Shown in pieces: positions 1 through 64,000 of a DNA stretch of 64,000 nt. A program made the position numbers and the translations under genes. The notes beneath the pieces are model-generated. The model saw nothing but the letters and a program-made list of their open reading frames with translations, was not told the DNA's origin and searched no databases. Positions within the stretch are counted from its first letter, which is position 1; every line of letters starts with the position of its first letter. Origin of the DNA: Rhodococcus coprophilus NBRC 100603 (GTDB lineage: Bacteria > Actinomycetota > Actinomycetes > Mycobacteriales > Mycobacteriaceae); assembly GCF_001895045.1 (NCBI RefSeq), contig NZ_BDAM01000007.1, forward strand, positions 372,001-436,000, in the 5' to 3' direction.

Positions 1-2065
<2,065 letters not shown>

Positions 2066-2088
<23 letters not shown>

Positions 2089-2644
2089 CAAGACGAGTCC
2101 GGCCGAGTGCGCTCGCACAGGTCGCTGGAAGAGCACCGACACCGAAATCCGGATCCTGCAGACCGTGCAGGCTTCCGTCGGCAGCACCCCGGCCGCGATC
2201 TCGGCGGCGCGCGGTCTGTCGCACTTCGGTGAGCACGCGCTCGGCTGGGTCGCCGTCGGCGGACTCGGAGCCGTGGTCGACCGCAAGCGCCGCCGTCAGT
2301 GGGCGAGTGTCGCGGTCGGTGCCGTCGGAGCCCATGCAGCCTCCATCGTCATCAAGCGGGTGGTGCGCCGTCGCCGACCGTCCGACCCGTCGGTGCAGGT
2401 CAACGTGTCGACGCCGAGCAGGCTGAGTTTCCCCTCGTCCCACGCGACCTCCACGACCGCGGCTGCCGTGCTGCTCGCGCGAGTCACCGGGCTACCCTTT
2501 CCCGCGGTGCTTGTGCCGCCCATGCTGCTGTCGCGCCTCGTTCTCGGCGTGCACTATCCGACGGACGTCCTGGCCGGCGCGGCACTGGGTGCGGCGTCCG
2601 CAGCCGTTGTGGTGCAGGCAGAGAAGAAGTTTGGAGAGCGATGA
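2066..2644 (+). CDS. PAP2-family phosphatase (Rv3807c-like, decaprenyl-phosphoribose-5-phosphate phosphatase)
   Basis: A 192-residue membrane protein with the PAP2 acid phosphatase signature in order: an Arg-rich segment ending RRP, PSSH with His126, and SRLVLGVHYPTD with His163. In M. tuberculosis the homologue Rv3807c is thought to remove the 5-phosphate from decaprenyl-phosphoryl-5-phosphoribose made by the next gene (UbiA), giving the substrate of DprE1. The start lies 23 bp inside glfT2 and the stop overlaps the ubiA start (ATGA), so the three genes form one operon. Substrate assignment is by position and family, not by motif. Confidence 0.88.
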
Positions 2645-3546
2645 GCGAGGAACCGGTCACCGTCAAGGAGGCCCCGAAAACCCTGCCTGCGGGAATCGTC
2701 AAGGCAGTGCGCCCGCGGCAGTGGGTCAAGAACGTCCTGGTGCTCGCGGCACCGATGGCTGCGGGATCGGTCACGCAGCTCGACGTGCTGCTGCCCGTCG
2801 CGCTCGCGTTCGTCGTGTTCTGCATGGCAGCGTCCGGCATCTACCTGGTGAACGATGCGCTGGACGTCGAAGCCGACCGTGCACACCCCACCAAGCGGTT
2901 CCGCCCGATCGCTGCCGGCATCCTGCCGGTGCGACTCGCCTACATGATCGCCGTCGTCCTTCTGGTCGCCTCGATCCTGTTGTCGTTCCTCGCGAACTGG
3001 CAGCTCGCGGTCGTCATGGCCGTCTACATCGGCATCCAGCTCGCGTACTGCTTCGGCCTCAAGCATCAGGCCGTCCTCGACATCTGCATCGTCTCGTCGG
3101 GCTTCCTGATCCGGGCCATCGCGGGCGGTGTCGCCGCGGAGATCCCGCTGTCGCAGTGGTTCTTGCTGATCATGGCGTTCGGATCGCTGTTCATGGCGGC
3201 GGGCAAGCGGTACGCCGAGTTGCGTCTCGCGGCCCGCACCGGCGCCAAGATCCGCAAGTCGCTCGAGTACTACACCGAGACCTACCTGCGCTTCGTGTGG
3301 ACGGTGGCCGCAACGGCCGTCGTGCTCTGCTACGGCCTGTGGGCGTTCGAACAGGACAGCCGCGCCGACACGAACTGGTACGCCATCTCGATGGTGCCGT
3401 TCGTCGTGGCGATCCTCCGGTACGCGGTGGACGTCGACGGTGGTGAAGCCGGGGAACCGGAAGAGATCGCGCTGAAGGACCGTGTCCTGCAGTTCTTGGC
3501 GATCGCCTGGATTCTGGTGGTCGGTGGTGCTGTCTACCTCTTCTGA
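2641..3546 (+). CDS. ubiA: Decaprenyl-phosphate phosphoribosyltransferase (DPPR synthase)
   Basis: A 301-residue UbiA-family polytopic prenyltransferase. It transfers 5-phosphoribose from PRPP to decaprenyl phosphate, the first committed step to decaprenyl-phosphoarabinose (Rv3806c in M. tuberculosis). The Asp-rich motif N71-D72-x-x-D75-x-x-x-D79 is present, followed by THPTK-type basic residues and a second loop GFLIRAIAGG. I chose the ATG at 2641 because it overlaps the PAP2 stop as ATGA and gives the family length; the reading frame stays open much further upstream but antisense to nothing sensible. About nine hydrophobic segments are visible. Resistance to ethambutol can map to this gene in mycobacteria. 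Confidence 0.94.
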   Translation: MSEEPVTVKEAPKTLPAGIVKAVRPRQWVKNVLVLAAPMAAGSVTQLDVLLPVALAFVVFCMAASGIYLVNDALDVEADRAHPTKRFRPIAAGILPVRLAYMIAVVLLVASILLSFLANWQLAVVMAVYIGIQLAYCFGLKHQAVLDICIVSSGFLIRAIAGGVAAEIPLSQWFLLIMAFGSLFMAAGKRYAELRLAARTGAKIRKSLEYYTETYLRFVWTVAATAVVLCYGLWAFEQDSRADTNWYAISMVPFVVAILRYAVDVDGGEAGEPEEIALKDRVLQFLAIAWILVVGGAVYLF

Positions 3547-3550
3547 CGTC

Positions 3551-5494
3551 GTGAACGACGTCGACGACAACGCGGTGGCCAGGTCGGATGTACACCGGCC
3601 CGGCCTGCCGCGGGGTGTCGCGCGGGGAGTGTTCGCCGGGGGCGTGGCTCTCTCGGCGCTGCTGATGTTCTGGGGTGCGTGGGAGCGCCGGTGGATCGCC
3701 GACGACGGGCTCATCGTCCTGCGCACGGTGCGGAACCTGCTCGCGGGATACGGCCCGGTCTTCAACGCGGGCGAACGCGTCGAGGCCAACACCTCCACGG
3801 CCTGGACCTACATCGTCTACGGCACCGGGTGGCTCACCGGAATCCGGCTCGAATACGTCGTGCTCGGACTCGCGCTGGTGTTGTCGACGACCGCTGTCGT
3901 CCTGGCGATGCTCGGTGCGGCGCGGTTGTACCGGTGGCGTCTGCGCGCAGCGACGGGCACGGTCCTGCTGCTGCCCGCCGGTGCGCTCGTCTACATCGCG
4001 GTGCCCCCGGCCCGGGACTTCGCGACGTCCGGGCTCGAGACGTGCCTGGTGATCTGCTGGCTCGCGTTGGTGTGGCTGCTCATGGTCCGGTGGGCGACGC
4101 CCGACCCGGCCGGTGAGCGCGCCCTGCCCGGCACCGTGGGAATCCTCGGCACTGCTTTCGTCGCCGGACTCGGCCCCCTGGTGCGACCCGAACTGGCGAT
4201 CGTCGCGGGTCTCACCCTCGCTGTGCTGTTCCTCGCGGACGGACTGACGTGGCGTGTGCGCGTCGCGATGGTTGCGGTCGCCGGCGCGGTCCCGGTGGTC
4301 TATCAGATCTGGCGGATGGGCTACTACGGTCTGCCGTACCCGAACACCGCGGTCTCGAAGGACGCGGGCGGTGCGAAGTGGTCGCAGGGCTTCGAATATC
4401 TGGGCAACCTGGCCCTGCCGTACCTGCTCTGGCTCCCGTTGCTCTTCCTTGTCGCGGTTGCCGCGGTGGTGCTGCTGTCTACCGGTAGCGGTCGCGGCGT
4501 GCGCGCGAGGTTCCCGGCACGCGGCACCGACATGCGCACTCTGGTCTCGACGGGCCGGAAGGCCCTGCGCACCCCCACCGCCGTCGTCGTACTGATTCTG
4601 GTGTGCGGCGTCCTGCTCATGCTGTATTCGCTGCGTGTCGGCGGCGACTTCATGCACGGCCGGGTACTGCTCCCGCCCCTGTTCTGCCTGCTGCTGCCGA
4701 TCGCGGTGATACCGCTCCAGGTGCCCGACCGCTCCGGACTCGGAAACAATCGCCCGACCCGCATCGCCGCCGCGGTCGCGGTGCTGTGGGCCGGCACGGT
4801 GCTCTGGGCTTTCTTCGCGTCGAACACGACGGGAATGCCGGAGGGCGCTGTCGTCGGCCGATCGGGCATCGTCGACGAGCGAGCCTTCTATTCGCTCAAC
4901 ACCGGACATCTCCACCCGATCCGGGCCGAGGACTACCTCGACTACCCGCGGATGCGCGCGATGGTCTCGACGATCGCGAACACACCGAACGGGGGCCTCC
5001 TGCTGCCCACACCGGCGTACGACGCGTGGGATGTCGTTCCACCCCCGGAACCGATTCCGCCGGGCGGAGCGGGGCACACGGTCTTTTTTCTGAACCTGGG
5101 CATGACGAGCATGAATGTCGGGCTAGACGTCCGGGTGGTCGACCAGATGGGCCTGGCATATCCGCTCGCCGCGCACACCGAACGCCTCGAGGACGGGCGG
5201 ATCGGGCACGACAAGATCCTGTATCCGGACTGGGTTGTGGCCGAATCGGGGATGGTCGACAGGTATCCGTGGCTGCCTCCGTACCTCGACGAGGAGTGGG
5301 TGGCGAATGCCAAACTCGCGCTCACCTGTCCGGAGACGCGAGAATTGCTGGATTCGTCCGGTGCCGAGCTGACGTGGCCGCTGTTCAAGCGGAACCTGCG
5401 CAACGCCTTCGAGTACGCGGGGTACCGGATCGACCGGGTGCCGGAGTACGAAATCCAGCGGTGCGATCTACCGATCCCGCCCCCGGGTGGATGA
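3551..5494 (+). CDS. aftB: Terminal beta-(1-2) arabinofuranosyltransferase AftB
   Basis: A GT-C membrane glycosyltransferase of about 647 residues (627 in M. tuberculosis Rv3805c). AftB adds the terminal beta-(1-2)-linked arabinofuranose that later carries mycolates, using decaprenyl-phosphoarabinose outside the membrane. The first extracellular loop carries the conserved Asp-Asp pair at D51-D52 in IADDG, followed by RTVRNLLAGYGPVFN. Many hydrophobic helices follow, and the C-terminal 200 residues form a soluble domain. I chose GTG at 3551, 4 bp after the ubiA stop; an in-frame GTG pair near 3524 would overlap ubiA and is less likely. It is the last gene of the glf-aftB operon; a promoter and untranslated leader follow. 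Confidence 0.92.
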   Translation: MNDVDDNAVARSDVHRPGLPRGVARGVFAGGVALSALLMFWGAWERRWIADDGLIVLRTVRNLLAGYGPVFNAGERVEANTSTAWTYIVYGTGWLTGIRLEYVVLGLALVLSTTAVVLAMLGAARLYRWRLRAATGTVLLLPAGALVYIAVPPARDFATSGLETCLVICWLALVWLLMVRWATPDPAGERALPGTVGILGTAFVAGLGPLVRPELAIVAGLTLAVLFLADGLTWRVRVAMVAVAGAVPVVYQIWRMGYYGLPYPNTAVSKDAGGAKWSQGFEYLGNLALPYLLWLPLLFLVAVAAVVLLSTGSGRGVRARFPARGTDMRTLVSTGRKALRTPTAVVVLILVCGVLLMLYSLRVGGDFMHGRVLLPPLFCLLLPIAVIPLQVPDRSGLGNNRPTRIAAAVAVLWAGTVLWAFFASNTTGMPEGAVVGRSGIVDERAFYSLNTGHLHPIRAEDYLDYPRMRAMVSTIANTPNGGLLLPTPAYDAWDVVPPPEPIPPGGAGHTVFFLNLGMTSMNVGLDVRVVDQMGLAYPLAAHTERLEDGRIGHDKILYPDWVVAESGMVDRYPWLPPYLDEEWVANAKLALTCPETRELLDSSGAELTWPLFKRNLRNAFEYAGYRIDRVPEYEIQRCDLPIPPPGG

Positions 5495-5499
5495 CCGAG

Positions 5500-5528
5500 T
5501 TGGCTTGACTCCCTGGTCTCGCTAGTAT
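5500..5528 (+). promoter_or_regulatory. Putative promoter of the first mycolyltransferase gene
   Basis: TTGGCT at 5500-5505 and TAGTAT at 5523-5528 are separated by 17 bp, a good sigma-A spacing. This would give a leader of about 215 nt before the ATG at 5750. The leader contains the hairpin CGGCGG-CAA-CCGCCG at 5552-5566. The promoter call is inference from the hexamers alone. Confidence 0.45.
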
Positions 5529-5749
5529 CACGGCAGATTACGGTCGGATAACGGCGGCAACCGCCGCCGGGGACGGCGGTTCGACGCAAGCCCAGGACCT
5601 CAGAATTCAGGGTTTGTCAGAGATCACGCCGTCCTTTACAGTCTTGACCGCAGTGTGACTTGTGGCGACCGCCCGCGGTCGTCGAACGCCGGGTATTCAC
5701 GGGGGACGCGAAACGCGGACGCCGCTGATCGAGAAAGTGAGCATTGTTC

Positions 5750-6760
5750 ATGCGTTTTGTCCCCAGGTTGTCGCAGGGCCTTCGTAGGCGCCTGCTCGGC
5801 ACCGCCGCCGTGGCGCTGGTATTGCCCGTTGCCGCCGGTGTTGCCGGAACCTCCGCGGCTGTCGCCGCACCGGCCCAGAGCGCCCCGGTCTCGCACCGTG
5901 CGCCGGCCGGAGGATTCGAAGAGGTCTTCGTCGATTCCGACATGGGCCCGATCAAGGTCCAGATCCAGTGGGCCGCCCGTGGCGGTGACGCAGCGCTCTA
6001 CATGCTCGACGGACTGCGCGCCCGCGACGACGCCAACGCGTGGACGTTCGAGACGAATGCTCTCCAGCAGTTCTCCAACGACAACGTCAGCTTGGTCATG
6101 CCGGTCGGCGGCCAGGCGAGCTTCTACACCGACTGGTACTCGCCCAGCAATCTCAACAGCCAGGACATCACCTACAAGTGGGAGACGTTCCTGACCCAGC
6201 AGCTGCCCGACTACCTCGCCACCCGTGGCGTCTCGCGCAGCAACAACGGCATCCTCGGCCTCTCGATGGGTGGCTCCGCCGCTCTGACGCTGGCTGCTTA
6301 CCACCGCGACCAGTTCAAGTTCGCGTCGTCGCTGTCGGGCTACCTGAACCTGTCGGCTCCGGGTATGCGTGAGGCCATCCGCGTCGCGATGCTCGATGCC
6401 GGACGCTTCAACGTCGACGCCATGTGGGGCCCGCCGTGGAGCCCGTCGTGGCTGCGCAACGACCCGTTCGTGTTCGCCCCCAAGCTCGAGGGCCTGTCCC
6501 TCTACATCTCGGCGGCGAGCGGCCTGCCCGGCCAGCACGACAACCCGGAAGGCTTCGCCGGCTTCTACAACACGGCCAACGCCATGGGCCTCGAGGCACT
6601 CTCGCTGGTCCAGACCCGCGCCTTCCAGGTCAAGCTGGCAACCCTCGGTATCCCCGCTACCTTCGAGTTCCCGTCGCGCGGAACCCACGCGTGGAAGTAC
6701 TGGGAAGACGAGCTGTGGAAGGCTCGCCCGCAGATCCTCGAGGCGCTCAACGCCTTCTGA
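5750..6760 (+). CDS. Secreted mycolyltransferase, antigen 85 family
   Basis: A 336-residue alpha/beta hydrolase of the antigen 85/Fbp family. It transfers mycolates from trehalose monomycolate to arabinogalactan or to a second trehalose monomycolate, outside the membrane. An Arg-Arg-containing signal peptide with a long Ala/Val core ends near AAVAAPA (residues 37-45). The conserved LDGLRARDD and MPVGGQ-SFYTDWY segments are present, as are the nucleophile Ser172 in GLSMGG and the catalytic His313 in GTHAWKYW. ATG at 5750 follows GAGAAAGTGAG; a TTG two codons upstream is less likely. Position matches fbpA (Rv3804c) after aftB. A strong terminator follows, so it is probably monocistronic. Confidence 0.93.
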   Translation: MRFVPRLSQGLRRRLLGTAAVALVLPVAAGVAGTSAAVAAPAQSAPVSHRAPAGGFEEVFVDSDMGPIKVQIQWAARGGDAALYMLDGLRARDDANAWTFETNALQQFSNDNVSLVMPVGGQASFYTDWYSPSNLNSQDITYKWETFLTQQLPDYLATRGVSRSNNGILGLSMGGSAALTLAAYHRDQFKFASSLSGYLNLSAPGMREAIRVAMLDAGRFNVDAMWGPPWSPSWLRNDPFVFAPKLEGLSLYISAASGLPGQHDNPEGFAGFYNTANAMGLEALSLVQTRAFQVKLATLGIPATFEFPSRGTHAWKYWEDELWKARPQILEALNAF

Positions 6761-6798
6761 TCTCCCGGTAGCTATCCGGTAGCACTGCTTCGCACAAC

Positions 6799-6828
6799 GC
6801 CGCCCATCACCGAAAGGTGATGGGCGGC
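6799..6828 (+). terminator. Perfect 13-bp hairpin terminator
   Basis: GCCGCCCATCACC, then a GAAA tetraloop, then GGTGATGGGCGGC, with no mismatch. It lies 38 bp after the first mycolyltransferase stop and is followed by a pyrimidine-rich stretch (ctttct). Confidence 0.85.
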
Positions 6829-6976
6829 GCTGCGCTTTCTGCCACAATCTTCTCATCAGTCACAGCGCGGCACCCCCGCGATCAACTCGTTTACGTGTAC
6901 AAACAAGATTCGGGACGGGGGTCATCCGGCACAGCGAGCGCCCGCGCGGGCGCCCCGGCAACGCAGGAAGCGAGCG

Positions 6977-8905
6977 ATGCAGATGCGAACCGAGCTTGGC
7001 GGTCACCGGAGAAGATCGGGCGGCAGCGCGCGTCCCGAAAGTGGCGGAAGACGATCCGTGGGATTCGCGAAGCGGCGCGCACTCGGTTTGCTCGCCGCCG
7101 CGCTCGTGGCACCGCTGGCCGCCGGGGCCACCACCGTCTCGGTCGCATCCGCGGAACCGCTCGCGGCACAAGCCGACCCCGTCGGCCAGAACGCATCCGG
7201 TGCGACGGTGCGCGCGGTGGACTGGCTCACGGATCGCCGTGTCGCGCTCTGGATCGACTCCCCGTCGATGGGTACGCCCATCCAGGTGCAGATGCTCCTC
7301 GCCCGCGACTGGAACATCGCGCCCGAGAAGCGATTCCCCTCGGTCTTCATGCTCGACGGCATGCGCGCCCGCGACGATCAGAGCGGCTGGACCCTCGAGA
7401 CCGATGCCGAGGCTTTCTTCGCCGACAAGAACGTCAACGTCGTCCTTCCGGTCGGTGGGCAGTCCAGTTTCTACTCCGACTGGGTGGACCAGAACAACGG
7501 CCAGAACTACAAGTGGGAGACGTTCCTGACCAAGGAACTCCCGCCGATTCTCGAGAAGGACTGGCGTAGCACCGACAAGCGCGGTGTCGTGGGCCTGTCC
7601 ATGGGTGGAACGGCGGCGATGTTCCTGCCGGCGCGCAATCCCGGATTCGCGCAGTTCGCGGCGTCGCTCTCGGGCATTCTCACCACCACGACGCTCGGCA
7701 TGCCCGAGGCGATCCACTATGCGATGCAGGACGCGGGCGGATTCGACTCCGAGGCGATGTGGGGTGAGCCCGGCGGCGAGGGCTGGAAAGCCCACGATCC
7801 GTATCTTCTCGCCGACAAACTGCGAGGCGTGAGCCTGTACGTGTCGAGCGGAAGCGGTAGTGCCGGTCCGTACGACGACCCGTCGAGCGTTCCCGGCGTC
7901 AGCACCAATTACGCAGGCATGGGCCTCGAGATCTTGTCGCGCCTGACGTCCCAGTCGTTCGCGACCAAGCTGAAGAAGATCGGCATCCCGGCGCAGATCG
8001 TGTACCGGCCGTCGGGCACTCATACGTGGAAGTACTGGGAGTTCGAGCTGCACCAGTTGTGGCCGCAGCTTGCGAACACACTCGGTGTCGAGGTGGAGAA
8101 GCCGGCATGTGCGCCCGCCGGAGCCATCGCAGACGTTGCCGGTGCCGGCCCGTGGCTGGGCGACTGCCTCACCGCGGAATACCCGGTCGCCGGTGGCACC
8201 GTGCAGGACTTCAGGTTCGGGCGCGTCTTCTCGTCCGACGGAGTGACCGTCCCGGTCGCGGGCGCGATCGGCGGCGTCTACCAGGGCAACGGCGGACCGG
8301 CGGGGGTGCTCGGTTACCCGACCACCGAGGAACGCGGCACCGCGGACGGCCGCAGCCGGTTCAACCACTTCCGCAACGGTGCGATCTACTGGACCCCCGA
8401 ACACGGTGCGCACCCGGTGCGCGGCGCCATTTTCGAGGAGTGGAAGCGGCAGGGCTGGGAGAGCGGTCCCCTCGGGTACCCCGTGCTCGACGAGGCGAGA
8501 ACCCCCGACGGCCGAGGTGTCGTGCAGGGCTTCGAGATCGGTGCGATGTACTGGTCGGAGCAGACCGGCGCACACGCGGTGCTGGGCATGATCATGGACC
8601 GGTACAGCCGCCTCGGTTACGAGGGTGGAGTGCTCGGTTACCCGACCTCGAGCGAACAGGTCGCCAAGGACAACGGCCGTGTCGGCAACTTCCAGAACGG
8701 GCGCATCTACTGGAGCGAGCCCACCGGCGCCTGGCCGGTGCGAGGCAAGGTGCTCGAGGCGTGGGACGCGGAGGGCGCCGAGAACGGCCGGTTCGGGTAC
8801 CCGGTCGGCGAGGAGTTCCCGGCCGAGAGCGGACGTGGCATCCAGCAGAATTTCCAGAACGGTTTCGTCACCGTCGACGGCGGCGAGGTCACGCTGACCC
8901 CGTAG
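6977..8905 (+). CDS. Mycolyltransferase with C-terminal LGFP repeats
   Basis: A 642-residue two-part protein. Residues about 1-60 form a signal peptide with a basic start. Residues 70-370 are an antigen 85-type mycolyltransferase with LDGMRARDD, PVGGQSSFYSDW, nucleophile Ser208 in GLSMGG and His349 in GTHTWKYW. Residues about 430-640 contain four LGFP-type repeats, marked by LGYP/FGYP at residues 445, 499, 553 and 606, a period of 53-54. LGFP repeats occur in corynebacterial PS1-type mycolyltransferases and are thought to bind the cell wall. A GGAAG ribosome site precedes ATG 6977. M. tuberculosis has the truncated, inactive MPT51 (FbpD) here instead, so this is an active, wall-anchored version. 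Confidence 0.93.
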   Translation: MQMRTELGGHRRRSGGSARPESGGRRSVGFAKRRALGLLAAALVAPLAAGATTVSVASAEPLAAQADPVGQNASGATVRAVDWLTDRRVALWIDSPSMGTPIQVQMLLARDWNIAPEKRFPSVFMLDGMRARDDQSGWTLETDAEAFFADKNVNVVLPVGGQSSFYSDWVDQNNGQNYKWETFLTKELPPILEKDWRSTDKRGVVGLSMGGTAAMFLPARNPGFAQFAASLSGILTTTTLGMPEAIHYAMQDAGGFDSEAMWGEPGGEGWKAHDPYLLADKLRGVSLYVSSGSGSAGPYDDPSSVPGVSTNYAGMGLEILSRLTSQSFATKLKKIGIPAQIVYRPSGTHTWKYWEFELHQLWPQLANTLGVEVEKPACAPAGAIADVAGAGPWLGDCLTAEYPVAGGTVQDFRFGRVFSSDGVTVPVAGAIGGVYQGNGGPAGVLGYPTTEERGTADGRSRFNHFRNGAIYWTPEHGAHPVRGAIFEEWKRQGWESGPLGYPVLDEARTPDGRGVVQGFEIGAMYWSEQTGAHAVLGMIMDRYSRLGYEGGVLGYPTSSEQVAKDNGRVGNFQNGRIYWSEPTGAWPVRGKVLEAWDAEGAENGRFGYPVGEEFPAESGRGIQQNFQNGFVTVDGGEVTLTP

Positions 8906-8924
8906 CGAATCGCAGACTGCTGCC

Positions 8925-8970
8925 GCACGCGCGGCCGGCGGGGCCAGGCGCTCCGTACGGCCGCGCGTGC
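8925..8970 (+). terminator. 13-bp inverted repeat, probable terminator
   Basis: GCACGCGCGGCCG at 8925-8937 and its exact reverse complement at 8958-8970, with a 20-nt loop, 20 bp after the LGFP mycolyltransferase stop. There is no T tract, so termination is inferred from position and stem strength. Confidence 0.55.
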
Positions 8971-9035
8971 GCTATGTAGCCTGGGTCGCACCCTGTTCCA
9001 GTTCTGCTCGATACCGGATGTGAGGACACCACCCC

Positions 9036-9581
9036 ATGCCTGCACGGACCCGCTCGCGCTCCACCCGCGTCTTCGGCGCACTCGCCGCGGCAATGGCCGC
9101 CACCGCAGTTCTGTCCGCCTGCGGAAGCGACGACTCCACCGCAACGAGCACACCGGCCACGACGACGAGCGTGACGACGTCCACCAGCACGACGTCCGCG
9201 GCCGACGACACGGATGCGACCACCTCGGACGAGACCACGGCAAGCTCCAGCGCAGCCGACGGTGAGCAGTCCGCGCCTCCGGCCGCCGCAGAACCTGCCC
9301 CCGGTGGCGGAGCGGCCGCTCCGAACGCGAAGGGCGAGGAATTCCTCGCCGCGCTGCGCGCCGAGGGCGTCGAGCCCTCCGACGATGCCGGGGCGATCAG
9401 CATCGCCGACTACATCTGCAGCGCCCAGACGCAGGGCGGATCCCCGTCCGAGGTCAAGACCTTCGTCACTGCGCTGGTCGGCAGCGAGTCGGTAACCTCC
9501 GGCGGGGACATCACCGAGGAGCAGGCCGCGGCAACGGCGGACACCTACATCGCCGTCGCGGGCGACACGTACTGCAGCTAG
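9036..9581 (+). CDS. DUF732-type lipoprotein
   Basis: A 181-residue protein starting with a lipoprotein signal: a basic N-terminus, an Ala-rich core and the lipobox LSAC, with lipidation expected at that Cys. A Thr/Ser/Ala-rich linker of about 60 residues follows. The C-terminal domain contains FLAALRAEGV, a Cys in DYICSAQ and a final Cys in DTYCS, matching the two-cysteine pattern of DUF732, a small secreted domain common in mycobacteria and rhodococci. Its function is unknown. It sits 14 bp upstream of the cutinase-like gene and is probably cotranscribed with it, so a role near the mycolate layer is a guess from context only. Confidence 0.8.
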   Translation: MPARTRSRSTRVFGALAAAMAATAVLSACGSDDSTATSTPATTTSVTTSTSTTSAADDTDATTSDETTASSSAADGEQSAPPAAAEPAPGGGAAAPNAKGEEFLAALRAEGVEPSDDAGAISIADYICSAQTQGGSPSEVKTFVTALVGSESVTSGGDITEEQAAATADTYIAVAGDTYCS

Positions 9582-9595
9582 GAAGGGTCGGCACG

Positions 9596-10558
9596 ATGGT
9601 CAGGACGAAGCAGCGTCGTAGTGGACGCAGAATCGTGGTCCTGGGGGCACTGCTCCTCCTGGCCGTCGTGCTGGTGCTCTGGTACCTGCTTGCCGGGCGC
9701 CTGGACCTGCCCGGTCCGACTCCCACGCCTCCGGGTACCGACGAGACGCAGTCGCAACCGGCCTCGTGCCCGGATGTGCAGGTCGTGGCTGTGCCGGGAA
9801 CGTGGGAATCCGCCATCGGCGACGATCCCTACAATCCGGCCGCCAATCCGATGTCGCTGATGCTGAACGTGACGCGTCCGCTCCAGGAACAGTTCGATCC
9901 CCAGCGCGCGGACGTCTACACCGTCCCGTACGTCGCCCAGTTCTCGAACCCGATCGCCATCCCGCCGGACGGTCAGCAGTCCTACAACAACAGTCGCGGT
10001 GCCGGCACGGCTGCGACCACGGAGATCCTGGCGCAGCGCTTCGCCGAATGCCCGCTGACGAACTATGTGCTCACAGGCTTTTCGCAGGGCGCGGTCATCG
10101 TGGGTGATATCGCTTCGCAGATCGGTGCAGGCAACGGCCCAGTTCCCGCCGATCGCGTTCTGGGGGTCGCGTTGATCGCTGACGGCCGTCGCGACGGTGC
10201 GTCGGGAACGGACATCGGACAGCCCGTCGCAGGAGTGGGCGCGGAATTGTCGCTCGACGGACTGCGGCTGCCGGGCATCACGATGACGGGCGCACGAGCA
10301 GGCGGGTTCGGTTCGCTCGACGACCGCACGATCCAGATCTGCGCGCCGACAGACAGCATCTGCGATGCTCCGCCGAATGCGTTCAATCCGTCCAACTGGG
10401 CGACTGCCGCTCCCCGGATTCTCGAGTACGTCAACAATCCGATCCACGCGCAGTACAACACGTATGTGGTCGACGAGAACGGCACCACCGCGACGCAGTG
10501 GATCACGTCGTGGGCGACCGAGTTGATCGAGGAAGCACCCCACCCCGCCGAGGAGTAA
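9596..10558 (+). CDS. Cutinase-family lipase/thioesterase, Rv3802c-like
   Basis: A 320-residue membrane-anchored or secreted protein: basic N-terminus, one hydrophobic segment at about residues 14-33, a Pro/Thr linker, then a cutinase-like alpha/beta hydrolase. The nucleophile is Ser163 in GFSQG; Asp and His are expected in the ICAPTD-CD and IHAQY segments, and cysteines that would pair are visible. The M. tuberculosis homologue Rv3802c is essential, has phospholipase A/thioesterase activity, and its loss stimulates mycolate changes. A GGAAGG site lies 9 bp before ATG. The gene sits between the mycolyltransferases and fadD32, as in mycobacteria. Confidence 0.88.
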   Translation: MVRTKQRRSGRRIVVLGALLLLAVVLVLWYLLAGRLDLPGPTPTPPGTDETQSQPASCPDVQVVAVPGTWESAIGDDPYNPAANPMSLMLNVTRPLQEQFDPQRADVYTVPYVAQFSNPIAIPPDGQQSYNNSRGAGTAATTEILAQRFAECPLTNYVLTGFSQGAVIVGDIASQIGAGNGPVPADRVLGVALIADGRRDGASGTDIGQPVAGVGAELSLDGLRLPGITMTGARAGGFGSLDDRTIQICAPTDSICDAPPNAFNPSNWATAAPRILEYVNNPIHAQYNTYVVDENGTTATQWITSWATELIEEAPHPAEE

Positions 10559-11118
10559 GACGACTCGAGAGTTACTCACCGGTAGTGTCGGTCGTCACCA
10601 CCGGGTTCGGTCGCCCGCCCATCGGCCTCTAGACTCATCCCGCCCGGCACGCCCGGCCGGCCCGAGTTCGCGGTGATCGACGACCGCCACATGAGAAGAG
10701 GTTCGATGGGAGCCAGCGACGGAGCGGCAGCAGCCCGCCCCGCGACGGGTCGTTCCCGCACCGGCAACCTCGGCTCAGCGGGCAGGCCGCGTGTGTGCGA
10801 ATCGCACCGGCGCCCGAACGCGACATGGGAACATGGCGTCCACCGACCGCCGAATGTGCGCGGTGGGCCGACGATGTCGTATGTTGGTGACTTCCCCGAC
10901 AAGGCGGAAGCACTGGTCGCGTCGATTTCGGTATTCGCGGGGTGGGCGAGCGATGCCGATCTGTAACATATCCGTGATCTCGGACCGATGAACACGTTCG
11001 GTGGGTCGCACGCAGACGCTGTTGTCGATGTTCGGTTCGATGATCTGGCAGCGCAAGGACGAGTTAGGGGCGCAACCATGTCGAGTGGTTGTGGGATCGC
11101 TTCGACAGGGAGAAGGAA
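10559..11118. other. Long intergenic region upstream of fadD32
   Basis: About 560 bp between the cutinase-like gene and fadD32. Short open frames exist on both strands but show no recognisable protein and poor ribosome sites. I see no rRNA or tRNA. The part at 10961-10980 (TGTAACATATCC) is the most AT-rich and could hold a -10 element for the fadD32-pks13-accD4 operon, but I find no matching -35. The length suggests a regulated promoter or leader. Confidence 0.5.
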
Positions 11119-13008
11119 TTGAGCGTCGGGTTCGAAGAGTTCATCGATGAAAACGGCCGCATCACGTTGCCGGAGGGGAACACGCTGCTCGATCACCTCG
11201 AGCAGCACGTGGCCTCCAACGGTGACGAGACGGCATACCGCTACATCGACTACTCACGGGAACGGGACGGCGAGGTCCACGAACTGACGTGGAACCAGTT
11301 CGGCGTCCGACTCAAGGCCATCGCCGCACGGTTGCAGCAGGTCACCGATCCGGGTGACCGCGTTGCGATCCTCGCACCGCAGGGTCTCGACTACGTGGTG
11401 TCCTTCTTCGCTGCGATCTACGCCGGCGTCATCGCCGTACCGCTGTTCGACCCGGACGAGCCCGGCCACACCGACCGCCTGCACGCCGTTCTCGGCGACT
11501 GCACCCCGAGCGCCATCCTCACCGCCACCTCGTCGGCCGCAGGTGTCCGGCAGTTCTTCCGCCCGCTTCCGGCCGCGCAGCGCCCCCGCGTGATCGCCGT
11601 CGACGCCATCCCGGACACGCTGGCCGACTCGTGGACCCGCCCCGACGTCTCCACCGACGACATCGCCTACCTGCAGTACACGTCCGGTTCGACCCGTGTT
11701 CCCGCCGGTGTCGAGATCACCCACCGTTCGGTGCTGACCAACGTCATCCAGATGGCCGACTCGATCGAGCTCAACGAGACCTCCCGAGGCGTGACCTGGC
11801 TGCCGCTGTTCCACGACATGGGACTGCTCACGGTGATCCTGCCCGCGATCGGCGGCAAATACATCACGATCATGAGCCCGCGGGCGTTCGTCGCGCGGCC
11901 CGGCCGCTGGATCCGTGAACTCGCAGCGGTCTCCGACGGTGCCGGCACGTTCGCCGCCGCGCCCAACTTCGCCTTCGAACACGCCGCCGCCCGCGGCCTG
12001 CCGAAGGACGGCGAGACCCTCGATCTGAGCAACGTGATCGGTCTGATCAACGGCAGCGAGCCGGTGACCACGTCGTCGATGCGCAAGTTCAACGAGGCGT
12101 TCGCGCCCTACGGCCTGCCCAAGACGGCGATCAAGCCGTCCTACGGGATGGCCGAGGCCACCCTGTTCGTCTCGTCCACCAAGCACAGTGACGAAGCGAA
12201 GGTCATCTACGTCGACCGCGACGAACTCAACGCCGGACGCATCGTGCGCGTCGACCGGGACACCGCGAATGCGATCCCCCAGGTCTCGTGCGGGTTCGTG
12301 TCGATCAGCCAGTGGGCTGCGATCGTCGACGCCGAAACCGGCGCAGAGGTGCCCGACGAGCACGTCGGCGAGATCTGGCTGCGCGGCGACAACATCGGCA
12401 TCGGTTACTGGGGTCGCAAGACCGAAACCGACGAGACCTTCCACAACAAGATCACACAGCGGCTTCCCGAGGGCAGCCACGCCGACGGCACACCCGACGA
12501 CGCGATGTGGCTCCGCACAGGCGACTACGGCGTGTACGTCGACGGTGAGCTCTACATCACCGGTCGCGTCAAGGACCTCGTCATCGTCGACGGCCGCAAC
12601 CATTATCCTCAGGATCTCGAATACTCGGCCCAGGAGGCCAGCCCCGCGCTGCGCCCCGGATTCGTGGCAGCGTTCGCAGTTCCGGCCAACCAGCTCCCGC
12701 AGGTCGTGTTCGAGAACTCGGCGTCGGGTCTGGAGTTCGATGCCGACGATTCGTCCGAACAGCTCGTCGTGGTCGCCGAGCGCGCACCCGGTGCGGGCAA
12801 GGTGGATCCGCAGCCGGTCGCCGATGCGGTGCGCGCCGCCATCTCGGCCCGCCACGGCGTGACCGCCCGCGACGTACTGCTCGTTCCCGCGGGGTCGATT
12901 CCCCGTACGTCCAGCGGAAAGATCGCACGGCGTGCCTGCAAGGCCGCCTACATCGAGGGAACGCTGCGTGGGGGACACCAGCAGCAGGCGTTCCCCGACA
13001 GCGTGTGA
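11119..13008 (+). CDS. fadD32: Long-chain fatty acyl-AMP ligase FadD32
   Basis: About 629 residues, an ANL-superfamily adenylating enzyme that activates the meromycolic acid as acyl-AMP and loads it onto the N-terminal ACP of Pks13. Visible motifs in order: the ATP-binding [42 protein letters not shown] and [18 protein letters not shown]. The last motifs are typical of the FAAL branch, which lacks CoA transfer. The start is uncertain: TTG at 11119 has AGGGAG six bases upstream and matches the M. tuberculosis N-terminus, while the frame also opens at TTG 11089. The gene is 36 bp upstream of pks13. Confidence 0.95.
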
Positions 13009-13029
13009 AGTGATGTTCTCGTTCCCGGG

Positions 13030-13035
13030 TAGCGT
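13030..13035 (+). promoter_or_regulatory. Possible internal -10 element before pks13
   Basis: TAGCGT (TANNNT) ends 9 nt before the pks13 ATG at 13045, where no Shine-Dalgarno sequence is visible. This is the arrangement expected of a leaderless transcript. Inference only. Confidence 0.35.
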
Positions 13036-13044
13036 GGTGGGTTG

Positions 13045-16000
13045 ATGGCTGACATGGAAATGACCGTTGCGGAACTGCGCGACTGGCTGCGGAACTGGAT
13101 CGCGGACACGACCGGCCAGCCGGTCTCGCAGATCACGGACGACCGTCCGCTCGAAGAGTTCGGGCTGTCGTCCCGCGACGCCGTGGCCCTGAGCGGTGAG
13201 ATCGAGGAACTCCTCGACGTCACCCTGAACGCGACGATCGCGTACCAGCATCCGACCATCGCGTCGCTGGCCACCCGCATCATCGAGGGGGAGCCGGAAC
13301 GACCGGAGGACGTGGACGACGCCGCGAGCTATGCGGTGCGGCCCACCGGGATGTCCAAGGACATCGCGATCGTGGGTCTGTCGACGCGTTTCCCGGGCAA
13401 CATCCGGACCCCCGACGAAATGTGGGACCTGCTCTCTTCCGGCCGCGACGCCATCTGCGATCTGCCCGAGGGCCGCTGGTCGGAGTTCGAGGGCGATCCG
13501 GCCGTGCGTGACTCGATCCGCAAGGCCAACACCCGCGGTGGTTACCTCGACGACGTCAAGGGTTTCGACGCCGAGTTCTTCGCGATGTCGCCGCGCGAGG
13601 TCGAGATGGTCGACCCGCAGCAGCGTCTCGCGCTCGAACTGACGTGGGAGGCGCTCGAGCACGCGCACATTCCGCCGAGTGACCTCAAGGGTGGTTCGGT
13701 CGGAGTCTTCATCGGCAGTTCCGCGAGCGACTACATGCTGCTCGCGTCCGTCGACCCCTCCGTTGCGCACCCGTACGCGCTGACGGGCACGTCGACTGCG
13801 GTCATCGCCAACCGCGTCTCCTACTTCTACGATTTCCACGGCCCCTCGGTCACCCTCGACACTGCGTGCTCGTCGTCGCTGGTCGCGGTGCATCAGGCGG
13901 TCCGTGCCCTGCGCGGCGGTGAGGCCGACGTCGCACTTGCCGGTGGCGTCAACATGCTCCTCGCACCGGCCGGAACTCTCGGCTTCGACGAACTCGGCGT
14001 GATGGCACCCGACGGTCGCATCAAGGCTTTCTCGGCCGACGCCGACGGCATGATCCGTGCCGAGGGCGGCGGTCTCGTCGTGCTCAAGCGCCTCGAGGAC
14101 GCCGAGCGCGACGGTGACGACATCCTCGCCGTCATCGCCGGTACCGCCGTCAACCAGGACGGCCGTTCCAACGGTCTTGCCGCCCCGAACCCCGAGGCGC
14201 AGGTCGACGTGCTGCGCCGGGCGTACCGGGATGCACAGATCCTGCCGTCGGGTGTCGACTACATCGAGGCACACGGCACCGGCACGGTGCTCGGTGATCC
14301 GATCGAAGCCGACGCGCTCGGACGGGTCGTCGGCCGCGGCCGCGACGCCGACAAGCCGGTGCTGCTCGGTTCGGCGAAGACCAACTTCGGTCACCTCGAG
14401 TCGGCCGCCGGTGCTGCGGGACTGATCAAGGTCGTTCTCGCGATGCAGGAGAACGAGCTTCCTCCCACGCTCAACTACACCGCGCCCAACCCGTACATCC
14501 CGTTCGACAAGGCACATCTTCAGGTCATCCCCGAGGGTGCGAAGTGGCCCCGCTACTCGGGCCGGGCCGTCGCCGGTATCTCCGGTTTCGGATTCGGTGG
14601 CACCAACGCGCATGTCGTCGTGCGCGAATACACCGGTCCCCAGGGGCAGGAAGCAGCCGAGGCCGAGGTCGAGATCGTTCCCGACGCCGTCCCCGAGGCA
14701 GCGGAGGTCCCCTCCGAACCGGCTCGTGAACTGCCGGTCGTGCTCGCGGTGTCCGCTCCGATGCCGTCGCGTCGCCGCCGCGCCGCAGCCGACCTCGCGG
14801 ACTGGCTCGAGACCGAGAAGGGCAGCACGACGCCGCTCGCCGACGTGGCGCGCACGCTCGCGCGTCGCAACCATGGTCGCTCCCGCGCAGTGGTGGTCGC
14901 CGCCGACCGCGCCGAAGCCATCGCCGGTCTTCGCGCCGTCGCTGCGGGCAAGCCGGCTCAGGGAGTGTTCACCGCCGACGCGCCGGCCTCTGCCGGGCCC
15001 GTGTGGGTGCTGTCCGGGTTCGGTGCCCAGCACCGGAAGATGGCCAAGCAGCTCTACCTCGAAAACCCGGTCTTCGCCCGCGCCGTCGACGAGGTCGACG
15101 AACTGATCGTCGACGAGTCGGGTTACTCCATGACGGAGAAGTTCCTCGACGACAGCCAGGACTACGACGTCGAGACCGCCCAGGTCGGCATCTTCACCAT
15201 CCAGATCGGCCTCGCTGCGGTCCTGCGCCACCACGGCGCCGAGCCCGCCGCGATCGTCGGGCACTCGATGGGCGAGGCCGCCGGCGCCTACATCTCGGGT
15301 GGCCTTTCGCTCGAAGACGCGGTCCGCGTCATCTGCGCCCGCTCGCGCCTAATGGGCGAAGCGGAAGGCCAGCTCGAGGGCGACGACATCCGGCTGATGG
15401 CGCTGGTCGAATACAGCGCCGACGAGATCACCGCGGTGCTCTCGGACTTCCCGCACCTCGAGGTGTGCGTGTACGCCGCGCCGACGCACACGGTCATCGG
15501 TGGCCCGCAGGACGAGGTCAACACGATCGTCGCCCGGGCCGAGGCCGAAGAGAAGTTCGCCCGGGTCCTCCAGACCAAGGGTGCGAGCCACACCTCGCAG
15601 GTCGACCCCATCCTCGGGGAGCTCGCCGCCGAGCTCGCCGGCATCGAGCCGCACAAGCTGAAGGTCGCCGTGTACTCCTCGGTCGACCAGGAGACGCTGT
15701 ACCGGCCCGGGCACGAGGGCATCCACGGCGTCGACTACTGGACCAAGGGGATGCGCCACAGCGTGTACTTCACGCAGGCGGTGCGCCAGGCACTGTCCGA
15801 CGGGCACACCACCTTCGTCGAGCTGAACGCGAACCCCGCGACGCTCATGTCCGTCGCGTCCACCGCGTTCGATGCGGGTGTGCAGGACGGCCAGTTCATC
15901 CAGACGCTCAAGCGCAAGGAAGACGAGTCGCTCGGCGTACTCCTCGCACTCGCGCAGCTGTACGTGCACGGGCACTCCGTGGACCTCGGGAGCCTGCTCC

Positions 16001-18033
16001 CGGCGGGCGGTTACGCCGACATCCCGCGGACCGCGTTCCTGCGCAAGCCGTACTGGGTCGAGGCCCGCATCGGTTCGGCGGGCAACAGCCGCGTCCCCGG
16101 TGCGCACGTCGCGCTTCCCGACGGCCGGCACGTGTGGGAGGTCCAGGCTTCGGCCGTCACCGACCCCGCCGCTCTGGTCGTGGCGGCAGCCTCGCAGGTG
16201 CTCGCGGACGTGACGCTCACCGCGTCGATGCCGCACGCACCGGTTCCGGCAGCAGGCACCGTCACCACCACGCTCACCTGTCATCCCGGTGGCGCGTCGC
16301 TCCAGGTACACGCCCTCGGCGACGACGGGTTCACGCTCGTCCACGAGGGTGTCGTCACCTCCGGTGAGGTCTTGTCCGCGCCGGTCGCCGCGCCCGTGGC
16401 AGCGGCCCGCCCGGACGAGGACAGCGCCGAGATCGCGGACACTGCCGGCGACAAATGGGATCCGGCCGGCTCGCAGACCCTCGAGGATCGGCTCGCGCTG
16501 ATCGTCGCGGAGTCGATGGGATACGCCCCGGAAGACCTGCCGGTGGAGATTCCGCTCATCGAGCTGGGCCTGGATTCGCTCATGGCGGTTCGGATCAAGA
16601 ACCGCGTGGAGTACGAGTTCGACATTCCTCAGCTGCAGATCTCGGCGGTCAAGGACGCCAGCCTGCGCGATGTCGCGAAGTATCTGCGGTACGCGGTGGA
16701 GAACCGCGAAGAGGTCGCGGCTCTCGCCGAGCAGCAGGCGGCGGACAAGGCTGCCGAGCGTGCGGCCGAGGCCGCAGAAGACGCGGCCACGGAAGACGCT
16801 GCAGCCGACAGCGAGCCTGCGCAGCCCTCGGTGGAGGACACGACCGTCCTCGCCGAAGCCGAGCAGATCCTGGCAGACGCAGCGACTGCCGAGCCGGAGA
16901 CCGCGCCCACCGCCGCAGCCGACACGGCGACGGTGGAGACGACGGACGACGGTGGCGTCGACGTACCTCCGCGTGACGCCGCGGAACGATTGACGTTCGC
17001 GTCGTGGGCGGTCGTCACCGGCCGGTCCGCGAAGAGCATCTTCAACACGCTTCCCGTGCTCGACGACGAGAAGGCCGAGAAGCTGGCCGCCCGTCTGACG
17101 GAGCGTTCCGGCGGCGCCATCACCGTCGAGGACGTCCGTGGCGCCGCGACCATCGAGAAACTCGCGGACGTCGTGCGCGGATATCTCGAATCTTCCGACC
17201 GCATCGACGGACTCGTGCGTGCGCTGCGGCCGCGCCCCGAAGGTTCGGCTGCGGTGCCGGTCTTCGTGTTCCACCCCGCAGGTGGCTCGACCGTGGCGTA
17301 CGAACCGCTGCTCAAGCGGCTTCCCGCCGACACGCCGATGTACGGATTCGAGCGCACCGAGGGACCGATCGAGGAACGCGCCAAGGTCTATCTGCCGCTC
17401 ATCGAGGAGATCCAGGGTGACGGCCCGTACGTGCTGTACGGCTGGTCGCTCGGCGGCGTTCTCGCCTACGCGGTGGCGCGACTGCTCCGCGAGCGTGGCA
17501 AGGACGTGCGTGTCGTCGGACTGATCGACACCGTCATGGCGGGCGAGAAGGTCGAGAACACGCCCGACGAAATCAGAAAACGCTGGCAGCGCTACGCGCG
17601 GTTCGCGAAGAAGACCTACGGCATCGACGCACCGCTGCCGTTCGACCTTCTGGCGGAGGCCGAGAGCGACGAGGAACAGATCGGTATCCTCATGGGCCTG
17701 CTCGAGATGAGCGGTGTCGAGATCCCCGGGGGCATCATCGAACACCAGCGCACCTCGTGGCTCGACAACCGTGCGATCCAGACAGCTGAGCTGGACACCT
17801 ACGACGGCGATGTCGTTCTCTACATGGCCGACCGCTACCACGACGACGCCATCGATCTCGAGCCGGCGTTCGGCACCCGGCAGCCCGACGGTGGCTGGGG
17901 AGACGTCGTCGCGAACTTGGAGATCGTGTCTGTCGGTGGCGATCACCTGCAGATTGTCGACGAGCCGTACATCGCCAAGGTGGGAGCAGACCTGACCCGT
18001 AAGCTGGCCGCCATCGAGGCCTCGAGGAGCTGA
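13045..18033 (+). CDS. pks13: Polyketide synthase Pks13 (mycolic acid condensase)
   Basis: A 1662-residue type I polyketide synthase that condenses the meromycolyl chain with a carboxylated fatty acid and releases the beta-keto product onto trehalose. Domain order is complete: N-terminal ACP with phosphopantetheine Ser43 in FGLSSRD; ketosynthase with Cys275 in DTACSSS and following His residues in EAHGTGT and KTNFGHLES; acyltransferase with Ser741 in GHSMGEA; C-terminal ACP with Ser1178 in LGLDSLM; an Ala/Glu-rich linker near 1230-1310; and thioesterase with Ser1468 in YGWSLGG and His1634 in GGDHLQ. ATG at 13045 was chosen over a TTG one codon upstream. AccD4 follows after 7 bp. Confidence 0.97.
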
Positions 18034-18040
18034 ACGAGTA

Positions 18041-19585
18041 GTGACCACCACCACGGCAGAAAAGCTGGCCGAGCTGCGCCAGAAACTGGAGATCGCACAG
18101 GAGCCCGCGGGCGAGATCGCAATCGCCAAGCGCGCGAAGAAGGGCATTCCGAGCGCGCGTGAACGCATCGACATGCTCCTCGACAAGGGAAGCTTCGTCG
18201 AGATCGGCGCGCTGATGAAGACGCCCGGACGCGAGGACGCCTTCTACGGCGACGCCGTCGTCGTCGGGCACGGCACCGTCGATGGACGTCCCGTCGCCGT
18301 CTTTTCGCACGACCAGACCGTTCTCGGCGGCAGCGTCGGAGAGATGTTCGGCCGCAAGGTTTCCGCAGTCCTCGACTACGCACTGAAGATCGGCTGCCCC
18401 GTCGTGGGCATCAACGATTCCGGCGGTGCCCGCGTGCAGGACGCCGTCACCTCGCTCGCGTGGTACGGCGAGATCGGTAAGCGGACCGAGCCGCTGTCCG
18501 GCCTGTGCCCGCAGATCTCGGTGATCGTCGGCAAGTGCGCCGGCGGTGCCGTGTACGCGCCGATCAACACCGACGTCGTGGTCGCCACCGAAGAGGCGTA
18601 CATGTTCGTCACCGGGCCGGACGTCATCAAAGCCGTCACCGGTGAGGACGTCAGCCTCCACGAACTCGGAAGTGCCCGTAAGCAAGCCGAATACGGCAAC
18701 GTGCACCACGTCGCGCCGGACGAGAAGGCCGCGTTCGACTGGGTGCGCCAGTACCTGAGCTACATGCCGTCGAACGCGCAGGAGAAGCCGCCGGTCGTCA
18801 ATCCCGGTCTCGAACCGGAGATCACGCCCGACGACCTCGAACTCGATTCGTTCATGCCCGACGCCGACAACTCCGGCTACGACATGCACGACATCCTGCT
18901 CAAGATCTTCGACGACGGCGATTTCTTCGAAGTGCGTTCGCAGACGGCGGCGAACATCATCACCGGGTATGCCCGCGTCGACGGCCGTCCGGTGGGCGTC
19001 GTCGCCAACCAGCCTCTGTTCCTGTCGGGTGCGCTCGATGCGGCCGCAGCCGACAAAGCAGCGCATTTCGTGCGGGTCTGCGACGCCTACAGCATCCCGC
19101 TGGTATTCGTCGTCGACACCCCGGGCTTCCTTCCCGGCGTGGAGCAGGAGAAGATCGGCGTCATCAAGCGAGGCGGCCGGTTCCTGTTCTCGTACGTGGA
19201 AGCATCCGTGCCGAAGGTGACTGTCGTGGTGCGCAAGTCGTACGGCGGCGGTTACGCGGTGATGGGTTCCAAGCAACTCGGCGCCGACATCAACTTCGCG
19301 TGGCCGACGGCCCGCATCGCGGTGATGGGCGCAGAGTCGGCTGTTGCCGTCATCGGACGCAAGCAGATCGCGGAGGCCGGTGACAACGCTCCCGCCGTCC
19401 GCCGGCAGCTCATCAACTTCTACAACGAGCATGTCGCGACGCCGTACATCGCGGCCGAGCGCGGTTACATCGATGCGGTCATCGACCCGGCTTCGACGCG
19501 GCTCGAGATCCGGCGTGCGCTGAATCTGCTGCGGGACAAGACGGTGTTCAAGAACCCGCGCAAGCACCACCTGTTGCCGCTCTGA
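18041..19585 (+). CDS. accD4: Acyl-CoA carboxylase beta subunit AccD4
   Basis: A 514-residue carboxyltransferase subunit (522 in M. tuberculosis Rv3799c). With a biotinylated alpha subunit, not encoded here, it carboxylates the C24-C26 acyl-CoA that becomes the mycolate alpha branch, the extender unit of Pks13. Both carboxyltransferase halves are visible: an N-terminal [14 protein letters not shown] with an oxyanion GGAVYAP, and a C-terminal [11 protein letters not shown] with [15 protein letters not shown] at 18041 lies 7 bp after pks13. A long hairpin follows the stop and separates it from the convergent TetR gene. Confidence 0.95.
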
Positions 19586-19607
19586 TCGAGCGCATCTCGT
19601 GACGACG

Positions 19608-19648
19608 ATGCCGTAGCTGCTGCACTTTCCGTGCAGCCGCTACGGCAT
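19608..19648. terminator. Bidirectional terminator between accD4 and tetR
   Basis: An 18-bp stem with one mismatch: ATGCCGTAGCTGCTGCAC, loop TTTCC, then GTGCAGCCGCTACGGCAT. It sits 22 bp after accD4 and 13 bp after the stop of the convergent TetR gene, so it likely serves both. Confidence 0.8.
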
Positions 19649-19661
19649 TCGTGTCTGCCCG

Positions 19662-20303
19662 CTAGGTCGCGAGCCCGCGCCGCACGTAGCCGACGATGTG
19701 CTCGACTTCGGCGTCGGCATCGAACGTGGAGATGTCGCGCCAGAGCAGGTGTTCCATGGACGCGAGCAGCAGGATGGATGTGGCGAGCGAGTCCCGTTCG
19801 GGATCGGTCGAGCCGAGTTCGCGGATCGGGCCGGCGAGGACGTCCGCGAGGGCGAACTCGAGGTCTTCGCGAACCTTCGGAGCATGAGACCGCCCGCCAC
19901 CCGCCGCGACGACATTGCGGGTCGCGGCGCCGATCTCGGGATTCACGGCCTGATTGAGGACCGCTGCGATGCCCGCCCGGAGCGCTTCGTCCGGGGTCTG
20001 CGCCGCGCTCATCTTGTGGCGCAGGTAGTTCAGGAGACGTTGGCTGCCCTCCTCGACCACCGCGTCGACGAAGTCGCTCTTGCTGCGGAAGTAGCGGTAG
20101 AACGCGTCGTTCGACAACCCTGCGGCGGTGACGATGTCCGCCACGCGTGCAGGGGCACCCTGCGTGATCAGCTCGCGGCCGGCGCGGATCAACCGATCCA
20201 CGTCGCGACTCGCGGCCTCCTGACGCGGGGTCAGGCTCCGCCTCACCGCTTGGGTCGCTCGGGGCGACAGCGTCGACGCGTCCTGGGAGTTCTCGATGCT
20301 CAC
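19662..20303 (-). CDS. TetR-family transcriptional regulator
   Basis: A 213-residue protein. The N-terminal DNA-binding helix-turn-helix is clear: PARVADIVTAAGLSNDAFYRYFRSK is the standard TetR recognition helix arrangement, at about residues 50-75. The C-terminal ligand domain is Ala-rich and not diagnostic. It lies convergent to accD4 and upstream of nothing but itself; the downstream emb genes run the same way but end before it, so it is not in their operon. Start GTG 20303 lies 6 nt after TAGAAT on the minus strand, suggesting leaderless transcription. Target and ligand are unknown. Confidence 0.85.
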   Translation of the reverse strand: MSIENSQDASTLSPRATQAVRRSLTPRQEAASRDVDRLIRAGRELITQGAPARVADIVTAAGLSNDAFYRYFRSKSDFVDAVVEEGSQRLLNYLRHKMSAAQTPDEALRAGIAAVLNQAVNPEIGAATRNVVAAGGGRSHAPKVREDLEFALADVLAGPIRELGSTDPERDSLATSILLLASMEHLLWRDISTFDADAEVEHIVGYVRRGLAT

Positions 20304-20309
20304 TCCCGC

Positions 20310-20315
20310 ATTCTA
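20310..20315 (-). promoter_or_regulatory. Putative leaderless -10 element of the TetR gene
   Basis: On the minus strand TAGAAT is followed after 6 nt by the GTG start. No ribosome site is present in between. Confidence 0.4.
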
Positions 20316-20373
20316 GGTGTACGGAACGCAGTTCCGGACGGCCCCGCGACTTTCGCCGCGAGGCCGGTGGACG

Positions 20374-23300
20374 CTACTCGTACACGCGCATCGAGGCGGG
20401 CTTCCATAGCCCCGAACGGTTCGCCTCGGTGGTCGTGAGGTCCGCAGGGACCGCGTCGGGGTAGCTCGGGACGTACCGCTCCAGCGAACCCCAGTCACGT
20501 GCCCAGTCGTTGTTCAGGTACGTGGGGATCTGCTCGGGACGGGCGAGGACTTCGGTGAATCCGAGCGGTCCGCCGTTGTCCGCAGCCTGCCAGGTATCCG
20601 TCGACGACACCGCGAGCGGCCGGTCGGGAAGGATCCGGTAGTTCGGCATCTCGGCGACACCCGCCCAGTGGTCGAACGGCCGCTGGCACGGGAACTGCAG
20701 GCCCACAGCCCAGTCCAGGAGGATGGGTTGCTCGGATCCGATCACGTTGTCGAGCGTGTCGAGCACAGGCACACGCGGCGGCGTGAAGGCGAGCCACTGG
20801 TCGCCGGTGAGGTTGGGATCGTTTGCGACGACCCGCACCGCGTCGGTGTCCTCCGGCAGATCCGCGATCGGCACGCGCAGGTTCCGCCACGACGGTGCCG
20901 GACCGATGTCACGCGGCAGGTAGGTGCCCTTCGCCTCGACTGTTCCGTCGGGCAGGCGCGTGCCGTACTCGACGAGCAGCGACTGTCCGTAGTTCAGCGC
21001 GCCGGTGTCGTCGTACGACCAGACGCGACCGGCAGCGGAGAGCACGATCAGCGGCGATTCGTCGGCGCGCTCGGGAAGCTGGTACCAGCTCGAGGTCAGG
21101 CTCGCCGGTTCCTGGATGCCCTGCTGGTAGCTGCCGAGCACCGGGGTGACGGCCGGATCGAGTCCGAACGGCAGGCGCACGGTGCTGCCGTTGACGGTCT
21201 GCGCGCCCCGTCCGCCGGTGGTGCCGCCGCCGGAACCGGTTTCGAACGTCGGGCCGACGCTCTGGTTGTCGGTGTTGCCCTGTCCGGGCTTGACCTCGAC
21301 ATAGTCGGCGGTCAGGTCGGACGGCACGCCGTCGGGGCTGAAACCGCGCGGCGAGGACCCGGCGAGCGGATCGCCACCGGCGGGCGGGGCGGCGGGGTCC
21401 GAGATCGGTTCTAGCCGACCCTGATTCGGATCCATCTCGACGAGCACGTCGCCGGCGAGGCCGCAGGTGTCGCCGGTGAGCGCACCGATGTTGGAGCGTG
21501 CGAGCGAGTAGGCCGGGTACTGGGCCACCGCGCCCTTGAGCAGCGAAAGCACCTCGAACAGCACCATCACCGCGGCGACGACGGTCAGCGGCGCGGCCGC
21601 GAACATCCGGATACGGCGGCCCTTGCGCGTCGTCGGTTTCTCGGGCGGTGCCGCATAACCTTCGCGCAGGTACTGCCACGCGACGAGGACGAGGGCCGCG
21701 CCGAACAGGATCAGGAACACCGAACTCGACTGTGTGCCCTGGAACGAGACGGTCTTGTCGAACCACGGCACGCCGTAACTCGACACGTACCACCAGCCGT
21801 TGATGCCGGCGAACGACACCGCGAGAACGAAGAGCAGACCCGCGAGGAAGATCGTGCGGTTCCGTCGCGAGCGTAGGGCGCTCGCGGAGACGAGCACGGC
21901 CGTCAGCGCGGCGAGCGAGCCGGCGATGCCTGCGTACGCCCCGAAGTGGTGCGTCCACTTCGTGGGGTTGAACATCATGAAGAACACGGTTCCGAAGACG
22001 ATGCCCAGCAGACGCCACGACGGGCTCATCGCGACGCCGGGGATCTTCCGTCGGCGCAGCAGCACAAGCAACGTCGTGAACAGGCACAGCAGCATCACGA
22101 GGAACGCGAAGCGGCGGGCAAGCGAACCGTCGACGGTCTGCACCATCAGGTAGTAGTAGCGGAGGAAGTCGTTCCACCACTCTTCGTTCGGTCCGATGAT
22201 GGTGCGCACGCGGGTGGCCTCGAGGACCGCTGCGAGGGTCTGGTCCGAGAACACCACGACCAGGACCAGTACTCCCGCCGCGCCGATGGGAGCGAGCAGT
22301 GGCAGCGTGCCGACTTCGCGGTGGCGGCGGACGACGATGCGCGTCATGGGCCGGAGACCGGCGATCAGCGCGGCGATACACATCAGTCCGGTCGGCGCGG
22401 CCGCCAAGGTGAACGCGCCGATGATCACGGCCGTCGCCGCGGGTAGCAACCGGCCGGTGGCGATCGCACGCTCGATCGAGCACCACGTGAGCAGTGCGCC
22501 GACGGCAACGATCGGCTCGGGGCGCAGGCCGTTGTTGTAGGGGAGCCAGAACGCGAGGAACACCAGGCCGCCTGTCCACAGCGCGATCCGGTTCTCGCGG
22601 ACCGCGCGTCCGAGGCGGGGCACCACCTCGCGGCTGATGACCATCCAGCACACGATGCCGGCGAGCAGCGCGGGCAGTCGCATCCACGGGCTCGCGGTGG
22701 AGATCTTGGCGAACGCGGCCAGGACGTCGTAGTACCAGCCGAACGGAGCTTCGGGGACGCCGAACCACCGGAAGTAGTTGGCCATGTATCCGGAGTGCTC
22801 CGACGCCCGGGCCATCGTCAGGAGGTAGCCGTCGTCGGAGGTGTTCGCGCCGAAGAAATGCCAGCCGACGAGGGTGACGATCACGACGATGTCGACGCCG
22901 CTGAACTTCCACCAGCGGGCGGGCAGGAAGCGTCGGTGCCCGCGCCCGTCGGTGCCGTCCAGCTTCGCCAGTGCGGCGAGTGCGAGCGCCGTGGACAGAA
23001 CCGCGAGGATCATCGCGAGCGACTTGACGAGGGTGGGTGACGACGTGAAGCGCGAGTCCACGTCCACGTTCACCTCGAGCCCCGGCACCGCGGTGGTCAG
23101 GTCGCTGAATACGCCCACGACGAGCGGCCGGAGGTCGCCGCCGAGTTCGCCGGCGCGCGGGAGGCCGTTCTCGTCGGAGAGTCCGACGAATTCGGCGGTG
23201 GTGCGGTCGGCGTCCGAGTAGATGCGGAGTTCGGTGCACGCACTGGACTCGACGTCGGCACGCGGTGCCGTCGCGACCACGACGTTGCGGTCGAGTACGT

Positions 23301-23730
23301 CGACGTTCTCTTCACCGACCCGCACGAACATCGCGTTGAGCGCGGCATCCTGCCCGTTCGCGGGTGCGGTGGCCAGCAACATGCCGCCCGAGTCGGGGAG
23401 TTCACCGACGGCCGCACACGGGATCGTCGCCTCGAGCCGGAGCGGGACCTGCGACATCAGCGGCAGTTCGATATCGGTGACAGAGCCGTTCTGCGGCCAG
23501 GTGGCCGTCGCTTCGGTGACGCGCACCGGCAGGAACGGCGTCGCTACGGCGAGGACGATACCGAGTAGTCCGGCGACAGCGGCGACGAGTCGCGCGGTCC
23601 GGTACTGCGAACGAAGATCCTCGCCGACGGACCGAAGCGGGGTCGCGCTGGGAGCGGGGGCGGTCGTCACGTCGTCGGGCACGGGTTCCGATGGTATCGG
23701 CAGCCGACGTGTGACGGCACACGCCCTCAT
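20374..23730 (-). CDS. embB: Arabinosyltransferase, EmbB-like
   Basis: An 1118-residue GT-C (GT53) protein with an N-terminal transmembrane helix, an extracellular domain, a multi-helix membrane core and a C-terminal carbohydrate-binding region. Emb proteins extend arabinan from decaprenyl-phosphoarabinose and are ethambutol targets. The catalytic Asp pair is D299-D300 in NTSDDGYLL; Met306 follows at exactly the position of the M. tuberculosis EmbB Met306 resistance site. The segment LRYYYL-TVDGSL-RRF and the RSGLWKP end resemble EmbB more than EmbC; this subtype call is from memory. ATG 23730 overlaps the upstream emb stop (ATGA). Confidence 0.88.
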   Translation of the reverse strand: MRACAVTRRLPIPSEPVPDDVTTAPAPSATPLRSVGEDLRSQYRTARLVAAVAGLLGIVLAVATPFLPVRVTEATATWPQNGSVTDIELPLMSQVPLRLEATIPCAAVGELPDSGGMLLATAPANGQDAALNAMFVRVGEENVDVLDRNVVVATAPRADVESSACTELRIYSDADRTTAEFVGLSDENGLPRAGELGGDLRPLVVGVFSDLTTAVPGLEVNVDVDSRFTSSPTLVKSLAMILAVLSTALALAALAKLDGTDGRGHRRFLPARWWKFSGVDIVVIVTLVGWHFFGANTSDDGYLLTMARASEHSGYMANYFRWFGVPEAPFGWYYDVLAAFAKISTASPWMRLPALLAGIVCWMVISREVVPRLGRAVRENRIALWTGGLVFLAFWLPYNNGLRPEPIVAVGALLTWCSIERAIATGRLLPAATAVIIGAFTLAAAPTGLMCIAALIAGLRPMTRIVVRRHREVGTLPLLAPIGAAGVLVLVVVFSDQTLAAVLEATRVRTIIGPNEEWWNDFLRYYYLMVQTVDGSLARRFAFLVMLLCLFTTLLVLLRRRKIPGVAMSPSWRLLGIVFGTVFFMMFNPTKWTHHFGAYAGIAGSLAALTAVLVSASALRSRRNRTIFLAGLLFVLAVSFAGINGWWYVSSYGVPWFDKTVSFQGTQSSSVFLILFGAALVLVAWQYLREGYAAPPEKPTTRKGRRIRMFAAAPLTVVAAVMVLFEVLSLLKGAVAQYPAYSLARSNIGALTGDTCGLAGDVLVEMDPNQGRLEPISDPAAPPAGGDPLAGSSPRGFSPDGVPSDLTADYVEVKPGQGNTDNQSVGPTFETGSGGGTTGGRGAQTVNGSTVRLPFGLDPAVTPVLGSYQQGIQEPASLTSSWYQLPERADESPLIVLSAAGRVWSYDDTGALNYGQSLLVEYGTRLPDGTVEAKGTYLPRDIGPAPSWRNLRVPIADLPEDTDAVRVVANDPNLTGDQWLAFTPPRVPVLDTLDNVIGSEQPILLDWAVGLQFPCQRPFDHWAGVAEMPNYRILPDRPLAVSSTDTWQAADNGGPLGFTEVLARPEQIPTYLNNDWARDWGSLERYVPSYPDAVPADLTTTEANRSGLWKPASMRVYE

Positions 23731-26700
23731 TCCAGCAGGACAGGCACCCCGTCACGGACGCGCCCCGGACTCCACAACCCGGACCGCGTGACCTCGGCGG
23801 TTTCGACGGTCGCACCGGTCGCGGGAGCGATCGGCCGATACCGCTCGAGCGAACCCCAGTCGCGGTCCCAGTCGTGGTTCAGATAGGTCGGCACGGTCTC
23901 GGCGGTCAGCAGCAGCGGTATCCAGCCGAGAGGGCCACCACCGATGTCGTCCTGCCAGCCGTTCGTCGCATCCGCGCCCACCCGGTCGGGCAGGATACGG
24001 AACTCGGGGACCTCGGCGATGCCGTTGCGATGACCGAACGGACGCTGGCAGGGGAAGGCTAGGCCCACCGACCAGTCGAGCAGTACCGGGGCCTGCGACC
24101 CGACGACCTCGTTCAGTGTCTCGAGCCGCGGCAGACGAGGAGGCGTGACGGCGACCCACTGGTCCGGCGCCAGGTTGCCGTCGTCGATGACGATGCGGAC
24201 GGCATCCGCGTCGGCGGGGACCGCGTCCATGGGCACCCGCAGGTTTCGCCAGGACGGCGAGGGGCCGATGTCGATGGGGGAGATCCGGCCCACCGGCGCC
24301 ACCTCACTGCCCGACGTGACACCGAACTCGAGCTGGACATCCTGTCCAGGGGTGATCACGCCGTCCGGGTCTACGTAGTGCACGCGGCCCGCGGCGGTGA
24401 CGACGAGCAGCGGGGTGTCGCCGGTGCGTTCGGGAAGCGCGTACCAGCCGGACTCGAGTTCGGCGGCCTGCTGCACGCCGGTCCGGTAACTGCCCAGAAT
24501 CGGGGTGGTGGCCGGGTCGAGTCCGAACGGAAGGCGCACGGTACTGCCGTTGACCCCTTCGTTGCCGCTCCGGCCACCGCCGGTGCCCGCCCCCGTCGAG
24601 GTGGTGGTGCCGCCCTCCTCGGAGTCGACGGTGTTCGCTCCACCCGTCGTGGACGTCTCGGCGTCGGCGGTGAGGTCGAACGCGACGCCGTCGGGTGTGA
24701 ACCCCGTCGACGTTCCGCCGCCGAGCGCATCGGCGACCGAACCCTCGAGCGGCGAAAGCATCGTCGCGTTCGGATCGGTTTCGACGAGGACCTCGTTTGC
24801 CAGGCCACAGCTGTCGCCGCGGAGAGCAGCGGTGTTGGACTTCGCGATCGAATACGCCGGGTACTGCGCGACCGCTCCCTTGAGCAACGACATGATCTCG
24901 AACAGCACCACGGCGGCTGCCACAAGAGTGAGCGGCGCCGACGCGAGTGCCTTCATCCGGCCGTTGCGCTCGGGCCGGGGCGGGACGAACGGTTCGCGCA
25001 GGTGGAACCACGCGGCCACGAGCAGTGCGACCACGGTCAGGCCCAGCAACGCGGTCGAGAAGGCGTACCCGGAGATCGACGGCGGTTTGTCCCACCAGGG
25101 AACTCCGAAGCTCGAGACGTACCACCAGCCGTTCGGGCCGGTGAACGCCATCGCGAGCACGAACAGCACTCCCGCGGTGAACAGAGCACGGTTGCGCGGC
25201 GAACGGATACCGACGGCGCCGACCCCGACGGCCGCCAGCGCGGCGATCGACCCGGCGAGTCCGGCGTAGACGCCGAAGTGGTGGGTCCACTTGGTGGGCG
25301 TGAGCATCATGAGCAGCAGCGACGCGAAGACGATGCCGAGGATGCGGCGCGAGGGACCGATGGCGGTACCTGGGATGCGGCCCTTGCGGAGAATCAGCAT
25401 GACGCACACGACCAGGCACAGCAGCATCACGAAGACACCGAACCGGCGGGCGACCGAACCGTCCGGCGACACGGTCAGCAGAGCGTCCCAGCGCAGCCGT
25501 TCGTCGAACCACGGCACGTTCGGACCGACCGCGGACCGCACCCGGGTCGCCTCGAGCACCGACGCGAGAGTCTGATCGGCGAACACCGCGATGAGAACCA
25601 CCGTGCCCGACGCGAGGATCGGTGCGAGCGGTGCCCACCCCACGAGGTGGCGTCGTGACGCCAGTGCTTTCACGAGGGGACGGGCGCCGGCGATGAGCGC
25701 GGCGACGCAGATGACCCCGGTGGGCCCGGCCGCGAGGGAGAAGGCCGCGATGAGAACGGCGATCGCGGCGGGAAGCATGCGGCCGGTCGCAACGGCGCGT
25801 TCGATGGAGCACCACGTCAGCAGCGCGCCGACCGCGATGATCGGTTCTGGACGCAGGCCGTTGTTGTAGGGGAGCCAGAACGCGAGGAACACCAGTCCCG
25901 CCGTCCACAACGCAACCTTGCTGTGCCGGACGGCATTGCCCAGTCGCGGGATGACCTCACGGCTGATGACCATCCAGCACAGGATCGCCGCGACGAGGGT
26001 GGGCAGGCGCATCCACACACTGGCCGTCGACACCTGCGAGAAGAGGACGAGTACGTCGTAGAACCACCCGAAGGGTGCCTCGGGGACACCGAACCACCGG
26101 AAGTAGTTGGCCATGTACCCGGCGTCGCCCGACACGCGGGCCATGTTGAGGATGTAGCCGTCGTCCGAGGTGTTGGCGCCGATGACGTGCCACACCAGCA
26201 GCGTTCCCACGACTACGCCGTCGGCGACGGTGAATCGCCACCAGTGCGCCGGGAAGAACCGGCGGGCGCGCCGCCGATCGACGCTGTCGAGGCGGTGCAA
26301 CGCGACCAGCGACACCACCGTCGACAGGGCACACAGGATCATCGCGGCGAGTTTGAGCAGCGTGGGTGTCGATGTGAATCGAGTGTCGATCTCGGCGCGT
26401 AACGACAACCGCTCAGCGGCCTCACCCGAGGTGAGGGCCTCGGACGATCCGTTCAGGTCGCTGAACACGCCGACCATCTGCGGGCGGAGATCGCCCGTCA
26501 CTTCCACGGTCACGGCCGGGTCCGCGCCGACGATCGACGCGGCGGTCAATTCCGAGTTCGACGCGACAGTGACCGCAGTGCACGCCGCGTCGAGAGGAGT
26601 CGATACCAGCACTTGGTTCCGCAACACGGCCTCGATCGCGCCGGGGTTACCGTCCGTGCCCGGGACGGCCCTGATGACGAGCGCGGTGTCGGTCGCGTCG

Positions 26701-27011
26701 GGCGCGTTCGGGGGGACGGTGGACATGAGGGTGCCACCCTCCGGTCCGAGGAGACCCGCCGCGGAACACGGAACGCTCACCCGCAGCGAAAGCGGCGTGT
26801 ACGAGACGAGCGGCGCCTCGATGTTCTCGAGCGAGTCGTTCTGCGGCCACTCGAGGCTCGTCGTCTCCTGCCGGACCGGGAGGAACGGGAGGCTCACTGC
26901 CAGCACGAAAGCGAGCAGACCCGTCACGATGGCGACTACTCGCGCCGTGCGGATTCCCGACGTCGGATCGGGCGAAGATCTGTTTTCGGGCGCTCGGGTT
27001 TCGACTGGCAC
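23727..27011 (-). CDS. embC: Arabinosyltransferase, EmbC-like
   Basis: About 1094 residues, the first gene of a two-gene emb operon. Same architecture as its neighbour: N-terminal helix, NTSDDGYILNMARV loop with the catalytic Asp pair, a polytopic core, and a C-terminal domain rich in Gly/Ser/Thr before GVNGSTVRLPFG. The segments RKGRIPGTA-GPSRRI and TPTKWTHHFGVYAGLAGS resemble mycobacterial EmbC, which extends lipoarabinomannan, so the subtype is tentative. GTG 27011 is preferred over TTG 27056 because it gives the exact family length; neither has a strong ribosome site. No EmbA lies between the two genes. Confidence 0.85.
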   Translation of the reverse strand: MPVETRAPENRSSPDPTSGIRTARVVAIVTGLLAFVLAVSLPFLPVRQETTSLEWPQNDSLENIEAPLVSYTPLSLRVSVPCSAAGLLGPEGGTLMSTVPPNAPDATDTALVIRAVPGTDGNPGAIEAVLRNQVLVSTPLDAACTAVTVASNSELTAASIVGADPAVTVEVTGDLRPQMVGVFSDLNGSSEALTSGEAAERLSLRAEIDTRFTSTPTLLKLAAMILCALSTVVSLVALHRLDSVDRRRARRFFPAHWWRFTVADGVVVGTLLVWHVIGANTSDDGYILNMARVSGDAGYMANYFRWFGVPEAPFGWFYDVLVLFSQVSTASVWMRLPTLVAAILCWMVISREVIPRLGNAVRHSKVALWTAGLVFLAFWLPYNNGLRPEPIIAVGALLTWCSIERAVATGRMLPAAIAVLIAAFSLAAGPTGVICVAALIAGARPLVKALASRRHLVGWAPLAPILASGTVVLIAVFADQTLASVLEATRVRSAVGPNVPWFDERLRWDALLTVSPDGSVARRFGVFVMLLCLVVCVMLILRKGRIPGTAIGPSRRILGIVFASLLLMMLTPTKWTHHFGVYAGLAGSIAALAAVGVGAVGIRSPRNRALFTAGVLFVLAMAFTGPNGWWYVSSFGVPWWDKPPSISGYAFSTALLGLTVVALLVAAWFHLREPFVPPRPERNGRMKALASAPLTLVAAAVVLFEIMSLLKGAVAQYPAYSIAKSNTAALRGDSCGLANEVLVETDPNATMLSPLEGSVADALGGGTSTGFTPDGVAFDLTADAETSTTGGANTVDSEEGGTTTSTGAGTGGGRSGNEGVNGSTVRLPFGLDPATTPILGSYRTGVQQAAELESGWYALPERTGDTPLLVVTAAGRVHYVDPDGVITPGQDVQLEFGVTSGSEVAPVGRISPIDIGPSPSWRNLRVPMDAVPADADAVRIVIDDGNLAPDQWVAVTPPRLPRLETLNEVVGSQAPVLLDWSVGLAFPCQRPFGHRNGIAEVPEFRILPDRVGADATNGWQDDIGGGPLGWIPLLLTAETVPTYLNHDWDRDWGSLERYRPIAPATGATVETAEVTRSGLWSPGRVRDGVPVLLE

Positions 27012-27117
27012 AAGGCTCGATGCTAGGCGAGAGGCATCAGGAGCCCGCTGCAACACTGCTCGAGCATTCCGGCGTGGCGCGTTCTTCCGACCTGGTCCCG
27101 CGCATCACCGACCCCAC

Positions 27118-27123
27118 TAGCAT
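27118..27123 (+). promoter_or_regulatory. Putative leaderless -10 element of the FAD/Fe-S dehydrogenase
   Basis: TAGCAT with 8 nt to the ATG at 27132 and no Shine-Dalgarno sequence. Confidence 0.4.
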
Positions 27124-27131
27124 CGGACACC

Positions 27132-29915
27132 ATGGACACTGCGACGCCTATCGGCCGCGCGCTGCGTGGCGCGGGGATCGCAGAGGTCCGTGACGACACC
27201 ACCACGAGAGCGATGTATTCGTCGGACGCCTCTCTCTATCGCGTGCCCCCGCAGGCCGTGGTGCGTCCGCGATCGATCGACGAGGTCGCTGCCGTCCTCG
27301 ACGTGTGCCGGCGCGAGGGCGTGCCCATCACCTCACGCGGTGCCGGCACCTCCCTCGCGGGCAACGCCGTCGGCCCGGGCGTCGTGCTCGATTTCTCCCG
27401 GCATCTCGGCCGAGTGCTGTCGATAGATCCCGACGCTCGCACAGCCCGCGTGCAGCCGGGTGTCGTGCAGACCGAGGTCCAGCGGGCCGCTGCGCCGTAC
27501 GGACTCCGGTTCGGCCCCGATCCGTCCACTCACAATCGCTGCACGATCGGCGGGATGATCGGCAACAACGCGTGTGGTGCCCGTGCGCTCGGGTACGGCC
27601 GTACGTCCGACAACGTGGTCGGGCTCGAGGTGCTCACGGGCACCGGGCACCCGCTGTCGTTGCCCGGCACCGACCGGATCCTCGAACCGCTGCGCGAGAT
27701 AGTCGCGCGCGATCTCGCGACCGTCCGTACCGAATTCGGCAGGTTCGGGCGCCAGGTGTCCGGTTACGCGCTCGAATGCCTGCTGCCCGAAAATCGGTTC
27801 GACGTGCGCGGCCTGCTGATCGGAAGCGAGGGAACGCTCGGCATCACGACGGAGGCGACGCTGCGCCTGGTCGAGGACCCGCCGGTGCGCACGATGGTGG
27901 TGCTCGGTTATCCGGACATCGTTGCGGCCGGCAATGCGGCCCATACCTTGTTGTGTTTCCGCCCGACGGCGTGCGAGGGGCTCGACTCCCGGATCGTCGA
28001 CGTCGTTCGCGCGCGTCGTGGGCAGCACGCGGTGCCGCCGTTGCCGCGCGGTGCTGCGTGGTTGTTCGTCGAGTTGGCGGGGGACGACGCCGACGAGGTG
28101 CGCGAGCGCGCGCGAGGAATCGTGAAGGCGGCCGGTGCGGTGGACACGCTGCACGTCGACGACCAGGCGCGGGCGGACGCGCTGTGGCGGATCCGGGAGG
28201 ACGGCTCGGGACTGTCGGCGCGGAGCCCGCGGGGTCTGCCCGCGCACGCGGGGTGGGAAGACGCCGCCGTGCCGCCGGAGCGCATCGGCGGATATCTGCG
28301 CGATTTCCAGGCACTGACCGACAGCTACGGCATCACCGGCTACCCCTACGGGCACTTCGCCGACGGCTGCATCCACATCCGTCTCGACGTGCCGCTCGAG
28401 GTTCCCGGCATGTTCCGCGAGTTCCTTTTCGCTGCGGGGCAACTCGTCGCCGAATACGGCGGGTCCATGTCCGGGGAACACGGTGACGGCAGAGCTCGGA
28501 GCGAACTCCTCCCGCTGATGTACTCCCCGGCGGCGATCCGGATGTTCGGTGCGGTGAAGTCCGTGTTCGACCCCGACAACGTGCTCAATCCCGGCGTCCT
28601 GGTCGATCCGCAACCTCTCGACGTCGACCTGCGGGTACCGGCCGCCCGGAAAGTGAACGACCTCTTGGGGTTCCGCTATTCCGAGGACGGCGGAAACTTC
28701 ACGCAGGCAGTCCACCGCTGCACCGGTGTGGGCAAGTGCCGTGCCGACACCAGCGGGACGGGCGGGGTGATGTGCCCGTCCTATCTGGCGACCCGCGAGG
28801 AGAAGGACTCCACGCGTGGCCGGGCCAGGGTGCTGCAGGAGATGCTCAACGGCACGCTCGTCACGGACTCGTGGAAGTCGAAGGAAGTACACGACGCGCT
28901 CGAGCTGTGCCTGTCGTGCAAAGGCTGCCTGTCGGACTGCCCGACCGGCGTCGACATGGCAACGTGGAAATCCGAAGTGCTGCACCAGACGTATCGCGGT
29001 CGACGCCGCCCGATCTCGCACTACAGTCTCGGACGGTTACCGCGCTGGGCCGCCCTGGCCTCTCGCGCACCACGCCTGGTCAACAGCGTCACACGGGTTC
29101 CGGGTGTCGCGGCCGCCGGACTCGTGCTCGCGGGAATGGACCGGCGGCGCACCGTCCCGGTGATCGCGGCCCGCACGTTTCGCCGCTGGTTCGCCGATAC
29201 CGCAGCGCAGCGGTCGCGCGCGGGCCGTCCGGTGGTGCTGTTCGTCGACACGTTCACCGAATACTTCACCCCCGAAGTCGGTGTGGCGGCGGTCGAGGTG
29301 CTCGAAGCTGCCGGACATCGGGTGCTGATCACCGAGGAGCAGCAGTGCTGCGCGCTGACGTGGATCACCACCGGGCAGCTCGGAACAGCGCGAAAGATAC
29401 TGGGCCGAACCATCTCCGAACTGTTCCGGATCGGCACGCCGATCGTGGGGCTCGAACCGTCGTGTACCGCGGTGCTGCGCTCGGACGCGGTCGAGCTGCT
29501 CGGCTCCGAACCGGCCCGGATCGTCGCCGGAAGCACCTCCACCCTCGCCGAATTCCTCGGCGACCGGACGCCGCGGTCGCTCGAGGGCACCAGAATCGTC
29601 GCCCAGCCGCACTGCCATCACCACGCGGTCATGGGGTGGGGCGCCGACGCCGCACTGCTGCGGAACGCCGGCGCACAGGTGCAGCGCCTCAGCGGGTGCT
29701 GCGGTCTGGCGGGCAACTTCGGCGTCGAGCGCGGGCACTACGACGTCTCCGTCGCGATAGCCGGTGCCCAGCTCGTTCCCGCCGTCGAGGCGGCCTCCGA
29801 CGACACCATCGTGCTCGCCGACGGGTATTCGTGCCGCACTCAGATCGGCGACCTGACGTCGCGTCGCGGGACTCATCTGGCCGAACTTCTGGCGTCGCGT
29901 CTCCCGTCGCGATGA
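27132..29915 (+). CDS. FAD-linked oxidase fused to Fe-S/CCG reductase (D-2-hydroxyacid dehydrogenase type)
   Basis: A 927-residue fusion. Residues 1-480 are a GlcD/PCMH-type FAD domain with PITSRGAGTSLAGNAVG and GGMIGNNACG. Two 4Fe-4S cysteine groups follow, the first starting at Cys530 (CTGVGKC) and the second at Cys593 (CLSCKGCLSDCP). The C-terminus has CCG-type cysteine pairs at Cys739-Cys740 and near 856 (SGCCGLAGNFG). This layout is that of D-lactate or D-2-hydroxyglutarate dehydrogenases that pass electrons to quinone. The substrate cannot be read from sequence. It separates the emb operon from aftA; mycobacteria lack it in this place. Confidence 0.87.
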   Translation: MDTATPIGRALRGAGIAEVRDDTTTRAMYSSDASLYRVPPQAVVRPRSIDEVAAVLDVCRREGVPITSRGAGTSLAGNAVGPGVVLDFSRHLGRVLSIDPDARTARVQPGVVQTEVQRAAAPYGLRFGPDPSTHNRCTIGGMIGNNACGARALGYGRTSDNVVGLEVLTGTGHPLSLPGTDRILEPLREIVARDLATVRTEFGRFGRQVSGYALECLLPENRFDVRGLLIGSEGTLGITTEATLRLVEDPPVRTMVVLGYPDIVAAGNAAHTLLCFRPTACEGLDSRIVDVVRARRGQHAVPPLPRGAAWLFVELAGDDADEVRERARGIVKAAGAVDTLHVDDQARADALWRIREDGSGLSARSPRGLPAHAGWEDAAVPPERIGGYLRDFQALTDSYGITGYPYGHFADGCIHIRLDVPLEVPGMFREFLFAAGQLVAEYGGSMSGEHGDGRARSELLPLMYSPAAIRMFGAVKSVFDPDNVLNPGVLVDPQPLDVDLRVPAARKVNDLLGFRYSEDGGNFTQAVHRCTGVGKCRADTSGTGGVMCPSYLATREEKDSTRGRARVLQEMLNGTLVTDSWKSKEVHDALELCLSCKGCLSDCPTGVDMATWKSEVLHQTYRGRRRPISHYSLGRLPRWAALASRAPRLVNSVTRVPGVAAAGLVLAGMDRRRTVPVIAARTFRRWFADTAAQRSRAGRPVVLFVDTFTEYFTPEVGVAAVEVLEAAGHRVLITEEQQCCALTWITTGQLGTARKILGRTISELFRIGTPIVGLEPSCTAVLRSDAVELLGSEPARIVAGSTSTLAEFLGDRTPRSLEGTRIVAQPHCHHHAVMGWGADAALLRNAGAQVQRLSGCCGLAGNFGVERGHYDVSVAIAGAQLVPAVEAASDDTIVLADGYSCRTQIGDLTSRRGTHLAELLASRLPSR

Positions 29916-29987
29916 ATTCCGGAGGTGGAGCGGGTCGATGTAGGAATACCATCCGAATCGTCGCCGTATCTACCACGGGAGACTCTC

Positions 29988-30416
29988 ATGACCATCACAT
30001 CGCACTCAGTTCCGAGCACCGCGCACGGTGCCGCGTCCAAGTCCGCTCGCATCGCCGGTCTGATCGTCACCGCACTGGTGGTGGCGTTACTGCTGTTCGA
30101 CTCGGTGATTCATCTGATGAACACGTCGCAGGTGCGCGACGCAATGGCCGATCTCGGCTTCGATCCGAGCCTGAACAGGGTGATCGGGGCCGTACTGCTC
30201 GTAAGCCTGGTGCTCTACGTGGTGCCGGTGACGTCGATCCTCGGCGCCGTGCTGCTCACCGGCTATCTCGGCGGTGCGGTGGCGAGCAATATGCTCACCG
30301 AACAGCCGATCGTCAGCACGACGCTGTTCCCGATCTACGTCGGAATCTTCGTGTGGGGCGCGTTGTGGCTGCGCGATACCGGCGTTCGGGCGATCATGCC
30401 CCTGCGTCGCGCGTGA
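29988..30416 (+). CDS. DoxX-like small membrane protein
   Basis: A 142-residue protein with four predicted transmembrane helices, at about residues 22-40, 65-82, 85-105 and 115-132. The pattern SARIAGLIVTALV, FDSVIHLM, LGFDPSLNRVIG and TLFPIYVGIFVWGALWLRD is typical of the DoxX_2 family, whose biochemical role is mostly unknown. ATG 29988 has GGGAG a few bases upstream; the frame extends further upstream without support. The 3' end overlaps the convergent aftA 3' end by 23 bp. It is probably independent of the dehydrogenase, which ends 72 bp before. Confidence 0.75.
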   Translation: MTITSHSVPSTAHGAASKSARIAGLIVTALVVALLLFDSVIHLMNTSQVRDAMADLGFDPSLNRVIGAVLLVSLVLYVVPVTSILGAVLLTGYLGGAVASNMLTEQPIVSTTLFPIYVGIFVWGALWLRDTGVRAIMPLRRA

Positions 30417-32337
30417 CCACCACGAACGGACCGACCTCGGTGACCGTGAATCGTGGGTCGTCGAACAACTCCTCGGGGAAGGTCACCGTGTAGCGACGCA
30501 CGTTGGGGTCGTTCGGATACACGTCCTCGGCCAGTCGCAGCGTGTAGCCCTCGGCGCTCTGCCGGAACACGATGGCGTCGGGGGCTCGCCACGGCAACGC
30601 GTCCCATGCGGCGAGCAGTTCGTCGGCCGAGCCCAGTTCCGCCCAGCTCTCGATCGCAGCGGCGCGACCGGCGAAGTCCGCCAACGGATTCGCGTAGTGC
30701 GACGTCAGCGCCTGGAAGCCGAAATACGGGTAGTAGGCGAGGAACGAGGTGTCGGCGGTGAGGACGACCCAGTCGCTGCGTTCCGGTCCGAGCTGGGAGG
30801 TGAGCACCTCGTCCACCTCACCGAAGTACGACGCGGCACCGGGCGGACGCTGTTCGGCGCGTTCACCGTTGCCGTCGGTGTCGCTGTAGGCGAGGTTGAT
30901 CTCGGGGGTCAGAACCTGCGGGATGTTCTGCGCGAAGGCGAGCGCACCGAGCGCGCCCACCGCGACGAGGACACGGCGTACGCGCGGATTGTCACTGGTG
31001 GCCAGGCTGATCCAGCGGGAGAAGTCGACGAACGCGAACGCACCGGCGGAGCCGAGCAACACCAGCAGGATGACTTCGAGCCGGAAAGCCAGCAGTGTGT
31101 TGCCGAGCACCGTGAACGCCATCGACGCGAGGTACCACAGGTAGACGGCGACCACCCCGAGTCCGAGTGCCTGCGCACGACGCGACGACGTCGCTCTGCC
31201 GACCAGCCAGACGGTCCCCAGCAGGCACAGCAACCCGACGAGCGAAGCGTGGAACATCGGCAACGGCAGCTTCGCGCCGGCCTCGGGCAGGTAGTGGGTC
31301 GCCGTGCCGGATCCGGAGGGAGTCTTGCCGGTCAGCACGTCGGCCGAGAACGGTGCCCACACGATCAGCGCGACGAGGGCCGCGATCGCGGCGATGACGA
31401 CGAATTTCGTCAGCACGGGGAGAGCAGCCCGCCACGATCCGCCGGCGCGGCGCGCGAGGATCGCCGCCGCGACCGCCATCACCGTCACCGCGAACGCGGC
31501 CAGCCCCAGGTAGAGCGTGTAGAACGTGGCAGCGACCCCGAGGAACAACCCCGTCCCGACAGCCGCACCCCACCCCTGCCGAGTGTTCTTGCGGGGACCG
31601 GTACCGACAGGCGCCAGGGCCCCCCACGCGAGTACGAGGGCGGGCGGGAGCAGCAGGGCGATCACGGCGCCGTACGGCTCCGGGGATCCGTAGGCCAGCA
31701 CGATCGCGGTGGTTGCCGTCGCGACCAGCACCGCCAGATCGGAGCGGACGAGTTCCGACCACAGCACCAGCGCGAGCACCGCGGCGACGGCGATCGAACC
31801 GATCGCGTACGGCTTGAACGCCTCCCAGCCGTCCATGCCGAGAACGTTCGCCACACGCCCGCCGATCCAGAACCACCCAGCCGGGTAGAACGGCGGCAGA
31901 TCCGCATAGGTCATGTCGCGCAGGGCCGGACTGTCGGTCAGGCGCGTGAGGAACTCCGTACGGAATTCCTGATCGACCGAGATGCCGTGCAGATACAGAC
32001 GGGTCGCGGCGAGTGGCATGCCGAGAGTCGCGGTGACCAGTCCCGACAATGCCGCCCACGACAGGACCCGCGCACCCCGGACGAACCTGCGGCGACGCAA
32101 CAGATAGATCGACAGGCCCAGCGCGGCGAGCGCCGCCACCTGCATGACGGTGGTGACCGCCTGGGTGACGTTCGACGAGTTGAACGCCGGCCACTGCACC
32201 CGGCCGAACGCGAACAACCCGACGGACGACACCACCGCCGCGACGAGCACCGCGGCGACCATCCGGCCGACGGTGCCCGCGATCCGACGGAACGGAGCGA
32301 CGGGAAGGGCGGGGGAGCTCACGGGCGCGTCGGTCAC
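30394..32337 (-). CDS. aftA: Arabinogalactan priming arabinosyltransferase AftA
   Basis: A 647-residue GT-C membrane protein (GT85; Rv3792 is 643 residues). AftA adds the first arabinofuranose onto the galactan from decaprenyl-phosphoarabinose on the outer face of the membrane. About 11-13 hydrophobic helices and a C-terminal soluble region of about 170 residues are visible. The first large loop holds GISVDQEFRTEFLTR and PPFYPAGWFWIGGRVAN, strongly conserved in AftA. The GTG start at 32337 lies 8 nt after TAAGCT, suggesting its own leaderless promoter although dprE1-dprE2 are upstream on the same strand. Confidence 0.92.
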   Translation of the reverse strand: MTDAPVSSPALPVAPFRRIAGTVGRMVAAVLVAAVVSSVGLFAFGRVQWPAFNSSNVTQAVTTVMQVAALAALGLSIYLLRRRRFVRGARVLSWAALSGLVTATLGMPLAATRLYLHGISVDQEFRTEFLTRLTDSPALRDMTYADLPPFYPAGWFWIGGRVANVLGMDGWEAFKPYAIGSIAVAAVLALVLWSELVRSDLAVLVATATTAIVLAYGSPEPYGAVIALLLPPALVLAWGALAPVGTGPRKNTRQGWGAAVGTGLFLGVAATFYTLYLGLAAFAVTVMAVAAAILARRAGGSWRAALPVLTKFVVIAAIAALVALIVWAPFSADVLTGKTPSGSGTATHYLPEAGAKLPLPMFHASLVGLLCLLGTVWLVGRATSSRRAQALGLGVVAVYLWYLASMAFTVLGNTLLAFRLEVILLVLLGSAGAFAFVDFSRWISLATSDNPRVRRVLVAVGALGALAFAQNIPQVLTPEINLAYSDTDGNGERAEQRPPGAASYFGEVDEVLTSQLGPERSDWVVLTADTSFLAYYPYFGFQALTSHYANPLADFAGRAAAIESWAELGSADELLAAWDALPWRAPDAIVFRQSAEGYTLRLAEDVYPNDPNVRRYTVTFPEELFDDPRFTVTEVGPFVVVTRDAGA

Positions 32338-32345
32338 GGTTGTCG

Positions 32346-32351
32346 AGCTTA
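32346..32351 (-). promoter_or_regulatory. Putative leaderless -10 element of aftA
   Basis: Minus-strand TAAGCT, 8 nt before GTG 32337. It overlaps a 7-bp inverted repeat (GTCGAGC at 32342-32348, GCTCGAC at 32360-32366) that could also end dprE2 transcription. Confidence 0.35.
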
Positions 32352-32410
32352 ATGAACAGGCTCGACGAGACCCGACGGGTGCAGGGATCCCGTGGCTTCC
32401 CCTGGGGCTA

Positions 32411-33172
32411 CTAGATCGGCAGCTTGCGGAAGATCGCGCGCGGGACGTGACGCAGGATCATCATCACGAACCGGAACGGGCCCGGTGCCCACACGATCTC
32501 TTTGCCCTTGTCGGAGGCCGCGACCGCGAGCTTGGCGACGTCTTCCTTGTTCACGGTCAGAGGCGCCTCGTCGACGTGGGCGCTGAACTGGGTACGCACC
32601 TGTCCGGGGCGCACCACCGTCACGCGCGGACCGAACTTCGCCAGAGCTTCGCCGAGGCCCAGGTAGAACCCGTCGAGTCCGGCCTTCGTGGAGCCGTAGA
32701 CGAAGTTCGCGCGCTTGACACGTTCACCGGCCACCGACGACATGGCGATGATGTGCCCGAAGCCCTGTGCCTTCATCTTCTGTCCGACCAGCACGCCCAC
32801 CGACACCGCGGCGGTGTAGTTGACCCCCGCTACCTGTACGGCTTTGCGCTGGTCCTGCCACAGTTCCTCGGCATCGCCGTCGAGGCCGAACGCGACGATC
32901 GCCACGTCGACGTCGCCGCCGCTCCACGCCCGGTCGATGACCTCGGGATGGCTCGCGGTGTCCAGCGCATCGAAATCGATGAGGTCGACGGACGTCGCAC
33001 CCGCGGCCTTCGCCTGGGTGACCGCGTCCTCGCGACGCGAGTCGCCGGGCAGCGCCGCAAGGATCACACGGGCCGGCGCCTTGCGCAGGTATTCCTCGAC
33101 GATGGCCAGGCCGATCTCGGAGGTGCCACCGAGCAGCAGCAGGGTCTGGGGGTTACCTACGGCGTTGATCAT
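32411..33172 (-). CDS. dprE2: Decaprenylphosphoryl-2-keto-ribose reductase DprE2
   Basis: A 253-residue short-chain dehydrogenase (254 in M. tuberculosis). It reduces the DprE1 product with NADH, giving decaprenylphosphoryl-arabinose, the only arabinose donor for AftA, Emb and AftB. Visible are the N-terminal nucleotide-binding GGTSEIG, the catalytic Ser in MSSVAGERV and Y-x-x-x-K in VYGSTKAG, and the C-terminal hydrophobic [15 protein letters not shown] expected to touch the membrane. ATG 33172 overlaps the dprE1 stop by one base (TGATG). The frame continues upstream inside dprE1 but that part is not DprE2. Confidence 0.95.
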
Positions 33173-34596
33173 CAGTGCAGTTCCAACCTTCTGGACATAT
33201 CGGAAGCGAAGACATTGGTGGGGTCGACCGAACGGCGCACCTTGAGCCACTCGTCGATGCGCGGATACATGGCGTGGAACGTCTCGGCCGTGGTGCGCGA
33301 ATCCTTGGCGGTGTAGAGGCGGCCGCCGAACTCGAGGACCCGCTTGTCGAGTTCCCGGACGAACTCGTTGAGCCCGTCCTTGATCGGGAAGTCCACGCAG
33401 ACGTTCCAGCCCTTCATGGGGAAGCTCAGCGGCGCCTTGTTGCCCTCACCGAAGAGCTTGAACACGTTGAGGAACGAGTAGTGCCCCGACTGCTGGATGT
33501 CGAAGATGATCTTCTTGAACTCCTCGACGGCCTCGGGCGGCACCACGAACTGGTACTGCAGGAAGCCCTTGGAGCCGTAGGCCCGGTTCCACTCACCGAA
33601 CAGGTCGAGCGGGTGGTAGAACTGCGTCAGATTCTGGATCTGGCCGGTCGCGTTCTTGGTCTTCCGGTAGTACAGCTCGCCGACGATCGAGAAGTCGAAC
33701 TTGTTCGCCAGCCCGTTGGGGAAGATGTCGGGGAAGGTCAGCAGCGTCGAACCCGAGAATCGCAGCGGATCCTTCTGCAGCTTCTTGGGCAGCTGGTCGA
33801 GGGTGGCGAGCGAACCGCGCGAGACCGCTGCGCGTCCGAGCTTCGGCGGCGCGGAGATCGCGTCGAACCAGGCGCTCGAGTAGTCGTAGTTCTCCTCGGA
33901 ACCGTCGCTGTGCAGCGCGATCGTCTCGTCGAGACTTTCGGTGCGCGCGGTGTCGGCGATGAAGTACGCCGTTTCCGTGGGCGTCATCTCGATGGTCGCG
34001 CGGAGGATGATGCCGGTCAGGCCCATGCCGCCGACGGTGGCCCAGAACAATTTCGAATTGCGGCCGGTGGGGGTGCAGGTCCGGATCTGCCCGTCGGCGG
34101 TGAGCAACTCGAGCGAGCGCACGTGGTTGCCGAAGCTGCCCGCGCTGTGGTGGTTCTTGCCGTGGATGTCGGAGCCGATGGCTCCACCGACGGTTACCTG
34201 TCGTGTTCCCGGGAGCACCGGTACCCACAGGCCGAACGGCAGCGCGGCGCGCATCAGCTGATCGAGATCGACGCCGCCGTCGACGATCACTCGCCGCGAT
34301 TCGCGGTCGATGCTGTGGATCTTGTTCAGCGCCGTCATGTCGATGACGAGGCCGCCCGCGTTCTGGGCCGGGTCGCCGTACGAGCGGCCGAGGCCGCGCG
34401 CGATGACGCCGCGACGCAGATGCGACGGCTTGGAGTCGTTGTCTTCCGCGACGCGCGCGACTGCCTGCGCGATCACTTCGACATCGGGCGTGGTGAGCAC
34501 CTCTGCGGTGGTCGGCGCGGTGCGCCCCCAGCCGGTCAGGGTGCGGGTCTGGGTGGGGAGAGGCTCACTCGCCTGCTCTGCAGCTGTCGTGGACAT
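33172..34596 (-). CDS. dprE1: Decaprenylphosphoryl-beta-D-ribose 2'-oxidase DprE1
   Basis: A 474-residue FAD oxidase of the VAO/PCMH type (461 in M. tuberculosis). It oxidises the 2'-OH of decaprenylphosphoryl ribose, working with DprE2 as an epimerase. The FAD-binding region includes [29 protein letters not shown] and the C-terminal substrate domain with [10 protein letters not shown]. Cys400 in NVCVDFP corresponds to M. tuberculosis Cys387, the residue modified by benzothiazinones. ATG 34596 (MSTTAAEQ) lies 8 nt after TAGCCT and has no ribosome site. Confidence 0.96.
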
Positions 34597-34604
34597 CAGG
34601 ACAA

Positions 34605-34610
34605 AGGCTA
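34605..34610 (-). promoter_or_regulatory. Putative leaderless -10 element of dprE1
   Basis: Minus-strand TAGCCT, 8 nt before the ATG of dprE1 at 34596. Confidence 0.4.
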
Positions 34611-34643
34611 CCCGCGTGCCTGGCCCACCCTGCAAGAGCGGGG

Positions 34644-35021
34644 CTAGCCTCCGTACGGTTTTGTGATGATTTCCAGGTTGTGGCCGTCGGGATCCTCCCA
34701 GTACACGCCGCGCCCTCCGTCGCGAGTGTTGATCTCGCCCCTGGTCCGGTGCGATGGGTCCGCCCAATAATCCAGGTCACGCGACCGGATCCGGGCGAGA
34801 ATGTCGTCGAATTCCTGTTCCCCCACCAGGAAGGCGTAGTGCTGCGAACGGACGGGTCCGCGGTCGGCCATGAAGTCCAGGGAGACATCGTTGTCGACCT
34901 GCACAACGACGAACGGCCCGTAAGGGGTGGGCGACCCGAGACCGAGGATCTCCGAGAAGAAGACCGCGGATCGCTTCGGGTCCGTTGCGTGGACGATGGT
35001 GTGGTTCAGTGCGATGCTCAT
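34644..35021 (-). CDS. VOC-family (glyoxalase-fold) protein
   Basis: A 125-residue single-module VOC protein: two beta-alpha-beta-beta-beta units marked by [25 protein letters not shown] and [15 protein letters not shown], ending with [19 protein letters not shown]. The His near the start and the final Glu are the usual metal ligands. Members include glyoxalases, ring-cleavage dioxygenases and antibiotic-binding proteins; the exact role here is unknown. It is 47 bp upstream of dprE1 on the same strand and divergent from gtrA across 72 bp. ATG 35021 gives the standard module length. Confidence 0.85.
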
Positions 35022-35080
35022 GGATCCGATGGTGCAACCTCGAGCGGGCTCGAGGTCAACAGCCGGATCGGTCCGGGCGT

Positions 35081-35086
35081 TACCCT
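35081..35086 (+). promoter_or_regulatory. Putative leaderless -10 element of gtrA
   Basis: TACCCT, 7 nt before GTG 35094, with no Shine-Dalgarno sequence. Confidence 0.38.
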
Positions 35087-35093
35087 CGTCTGC

Positions 35094-35573
35094 GTGCCCG
35101 AACCCCATGACCACGTGCAGCCGTTGCCGGAACACCACGCCCCGCTCGCTCCGGAATTGCCGCTGACCGACTCCACAGCCGACGACGCGCTGGGACTCAA
35201 GACACAACTCGTGCGGTTCGTGCTGACGGGTGGGCTCTCGGCGATCGTCGACTACGGCCTGTACGTGCTGCTCATGGCGCTCGGCGTGACTCGCGACGGC
35301 GCCAAGGCGCTGTCGTTCGTCGCGGGCACCACCACCGCATATCTCATCAACCGACGATGGACGTTCAAGGCAGAACCGAGCAAGGTGCGCTTCGCCGCGG
35401 TCGTGGCGCTGTACGCCGTGACGTTCGCCGCGCAGGTCGGCATCAACGGCCTGCTCAACGACTCGCTCGGCGACCAGTGGTGGGTCACCCCGTTCGCGTT
35501 CGTCGTCGCGCAGGGCACCGCCACTGTCATCAACTTCGTGGTGCAGCGAGTGGTGATCTTCCGCATCCGCTGA
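35094..35573 (+). CDS. GtrA-like membrane protein (Rv3789 homologue)
   Basis: A 159-residue protein with about 38 soluble N-terminal residues and four transmembrane helices typical of the GtrA/DPMS family: LVRFVLTGGLSAIVDYGLYVLL, a loop with YLINRRWTFK, and a last helix ending NFVVQRVVIFRIR. In M. tuberculosis the homologue Rv3789 sits next to dprE1 and has been proposed as a decaprenyl-phosphoarabinose flippase or as a membrane anchor for AftA; I cannot decide between these. The start is a GTG, the best candidate in a frame that stays open upstream into the VOC gene. Confidence 0.85.
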   Translation: MPEPHDHVQPLPEHHAPLAPELPLTDSTADDALGLKTQLVRFVLTGGLSAIVDYGLYVLLMALGVTRDGAKALSFVAGTTTAYLINRRWTFKAEPSKVRFAAVVALYAVTFAAQVGINGLLNDSLGDQWWVTPFAFVVAQGTATVINFVVQRVVIFRIR

Positions 35574-35574
35574 T

Positions 35575-35619
35575 CTTTGGTGAGTCGATGCCCGCTGGGC
35601 GGGCACTTTCCCACCGAGG
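35575..35619. repeat. Imperfect 45-bp palindrome, copy 1 (terminator-like)
   Basis: Centre GCCCGCT-G-GGCGGGC with outer arms TTTGGTG and CCCACCGAGG. It begins 1 bp after the gtrA stop and ends 2 bp from the stop of the convergent AbiEi-like gene, so it can act as a shared terminator. It is related in sequence to the palindrome at 36545. Confidence 0.7.
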
Positions 35620-35621
35620 TT

Positions 35622-36497
35622 TCACTGGCGGCCATCGAGAGCCGACCGAATCTGCCGGACGACGCCGTCGGGATCTTCGATCAAGGTGTGCCAGGTGAAG
35701 CGCAGGACGTGCCAGCCTGCGTTGACCAGTACATTCTGTCGTTCGGCGTCGCGGCGATGACGATGAGCGTCGCGGTGCCACGCCCAGCCGTCCACTTCGA
35801 CAGCAACCCGCCGGGCCTCGAACGCCACGTCGATCTCGAACCCGCAACTCCACACGTGTGCCCGCCACCCCGTCAGACCCGCGTCGCGCAGGAGTCGGTG
35901 CAGGGTGCGCTCGGCCTCCGAATGCCCGCCGTCACCGGCTGAACACAGCAGGCGTGACGCCGCGCGAGCGCCGTGCCGTCCCGAGTTGCGCCGATGTACC
36001 TGTTGCAGAACCTCGAGCGAGGTGTGCCGCTGAAGCGCACGATCCATGAGTACCGACCCGCTCGGCATCTCGGTCGCGGCCTCGAGGACGGTGAGGGGCA
36101 ACGCCGTCAACGGCAGGTTCCGGACGATCACGGTGTCTTTCCAGTGCAGGTCCCGCCGACGTACACGAGTGCTACGCGTGCACGACCGTATCCGGTGGTG
36201 GGGAACGGTGACGTAGTGCCGGGCAGGTGGCCGGTCCAGCAATCCGTGCCACCACGCCGCGCTCGGGCCCCACGCCACGGCTTCTTGTCCGGCTCCGTAC
36301 ACCGCCGCGCGCAGTTCGACGGCGTCGGTGCGCTCCCGGTCGGAACGCAGGTAGACGCCCGGCACCAGCGTCGTCCATTCACCTGTAGCGACGGCCCGGC
36401 CCACCGAGGTCGAACTCATGTCGCATCCGAGCGCCTGGGTACGGGTGATCACGCCGTCCTGCCTGGCCATGATCGCGTGGATCTCTTTGCGGTCCAT
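35622..36497 (-). CDS. AbiEi-like antitoxin-domain protein with DUF559 (Vsr-like endonuclease fold)
   Basis: A 291-residue two-part protein. Residues 1-70 look like the winged-helix AbiEi-type domain (IHAIMARQDGVITRTQAL-GCD, VPGVYLRSD). The C-terminal 100 residues match DUF559, related to very-short-patch repair endonucleases: GFEIDVAFEARRVAVEVDGWAWH, with acidic residues and a C-terminal VLVNAGWHVLRFTWHTLIEDP. Such orphan genes are common in actinobacteria, usually without a toxin partner; none is seen here. It is inserted between gtrA and rmlC, and both its ends lie against related palindromes. Function unknown. Confidence 0.75.
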   Translation of the reverse strand: MDRKEIHAIMARQDGVITRTQALGCDMSSTSVGRAVATGEWTTLVPGVYLRSDRERTDAVELRAAVYGAGQEAVAWGPSAAWWHGLLDRPPARHYVTVPHHRIRSCTRSTRVRRRDLHWKDTVIVRNLPLTALPLTVLEAATEMPSGSVLMDRALQRHTSLEVLQQVHRRNSGRHGARAASRLLCSAGDGGHSEAERTLHRLLRDAGLTGWRAHVWSCGFEIDVAFEARRVAVEVDGWAWHRDAHRHRRDAERQNVLVNAGWHVLRFTWHTLIEDPDGVVRQIRSALDGRQ

Positions 36498-36544
36498 GCC
36501 TCGTTCGACGCGGCGTGGGTGCGAGAGGTTCCGGTGCGGTTCGC

Positions 36545-36589
36545 CCTTGGTGGAATAGTGCCCGCTCAGCGGGCGCAATCCCACCAAGG
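36545..36589. repeat. Imperfect 45-bp palindrome, copy 2 (terminator-like)
   Basis: Two 22-bp arms with three mismatches around a single central base: CCTTGGTGG...GCCCGCT-C-AGCGGGC...CCACCAAGG. It starts 3 bp after the rmlC stop (minus strand) and so probably ends the rmlA-rmlC transcript. It shares its core and outer arms with the copy at 35575. Confidence 0.75.
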
Positions 36590-36592
36590 AAG

Positions 36593-37174
36593 TCAGAGAA
36601 GGGGCAGTCGCCCGGCAGTGCGTGCCTCCGCGAGGGTGGGGGCGGCGCGATCCTTGGCCGACAGTTCGTATTCGAGCGGGCTGCCGTCCCGGCCCACGAC
36701 CGGCCAGTCGATCCCGATCTCCGGATCGAGCGGATTCACTTCGTGCTCCCGGTCCGGGGCGTACGGCGTCGAGCACAGGTACATGACCGTCGAATTGTCT
36801 TCCAGGGCAAGGAAACCGTGCCCGAGGCCTTCGGACAGGAAGATCGCGCGGCGATCGGCCGTGTCGAGCAGTACCGAATCCCACTGCCCGAACGTCGGCG
36901 ACCCGACACGCAGGTCGACGACCACATCGAGTACCGAACCCGACACACACGTCACGTACTTCGCTTGTCCCGGCGGGACATCCGCGTAGTGGATGCCGCG
37001 CAGTACCCCGGCCGCCGAAACCGAGCAGTTCGCCTGGGCCGATTCCAGCGACCGGCCGGTTGCCTCGCGAAAGGTTGCTTGTTTGAACCACTCGAGGAAC
37101 AGACCCCGTTCGTCGCCGAACGTTACGGGCGTGATCTCCCACGCCCCGCCGATCTTCAACTCGCGATACTGCAT
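36593..37174 (-). CDS. rmlC: dTDP-4-dehydrorhamnose 3,5-epimerase
   Basis: A 193-residue cupin enzyme, third step of dTDP-L-rhamnose synthesis; rhamnose is part of the linker joining galactan to peptidoglycan. Motifs: ERGLFLEWF, the catalytic His in VLRGIHYAD, LDVVVDLRVGSPTFGQW and the second half GLGHGFLALED. Length and order match RmlC. The gene starts 3 bp after rmlA and forms an rmlA-rmlC operon on the minus strand. Confidence 0.95.
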   Translation of the reverse strand: MQYRELKIGGAWEITPVTFGDERGLFLEWFKQATFREATGRSLESAQANCSVSAAGVLRGIHYADVPPGQAKYVTCVSGSVLDVVVDLRVGSPTFGQWDSVLLDTADRRAIFLSEGLGHGFLALEDNSTVMYLCSTPYAPDREHEVNPLDPEIGIDWPVVGRDGSPLEYELSAKDRAAPTLAEARTAGRLPLL

Positions 37175-37177
37175 CGC

Positions 37178-39118
<1,941 letters not shown>

Positions 39119-39262
39119 GCGACCTGCAGTTCTTTCGCGTTTGGGGCAAAAGGTTCGAACGGGATGAATCGCGCGAGGTGTGTGTACGTGCCGTAATGAC
39201 ACCTATTTGCGCTGCTACTGTCGCATCCGTAACAGGATCGACCACTAGCGGGGAGTAGCTCG

Positions 39263-41167
39263 ATGGAGCAGGCAACTGCCGGCGACACGACAGCGATCGA
39301 AAGCAACACAGACGCGCTGGACGGCGCCCTCAGCGAACCGGTGCACCGGGATCGGCTGATCGTGCAACGCGGTGTCTTCGCGTCGCTTTCGCCGCGGGTG
39401 CCCGGAAAGATGTACGTAGTCACCAAGGGCGACGCTGCCACCGACCGTTACGGTCTCCAGCTGGCCGACGGCGCGACGGCTCATACCAACACGTACTTCG
39501 GCAGGTTCCCCGCCAGCTTCTGGCAGCGCTGGACCGATGTGAAGACTGTGAATCTGCAGCTCACGTACGGGTGTTCGGGTAGTGCCCGAATTGTCGTACA
39601 CGCGTCCGACGCCCGCGGCCGCGAGCGCGTCGTCACCGTCGAGACCGTTTCCGGTTCGGGCGAACTGGACCTCGAGGTGCCGATCGAGCGCTTCGTCGAC
39701 GGCGGCGCGATCTGGTTCGCGGCCGAGGCCAGCAACGGTTCGGTGCTTGTCTCCGACGCACGCTGGACGGTCGCGGCGCCCGAGCACCTGCGACCCGCCG
39801 CGGTAGTGATCTGCACGTTCAACCGCGCCGACGACTGCACCGTCACGGTGGGCACGCTGGCGTCCGACGACGGGGCGATGGCCGACATCGATGCGGTGTG
39901 CATCGTCGACCAGGGCACCGATCAGGTTCGGTCGCGTCCCGCGTTCGACGAGGTCGCCGAAAAGCTCGGCAGCAAACTCATCTACCTGACGCAGCCCAAT
40001 CTCGGTGGCGCCGGTGGATTCTCCCGTGGCATGTACGAGATCACCCGCTCGGCCAATTCGGCGCACGCCAACGTCATCGTCATGGACGACGACATCCTGT
40101 GCGAGCCGGAGTCGGTGTTGCGGCTGAACGCGTTCGCCAACATGACGGTGCAGCCGACGATCGTCGGAGCCCAGATGCTGTCGCTGAGCAACCCCCAGGT
40201 CCTGCACGTCAGTGCAGAACGTGAGGTGCTCGACGAAATCAAAGCCGGTGCTCTGACTCCGGGCGCCAAGATGGGCGTCGACCTGACCAAGAAGAAGCAG
40301 GATCCGCGGTTCGACGCCGGCTGGAACGGCTGGTGGACGTGCCTGCTGCCCGCCGAGATCATTGCCGACTGCGGGCTGCCCATTCCGTTGTTCTTCCAGT
40401 GGGACGACATCGAGTACGGCATCCGCGCGCGATTCGCCGGGCATCCGACGGTCACTCTGCCGAACGCGGGCGTGTGGCACGCCGACTTCTACCTCAAGGA
40501 CTACGACGACTGGGCGCGGTATTTCAGCATCCGCAACGGTCTTGTGGTGTCGGCGATCTACGGGCGCTTCGACGGACCCGGCATCTCCAAGTACCTGTTC
40601 CGCAAGATCAGCGAACTCATCGTCTCGATGCAGTACGGCCTGGCCGCGACGTTCATCAAGGCGGCCGAGGACTTCCTGGCCGGTCCCGACTTCCTGTACG
40701 ACGGTGGGCAATCGGTCCTGAAGGAACTGCGGGAGTTGCGCGACCGCTACCCGGAAACCAAGCCCCTTCCCGCGTCGCAGGTGGGGAAGGAATCCGATCC
40801 GCACACGCAGATGTCGGTGTGGGACTTCGAACCAGACAAGAAGCGTGAGGGGCTCGTGCTCCTCAAGCGGGCGGTGCAGCAACTCGCGGGCAGGGTCGAT
40901 CGTCGCCCGGTGACCGTCCCCGCGGACTATGCCGACTGGTGGCACGTCTCGCTGTTCGGCGGCGCTGTGGTCACCGACGCATCGCAGAACGCGGTGCGGG
41001 TGCGTCGCCGCGACAAGGACACCGCGCTCGACCTCGCCAAGCGTGCCGCGAAGGTGTGCTGGCAGCTTCGCAAGGAAGCGCCCCGGATGAAGACGGTGTG
41101 GCAGGAAGCGATGCCGAAGCTCACGAGCCGCGAGAATTGGGCGCGGCTGTACGGCATCGACGACTGA
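39263..41167 (+). CDS. Second GlfT2-family galactofuranosyltransferase
   Basis: A 634-residue paralogue of GlfT2 with the same three-part layout. Conserved active-site features are all present: DDD at residues 275-277 (VIVMDDDIL), WDDIEYG with Asp381 and Asp382, and His406 in GVWHADFY. GGAGGFSRGMYE and the C-terminal helical end (LTSRENWARLYG) align with GlfT2 at 199. It has an N-terminal extension of about 25 residues. GGGGAG lies 7 nt before ATG. The neighbours are rmlB and a GT-C transferase, then the galactan export genes, so it should act on galactan or another galactofuranan. It is not GlfT1, which is at 46219. Confidence 0.88.
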   Translation: MEQATAGDTTAIESNTDALDGALSEPVHRDRLIVQRGVFASLSPRVPGKMYVVTKGDAATDRYGLQLADGATAHTNTYFGRFPASFWQRWTDVKTVNLQLTYGCSGSARIVVHASDARGRERVVTVETVSGSGELDLEVPIERFVDGGAIWFAAEASNGSVLVSDARWTVAAPEHLRPAAVVICTFNRADDCTVTVGTLASDDGAMADIDAVCIVDQGTDQVRSRPAFDEVAEKLGSKLIYLTQPNLGGAGGFSRGMYEITRSANSAHANVIVMDDDILCEPESVLRLNAFANMTVQPTIVGAQMLSLSNPQVLHVSAEREVLDEIKAGALTPGAKMGVDLTKKKQDPRFDAGWNGWWTCLLPAEIIADCGLPIPLFFQWDDIEYGIRARFAGHPTVTLPNAGVWHADFYLKDYDDWARYFSIRNGLVVSAIYGRFDGPGISKYLFRKISELIVSMQYGLAATFIKAAEDFLAGPDFLYDGGQSVLKELRELRDRYPETKPLPASQVGKESDPHTQMSVWDFEPDKKREGLVLLKRAVQQLAGRVDRRPVTVPADYADWWHVSLFGGAVVTDASQNAVRVRRRDKDTALDLAKRAAKVCWQLRKEAPRMKTVWQEAMPKLTSRENWARLYGIDD

Positions 41168-41170
41168 CCT

Positions 41171-42697
41171 ATGAAAGCGTGGTCGCTCCCCTTGTTGATC
41201 GGGGGAGTGACCGTGCTCGTCGGTGCCGCGTTTTCGTGGGTTCCGTCGTTCTGGTGGGACGAGGCAGCAACGGTCTCGGCTGCCGACCGGCCCTTCGGTG
41301 ATCTGCTGGAGTTGCTCGCCGAGTGGGACGCCGTGCACGGCTTGCACGACATCCTGCTGCACGGTTGGTTCGCTGTCGTCGGGACGGGTGAATTCGCCGC
41401 TCGCGTACCCGGCGCGCTGGCGCTCGGGGTCGGGGCAGCCGCGGTCACGGCGACTGCGCAGTTTCTCGCCGGCCGTCTCGCAGCTGTGGCAGCGGGTGTG
41501 CTGTTCGCGATTCTTCCGCGGGTGACCTGGGCGGCGACCGAGGCGCGGTCGTACGCGTTTGCCGTGGGATGTGCGGCGGTGCTGTCGCTGGTGCTGATAC
41601 TCGCCCTGCAGCGTCGCCGGACGCGCTGGTGGGTGCTGTACGCGGTGGTGGCAGCCGTGGCGACGATGATGTTCGTCTACACCGCGACCGTGGTCGCCGG
41701 GCATCTGGTGACGACGTGGGCGGTCACCCGCGGCCGCGCGTCGCGACGCGGTGACCGATTGCGGTTCGTGCTCGCGGCCGCTGCCGGAATCGTGCTGTCG
41801 CTGCCGTTCCTCGTGCTGGCCTACTCGCAGGTGAAGCAGGTGTCGTGGATTCCGCCGGTCGACGAGACGGTCGTCTACACGATCATCGTCGGGCAATGGT
41901 TTCCGGAAGCACCGTGGGCGGCGGCGCTGTGCTGGATCGTCGCGGTGGCGGGCGGGGTGACGGCCGCCGTACGGGGCGTCCGGCCGGGTGAGCGCACCTT
42001 GCTGTGGCTCGCGTTGCCGGGATTGGCCGTACCCATGACGTTGTTGCTGGCGTACTCCTTGCTTGCGAGCAACATGTATCTCGACCGGTACCTGTCGTTC
42101 ACCGTGCCCGCGATGACGCTGTTTCTGGGGTGGGCGGCCAGTCGCGTAGCAACCCGGTGGTGGACGATGCTCGTGTTGCTGGTTGCCGTCGCGCTCGCCG
42201 CCGCTCCCGCGTACATGGCGCAACGGCAGCCGTTCGGCAAGGCCGGCGGGATGGACTACAGCGTGGTCGCGGACAAGCTGAAGGAAATGTCCCGGCCCGG
42301 CGACTGCGTCGCGTTCGAGCCGTCGGTGTCGTGGCAGCCGACCTCGCCGCGCGCGGTCGCCGATGCACGCCCCGACGCGGTCGAGGATCTGGTGGACGTC
42401 GGGCTGGATCAGACCGCCGCCGAGCGGGTGAGCCTGTGGTCGTCCGATGTACCGCCCTCGGTACTGGCCGAACGGGCGGCAACGCAGTGCTCGAGGCTGT
42501 GGGTGATCGCGGATCGCGACCGCGGCACGCCCTTCACGGTGTGGCATCCCAACGACGTGTGGTGGCGGTTCGAGCGATACCGGTTCACCGATACCGAAAC
42601 GTATCGGGCGCTCGCCGACGCCGGGTTCTCGATCACCGACCAGGAGGCCGTCAACCGGTTACAGCTCGTCGAACTCGAGCGGGATCACACCCAGTAG
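41171..42697 (+). CDS. GT-C family membrane glycosyltransferase (GT39-like)
   Basis: A 508-residue protein with about ten transmembrane helices and a soluble C-terminal region of 130 residues. The first periplasmic loop contains the Asp-Glu pair (D30, E31) in WWDEAATV, followed by VHGLHDILLHGW, and RVPGALALG; these are signatures of polyprenyl-phosphate-dependent transferases of the PMT/ArnT/GT39 type. It begins 3 bp after the second GlfT2 gene and is very likely cotranscribed. Donor and acceptor are unknown; a decorating sugar on galactan or a lipoglycan is an inference. Its 3' end overlaps wzm by 13 bp, tail to tail. Confidence 0.82.
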   Translation: MKAWSLPLLIGGVTVLVGAAFSWVPSFWWDEAATVSAADRPFGDLLELLAEWDAVHGLHDILLHGWFAVVGTGEFAARVPGALALGVGAAAVTATAQFLAGRLAAVAAGVLFAILPRVTWAATEARSYAFAVGCAAVLSLVLILALQRRRTRWWVLYAVVAAVATMMFVYTATVVAGHLVTTWAVTRGRASRRGDRLRFVLAAAAGIVLSLPFLVLAYSQVKQVSWIPPVDETVVYTIIVGQWFPEAPWAAALCWIVAVAGGVTAAVRGVRPGERTLLWLALPGLAVPMTLLLAYSLLASNMYLDRYLSFTVPAMTLFLGWAASRVATRWWTMLVLLVAVALAAAPAYMAQRQPFGKAGGMDYSVVADKLKEMSRPGDCVAFEPSVSWQPTSPRAVADARPDAVEDLVDVGLDQTAAERVSLWSSDVPPSVLAERAATQCSRLWVIADRDRGTPFTVWHPNDVWWRFERYRFTDTETYRALADAGFSITDQEAVNRLQLVELERDHTQ

Positions 42698-43530
42698 GCG
42701 ACGCGCGACCGGTAGTTGCGCATGGTGAGCAGCGCGAGTCCCCATCCGAGCACCGTGATGATCAGCACGATCACCCAGTGGTAGACCTGCTGGTCGCCGC
42801 CGAGGAGAGGAGTCCGGACGATGTCGAGGAAGTGGTAGAGCGGGTTGATCTCCGCGATCCGCGCCCGATCTTCGTTGCCCGTGCCCGCGAGAGATTTTTC
42901 CGTCCAGATGATCGGCGTCATGAAGAACAGCAACTGCACGAGGCTGCCGAGCAGCGGCGAGATGTCGCGGTAGCGGGTGGAGAGGATGCCGAAGACGAGC
43001 GAGATCCACACCGCGTTGATCGCGATCAGTCCGAGGGCGGGGATCGCCGCGAGGGCTGTCCAGCTCAAGTTCTGCGGGAAGACGATGAAAATCCCGATGT
43101 AGATCACGATGTTGTGCGCGAACAAGATCATCTGTCGCCACACCAGCCGATAGACGTGCACGCTCAGCGGTGTCGGGAGCTGCTTGATCAGCCCCTCGTT
43201 GGACATGAAGACGTCCGCACCCTCGAGGATCGACCCCTGGATCAGGTTCCAGATGATGAAGCCGAGCGCGACGTACGGCAGGAACTCGGCGATGTCGAGG
43301 TTGAACAGCGTGCCGTACAGCAGGCCCATCGCGATCGTCGAGACACCGGTGGCGATGGTGATCCAGAACGGCCCGAGCACGGACCGCCGGTACCGCTGCT
43401 TGATGTCCTGCCAGCCGAGCAACAGCCACAACTCACGGTGGTTGAAACCGTCGCGCAGATCCTGGAACGCGCGCCGGAACGTCCGAGAAGACTTTCCCAG
43501 CGGTTCGTCGACATGGGTGGGTGCAGACAC
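42685..43530 (-). CDS. wzm: Galactan ABC transporter permease (Wzm)
   Basis: A 281-residue ABC-2 type permease with six transmembrane helices, homologous to Rv3783, which with Wzt moves lipid-linked galactan across the membrane. The start of the first helix region RELWLLLGWQDIKQRYRRSVLGPFW and the end helix are typical for polysaccharide exporters. I chose GTG 43530 because minus-strand TAGGCT lies 8 nt upstream and the length equals Rv3783 (280); a GTG at 43599 would add 23 residues. The partner ATPase is about 3.6 kb away, unlike the compact mycobacterial arrangement. Confidence 0.9.
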   Translation of the reverse strand: MSAPTHVDEPLGKSSRTFRRAFQDLRDGFNHRELWLLLGWQDIKQRYRRSVLGPFWITIATGVSTIAMGLLYGTLFNLDIAEFLPYVALGFIIWNLIQGSILEGADVFMSNEGLIKQLPTPLSVHVYRLVWRQMILFAHNIVIYIGIFIVFPQNLSWTALAAIPALGLIAINAVWISLVFGILSTRYRDISPLLGSLVQLLFFMTPIIWTEKSLAGTGNEDRARIAEINPLYHFLDIVRTPLLGGDQQVYHWVIVLIITVLGWGLALLTMRNYRSRVAYWV

Positions 43531-43538
43531 AGGGCCCG

Positions 43539-43544
43539 AGCCTA
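43539..43544 (-). promoter_or_regulatory. Putative leaderless -10 element of wzm
   Basis: Minus-strand TAGGCT, 8 nt before GTG 43530. It supports the shorter start of wzm. Confidence 0.35.
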
Positions 43545-43679
43545 CCCGCGCGGTGATCCGCTCCCACCACGTGTGGGCCCGATTCGCCGTTGGGGGCACC
43601 CGGCGGCGTCAGCGTGCCGTGCCTCACGGCGTCGTGGGCTCGTAGTCTCGGGGGATCAATCCGGATGAGCAGGAGAACG

Positions 43680-44258
43680 ATGGCTATCAACCCGGCCGCG
43701 TCGGAAGAGAACTTCCTGGAGCTTCGACGCGACGAAGACCTGTACGAGATGTCGCTGGACCTGCTCGCCTATTACCTGGACACGGCGTTCGAGGATCCGG
43801 CAGCCGGCGAGGTCGAGCGATGGACGGTGAGTTGTCTTCCCGACGACGGTGCGGAGGCGCCGCTGTTCTCCCTCGCTGTCGGGACTGTGGAAGTCCTCCG
43901 GCTCGCGAAACCCACCGAGGGTGCCGACGGGCAGGTGATCTGCCTCGCGTCTGTCGCCGTCGCGCGCTCGGCGCTCGCGGATGAAGCAGGCACGTCGCTC
44001 GACACCCTGGCGGCTTCTCTTCCCGCCGTGCGCTTCCGTCCCGACGAGTCCGCGGCGTCGGACGCCGTGGACGTAGTCGTGGATCTGTTCGACGAGTCGT
44101 CTCTCGGAGCATTCGAAGAACTCTCCGAGAGCGGCCAACCGATTCGCCGGCTGGCCGAACAACTCGAAGGGGAGGGCGCGGACGAGCACCACAACAGGTG
44201 GCTCGCGCGGGCCGTCCTCGACCGGATCGCGAATGCGCCGGCCGGCAACTCGGTCTGA
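43680..44258 (+). CDS. Conserved-looking hypothetical protein, acidic
   Basis: A 192-residue soluble, strongly acidic protein without a signal peptide or membrane segment. AGGAGAA lies just upstream of ATG 43680, giving a firm start. It begins EENFLELRRDEDLYEMSLDLL and ends with an Arg/Asn patch. I recognise no domain. It lies divergent from wzm and convergent with the fadD15-like gene, inside the cluster of galactan export genes. The strong ribosome site and the terminator after it support a real gene. Confidence 0.7.
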   Translation: MAINPAASEENFLELRRDEDLYEMSLDLLAYYLDTAFEDPAAGEVERWTVSCLPDDGAEAPLFSLAVGTVEVLRLAKPTEGADGQVICLASVAVARSALADEAGTSLDTLAASLPAVRFRPDESAASDAVDVVVDLFDESSLGAFEELSESGQPIRRLAEQLEGEGADEHHNRWLARAVLDRIANAPAGNSV

Positions 44259-44273
44259 CGCCGCGGGCATTTG

Positions 44274-44329
44274 CGCGGTGAACGGGGATCCGCGCGCGAA
44301 ATTACACGCGTAGATCCCCGTTCACCGCG
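44274..44329. terminator. Perfect 17-bp hairpin, bidirectional terminator
   Basis: CGCGGTGAACGGGGATC at 44274-44290 and its exact complement at 44313-44329, loop 22 nt. It sits 15 bp after the hypothetical gene and 20 bp after the stop of the convergent fatty-acid ligase gene. Confidence 0.8.
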
Positions 44330-44349
44330 ACGATCACATGCCCTTCACG

Positions 44350-46131
44350 TCATGTCGTCGCATACAGCGCGTCGATCTCCACCGCATACTTCGCGTCGAT
44401 CGGCTTGCGCTTGAGCTTCATCGTGGGCGTCAGTTCGTCGCCCGACGGCTCCCAGATCGTCGGCAGCACGGTGTACTTCTTGATCTGCTCGACTCGCGAC
44501 AGTTTGCCGTTCGCCTCTTTCACCGCCATTTCGACTGCGGAGAGGACGACGGGGTGCTGGGCCAGTTCTTCGTGGGTCCCGCTGATCCCGTTCTGCTCGG
44601 CGAACACGGGCAGCGCATCAGGGTCGAGTGCGAGCAGCGCGACGATATAGGGACGGTCGTTGCCGATGACGGCAGCGCCACCCAGGATCGGGCACGCGGC
44701 CCGCAATGCCCCTTCGATGTTGGTGGGCGACATGTTCTTGCCGGCCGCGTTGACGATCAGTTCCTTCTTGCGGTCGATGAGGGTCACGTAACCGTCTTCG
44801 TCGATCCTCGCGATGTCACCGGTGTGCAGCCAGCCGTCGGGGTCGACGGCTTCCGCGGTCTTGACCGGGTCGTTGCGGTATCCACGCATGATGAGCGGGC
44901 CGCGGACAAGGAGCTCTCCGTCCTCTGCGGTCTTGATCTCGACGCCGGGGACGGCCTGGCCGACAGTGCCGATCCGGATCTTCTCGGGCGGGTTCATCGT
45001 CACCACGCACGACGTCTCCGACATGCCCCACACCTCGGAGCACGGGATGCCGAGCGCCAGGACGAACTCGAGCACCTCGGGGGAGATCGCGGCGGCACCC
45101 GTCACCGCGGCGCGGACCTCGTCGAGCCCGAGCTTCTTGCGGACGGCCGACAACACCAGTTTATCGGCGATGGCGTGCTGCATCTCGAGCGTCCTCGGCA
45201 CGGGCTTGCCGTCGGACTGCAGTCGCGCGCGCTTGCGTCCCACGTCGATCGCCCAGAGCGCGAGCCGCTTCTTCACGGGGCTGGATTCCTCGGCGAGGGT
45301 CTTGTCGATCGCGGCTTTGACCTTGTACCAGACCTGGGGGACCGCACCGAACAACGTCGGTCGCACGCTCGGCAGCACCGCGATGGCCATCTTGAGGTCG
45401 TCGAGCGTGACGATCTGCATGCCGCTGTAGATGCTCGAGTAGTGCGAGCCCCAGCGGTTGGCGATGTGGGCATCGGGGAGGTACGACACGATCCGGTCGT
45501 CGGGGCCGGTGGGCAGGAACGTCGTGGTGGCGGCGAGTTCGGCGAGGAGATTGGCGTGCGTGAGTTCGACGCCCTTCGGCGGGCCGGTCGTTCCCGAGGT
45601 GTAGATGAGAGTGAGCAGGTCGGACGGCTGTACGGCCTTCCACGCGGCCTCGAAGTCGAACGATTCGTCGGCGGCTGCTTCTACGTCTTCGAGGGACAGC
45701 GTGCCCTCGGGTTGCGCGTCGACGCACACCAGATGCTCGACTTTCGTGTCGCCGATCGCCTGCTGCAAGACGGGAACGAACTGCTCCTCGCAGATCATCA
45801 CGCGGTTCCCGGCGTTGCCGAGCACATAGGCGATCTGCTCGGCGGTCAGCGAGTTGTAGATCGAGAACGGCACCGCGCCGAGATGGAAGGCGGCAGTGTC
45901 GACGAGATGGAATTCGGGGCGGTTCGTCAGCATGATGCCGACGGTGTCGCCGGCCTGCACACCGAGACCGGCGAGACCGGCAGCGAGGGCGCGAACCTTC
46001 TCGGAATACTCGCGCCAGGTGTAACGGACGGAGTTGTCCGGAGTCCGCACGGCAACGTGATCGGGATAGGACGCGGCTGTGGCCTGAAAAGCGGCACAGA
46101 GGGTGGACGGTGAGTCGAGACGAGATGTCAT
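44350..46131 (-). CDS. Long-chain fatty acid-CoA ligase, FadD15-type
   Basis: A 593-residue ANL-superfamily ligase. Motifs in order: ATP-binding LIYTSGTTGPPKGVE, DAHIANRW, GMSETSCV, LHTGDIARIDEDG and the C-terminal RKKELIVNAAGKNMSP. This layout with long-chain ligase (FACL) inserts is that of FadD15 in mycobacteria, which makes acyl-CoA from free fatty acids. ATG 46131 follows GGGAG at a good distance. It lies between glfT1 and wzm on the same strand, 87 bp after glfT1, and so may be read with it. Confidence 0.9.
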   Translation of the reverse strand: MTSRLDSPSTLCAAFQATAASYPDHVAVRTPDNSVRYTWREYSEKVRALAAGLAGLGVQAGDTVGIMLTNRPEFHLVDTAAFHLGAVPFSIYNSLTAEQIAYVLGNAGNRVMICEEQFVPVLQQAIGDTKVEHLVCVDAQPEGTLSLEDVEAAADESFDFEAAWKAVQPSDLLTLIYTSGTTGPPKGVELTHANLLAELAATTTFLPTGPDDRIVSYLPDAHIANRWGSHYSSIYSGMQIVTLDDLKMAIAVLPSVRPTLFGAVPQVWYKVKAAIDKTLAEESSPVKKRLALWAIDVGRKRARLQSDGKPVPRTLEMQHAIADKLVLSAVRKKLGLDEVRAAVTGAAAISPEVLEFVLALGIPCSEVWGMSETSCVVTMNPPEKIRIGTVGQAVPGVEIKTAEDGELLVRGPLIMRGYRNDPVKTAEAVDPDGWLHTGDIARIDEDGYVTLIDRKKELIVNAAGKNMSPTNIEGALRAACPILGGAAVIGNDRPYIVALLALDPDALPVFAEQNGISGTHEELAQHPVVLSAVEMAVKEANGKLSRVEQIKKYTVLPTIWEPSGDELTPTMKLKRKPIDAKYAVEIDALYATT

Positions 46132-46218
46132 CGCAGGCTCCCAGAGACGGTGGCGGCTACTGTAGGTCCAGCTGCCGACGCCTGTGGGCAAAACCGTGTA
46201 ATTCGTTGTGGGGTAGCG

Positions 46219-47115
46219 CTATTGGGCTGGGTGCTCGAACTTCTCTTCCCGTCCCAGCTTGCGCAACCGCACCCACTCACGCAGACCCGCCGGGTCGCGA
46301 CGCGTCACCAAGAAGTACCAGCCGAAACGAATCCACTCCTGTGGCAACAATTTCCGGAGTCCGGGCTGGGACAGCAGGTACCCGCGGTTGCGGTAGGTGA
46401 AGTACCGCTTCGTCTCGTTGTCCGGGTACTGGGTGTGCATGCGACCGCCGAGAATCGGCTTGAATTCGTCGGCGCCGTCGGGATGCAGATATGCGGTCTG
46501 CAGGCAGGTACCGAACGGTAACCCCGACCTGACGAGGCGACGATGCACCTCCACTTCGTCGCCTCGGACGAACAACCGCAGATCGGGCACGCCCACAGCG
46601 TCGATCGCGGCGGCGGTGAACAGCGCCCCGTTGAACAGCGACGCGATGCCGGGAAGCAGATCCTCGTCACCGAGCTCGTGACGCCACCGCCGCCATACGA
46701 CCCCGCGTCGCAGCGGGAATGCCAGGCGATCGGGTTCGGCGATGTCGCACACCACCGGCGATACTTCGGCCAGTCCGTTGCGTTGAGCGCAATCGAGGAG
46801 AGTCGCGAGCACGTCGGGTCCCTCGGGACGACCGTCGTCGTCCGCGAGCCACACCCGGTCGGCTCCGAGCGACAGCGCGTACAGAATGCCCAGGGCGAAC
46901 CCGCCGGCCCCGCCGAGGTTGTGCTTGGAGCCCAGATAGGTCGCGGGGACGTCGGCCGACTCGACGAGTTCGCGGACGTCGTCCTCGTCGGCGTTGTCTA
47001 CGACGACGAGATGGTCGAGCGGGCGGGTCTGGGTCGACAGGACCTTCAGCGACTCGGCGAGCAGTTCCCGGCGACGGTGGGTGACGACGACGCCGATGAT
47101 GCATTCGTCAGGCAC
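46219..47115 (-). CDS. glfT1: Galactofuranosyltransferase GlfT1 (galactan initiation)
   Basis: A 298-residue GT2 enzyme (304 in M. tuberculosis Rv3782). It adds the first one or two galactofuranose residues to the decaprenyl-linked rhamnosyl acceptor before GlfT2. Features: VVVTHRRRELLAESL at the start, NLGGAGGFALG, the metal-binding LADDDG, a second acidic motif in RGDEVEVHRRL, then HPDGADEFKPILGGRMHTQYPDN and YFTYRNRGY. GTG 47115 overlaps the wzt stop by 8 bp; an ATG 31 bp further upstream would overlap wzt more deeply and is less likely. Confidence 0.94.
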   Translation of the reverse strand: MPDECIIGVVVTHRRRELLAESLKVLSTQTRPLDHLVVVDNADEDDVRELVESADVPATYLGSKHNLGGAGGFALGILYALSLGADRVWLADDDGRPEGPDVLATLLDCAQRNGLAEVSPVVCDIAEPDRLAFPLRRGVVWRRWRHELGDEDLLPGIASLFNGALFTAAAIDAVGVPDLRLFVRGDEVEVHRRLVRSGLPFGTCLQTAYLHPDGADEFKPILGGRMHTQYPDNETKRYFTYRNRGYLLSQPGLRKLLPQEWIRFGWYFLVTRRDPAGLREWVRLRKLGREEKFEHPAQ

Positions 47116-47968
47116 TGTTGGTGCCTGACGTAGCCGCCGCATCGGAGCCGTTTCGCAGTGCGCCGCCTGCTTCGCGTTCACGCTCGAGTTCGTGCAGGAC
47201 CGTGCGCACGTGGTCACCGGCCTCGTCGCCCTCGTATGCCCGCACGACGTGCTCGATGTCGCCGCGCTCACGGATCTGCCCGTGGTCGATCCACATCGCC
47301 TGGTCGCACAACTGCGCCAGGAACTCGTTCGAGTGACTTGCGAAGACGAGGATGCCCGAGCGCGCGACGAGATCCTGCAACCGGACCCTGGCCTTCTTCA
47401 TGAATTCCGCGTCGACTGCGCCGATGCCTTCGTCGAGCAGCAGGATCTCCGGATCGATGCTGGTGACGACGCCGAGCGCGACCCGCACGCGCATCCCCGT
47501 CGAATACGTGCGCAGCGGCATGTTGAGGTAGTCGCCGAGTTCGGTGAAGTCGGCGATCTCGTCGACCTTGGTGAGCATCTTCTTGCGGCTCATGCCCAGG
47601 AACATGCCGCGGATGATGATGTTCTCGTAGCCGGAGATCTCCGGGTCCATGCCGACGCCCAGGTCGAAGACCGGCGCGACACGGCCGTTTACCTGCGCGA
47701 ATCCGCGAGTCGGCTCGTAGATGCCGGACAGGAGGCGCAGCAGCGTGGACTTGCCCGCACCGTTGTGCCCGACGAGCCCGACGCGGTCGCCTTCCTCGAG
47801 CGACATCGTGATGTCGCGGAGCGCCTCGACGACCACGACGTCCGAATTGTTGCGACCGATCGCACCGCCCGCTTTACCGAGGAACGCCTTCTTCAGCGAC
47901 CGCGTCTTGGCGTCGAAGATCGGGAAGTCGACGCACGCGTCGCGCGTTTCGATGCTGACACGGGTCAC
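47108..47968 (-). CDS. wzt: Galactan ABC transporter ATPase (Wzt)
   Basis: A 286-residue ABC ATPase (Rv3781 is 273). Walker A GHNGAGKST, signature YSTGMRVRVALG (variant of the usual LSGGQ), Walker B ILLLDEGIGAVD and the switch His in FASHS are present. It powers export of the lipid-linked galactan together with Wzm. GTG 47968 has CTGGAG 7 nt upstream. It overlaps glfT1 and follows Bpa on the same strand by 47 bp. A C-terminal extension of about 30 residues after the core is Glu- and Ser-rich. Confidence 0.93.
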   Translation of the reverse strand: MTRVSIETRDACVDFPIFDAKTRSLKKAFLGKAGGAIGRNNSDVVVVEALRDITMSLEEGDRVGLVGHNGAGKSTLLRLLSGIYEPTRGFAQVNGRVAPVFDLGVGMDPEISGYENIIIRGMFLGMSRKKMLTKVDEIADFTELGDYLNMPLRTYSTGMRVRVALGVVTSIDPEILLLDEGIGAVDAEFMKKARVRLQDLVARSGILVFASHSNEFLAQLCDQAMWIDHGQIRERGDIEHVVRAYEGDEAGDHVRTVLHELEREREAGGALRNGSDAAATSGTNSA

Positions 47969-48015
47969 GATGCGGCTCCAGAGGCTGACACGGGTACCGA
48001 GGGTACCCCGCGTGC

Positions 48016-48594
48016 CTACAGGTATTGCCCGGTGCCGGGGTGCCCGGGGCCCGGACCCGGCTGGTCGCCGCCGCGGGCGACCGCTCCGGCGAGCCCTGGA
48101 GGAAGCGCGCCCTGCCGCATCTGCTCGAGTTGTGCGCGGGCTGCCATCTGCTGGGCGAACAACGCCGTCTGGATTCCGTGGAACAACCCCTCCAGCCAAC
48201 CGACGAGCTGGGCCTGCGCGATCCTGAGTTCCGCATCGGACGGGACCGAGTCGTCGGTGAAGGGCAGCGCGAGGCGCTCGAGTTCGTCCCGCAGTTCCGG
48301 CGCGAGCCCCTGTTCGAGTTCACGGATCGAGGACCGATGGATCTCCCGGAGCCGGGTACGGCTCGCGTCGTCGAGCGGCGCGGCCCGGACCTCTTCGAGA
48401 AGTTGCTTGATCATCGTGCCGATACGCATGACCTTCGCGGGCTGTTCGACCATGTCGGCGAGGGTTTCGCCACTCCCTTCCTCGCCGTCCTTCGCCGCCT
48501 CGGGGTCGGCCCTCTGGGCTTCCAGTCGGGGCACACGGACGGGTTGGCCGTCGGGGCCGATCACAAGAACCTGGTCGCTGTCCGGATTCGTCAT
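48016..48594 (-). CDS. bpa: Bacterial proteasome activator Bpa/PafE (DUF2587)
   Basis: A 192-residue protein matching Rv3780. The core VEQPAKVMRIGTMIKQLLEEVRAAPLD, RIAQAQLVGWLEGLFHGIQTALFAQQMAARAQL and the C-terminal GQYL are diagnostic. Bpa forms a ring that docks by its GQYL tail into the 20S proteasome and opens it for ATP-independent degradation. ATG 48594 was chosen since it precedes the conserved core; the frame extends upstream without support. It has a Gly/Pro-rich linker before GQYL and is divergent from the aminotransferase-fold gene. Confidence 0.95.
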   Translation of the reverse strand: MTNPDSDQVLVIGPDGQPVRVPRLEAQRADPEAAKDGEEGSGETLADMVEQPAKVMRIGTMIKQLLEEVRAAPLDDASRTRLREIHRSSIRELEQGLAPELRDELERLALPFTDDSVPSDAELRIAQAQLVGWLEGLFHGIQTALFAQQMAARAQLEQMRQGALPPGLAGAVARGGDQPGPGPGHPGTGQYL

Positions 48595-48758
48595 GGCTCC
48601 ATTCTGTCCCCTCGCACCGACGATCGTCACGGCACAATGGTTCTCGCCGGAAATCTCCCGTCCGGTGCCGACACGCGTCGGTGCGTGAGGACCCGATCTC
48701 GGGCACCCGGGGGCCGTATGCACCCCGGGCGGCGCCGACGGTGATTGACACAGGGTTT

Positions 48759-48764
48759 TAGAGT
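48759..48764 (+). promoter_or_regulatory. Putative leaderless -10 element of the aminotransferase-fold gene
   Basis: TAGAGT, 7 nt before ATG 48772, supporting that start over the in-frame GTG at 48763. Confidence 0.4.
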
Positions 48765-48771
48765 GTCAGCC

Positions 48772-49971
48772 ATGGCTTACGACGTTGCCCGGATCCGGGG
48801 GCTCATACCCTCGCTCGGCGACGGTTGGATTCACCTCGACCCGCAGGCGGGAATGCAGATCCCGGATGCGGTCTCGCGCATGGTGTCGACTGCCTTCCGG
48901 AATGCTTCGTCTTCGGCCGCCGGACGGCACGCGTCGTCCCGCCGTAGCGCCGGCATCCTCGAGGCCGCGCGCGTCGCCATTGCCGACCTGGTGGGCGGCC
49001 ACCCCGACGGTGTCGTGCTCGGGCCCAGTCATTCCGTTCTCTTGGCGTGGCTCGCCGAAGCACTCAGTTCCAAGCTCGGCCTCGGTACCGGAATGGTGCT
49101 CTCCCGCCTCGACGACGAAGCGAACATCGCGCCGTGGTTGCGTGTCGCGAGCAGGTACGGGGCGCGGGTGCGCTGGGCGGAGATCGAGATCGACACCTGC
49201 GATCTGCCGACCTGGCAATACGAGGAACTCATCACGTCGACCACCCGGCTGGTCGCGCTCACCGCGGCGTCGTCGATCGTGGGGTCGGCGCCCGACGTGC
49301 GGGTGGTCGCGGATCTCGTCCACGAAGTCGGCGGACTCATGGTTGTCGACGCGGCCGCAGCGGCTCCCTACGCCCACATCGACATGGAAGATCTCGGGGC
49401 CGACATCCTCACCGTCGATGCCGCGGCGTGGGGCGGCCCGCAACTCGGTGCCCTCGTCTTCAGGGACCCTTCCCACCTCGATCGCGTGCCCGCGATGTCG
49501 CTCGACCCGCATGCCCGTGGTCCCGAGCGGCTCGAGGTCGGCGGGCACCAGTTCGGTCTGCTGGCCGGACTGCCCGCCTCCATCGACTTCCTCGCCTCGC
49601 TCGACGACACCGCCTCCGGTAGTCGCCGGAGCCGTCTGGAAACGTCGATCAGCTCGATGCAGGACTATCAGGACGGTCTGTTCGATCGCCTGCTGCGGCA
49701 ACTCGACAGTCTCACCGGTGTCATGGTGCTGGGCAGGGCGTCGAGCCGGGTGCCCACGCTCAGCTTCACCGTCGAGGGTGTGCCCGCGGAAAAGGTCGCG
49801 GCACACCTGGCCGACCGGCGGATCGAGACGATGGCAAGCACTCGCGGCACGAGCCGGCTGCTCGACTCGCTCGGAGTGAGCGACGAAGGCGGGGCCGTCA
49901 GCGTCGGCCTTGCGCCCTACACCACCACTTTCGAGATCGACCAGCTCGTCCGCGAGTTGCGCAACCTCTGA
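48772..49971 (+). CDS. Class V aminotransferase-fold protein lacking the PLP lysine (Rv3778c-like)
   Basis: A 399-residue fold-type I PLP protein related to cysteine desulfurases. N-terminal HLDPQAGMQIP and RHASSRRSAGILE, the central VVDAAAAAPYAHIDMEDLGADILTVD, and a C-terminal MASTRGTSRLLDSLGV are typical of the family. At the usual S-x-x-K-x-x-G-P site, where Lys binds PLP, the sequence is VDAAAWGGPQLG: the Lys is replaced by Ala. The upstream Asp that binds the pyridine is kept. M. tuberculosis Rv3778c appears to share this change (from memory). It probably has no classical aminotransferase activity. Confidence 0.82.
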   Translation: MAYDVARIRGLIPSLGDGWIHLDPQAGMQIPDAVSRMVSTAFRNASSSAAGRHASSRRSAGILEAARVAIADLVGGHPDGVVLGPSHSVLLAWLAEALSSKLGLGTGMVLSRLDDEANIAPWLRVASRYGARVRWAEIEIDTCDLPTWQYEELITSTTRLVALTAASSIVGSAPDVRVVADLVHEVGGLMVVDAAAAAPYAHIDMEDLGADILTVDAAAWGGPQLGALVFRDPSHLDRVPAMSLDPHARGPERLEVGGHQFGLLAGLPASIDFLASLDDTASGSRRSRLETSISSMQDYQDGLFDRLLRQLDSLTGVMVLGRASSRVPTLSFTVEGVPAEKVAAHLADRRIETMASTRGTSRLLDSLGVSDEGGAVSVGLAPYTTTFEIDQLVRELRNL

Positions 49972-49975
49972 CGAG

Positions 49976-50962
49976 TCAGCTTCGTCCGACCCGTAGTACC
50001 ACCTTGCCGACGGTGTCGGGCCCGTCGAGCATCTCGTGCGCTCGCGCCGCCTCCGTGATGGGAAGTTCCGCGTGCACCACCGGCTGCACCTTCGCCTCTT
50101 CGATCAGCGGCCACAGGTGTTCGCGGACCGACGCGACGATTGCGCTCTTGCCCGACTTTCCTGTGTCCGGCCGACCGCGCAGACCCGTTGCGATCACGTG
50201 CCCGCGCTTGGCGAGAAGCTTGGCGAAGTTCATCTCGCCCTTGGTGCCGCCCTGCATACCGATCACGACGAGCCGACCGTCGGGTGCGAGCACATCGATG
50301 TTGCGGGACAGGTACGCGGCGCCCATGTTGTCGAGCACCACGTCCGCACCACCGAACGCGTTGCGCACCTCGGTGACGAAATCCTGGCTGCGATAGTCGA
50401 TCGCAAGATCCGCGCCGAGTTCCCGGCACCGGTCGAGCTTCCCTGCCGACGCGGTGACCGCGACCTTTGCGCCGAGCGCCTTACCGACCTGGATCGCGTG
50501 GGTGCCGATACCTCCGCCGCCCCCGTGGACGAGCAGCACGTCACCGCGTTGAAGTCCCGCCGTCATCACCACGTTCGACCACACGGTGCAGGCGATCTCC
50601 GGGAGAGACGCCGCCACAGCGATATCGATTCCGGCCGGCACCGGCAGAAGCTGGGCCGCCGAGACGACGACCTGTTCGGCGTAACCGCCTCCGGACAGGA
50701 GCGCGCATACGTGGTCGCCGATGTTCCAGCCGCTCACGCCCTCACCGAGTTCTGCGATCACACCCGAGCATTCGAGCCCGAGGATTTCGCTGGCGCCGGG
50801 AGGCGGCGGGTAGAGACCACGACGTTGCAGAAGGTCGGCGCGATTGACTGCGGTCGCTGCGACATCGAGGAGGACCTGGCCGGGGCCGAGCGTGGGGTCG
50901 GGATATTCGGTCCACCGGAGAACCTCGGGACCACCGGGTTCGGTAACGACGATTGCGTGCAT
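49976..50962 (-). CDS. NAD(P)H:quinone oxidoreductase, zinc-free MDR family (PIG3-like)
   Basis: A 328-residue medium-chain dehydrogenase/reductase (Rv3777-like). It has NRADLLQRRGLYPPPPGASEILGLE, the nucleotide-binding HGGGGGIGTHAIQ and DVVLDNMGAAYL. The structural and catalytic zinc cysteines are absent, as in quinone oxidoreductases. Reaction: one-electron or two-electron reduction of quinones with NADPH; physiological partner unknown. It is convergent with the preceding gene (4 bp between stops) and divergent from marR. ATG 50962 lies 7 nt after minus-strand TAGCGT. Confidence 0.9.
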   Translation of the reverse strand: MHAIVVTEPGGPEVLRWTEYPDPTLGPGQVLLDVAATAVNRADLLQRRGLYPPPPGASEILGLECSGVIAELGEGVSGWNIGDHVCALLSGGGYAEQVVVSAAQLLPVPAGIDIAVAASLPEIACTVWSNVVMTAGLQRGDVLLVHGGGGGIGTHAIQVGKALGAKVAVTASAGKLDRCRELGADLAIDYRSQDFVTEVRNAFGGADVVLDNMGAAYLSRNIDVLAPDGRLVVIGMQGGTKGEMNFAKLLAKRGHVIATGLRGRPDTGKSGKSAIVASVREHLWPLIEEAKVQPVVHAELPITEAARAHEMLDGPDTVGKVVLRVGRS

Positions 50963-50969
50963 GACCCCG

Positions 50970-50975
50970 ACGCTA
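50970..50975 (-). promoter_or_regulatory. Putative leaderless -10 element of the quinone oxidoreductase gene
   Basis: Minus-strand TAGCGT, 7 nt before ATG 50962, in the 107-bp space shared with the divergent marR. Confidence 0.4.
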
Positions 50976-51057
50976 GCGTGTACGCACCGCGGGTGGTCAT
51001 TCCCTCTCCGCGTGCCCGTCGCGTCGCGCGGCGAACCCTGCGACCGGGCTGCGCGAT

Positions 51058-51063
51058 TAGACT
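51058..51063 (+). promoter_or_regulatory. Putative leaderless -10 element of marR
   Basis: TAGACT, 6 nt before GTG 51070, with no ribosome site. Confidence 0.4.
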
Positions 51064-51069
51064 TTCCGC

Positions 51070-51540
51070 GTGACGAGCGAACAGGACGAGCCGGACTGGT
51101 TGACCGCGGAAGAGCAGACCGCCTGGCGCAACTACATGGACGGCAACGCCCGCCTGATGGATGTGCTCAACCGAAATCTGCAGGAGCGACACGGATTGTC
51201 GTTGGCGGAGTACCGCATCCTGGTCCTGCTTTCCGAGGCGCCGGACGGCTCGCTCCGCATGAGCGAACTCGCCGACGGTGTCCTCTCGTCGCGTAGCCGC
51301 CTGACGCATCAGATCCGCCGCATGGAGGAGCAGAAGCTGGTCGTGCGCGGGTCGTGCCCCGACGACGGTCGTGGTGTGCTGGCCTCCGTCACCGATGAAG
51401 GGCGCCGACGGCTCGCCGAAGCCGCTCCCACCCATGTCCGCGATGTGCGCTGTAATCTCATCGGCCTGCTCTCCAAGAGCCAGGTCAAGGCACTCGCGCA
51501 GATCTTCGGCCGGATCGACGAAGCCCTCGCCGACCACTAG
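51070..51540 (+). CDS. MarR-family transcriptional regulator
   Basis: A 156-residue winged-helix regulator. Residues 45-115 hold the MarR DNA-binding domain: LSLAEYRILVLLSEAP, RMSELADGVLSSRSRLTHQIRRMEEQKLVVR and the wing with DDGRGVLASVTDEGRRRL. It is divergent from the quinone oxidoreductase, so regulation of that gene and of itself is a reasonable inference. The start GTG 51070 is just after a -10-like hexamer. A tRNA-Ser gene follows 28 bp downstream. Confidence 0.9.
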   Translation: MTSEQDEPDWLTAEEQTAWRNYMDGNARLMDVLNRNLQERHGLSLAEYRILVLLSEAPDGSLRMSELADGVLSSRSRLTHQIRRMEEQKLVVRGSCPDDGRGVLASVTDEGRRRLAEAAPTHVRDVRCNLIGLLSKSQVKALAQIFGRIDEALADH

Positions 51541-51568
51541 CCCCCGCGATGCGGTTAGGATTTGCGAC

Positions 51569-51653
51569 GGAAGCGTGGCAGAGCGGCCGAATGCACTCGC
51601 CTTGAAAGCGAGCTTGGGTAAAACCAACGGGGGTTCAAATCCCTCCGCTTCCG
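51569..51653 (+). tRNA. tRNA-Ser (TGA anticodon)
   Basis: Acceptor GGAAGCG pairs with CGCTTCC at 51646-51652, discriminator G at 51653. Anticodon TGA lies at 51603-51605 within CTCGC-CTTGAAA-GCGAG. A long variable arm of the class II type (tgggtaaaaccaac) and T loop GGTTCAAATCC are present. CCA is not encoded. Confidence 0.95.
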
Positions 51654-51659
51654 CCGGAC

Positions 51660-51693
51660 GAGCCCCTCACCTGCGACTACAGGTGGGGGGCTC
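51660..51693 (+). terminator. Terminator of tRNA-Ser (TGA)
   Basis: GAGCCCCTCACCTG, 6-nt loop, CAGGTGGGGGGCTC, a 14-bp stem with one mismatch, followed by gttgtat. It starts 7 bp after the tRNA. Confidence 0.8.
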
Positions 51694-51759
51694 GTTGTAT
51701 CTCGGTCGTCGGACGGTGTGGGCCGCCTGCACGGGCGGACGGAGTATCGACCGCGCGTA

Positions 51760-52173
51760 TCAGCTGTTTCCCTCGAGTTCGTCCGCGATGAACGACGTCC
51801 AGGCCATGACCTCGTCGGGATCAGGACTCGGAAAGTATTTGTGATCGCGCGCGGCGAGAGCCGCCAGGAGTTCGGGCACTTCCACCTCGCCGCGGATGGC
51901 GCTGTTCTCCTCCACCGGCGCGGAGAACAACCACACCTGCTGCTGAGTCAGCGCGTCCGCGTAGCGCCGGCACAGTTCGCCGGCTTCGGCCGGCCACTTA
52001 CCGCTCTCCGCTCCGCTCCCGATGATGACGGCCTCGAACTCCACCACGCGGTCGAGATCGCCCACCTCGCCCAGCGTGACCTCGATATCGCGTCTGCCCA
52101 GCGACTCTGCGATCACCTCCGCGACCTGATGAGTCACTCCTCGGTTGCTCCCGGCTACGACGAGTACGGTCAT
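51760..52173 (-). CDS. Flavodoxin-domain protein
   Basis: A 137-residue protein with the flavodoxin fold: the first strand and phosphate loop VVAGSNRGVTHQVAEVIAE (replacing the usual T/S-x-T-G-x-T), a central VIIGSGAESGKWPAEAGELCRRY and a third strand VWLFSAPVEE. The N-terminal loop, G-S-N-R-G-V-T, fits FMN phosphate binding. The relatives include menaquinone-dependent protoporphyrinogen oxidase-like flavodoxins. The redox partner is unknown. It ends 67 bp after the tRNA-Ser terminator on the other strand and is divergent from the third mycolyltransferase. Confidence 0.8.
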   Translation of the reverse strand: MTVLVVAGSNRGVTHQVAEVIAESLGRRDIEVTLGEVGDLDRVVEFEAVIIGSGAESGKWPAEAGELCRRYADALTQQQVWLFSAPVEENSAIRGEVEVPELLAALAARDHKYFPSPDPDEVMAWTSFIADELEGNS

Positions 52174-52356
52174 GCTTTCGGGGTTTCCCCGTGGACGAAC
52201 CGGGGAAACATGAATGCAACAGCCGTACGGCTGCGGCTGCCCCCGGGACGTGTCACGATCCCCGTGGAAGGGGCTTGGGCAGCTCCCAGTCGGGTTGGCC
52301 GCTACCTGCGTCCGGGCTGGGGTCAAGATCCGTATCGTCGGGGGACGGGGAGTTCG

Positions 52357-53325
52357 ATGCTGAAAAGAATCACCACTGCATTCGGTGTGGTTTTGCTGTC
52401 GACGTTGGGATTTCCGTCGTATGCAGCTGCCCAGCCGGCGGCCGTCGCAGCGATCGAACAGATAGCACCGGTAGGCGACCGGCGGACGGACGTCGAGGTG
52501 TTCTCGCCCGCCATGCAGCGCGTCGTCCGGGTGCAGGTGCTCCATCCTGTGAGCGACGGGCCCCGTCCGACGTTGTACCTGCTCGACGGGGTCAGCGCGG
52601 GCGAGGAGTCGGAGTTCCGCGAAAGCACGTGGACTCAGCGCACCGACATCGAGGAGTTCTTCGCAGACAAGAACGTCAATGTCGTGCTGCCGGTCGGTGG
52701 CACCGCGAGTTATTACACGGATTGGCGGACTGCGGACCCGGTACTCGGTATCAACCGCTGGGAGACCTTCCTGACGGAAGAACTGCCCCCGATCATCGAC
52801 GAACGGTTCCACGGCAACGGAGTAAACGCGATCGCCGGATTATCGATGGGGGCAACCGGCGCGATGAACCTGATCACGCGGCACCCCGACCTGTATCGAG
52901 GCGTTGCGGCACTGAGCGGATGCTTCGACACCTCACGCGAGTCGTCTCGCGATTCGGTGCGTGGAACCGTGGCCTACAAGGGTGGGAATCCGGACAACAT
53001 GTGGGGACCACCCGGTGACCCGGTCTGGGAGGAACACGATTCGTATCTCCTTGCCGAGCGGCTGAGGGGCAAAGAGGTTTTCCTGAGTACCGGAAACGGT
53101 CTCGTCGGACCGAACGACCTCGGATTCGGTGAAGATCTGCTGTCCGGCGGGACGCCGCTCGAGTTCGGAACACTGGCGTGCACGATCACTTTCGATCGTC
53201 GCCTGCGGCAATTGGATATCCCGGCGGACGTCGTCTATCGGCCCTGGGGCACGCACTCGTGGGAGTACTGGCAGAACGACATAAAGACGGCGTGGCCGAC
53301 GCTGAAAAACGCTCTCCGGCTGTAG
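52357..53325 (+). CDS. Third mycolyltransferase, antigen 85 family
   Basis: A 322-residue secreted enzyme. Signal peptide residues 1-25 (MLKRITTAFGVVLLS..AAAQPA). Catalytic domain: LYLLDGVSAGEESEFRE, NVVLPVGGTASYYTDW, nucleophile Ser163 in GLSMGA, and His in GTHSWEYW near residue 298. It is more divergent than the pair at 5750 and 6977: the usual RARDD is replaced and the second Gly of the nucleophile elbow is Ala. The start ATG 52357 has GGGGAG 4 nt upstream. It lies far from the main cell-wall genes and is convergent with the 5'-nucleotidase gene. Confidence 0.88.
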   Translation: MLKRITTAFGVVLLSTLGFPSYAAAQPAAVAAIEQIAPVGDRRTDVEVFSPAMQRVVRVQVLHPVSDGPRPTLYLLDGVSAGEESEFRESTWTQRTDIEEFFADKNVNVVLPVGGTASYYTDWRTADPVLGINRWETFLTEELPPIIDERFHGNGVNAIAGLSMGATGAMNLITRHPDLYRGVAALSGCFDTSRESSRDSVRGTVAYKGGNPDNMWGPPGDPVWEEHDSYLLAERLRGKEVFLSTGNGLVGPNDLGFGEDLLSGGTPLEFGTLACTITFDRRLRQLDIPADVVYRPWGTHSWEYWQNDIKTAWPTLKNALRL

Positions 53326-53334
53326 AAATCGATA

Positions 53335-55020
53335 TCAGTGCATGTGAATGCGGTCTGTCGAGGGAGGGGCGACCGGGTCCTGGGTCGCGAAGTATGCGTT
53401 GAGGGCATCGAGTTCCTCACCCGCGCCGGTTCGATGTCGCGCCTGGGTGAAGACGTCGAAGCCGTCTCCACCTTCGGCGAGGAAATCGTTGACCACGACG
53501 CGGTAGTGCTGATCGGGATCGATTTCCTCACCGTCGATTGTGATGTCGCGGATGCGTTCGCCTCGTGGAGCGATGCGGTCGAGGGTGTATCGAAAGTTGT
53601 ATGACGGCGCGAGGATCCATTCGAGGGGTGCTCCGGTCGCCGTCGTCTGGAATTGCTGTTCGAGAAGTTCGTCCAGCTGTGCGCCGGTGAGTTCGAGGAC
53701 CTGGAGGCGGTTACCGAACGGTTGTGCTGCGTAAGTTTGTCCGTATGTGACCATTCCGTTCTCGCCGCACATGAGGTCGCTGCGAAGACCGCCCGGATTG
53801 GTCAGGGCGACTTGCGCTCCCGCCGAACGGGCCGCTGCGAGCTGAGCATCGGCGACGAGATTTCCCAGTGCGGATTCGCCGCTGGGCCCGGGTTCACGCG
53901 TGATGTCGTCCGCTGCAGACCCGACGCGGCGTCCGGCGACCTCATCGGACAGCTCGACCGCGCGTGCGACGAACTCCTGGGTTTCCGGATCCGGCTCGAT
54001 GTCGTGGGTGATGACCTGGGTGAAGGTGACGGTGTGATCCCGCTGCACGTCGCGGGTCTCGCGATCGATCATCAGATCCGCGACGGAGATGATGCGTCCG
54101 TGGGAGGCGCCCTGCACGACCGCGCGTGGCCGGCCGAGAGGATCGGGATAAGTGCAGTTGAAATGCTTGTCGCCGTCGGACGTGACGATCAGGTCGACCT
54201 TCGGGGAGACGGTGGTGGCGACGACGTTCGCGGGGCCGTCGGCCGGATTGCACGGGTTGCTCTCTCCGCCGGTACCGATGTCACCTTTGTAGAGCAGCAC
54301 GATCGCGCGGACCCCGAGCGAATCGAGAATGTCGGCGGTCCGATCGACGGCCTCGATCTCGTCGCCGAAATTCAGGCCCGCGATGGCATCGGATCGGATG
54401 AACTCCGGTGTGTTGCTGGGTAGTACGCCGATGACGCCTACCGGGATGCCGTCGGCGTAGTTCACGCTGAACGGGAGCGCGGCGGGCGCTCCGTCGGCTC
54501 TGGTGAGGTTCGCGGCGAGGAGAGGGAATCGGGCTCCCTCGAACGTCTCGCTGTACCGGCATCCTTCGTCGGGGTGGCATCCGCCGTCCCGCAATCGTTG
54601 GAGCTCCTCGTAACCGTTGTCGAGTTCGTGGTTGCCGAGAGCGGCTGCGGTGACATCGAGATTGTTGAGCAGTTCGATGGTGGGTTCGTCGTGGAACATC
54701 GCGGATTCGAGCGGCGACGAACCCCAGGTGTCGCCCACCGCATACAGCATCGAGTGCTCTGCTTGGCCGCGCAGCTGGCGCACGTAGGCCGCAAGATGGG
54801 CTACCCCACCTGCGGCGACTGACGCGCCGTCCGACCGGACCACCTCGCTGCGTGACCCCTGCGGGGGTAGGAGATTGCCGTGGAGATCTCCGAATGCGAT
54901 CATGCGCACGGGCACCGTGTTCTGGGACGCGGCACCGGCGGGCGTAACGGCGGTGCCCGCACATAGGGCTGCAGTGAGAGCGCATGCGGACAGGGCACGT
55001 CGTGCCTTGTCTCCGATCAT
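53335..55020 (-). CDS. Secreted 5'-nucleotidase/bifunctional metallophosphatase, UshA-like
   Basis: A 561-residue secreted protein: signal peptide residues 1-30 ending AGAA, a metallophosphatase domain (about 40-330) and a 5'-nucleotidase C-terminal domain (about 360-540, with PGGLRSDL and VVVNDFLAEGGDGFDVF). Metal-site motifs: FGDLHGN, VGDTWGSSPLES, ALGNHELDNG. The usual GHTH motif is instead SDGDKHFNC, so one metal His is replaced by Asp. Role: dephosphorylation of extracellular nucleotides or sugar nucleotides, probably for phosphate or nucleoside scavenging. ATG 55020 gives a clean signal peptide. Confidence 0.87.
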   Translation of the reverse strand: MIGDKARRALSACALTAALCAGTAVTPAGAASQNTVPVRMIAFGDLHGNLLPPQGSRSEVVRSDGASVAAGGVAHLAAYVRQLRGQAEHSMLYAVGDTWGSSPLESAMFHDEPTIELLNNLDVTAAALGNHELDNGYEELQRLRDGGCHPDEGCRYSETFEGARFPLLAANLTRADGAPAALPFSVNYADGIPVGVIGVLPSNTPEFIRSDAIAGLNFGDEIEAVDRTADILDSLGVRAIVLLYKGDIGTGGESNPCNPADGPANVVATTVSPKVDLIVTSDGDKHFNCTYPDPLGRPRAVVQGASHGRIISVADLMIDRETRDVQRDHTVTFTQVITHDIEPDPETQEFVARAVELSDEVAGRRVGSAADDITREPGPSGESALGNLVADAQLAAARSAGAQVALTNPGGLRSDLMCGENGMVTYGQTYAAQPFGNRLQVLELTGAQLDELLEQQFQTTATGAPLEWILAPSYNFRYTLDRIAPRGERIRDITIDGEEIDPDQHYRVVVNDFLAEGGDGFDVFTQARHRTGAGEELDALNAYFATQDPVAPPSTDRIHMH

Positions 55021-55120
55021 GCAGCAGCCTCCGGGGTCGGGTTCGTACCAATCGCCCGAGTGTGTCAGCGCAGGGTCACGTCACCGATACCTGGGGATAA
55101 CGGTTGGGTCTCGTCACAGA

Positions 55121-56200
55121 TCACGCGATGCCTGCGAGCGCGCGGCCGGGTCCCGTCGCGAATGCGAGGAAGCGGTCGTTCTCGTGCGGGTCGCCGATCG
55201 TCACGCGCGTGCCGTCGCCGGTGAAGTTCCGCAGGATCACGCCTGCCTCGGCCGCTGCCTCCGCGAACGGCGCAGACCGGTCGCCGAGAGGCAACCAGAG
55301 GAAATTCGCGCCGCTCCCGGGTACGTCGTAGCCGGCTTCGAGCAACGCGTCGCGCACACGGTGCCGCTCGGCGACGACACTCTCGGTGCGCGCCAGCAGT
55401 TCATCGGCGGCCGCGAGGGACGCAACCGCCGCTTTCTGCGCGATCGTGTTGACCGAGAACGGGGTGTGCACCTTGCTCAGAGCCGTGGTGAGTTCGGGAG
55501 CGGCGACCGCGTACCCGACCCGGAGACCCGCGAGTCCGTAGGCCTTGGAGAACGTGCGCAGCACGACCACGTTGTCGCGGTTCTTCGCCAGTTCGAGACC
55601 GTCCGCGACGTCGACGTTCGAAGTGGGCCGAACGTACTCGAAATACGCCTCGTCGAGCGCGACGACGACATCCGCCGGAACCGCGTCGAGGAACTCTTCC
55701 AGCTCGGTTCTGCCGATCAGGGATCCGGTCGGGTTGTTGGGATTACAGACGAAGATCAGACGCGTGCGGTCCGTGATCGCCGCGAGCATCGCTTTCAGGT
55801 CGTGTCCGTGCTCGGGGGTGTTCGCCACGGGTACGGCCGTCGCTGCCGCGACGGCCACGACCACCGGGTACGCCTCGAACGATCGCCACGGGAAGATCAC
55901 CTCGTCGCCGGGCTCGCAGGTGATCTGAACGAGCTCCTGACACAAGCTCACCGACCCGCATCCCACCGCGATGTTCTCCGCGGGGACCTGCAGGCGCTCC
56001 GACAGCGTCGCGATCAGCTCCACCGCGCCGTTGTCCGGATACCTGTTCACGTCCAGCGCGGATTCGAGGATTGCCTCGCGCACGGAGGGCAACGGACCGG
56101 ATGTCGTCTCGTTGCTGGCGAGCTTCACAGCGCCGGGAAACGTGCGTCCGGGAACGTAGGCCGGGATCGAGGCGAGATCGGGTCGGGTCCGAGGGGTCAC
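55121..56200 (-). CDS. pat: Aromatic amino acid/histidinol-phosphate aminotransferase
   Basis: A 359-residue class II PLP aminotransferase (Rv3772-like). The start RPDLASIPAYVPGRT, the NRYPDNGAVEL segment, CNPNNPTGS, DEAYFEY and SKAYGLAGLRVGYA with the PLP Lys are all present. It transaminates aromatic keto acids or histidinol phosphate; the Pat branch is suggested by its similarity to Rv3772. GTG 56200 lies 6 nt after minus-strand CATAAT, which may be the -10 element of a leaderless transcript. Confidence 0.9.
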   Translation of the reverse strand: MTPRTRPDLASIPAYVPGRTFPGAVKLASNETTSGPLPSVREAILESALDVNRYPDNGAVELIATLSERLQVPAENIAVGCGSVSLCQELVQITCEPGDEVIFPWRSFEAYPVVVAVAAATAVPVANTPEHGHDLKAMLAAITDRTRLIFVCNPNNPTGSLIGRTELEEFLDAVPADVVVALDEAYFEYVRPTSNVDVADGLELAKNRDNVVVLRTFSKAYGLAGLRVGYAVAAPELTTALSKVHTPFSVNTIAQKAAVASLAAADELLARTESVVAERHRVRDALLEAGYDVPGSGANFLWLPLGDRSAPFAEAAAEAGVILRNFTGDGTRVTIGDPHENDRFLAFATGPGRALAGIA

Positions 56201-56262
56201 CAGCCGATTATGCTCCCGACGATTGCGTGCGGGTACCCGGTGGGCGTGTCATCGTGGACAGC

Positions 56263-56973
56263 ATGCCGGAAATCAGCAACGATGCTGCGCCGCAAAGCGG
56301 TGGTACAGGGGATGTACCACTGACGGTGATTCGTCCGGATTCGAGGCCGCGCGGCAGCATCGTGGTATTGCACCGTTCGGAGCGGCTTCCACCGACTCTG
56401 CTCCGATTCATGGAGAGCCTCGCCGACGACAGCTGGCTCGTCGTCGCACCCGAGCCCACGCGGGATGCTCCCGAGGCGGCGAGCCCCGAGCCTTTCGGAG
56501 AGCTGTTCTACGCGAACGCCGACGCGACGTTCGAGTGGATCAGGGAGCAGGGGATCGCCCCCGACATGATCGGTGTGCTCGGATTCGACGACGCGGGCAC
56601 CGCTGCGCTCTACGTCGCCACGGAACGGGTCGTCGGCGCGGTGGTGAGCGTGGGGTCACGCGGCATCGTGCGACCGGTGAAGGAGGGTGCCCGGCCTCTG
56701 GTCGACGTTGTGAGGTCGCTGCGGGCGCCGTGGCTCGGCCTGTACGGCGACGACGATCCCGAGACGCCGCCGGCCGAGGTCGATGCTCTGCGCGAAGCGG
56801 CGGGGCGGTCGGACGCCCCGGCGCTTGTGGTCAGCTACGAAGGGCTCGCGCACCGGCCCGACGAACCGCCGATCGAAACCGACTCGGTCGATCCGGAGAC
56901 GGACACCTCCGAAGCGGCGATCCTCGACGCGCGTCGCCGCATCTTCGACTGGTTCGACACTCACCTGCGCTGA
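56263..56973 (+). CDS. Dienelactone hydrolase-like protein, nucleophile replaced
   Basis: A 236-residue alpha/beta-hydrolase-fold protein of the DLH type: PRGSIVVLHRSERLPPTLLRF near the N-terminus, VLGFDDAGTAALYVA at the nucleophile elbow, a LGLYGDDDPETPP strand with Asp, and GLAHRPDEPP with His late in the sequence. In dienelactone hydrolases the elbow is G-x-C-x-G; here the nucleophile position is Asp109 (GFDDAG). The enzyme may therefore be inactive or use another mechanism. ATG 56263 was chosen; a GTG three codons upstream is also possible. Divergent from pat. Confidence 0.7.
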   Translation: MPEISNDAAPQSGGTGDVPLTVIRPDSRPRGSIVVLHRSERLPPTLLRFMESLADDSWLVVAPEPTRDAPEAASPEPFGELFYANADATFEWIREQGIAPDMIGVLGFDDAGTAALYVATERVVGAVVSVGSRGIVRPVKEGARPLVDVVRSLRAPWLGLYGDDDPETPPAEVDALREAAGRSDAPALVVSYEGLAHRPDEPPIETDSVDPETDTSEAAILDARRRIFDWFDTHLR

Positions 56974-57047
56974 CCAGCCGTTTTGCGTTTCAGGCCGGAC
57001 CATGTGTAATCTTTCGTCCCGGCGGTTCGAGAGCTTCGAATCCCCGA

Positions 57048-57136
57048 GGAGGCGTGCCAGAGCGGCCGAATGGGACTCACTGCTAATGAGTTGTCCCCCT
57101 TACCGGGGACCGGAGGTTCAAATCCTCTCGCCTCCG
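57048..57136 (+). tRNA. tRNA-Ser (GCT anticodon)
   Basis: Acceptor GGAGGCG pairs with CGCCTCC at 57129-57135, discriminator G 57136, followed by encoded CCA at 57137-57139. Anticodon GCT at 57082-57084 in the loop CTGCTAA between ACTCA and TGAGT. A long variable arm is present. Confidence 0.95.
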
Positions 57137-57175
57137 CCAGTTGGTGTACCGTCACTGACGACAATTGAATAACTT

Positions 57176-57248
57176 GCGCCCGTAGCTCAACGGATAGAGC
57201 ATCTGACTACGGATCAGAAGGTTAGGGGTTCGAATCCCTTCGGGCGCA
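57176..57248 (+). tRNA. tRNA-Arg (ACG anticodon)
   Basis: Acceptor GCGCCCG pairs with CGGGCGC at 57241-57247, discriminator A. Anticodon ACG at 57209-57211 in loop CTACGGA between TCTGA and TCAGA. T arm AGGGGTTCGAATCCC. The last 35 bp of this region recur at 60620-60654, which marks it as the likely attachment site of the following island. Confidence 0.96.
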
Positions 57249-57251
57249 CTC
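57217..57251 (+). repeat. Left attachment-type repeat (3' end of tRNA-Arg)
   Basis: 35 bp starting GAAGGTTAGGGG at the tRNA 3' end. It matches 60620-60654 with one mismatch; the last 28 bp (from AGGGGTTCGAATCCC) are identical. Duplication of a tRNA 3' end at both borders is the classic trace of site-specific integration. Confidence 0.75.
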
Positions 57252-57254
57252 TGA

Positions 57255-57292
57255 AAAGCCCCTCATCAGCAGCAATGCTGACGAGGGGCTTT
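57255..57292 (+). terminator. Terminator after tRNA-Arg
   Basis: AAAGCCCCTC-ATCAGCA-gcaa-TGCTGA-c-GAGGGGCTTT, a stem of 16 bp with one bulged base, starting 7 bp after the tRNA and ending in T residues. Confidence 0.8.
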
Positions 57293-57549
57293 CTCGTGTC
57301 GTGATAAGGAGTGCCGACGACACGGCTGTCGCGGCAGCCCGCCGCCGTCGGAATTTTTGCCTGGCAACTGCGTTCCGGAGATCGTGACTGTTGCGGACGG
57401 TGACGCGCCGGTGCATCTGCTCGTTCCCGACCTTCGGGCCGGCCGCCGGGTCGCGGGTCTGCCGCTCAGCTGACCGGCAGATCGAACCGATCCGGTCACC
57501 GGGAACGGGACCCGGCCCGATCGACTACCGGGCGCACCGCCCGTTCAGG

Positions 57550-57723
57550 TCAGAGCTCCCGGGGGTCGAGCAAGCCCGCGTGCACCGCCTTCACCAGGCG
57601 CCGTGGGACCCGGTGGACGGCGCCGTCGACGGTTACCGGGACGAGGGCGGGGACGGCCGCGGTCCACTGGGAGCGCCGGGAGCGGGTGTTGGCGCGGGAG
57701 GTGCGGCGTTTGGGTACAGCCAT
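57550..57723 (-). CDS. rpmF: Cysteine-free ribosomal protein L32 paralogue
   Basis: A 57-residue protein starting [20 protein letters not shown], the L32 hallmark. The C-x-x-C pairs that bind zinc in standard L32 are absent; the protein has no Cys at all, so it is the zinc-independent (C-) form used under zinc starvation. AAAGGAAC precedes the ATG at 57723. It is the last gene of the CobW-L31-L32 transcript on the minus strand, 26 bp after L31. Confidence 0.9.
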
Positions 57724-57749
57724 GACAAGTTCCTTTCGAAGAGACGGAA

Positions 57750-58001
57750 TCAGGGACGGCGGCGGCCGTACTTGCGTTCGAATTTTTCGACGCGGCCGGC
57801 GGTGTCGAGTGTCCGGGCCGTTCCGGTCCAGAACGGGTGCGAGGCGCTGGTGACGTCCGCGATGATCAGCGGGTAGGTATTCCCGTCGGACCATTCGATC
57901 GTCCGATCGGATCGGGCGGTGGAGCGGGTGAGAAATGCGGTTCCGGTGTTGGCGTCCTGAAACACGACAGGGTGGTACTCGGGGTGGATTCCGGGTTTCA
58001 T
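57750..58001 (-). CDS. rpmE2: Zinc-independent ribosomal protein L31 type B
   Basis: An 83-residue L31 of the B type: [20 protein letters not shown], then SDGNTYPLI and SASHPFWTG, ending FERKYGRR. There are no cysteines, whereas zinc-binding L31 has a CxxC pair. The start overlaps the stop of the upstream CobW-family gene (ATGA), so translation is coupled. It replaces the zinc form on the ribosome when zinc is scarce, freeing zinc. Confidence 0.94.
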
Positions 58002-59212
58002 CGGCGTTGCTCTCCTTCGGTCAGTGACGTTTCCGGTTCGGTGTGAGTCGTTGGTTCACAAGGGTCTTCGTGATATTCGCCGAATGGGTCGGGCCAGCTC
58101 GCCCACAGGTGGGGCTGGGAGAATTCGGTGTCGGTGAGCAATGCCCACTGCAGCGCGGTGCGGATCGCGTCGGGATCGGCGTCGTGGGTGAGGATCGCCA
58201 GTGAGGTGTCGCGGTCGCCGTAGTTCTCGTCCCAGCGCAGTGCCGCCAGGACTTGCCGTTCGGGACTTGTCTTGTCGAGTTGTTCCGGTGTCATGGCGGC
58301 GAGCCACGGCCCGGCGTGCGCCGCGCGAAGTCCGCTCCCGGCGGACTCGAGGAGCAGGGCGTTGTCGGGTTGCGTGGCGACCCAGGCCCGGCCGCGGACG
58401 CGGACCACGCCGTCGAGCAGGACGTCGATTGCCTCGTGGAGTCGTCCGGGATGGAAGGGACGACGGGCGGAGAATTCGAACAGCTCGATCCCGCAGTCCT
58501 CCCCGAGCGGTGGCTGGCCGCGCAGCAGGGGGGAGTGCGCGTCGGAGACCGCTCCACGCCGTGCGGTCGGCGGGATGCGCCGGAGCAGGTTCTCCACATC
58601 GCCGTGCTCGCCCCAGATCACGGGCGCATCGGGGGCGAGCCGCGACAGGACCGCGTGCAGCCGTGCCTGGTGCCATCCGTCGGCTCCCGGCCGGACGACG
58701 AGGGCGTCGGCGAACTCGACCTGACCGACGACGACCTGCGCGGTGGTGCGGTCGTCGTCGAGTTCGTCGTCTCCGGTGGCGTCGGCGAGCCAGGTGTCGG
58801 CGTCGACGCAGGTCACCGTGGCATCGATGCGCACATCGTGGGCGGCCGGCGCGTCGACTCGGCCGACGATGTCTGCGACCACGAGGTGTTCGATCGCCCA
58901 GCACAGTGCTTCGGGTTCGATCAGGGGATCGAGCAGCAGCACGATGCGGTCGACGTTGCTGCGGTCGTGCAGGCGACGCAGCAGCGGCAGCAGGTCTTCG
59001 CGCAGCGTGCAGGAGACGCAGCCGTGCGTGAGTTCGAGGATTTCTTCGCGTTCGTCGTCGGCCGTGGTCAGGGTGCGGCGCACGATGCCTTCGTGGAGGT
59101 CGGCCAGGTTGTGTCGTACGACGATCGTGCCGGGTCGCAACAGGGAGTGTGCGGTCTGCTCGGTCGGTCCGCGCCACCCGGCGACGAGGATCAGCGGTGT
59201 CCGGCTCGTCAC
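57998..59212 (-). CDS. mrf: CobW-family protein, Rv0106/Mrf-like
   Basis: A 404-residue member of the CobW/COG0523 family. The CxxC-type motif [14 protein letters not shown] (residues about 65-78) and the C-terminal domain with [16 protein letters not shown] are conserved. At the P-loop position the sequence is [12 protein letters not shown], without the Lys of GxxGxGKT, so GTP binding is doubtful. This same feature, and the rest of the sequence, resemble M. tuberculosis Rv0106. The mycobacterial relative is Mrf, which recruits the hibernation factor MPY to zinc-starved ribosomes; the name is by analogy. GTG 59212 follows AAAGGA. It reads with L31 and L32. Confidence 0.8.
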
Positions 59213-59227
59213 GGGAATCCTTTCGAT

Positions 59228-59240
59228 AATGATTGTCATT
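59228..59240. promoter_or_regulatory. Zur-like operator upstream of the CobW-family gene
   Basis: AATGA-TTG-TCATT, a perfect 5-bp inverted repeat with a 3-nt centre, 16 bp upstream of GTG 59212. It fits the AATGAtnnTCATT core of Zur boxes and the gene content is that of a Zur regulon. Confidence 0.75.
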
Positions 59241-59281
59241 TGCTTTTGGTGAGCGTACAGTCCCGGTCGACGCTTGTCGAA

Positions 59282-59294
59282 AACGATTGTCGCT
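59282..59294. promoter_or_regulatory. Second Zur-like operator upstream of rpmB
   Basis: AACGA-TTG-TCGCT, the same centre as the first box with one arm mismatch, 27 bp upstream of the rpmB GTG. It probably gives separate control of the + strand operon. Confidence 0.6.
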
Positions 59295-59321
59295 AACGCT
59301 GATGGCGACGGAGAGGACACC

Positions 59322-59558
59322 GTGTCGGCGCACTGCCAAGTCACCGGGCGTATACCCGCATTCGGAAAAACCGTGTCTCATTCCCACGTCCGCACCACCC
59401 GGCGCTGGAACCCCAACATCCAGCGCAAGACATACTTCGTGCCCTCCGAGAGGCGACGGGTCACCCTGACCGTCTCGGCGAAGGGCATCAAGACCATCGA
59501 CCGGGACGGCATCGATGCCGTCGTCGCCCGACTGCGCGCCCGAGGGGAGAAGATCTGA
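59322..59558 (+). CDS. rpmB: Zinc-independent ribosomal protein L28 paralogue
   Basis: A 78-residue L28: [22 protein letters not shown], then [10 protein letters not shown] and [14 protein letters not shown]. It keeps a single Cys near the start but lacks the remaining zinc ligands of the C+ form. GGAGAGG lies 5 nt before GTG 59322. First gene of the L28-L33-S14 operon, with the Zur-like box upstream. The L33 ATG overlaps its stop by one base. Confidence 0.9.
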
Positions 59559-59722
59559 TGGCCCGCAACGAGATCCGTCCGATCGCGAAATTGCGCTCGA
59601 CCGCCGGAACCGGCACCACGTACGTCACCCGCAAGAACCGCCGCAACGATCCCGACCGCCTCGTGCTGCGCAAGTACGACCCCGTGCTGCGCCGGCACGT
59701 CGAGTTCCGCGAGGAGAAATAG
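59558..59722 (+). CDS. rpmG: Cysteine-free ribosomal protein L33 paralogue
   Basis: A 54-residue L33: [39 protein letters not shown]. The zinc-binding cysteines of the C+ form (CxxC...CxxC) are absent. Its ATG shares one base with the rpmB stop (TGATG) and its own stop is 2 bp before the rpsN start, so the three are tightly coupled. Confidence 0.92.
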
Positions 59723-59724
59723 CC

Positions 59725-60030
59725 GTGGCGAAAAAATCGAAGATCGCCCGCAACGAGCAGCGCCGGCTGGTCGTGGCCCGCTACGCTGACCGGCGCGCCG
59801 AGCTCAAAGAGATCGTGCGACGGCCGGCGAGCACCCCCGAGGAACGAGCTGCCGCCCAGGCCTCCTTGCAGCGCCTGCCCCGCGACGCCAGCCCGGTGCG
59901 AGTGCGCAACCGCGACGCCGCGGACGGGCGCCCCCGCGGCCACCTCCGCAAGTTCGGCCTTTCGCGGGTGCGGGTGCGTGAACTGGCGCACCGGGGCGAT
60001 CTGCCCGGCGTGCGCAAGTCGAGCTGGTAA
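59725..60030 (+). CDS. rpsN: Zinc-independent ribosomal protein S14 paralogue
   Basis: A 101-residue long-type S14: [59 protein letters not shown] and LPGVRKSSW. The long form lacks the two CxxC pairs of short zinc-binding S14. GTG start with short spacing after rpmG. It ends the + strand operon; rpmJ follows after 148 bp. Confidence 0.94.
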
Positions 60031-60178
60031 CCCGCTCGACGATGGCACCCGAACGAGGACCTGAAAGGAAGACGCAGGCGACCGTACACCGGCACCCACC
60101 GCTGAGTACCTCGAAGACACCACGCCGACGAGGGCACACCTGCCCCGTAGGCAGTATTCCCCGGCCAGGAGGCACGAC

Positions 60179-60301
60179 ATGAAAGTCCGCGCATCACTGA
60201 AGTCCCTGAAGAACCAACCCGGTTCCCAGGTCGTCCGCCGCCGCGGGCGGGTGTATGTGATCAACAAGCACAATCCGCGGTTCAAAGCCCGCCAGCGCTG
60301 A
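60179..60301 (+). CDS. rpmJ: Cysteine-free ribosomal protein L36 paralogue
   Basis: A 40-residue L36 with [20 protein letters not shown] and [16 protein letters not shown]. The usual CxxC...C...H zinc site is missing, with Gly/Val in place of cysteines, as in other zinc-starvation L36 forms. AGGAGG lies 7 nt before ATG. A separate promoter in the 148-bp gap is likely but no obvious Zur box is seen there. Confidence 0.92.
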
Positions 60302-60619
60302 CGGCCTATCCCACGCACGTCGGCCCGGTCGACAGTGCGATGTCCCGAATGCCCCTGTGAGGTACCCGGTGACCGGGACCGGCGCCGGCGCCGTGGACAA
60401 AGTGACGTCGGACCGCCGCGGTACATACGTCAGCGCGCTACGGATCCGCCGGGCACAGCGCCCACACCGGTGCACGGTGGTCTCGACGAAGACGATCAAC
60501 GCCGTGACCCCGACCAGGGCCACGGCGTGAGCAGCGAGCATCACGGGCTGGTAGGCGCTATCGATTGCTACTACTCGGCGTCCATCGGAATCGATCGGAA
60601 AATGACGTGACTCATAACG
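60302..60619. other. Intergenic segment at the right border of the island
   Basis: 318 bp with no convincing gene. A minus-strand frame encodes one hydrophobic stretch, but it runs antisense into rpmJ and has no ribosome site. Just before the border repeat the sequence reads GACTCATAACGG, resembling a tRNA anticodon loop with CAT, but it is not part of a foldable tRNA. Confidence 0.5.
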
Positions 60620-60654
60620 GAAGGTCAGGGGTTCGAATCCCTTCGGGCGCACTC
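60620..60654 (+). repeat. Right attachment-type repeat (partial tRNA-Arg 3' end)
   Basis: 35 bp matching 57217-57251 with one mismatch (T to C) and a 28-bp identical core at 60627-60654. No acceptor 5' half or D arm lies upstream, so it is a tRNA fragment rather than a gene. Confidence 0.75.
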
Positions 60655-60655
60655 A

Positions 60656-60693
60656 CGAAACGACCTCGCCGGAAGCTCGGCGAGGTCGTTTCG
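60656..60693. terminator. Perfect 16-bp hairpin terminator
   Basis: CGAAACGACCTCGCCG, 6-nt loop, and its exact complement. It starts 2 bp after the tRNA fragment and 28 bp from the stop of the oxidoreductase gene on the minus strand. It may be the original terminator of tRNA-Arg before the island inserted. Confidence 0.8.
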
Positions 60694-60720
60694 CATAGAG
60701 GCGCTGTCACACCGGCTTCG

Positions 60721-61614
60721 TCACACCAGCTTCGCGATGATGTCCTCCGCGAAACGCTCGATGGGCTCGCGATACCGCTCCGCAGTTCCGAGCAGGTGGT
60801 CGTGGTCGCCGGAGTGGGTAGCTTCCCAGTTCGCCCACGGCGAGCACATCACGCCGGTGATGCCGATCTTCTCGGCGCGCTTGTACAACTCGGTGGACGG
60901 CTGGTCGCGTAGACCGACGATGATGTCGAACGGCTGATTCTCACGTCCGAATTCGCGGCGGTAGCCGTTGATCCGCTCGATCCATTTCTCCGCGTCGTCG
61001 ATGGTGTAGGCGGTGCCGACCCACCCGTCGCAGTAGCGGGCCGCACGCTTGAGGGCGGCGGGGGATTCTCCTCCGCACAGGATCGGCACGGGAGACGGCG
61101 GATGCGGCTCGATCGTCATCTCGGGGATGTCGTAGTAGTCGCCCTTGAAGGAGACCCATCCGCCCTTCCACAGTTCGCGCAGTGCCAGGATCATCTCGTT
61201 GAGGCGTGGCCCGCGGTTGTCGAAGTCCTGGCCCAGCAACTCGAATTCCTCGCGCATCCAACCGGCGGAGAGGCCGATGGAGACGCGGCCGTGTGAGATC
61301 GCGGCGGCGGTGCCCACCTGCTTGACGACCTCGAGGATGGGCCGCGACGGGGCGATGTAGACGTTGTTCCCGAAGTGCAGGTTCTCCGTGACCGCTGCCA
61401 TCGCACCGATGAGCACCCACGCGTCGGGCCAGTCGGTTTCGGGGTGCCAGAACATCTTTCCGCTCTCGTGCCCCGGATAGACGGTCTTCATCTCTTTCGG
61501 ATAGATCAGGTGGTCCGAGACGAGTACGCCGTGGAATCCCGCCTGATCGAGCATGGTCGCTACGGCCGGCATCTCGGTCGTTTTCATGAATGCGGTTCCG
61601 GTCCAGAACTTCAA
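60721..61614 (-). CDS. F420-dependent LLM-class oxidoreductase
   Basis: A 297-residue luciferase-like monooxygenase-type protein of the TIM-barrel family that uses F420 in actinobacteria. Markers: GFHGVLVSDHLIYP, the AISHGRVSIGLSAGWMREEFELLG segment, PILCGGESPAALKRAARYCDGWV and the C-terminal VMCSPWANW. TTG 61614 was chosen because GGAGG lies 7 nt upstream and the protein begins KFWTGTAF; the frame extends further. Substrate unknown. It has no operon partner on this side; the 367-bp region to its right holds both promoters. Confidence 0.82.
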   Translation of the reverse strand: MKFWTGTAFMKTTEMPAVATMLDQAGFHGVLVSDHLIYPKEMKTVYPGHESGKMFWHPETDWPDAWVLIGAMAAVTENLHFGNNVYIAPSRPILEVVKQVGTAAAISHGRVSIGLSAGWMREEFELLGQDFDNRGPRLNEMILALRELWKGGWVSFKGDYYDIPEMTIEPHPPSPVPILCGGESPAALKRAARYCDGWVGTAYTIDDAEKWIERINGYRREFGRENQPFDIIVGLRDQPSTELYKRAEKIGITGVMCSPWANWEATHSGDHDHLLGTAERYREPIERFAEDIIAKLV

Positions 61615-61981
61615 CGGGCTACCTCCGTGTACCGGGGTCGTGTGAGAGACATGGGTATCCAATCCGAGAGTGATCTTGTCGATTATCCAGAAGCTTGTTC
61701 TACAGCATGTTGTGACGACAGTCACCAATGGTCGTGAGGGCTATCTTCCCCTGTCACACACGAGTGAATGCGACGTCTCACCACCTTTTGTCGGAGTCGC
61801 CCCGTCGCCTGCTTCCGTCCGATTCGGGCGTAAACGCCGATCAAGCCGGTAGTGCCGGGTAAATGAGATCTATTGACGAGCTTGGCCGTACGACAGTAGA
61901 TTCCGCACCAGTGCCCAGAAGTTAACGATGATTCGCACGATCTACCGAGAATTGGTGGTCGCGCGCTGCGGGGGAGAAGAC
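61615..61981. other. Divergent promoter region, oxidoreductase and acyl-CoA dehydrogenases
   Basis: About 367 bp. It contains an inverted repeat GTGAC-GACA-GTCAC at 61712-61725, a possible operator, and the promoter listed at 61873. I see no RNA gene or small protein with a ribosome site. Confidence 0.5.
61873..61902 (+). promoter_or_regulatory. Putative promoter of the acyl-CoA dehydrogenase operon
   Basis: TTGACG at 61873-61878 and TAGATT at 61897-61902, spacer 18 bp, about 80 bp upstream of ATG 61982. Confidence 0.45.
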
Positions 61982-63214
61982 ATGGAACTTGCGTGGTCCG
62001 ACGCCGACGCCGCCTTCCGAGACGAGGTGCGCGCGTTTCTCGACGAGAAACTCACCCCGGAACTGAGACGTGCCGGCCGACTCGCCACCAGCGTCTATTC
62101 CGACCACAAGGCGAGCATGGAATGGCAGCGGATCCTCCACGAGCGAGGCTGGGCTGCACCGGCGTGGCCGGTGGAGTACGGAGGATGCGACTGGACACAG
62201 ACGCAGCACTACATCTTCGGCCGCGAATCGATCCTCGCAGGCGCACCGTCGTTGTCGCCCATGGGCATCAGGATGGTCGCGCATGCGATCGTCGCCTACG
62301 GCACCCAGGAACAGAAGGATTTCTTCCTGCCGGGCATCCTTACGGGTGATGTCTTCTTCTGCCAGGGCTACTCGGAACCCGAATCCGGTTCCGATCTCGC
62401 CTCGCTCAGCATGAGTGCTGTCGACGACGGCTACGACCTCGTCGTGACCGGCAGCAAGATCTGGACCACCCATGCAACCGAGGCGAACTGGATGTTCGCG
62501 CTCGTGCGCACCTCCAAGACCGGGCGGAAGCAGCAGGGCATCACTTTCCTGCTCATCGACATGACCTCACCCGGCATCGAAATCCGCCCCCTCGTGATGA
62601 CCTCCGGCGAAGAGGTGCAGAACCAGGTCTTCTTCGACGGTGTCCGGGTGCCGAAGAAGAACGTCCTCGGCGAAATCGACCAGGGCTGGACGGTCGCGAA
62701 ATACCTGCTCGTGTTCGAGCGCGGCGGAGCTGCTGCTGCGCCCGCCCTCCAGGTATTGGCTGAGCGAATCGCGGTTGCCGCGGCGGGACAACCCGGCCCC
62801 GACGGCCGCCCGCTCGTCGACGATCCCGCATTCGCCGCAAAGCTTGCGGATGCTCGCATCCGCACCGATGTGCTGGAAATCCTCGAATACCGCACCCTCG
62901 CAGAATTGTCCGCGGGCAAGGACCCGGGCCCGGCGTCGTCCATGCTCAAGGTGCTCGGCACCGAGCTGAGCCAGACGCTCACACAACTGACGCTCGAAGC
63001 CGCCGGACCGCGGGGCCGCGTGTACCAGCCGCACGTGACCGCACCCGGTGGCCCCGTCGCCGACTACGAGCCCCCCGCAGACGGTTACGTCAGCGGTGAG
63101 GAATGGCAGGCGGTGGCGCCGCTGCGCTACTTCAACGACCGTGCCGGATCTATCTACGCCGGCAGCAACGAGATTCAGCGAAACATTCTCGCCAAAGCAG
63201 CATTGGGGCTCTGA
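61982..63214 (+). CDS. Acyl-CoA dehydrogenase (FadE type), first of a pair
   Basis: A 410-residue acyl-CoA dehydrogenase. The flavin-binding parts are visible: CQGYSEPESGSDLASL, KIWTTHATEANWMF, and the C-terminal RDRAGSIYAGSNEIQRNI with the FAD-adenosine motif. ATG 61982 follows GGGGGAGAAG; the frame opens 18 codons upstream without support. It oxidises an acyl-CoA at the alpha-beta position; the bulky ACAD pairs of actinobacteria often act on steroid or branched chains as alpha2beta2 heterotetramers. The next gene overlaps by one base. Confidence 0.9.
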   Translation: MELAWSDADAAFRDEVRAFLDEKLTPELRRAGRLATSVYSDHKASMEWQRILHERGWAAPAWPVEYGGCDWTQTQHYIFGRESILAGAPSLSPMGIRMVAHAIVAYGTQEQKDFFLPGILTGDVFFCQGYSEPESGSDLASLSMSAVDDGYDLVVTGSKIWTTHATEANWMFALVRTSKTGRKQQGITFLLIDMTSPGIEIRPLVMTSGEEVQNQVFFDGVRVPKKNVLGEIDQGWTVAKYLLVFERGGAAAAPALQVLAERIAVAAAGQPGPDGRPLVDDPAFAAKLADARIRTDVLEILEYRTLAELSAGKDPGPASSMLKVLGTELSQTLTQLTLEAAGPRGRVYQPHVTAPGGPVADYEPPADGYVSGEEWQAVAPLRYFNDRAGSIYAGSNEIQRNILAKAALGL

Positions 63215-64000
63215 TGGACTTCGGTTTGAGCAAAGAACAAGAACTCCTTCGTGATTCGATCACCAAGTTTCTTGCGAGCCGGTACGACCTTGCCCGGAGC
63301 CGAAAGGCAGTGACCACGGGCGAGGGCTGGCAACCGGATGTGTGGCGCGCCTTCGCCCGGGAACTCGGGATCCTCGGCGCCACTCTTCCCGAAGACGTCG
63401 GGGGCATGAGCGGAGGCCCGGTCGAACTGATGGTCGTGGCCGAAGCACTCGGGCACGCCCTCGTCGTGGAGCCCTTCGTGGACACGGTGGTTCTCGGTGG
63501 CGGCATGCTCGAACGTGCCGGCGGGTCCCGCGCTCAGGGCGTCCTCGAATCGATCGCATCCGGTGACGCCGTCACGGCATTCGCGGCGACCGAACCGACG
63601 AGCGGCTACGCCTTCCACGATGTGATGACCACCGCGCGCCGTGACGGCGACGAATGGGTCGTCGACGGTGCCAAGATCGTCGTCACGAGTGCGCCGCTCG
63701 CGACCCACCTGCTGGTGACGGCCCGCACCTCCGGTGACCGGCGCGACACCGAGGGGGTGTCGTTGTTCCTGGTCGAGTTCGATCCTGCGAACCCGCCGGC
63801 CGGAGTGGAGATGCACTCGTATCGCACGATCGACGATCGACGCGCGGCAGATCTGGCCTTCACGGGCCTGCGCCTCCCCGCGGACGCTCTGCTCGGCGAC
63901 GAAGGTGGTGCGTGGCCGTCCGTGTCGCGCGCTGTCGAAGAAGCGACCACCGCGGTGGCGGCAGAAGCAGTGGGTCTGATGCGAAAGGTTCTCGCCGACA
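63214..64000 (+). CDS. Acyl-CoA dehydrogenase, second of the pair (partial)
   Basis: The ATG overlaps the previous stop (TGATG). About 262 residues are visible before the window ends. MDFGLSKEQELLRDSITKFL, the N-terminal helical domain, ATLPEDVGGMSGGP, TSGYAFHDV and KIVVTSAP match the first two domains of the acyl-CoA dehydrogenase fold, with changes in the flavin loop typical of the partner subunit in heteromeric enzymes (FadE beta type). The catalytic domain is mostly outside the window. Coupling to its neighbour suggests a heteromer; this is inference. Confidence 0.88.
   Translation, partial: MDFGLSKEQELLRDSITKFLASRYDLARSRKAVTTGEGWQPDVWRAFARELGILGATLPEDVGGMSGGPVELMVVAEALGHALVVEPFVDTVVLGGGMLERAGGSRAQGVLESIASGDAVTAFAATEPTSGYAFHDVMTTARRDGDEWVVDGAKIVVTSAPLATHLLVTARTSGDRRDTEGVSLFLVEFDPANPPAGVEMHSYRTIDDRRAADLAFTGLRLPADALLGDEGGAWPSVSRAVEEATTAVAAEAVGLMRKVLAD

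What the first reader, a model, noticed from the sequence alone, without database searches (positions are those of the whole stretch)
57217..60654. Zinc-starvation ribosomal protein island integrated at tRNA-Arg
Seen: an intact tRNA-Arg (ACG), then L32, L31, L28, L33, S14 and L36 paralogues lacking their zinc cysteines, an Rv0106/Mrf-like gene, two AATGAttgTCATT-type boxes, and at 60620-60654 a 35-bp copy of the tRNA 3' end with one mismatch. Ribosomal genes are rarely cargo of tRNA-integrated elements. S18, usual in mycobacterial C- operons, is absent, while L31, L32 and L36 are added. No integrase is visible in 3.4 kb. Inference: a mobilised Zur regulon, or a remnant of a larger element that lost its integrase.
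Basis: partly seen in the sequence, partly recalled or inferred. Interest (0 to 1): 0.75.

Follow-up and report, generated by a model that had tools for sequence, protein, structure and literature searches.

The report
Mobile zinc-free ribosomal protein cassette
A Rhodococcus-like bacterium that had lost its own spare set of zinc-free ribosomal proteins carries a replacement set, related to one found on a large plasmid, inside a small insertion at a tRNA gene, so parts of the ribosome can travel as mobile cargo.

Summary
An intact tRNA-Arg(ACG) is followed by C- paralogues of L32, L31, L28, L33, S14 and L36, an Mrf gene, two Zur boxes and a 35-bp tRNA 3'-end copy with one mismatch. So this is an insertion. 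Its integrase is not wholly gone: a 23-residue scrap at 57326-57394 matches the integrase of an element at the same tRNA in a congener. Two readings change. (1) L32-L31-Mrf//L28-L33-S14-S18 is a conserved chromosomal module of the genus; only L36 is an addition. (2) S18 is not lost: here the native locus was deleted except for an intact C- S18 and a scrap of S14. The island groups with a cassette on a 423-kb R. rhodochrous plasmid (100/100), not with native copies. Most likely the native set was lost first, a plasmid-type cassette then arrived by integration at tRNA-Arg, and the integrase decayed. Function (Zur-repressed ribosome remodelling and hibernation under zinc starvation) is inferred by homology. 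A new variant of a known kind.

The parts
57176..57249 (+). tRNA-Arg(ACG), intact; integration site
   Evidence: ARAGORN; unchanged in 16 of 17 congener sites
57217..57251 (+). left copy of the 35-bp attachment repeat (tRNA 3' end)
57255..57325 (.). element left end with a terminator-like hairpin; 71 bp 82% identical to the left end of the integrase element at the same tRNA in G017; not seen in the four empty sites
57326..57394 (-). 23-residue tyrosine-integrase scrap, same orientation as the G017 integrase
57550..57723 (-). rpmF2, zinc-free L32
   Evidence: PF01783, TIGR01031; 0 Cys
57750..58001 (-). rpmE2, L31 type B
   Evidence: NF002462; 0 Cys
57998..59212 (-). Mrf: ribosome hibernation factor-recruiting family (Rv0106/MSMEG_6069-like)
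   Evidence: NF047431, 595 bits vs cut-off 375
59218..59241 (.). Zur box 1
   Evidence: 3 mismatches to published consensus; recognisable by eye in 15 of 15 cassettes printed
59272..59295 (.). Zur box 2
   Evidence: 1 mismatch; recognisable by eye in 15 of 15 cassettes printed
59322..59558 (+). rpmB2, L28 without paired zinc cysteines
   Evidence: PF00830, TIGR00009; CxxC copy elsewhere in own genome
59558..59722 (+). rpmG2, zinc-free L33
   Evidence: PF00471, NF001860
59725..60030 (+). rpsN2, zinc-free S14
   Evidence: NF006477, PF00253; 84% identity to annotated rpsN of the BX2 plasmid; 0 Cys
60179..60301 (+). rpmJ2 (ykgO), L36 type B; shared with the BX2 plasmid cassette, not found with the native cassettes
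   Evidence: NF002021
60620..60654 (+). right copy of the 35-bp repeat (left-over attB), one mismatch
60656..60697 (.). hairpin of the right flank, at the place of the tRNA terminator in empty sites

Best explanation
A 3.4-kb genomic island integrated at the 3' end of tRNA-Arg(ACG) by a tyrosine integrase now reduced to a scrap. Its cargo is a plasmid-type zinc-starvation cassette: zinc-free L32, L31, L28, L33, S14 and L36 plus Mrf, divergently transcribed from a region with two Zur boxes. The ancestor shared with the sister species had already lost the native chromosomal cassette except S18; the island then restored the set and added L36. Expected action: zinc-loaded Zur represses the cassette; on zinc starvation the zinc-free proteins replace their zinc-binding paralogues, sparing zinc, and Mrf recruits the hibernation factor. 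Shown here: insertion, empty sites, integrase scrap, plasmid kinship, native deletion with S18 kept. Inferred: order of events, Zur control, ribosome exchange, hibernation, and the exact vehicle.
For: Empty site in 4 of 17 congeners (G012, G013, G014, G015), flanks 88% and 87% identical to sister G012. Integrases abut this tRNA in G016 and G017; G017 has a second copy of the tRNA 3' end, identical over 35 bp, 9.3 kb away. Integrase scrap: BLOSUM score 78 versus a maximum of 57 over 10,656 window peptides; tblastn 34.7 bits versus a maximum of 27.3 in 500 controls. Cassette with L36 on plasmid NZ_CP027558.1. Mrf tree: window + BX2 plasmid + G009 100/100. Native locus deleted in G000 with intact C- S18. 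G000 and G012 share details of the native deletion scar and are sisters, 100/100. Own genome has a CxxC L28 and a second L36 and a Fur-family gene directly after an ArsR/SmtB-family gene, as in smtB-zur.
Against: The integrase scrap is short, and a DNA-level alignment of the region to the G017 integrase was not significant (81 of 500 shuffles as good). Of 11 other related loci tested, 3 gave scores of 53-62 and 8 gave 18-29. No intact integrase element carrying this cassette was found. The BX2 plasmid is typed non-mobilizable and its L32 aligns only in two pieces in different frames. Gain before the G000/G012 split with precise excision in G012 cannot be excluded. None of the three Fur-family genes passes an NCBIfam cut-off, so which one is Zur is not shown. 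No expression or Zur-binding data. One genome per species.
Confidence: 0.85

Rival explanations
1. The native cassette was translocated within this lineage to tRNA-Arg (no horizontal transfer), leaving S18 behind.
For: G000 does lack the native cassette and keeps S18 plus an S14 scrap.
Against: Sister G012 shares the native deletion scar yet has an empty tRNA site and no Mrf at E 1e-60; the island groups with the plasmid and G009 copies at 100/100, not with natives, and shares L36 with the plasmid.
Confidence: 0.05
2. Stepwise accretion (compatible with the main reading, different order): an integrase element of G017 type already sat at the tRNA, and the cassette entered it later from a plasmid by homologous or IS-mediated recombination.
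For: DNA homology to the plasmid ends at 57542 and 60302, inside the att repeats, and only the outer left end resembles the integrase element.
Against: No IS remnant or target duplication at the cassette borders was noticed, but none was searched for systematically.
Confidence: 0.35
3. The 35-bp copy is an old duplicated tRNA and no insertion happened.
For: One copy is an exact tRNA 3' half.
Against: Four empty sites with direct continuity into the right flank; ARAGORN finds no tRNA at 60600.
Confidence: 0.02

Closest known systems
Mycobacterial AltRP/Mrf Zur cluster (M. smegmatis MSMEG_6065-6070)
   Same: S14, L33, L28, L31 and Mrf, with predicted Zur boxes before rpmB and Mrf; highly induced by zinc starvation and assigned to the Zur regulon there (PMC7174638, passages)
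   Different: That cluster includes S18; L36 and L32 do not appear in the rows I saw. Here S18 sits at another locus, L32 and L36 are in the set, and the set is at a tRNA
Zinc-responsive genomic island ZnGI of M. avium ssp. paratuberculosis (PMC4298942; abstract and passages)
   Same: Lineage-specific island holding ribosomal paralogues and an Mrf homologue with Zur boxes
   Different: About 90 kb with transporters and many other genes; the words tRNA, integrase and horizontal have no occurrence in its text. Here 3.4 kb, almost only ribosomal genes, with att repeats and empty sites
Cassette on plasmid NZ_CP027558.1 of R. rhodochrous BX2
   Same: Same gene order, L36 included; 82% DNA identity over 2.5 kb
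   Different: No tRNA 3'-end copy (6 or fewer mismatches) in the 26.9-kb stretch held; L32 not listed there and aligning in two frames
Horizontal transfer of C+/C- ribosomal proteins (S4: PMC3087516, abstract; Makarova 2001, seen only as a cited reference)
   Same: C- ribosomal genes move between lineages and are lost by lineage
   Different: The S4 study infers transfer from trees and gene neighbourhood (abstract); here the ends, the site and an integrase scar of the vehicle are visible

Membership tests
tRNA-integrated genomic island | Target tRNA kept intact, with a direct repeat of its 3' end at the far boundary | tested here: met
   57217-57251 and 60620-60654
tRNA-integrated genomic island | Empty site in relatives | tested here: met
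   4 of 17 congeners
tRNA-integrated genomic island | Cognate integrase | tested here: inconclusive
   Only a 23-residue scrap in the window; intact integrases at the same tRNA in G016 and G017
Zur-regulated AltRP cassette | Ribosomal paralogues without zinc cysteines, with zinc-type copies elsewhere | tested here: met
   Cys counts; CxxC L28 and a second L36 in the own genome; own-genome copies of L31, L32, L33 and S14 were not searched for
Zur-regulated AltRP cassette | Zur boxes in the divergent promoter region | tested here: met
Zur-regulated AltRP cassette | Zinc- and Zur-dependent expression | not testable with these tools
   Needs an experiment
Mrf (NF047431) | Score above curated cut-off | tested here: met
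   595.1 vs 375 bits
Mrf (NF047431) | Recruits the hibernation factor to ribosomes | not testable with these tools
   Needs an experiment

The most novel reading that the evidence does not exclude
Zinc-free ribosomal proteins plus Mrf form a self-contained mobile ribosome-remodelling kit that plasmids and integrative elements spread among actinobacteria, replacing native sets that are repeatedly lost; S18 is outside the kit because it has its own Zur-independent promoter and role.
Probability: 0.3. Interest if true: 0.75.

Novelty: new variant of a known kind. Interest (0 to 1): 0.58.

Why it matters
Ribosomal proteins are usually taken as vertically inherited. Here a small mobile element is almost wholly ribosomal, and its site, empty site, decayed integrase, plasmid relative and the loss of the native set can all be seen within one genus. 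That makes it possible to test whether imported ribosomal proteins enter host ribosomes under zinc starvation and whether such kits rescue lineages that lost their own.

Tried and rejected
Rejected: old duplicated tRNA (empty sites); in-lineage translocation; S18 truly absent.

Led nowhere or told against: Mrf in IMG/VR gave 9 pattern matches and 0 relatives; the G017 integrase there gave 3 distant relatives at 25-37% identity. Mrf in phage records gave 3 records, all under 60% identity. The one genome-contig scan gave 6 loci, the nearest being a cassette already held, G014's. The DNA-level alignment of the integrase scrap was not significant (that call also scored a peptide in a wrong frame, redone). 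The flank of the G009 cassette gave only three short Streptomyces plasmid matches covering 1%. Mobile-type cassettes are not clearly tied to native loss: 2 of 6 genomes with the native deletion carry one (G000, G009) against 2 of 12 with the native set (G008, G014), counted by hand. NCBIfam did not single out a Zur among the three Fur-family genes. In the listings of searches (some capped, e.g. 12 of 65,819) I saw no paper on a tRNA-integrated or plasmid-borne AltRP cassette; that is not proof of absence.
Full report
WHAT IS THERE. The tRNA-Arg(ACG) at 57176-57249 is intact; its 74 bases occur unchanged in 16 of 17 congener sites, the exception being a one-base gap in G009, a 75%-complete draft. 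Downstream come, on the minus strand, L32, L31 type B and Mrf, and on the plus strand L28, L33, S14 and L36 type B. Five of the six ribosomal proteins hold no cysteine and L28 one. Two Zur-type boxes lie between Mrf and L28; both are recognisable by eye in all 15 cassettes printed (the HM1 copy, which lacks L28, was not among them). The region ends in a 35-bp copy of the tRNA 3' end with one mismatch at 60620-60654.

INSERTION. A search of 18 same-genus genomes, the window's own included, and the fetched sites show four empty sites: G012, G013, G014 and G015. There the tRNA runs directly into a terminator hairpin and then the LLM oxidoreductase gene that follows 60654 in the window. Against sister G012 the left 600 bp plus tRNA are 595 of 673 identical and the right 1,200 bp 1,013 of 1,168 aligned positions. 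All 17 congener tRNAs have T at the mismatch position, so the right copy has drifted. The remaining 14 genomes, sorted by hand, are: the window's island; tyrosine integrases directly beside the tRNA in G016 and G017; a RelA/SpoT-domain gene with a small partner in G003, G005 and G008; a C-5 DNA methylase in G001 and G002 (with Vsr in G002) and, by 91% DNA similarity to G001, G006; about 10 kb in G010 and G011; about 1 kb in G009; and G004 and G007, where no match to the LLM gene was found. In G001, G002, G006 and G016 the right flank was not reached on the same contig. The tRNA is a hotspot. One search's list was cut, so two integrases is a minimum.

INTEGRASE SCRAP. The first 71 bp of the island (57255-57325) are 82% identical to the left end of the G017 element. 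Directly after it, at 57326-57394 on the minus strand, the window encodes a 23-residue peptide that aligns with residues 260-284 of the G017 integrase. It scores 78 against a maximum of 57 over 10,656 window peptides, and tblastn gives 34.7 bits against at most 27.3 in 200 shuffles and 300 window pieces. Of 11 other related loci, 3 (L114, L117, L118) score 53-62 and 8 score 18-29 (the longest frame was taken for each and may not always be the integrase). A DNA-level test was negative. G003 keeps a longer stretch, residues 182-405, 66% identical, with one stop. The G017 element has a second copy of the tRNA 3' end 9.3 kb away and encodes HTH proteins, an AAA_25 protein and a Phage_capsid protein, so it looks like a phage or phage satellite.

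CARGO. In 12 of 18 genomes an Mrf-centred native set lies at one syntenic chromosomal locus: L31-Mrf//L28-L33-S14 in all 12, with L32 found in 11 (not in G010), followed by a cysteine-free S18. L31 and L32 are therefore native members and only L36 is added. The window-type cassette with L36 lies on the 423-kb plasmid of R. rhodochrous BX2, a plasmid typed non-mobilizable and whose L32 aligns in two frames; BX2 (G008) also has a native copy. Window-type copies occur as well in G009 (cut by a contig end) and, incomplete, in G014 = Rhodococcus sp. HM1; an L31-L32 piece lies on a conjugative plasmid of R. rhodochrous LH-B3 near two recombinase genes. In the Mrf tree the window, the BX2 plasmid and G009 form a clade at 100/100, joined to native G001/G006 at 88/92 (25 rows, HM1 dropped by the length filter). 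DNA homology to the plasmid spans 57542-60032 and L36. Of 20 plasmid records with any match, one Tsukamurella and two Streptomyces plasmids that I opened carry ribosomal paralogue sets by annotation; their cysteines were not checked.

LOSS AND GAIN. In 6 of 18 genomes (G000, G005, G007, G009, G012, G015) the native cassette is deleted, yet S18 is an intact 85-aa, cysteine-free frame in all six; in the other 12 it is 85-86 aa, also cysteine-free. A scrap of S14 is detectable in four of the six (not in G005, G007). No Zur box with 3 or fewer mismatches lies in the 18-kb native locus of G000; the best is one 4-mismatch site about 2 kb from S18. G000 and G012 share scar details and are sisters at 100/100 in a two-gene tree in which G001, G002 and G006 are under half filled, but G012 has an empty tRNA site and no Mrf at E 1e-60. 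On the tree this means five losses if the locus is never regained, or four changes otherwise (hand count). The simplest order is native loss, then import. Gain followed by precise excision in G012 remains possible.

FUNCTION. Mrf scores far above its family cut-off. In M. smegmatis the homologous genes are highly induced by zinc starvation, belong to the Zur regulon and have boxes like these (PMC7174638, passages). Rv0106 of this family is reported to lack GTPase motifs and to have CXSC for CXCC (PMC2770081, passages); the window protein also reads CVSC (sequence), so the GTPase in the family name may not mean activity. The own genome has a CxxC L28, a second L36 and three Fur-family genes, one directly after an ArsR/SmtB-family gene. 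Zur repression, ribosome exchange and hibernation here are inferred.

PRIOR WORK. The 90-kb zinc-responsive island of M. avium ssp. paratuberculosis holds related genes (PMC4298942, abstract and passages), and transfer of C- ribosomal genes has been inferred from trees (PMC3087516, abstract). I therefore call this a new variant of a known kind. What looks new is the compact, almost wholly ribosomal island with its site, empty site, integrase scrap, plasmid kin and complementary native S18.

Noticed in passing
L052:8372-8626 (G000:C4) and native loci of G005, G007, G009, G012, G015: Zinc-free S18 is intact in all 6 genomes that deleted the rest of the native cassette; no good Zur box lies near it in G000, so it may have its own promoter and role.
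   Followed up: partly
tRNA-Arg(ACG) downstream in L034-L051: Integration hotspot: RelA/SpoT-domain gene with a small partner, C-5 DNA methylase (with Vsr in G002), integrase elements, a 10-kb insert, or empty.
   Followed up: partly
L050 (G017), about 5307-14600: 9.3-kb integrase element with HTH proteins, AAA_25 and a Phage_capsid protein: phage-satellite-like.
   Followed up: partly
L062:2227-3875 (Rhodococcus sp. HM1): Second, window-type cassette copy whose Mrf aligns in three pieces and which lacks L28, L33 and S14; IS110 and other plasmid-type matches nearby.
   Followed up: partly
L078:9878-10433 (NZ_CP120358.1): L31-L32 piece of the mobile cassette on a conjugative plasmid, near two recombinase genes.
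   Followed up: no
L054:7480-7649 (BX2 plasmid): The plasmid's L32 aligns in two pieces in different frames and is not in the plasmid's gene table.
   Followed up: partly
L069:9359-9475 (G010:C27): A lone type B L36 next to a COG0523-like fragment, away from any cassette; G010's native cassette shows no L32.
   Followed up: no
L079, L080, L081 (Tsukamurella and Streptomyces plasmids): Ribosomal protein paralogue sets annotated on other actinobacterial plasmids.
   Followed up: no
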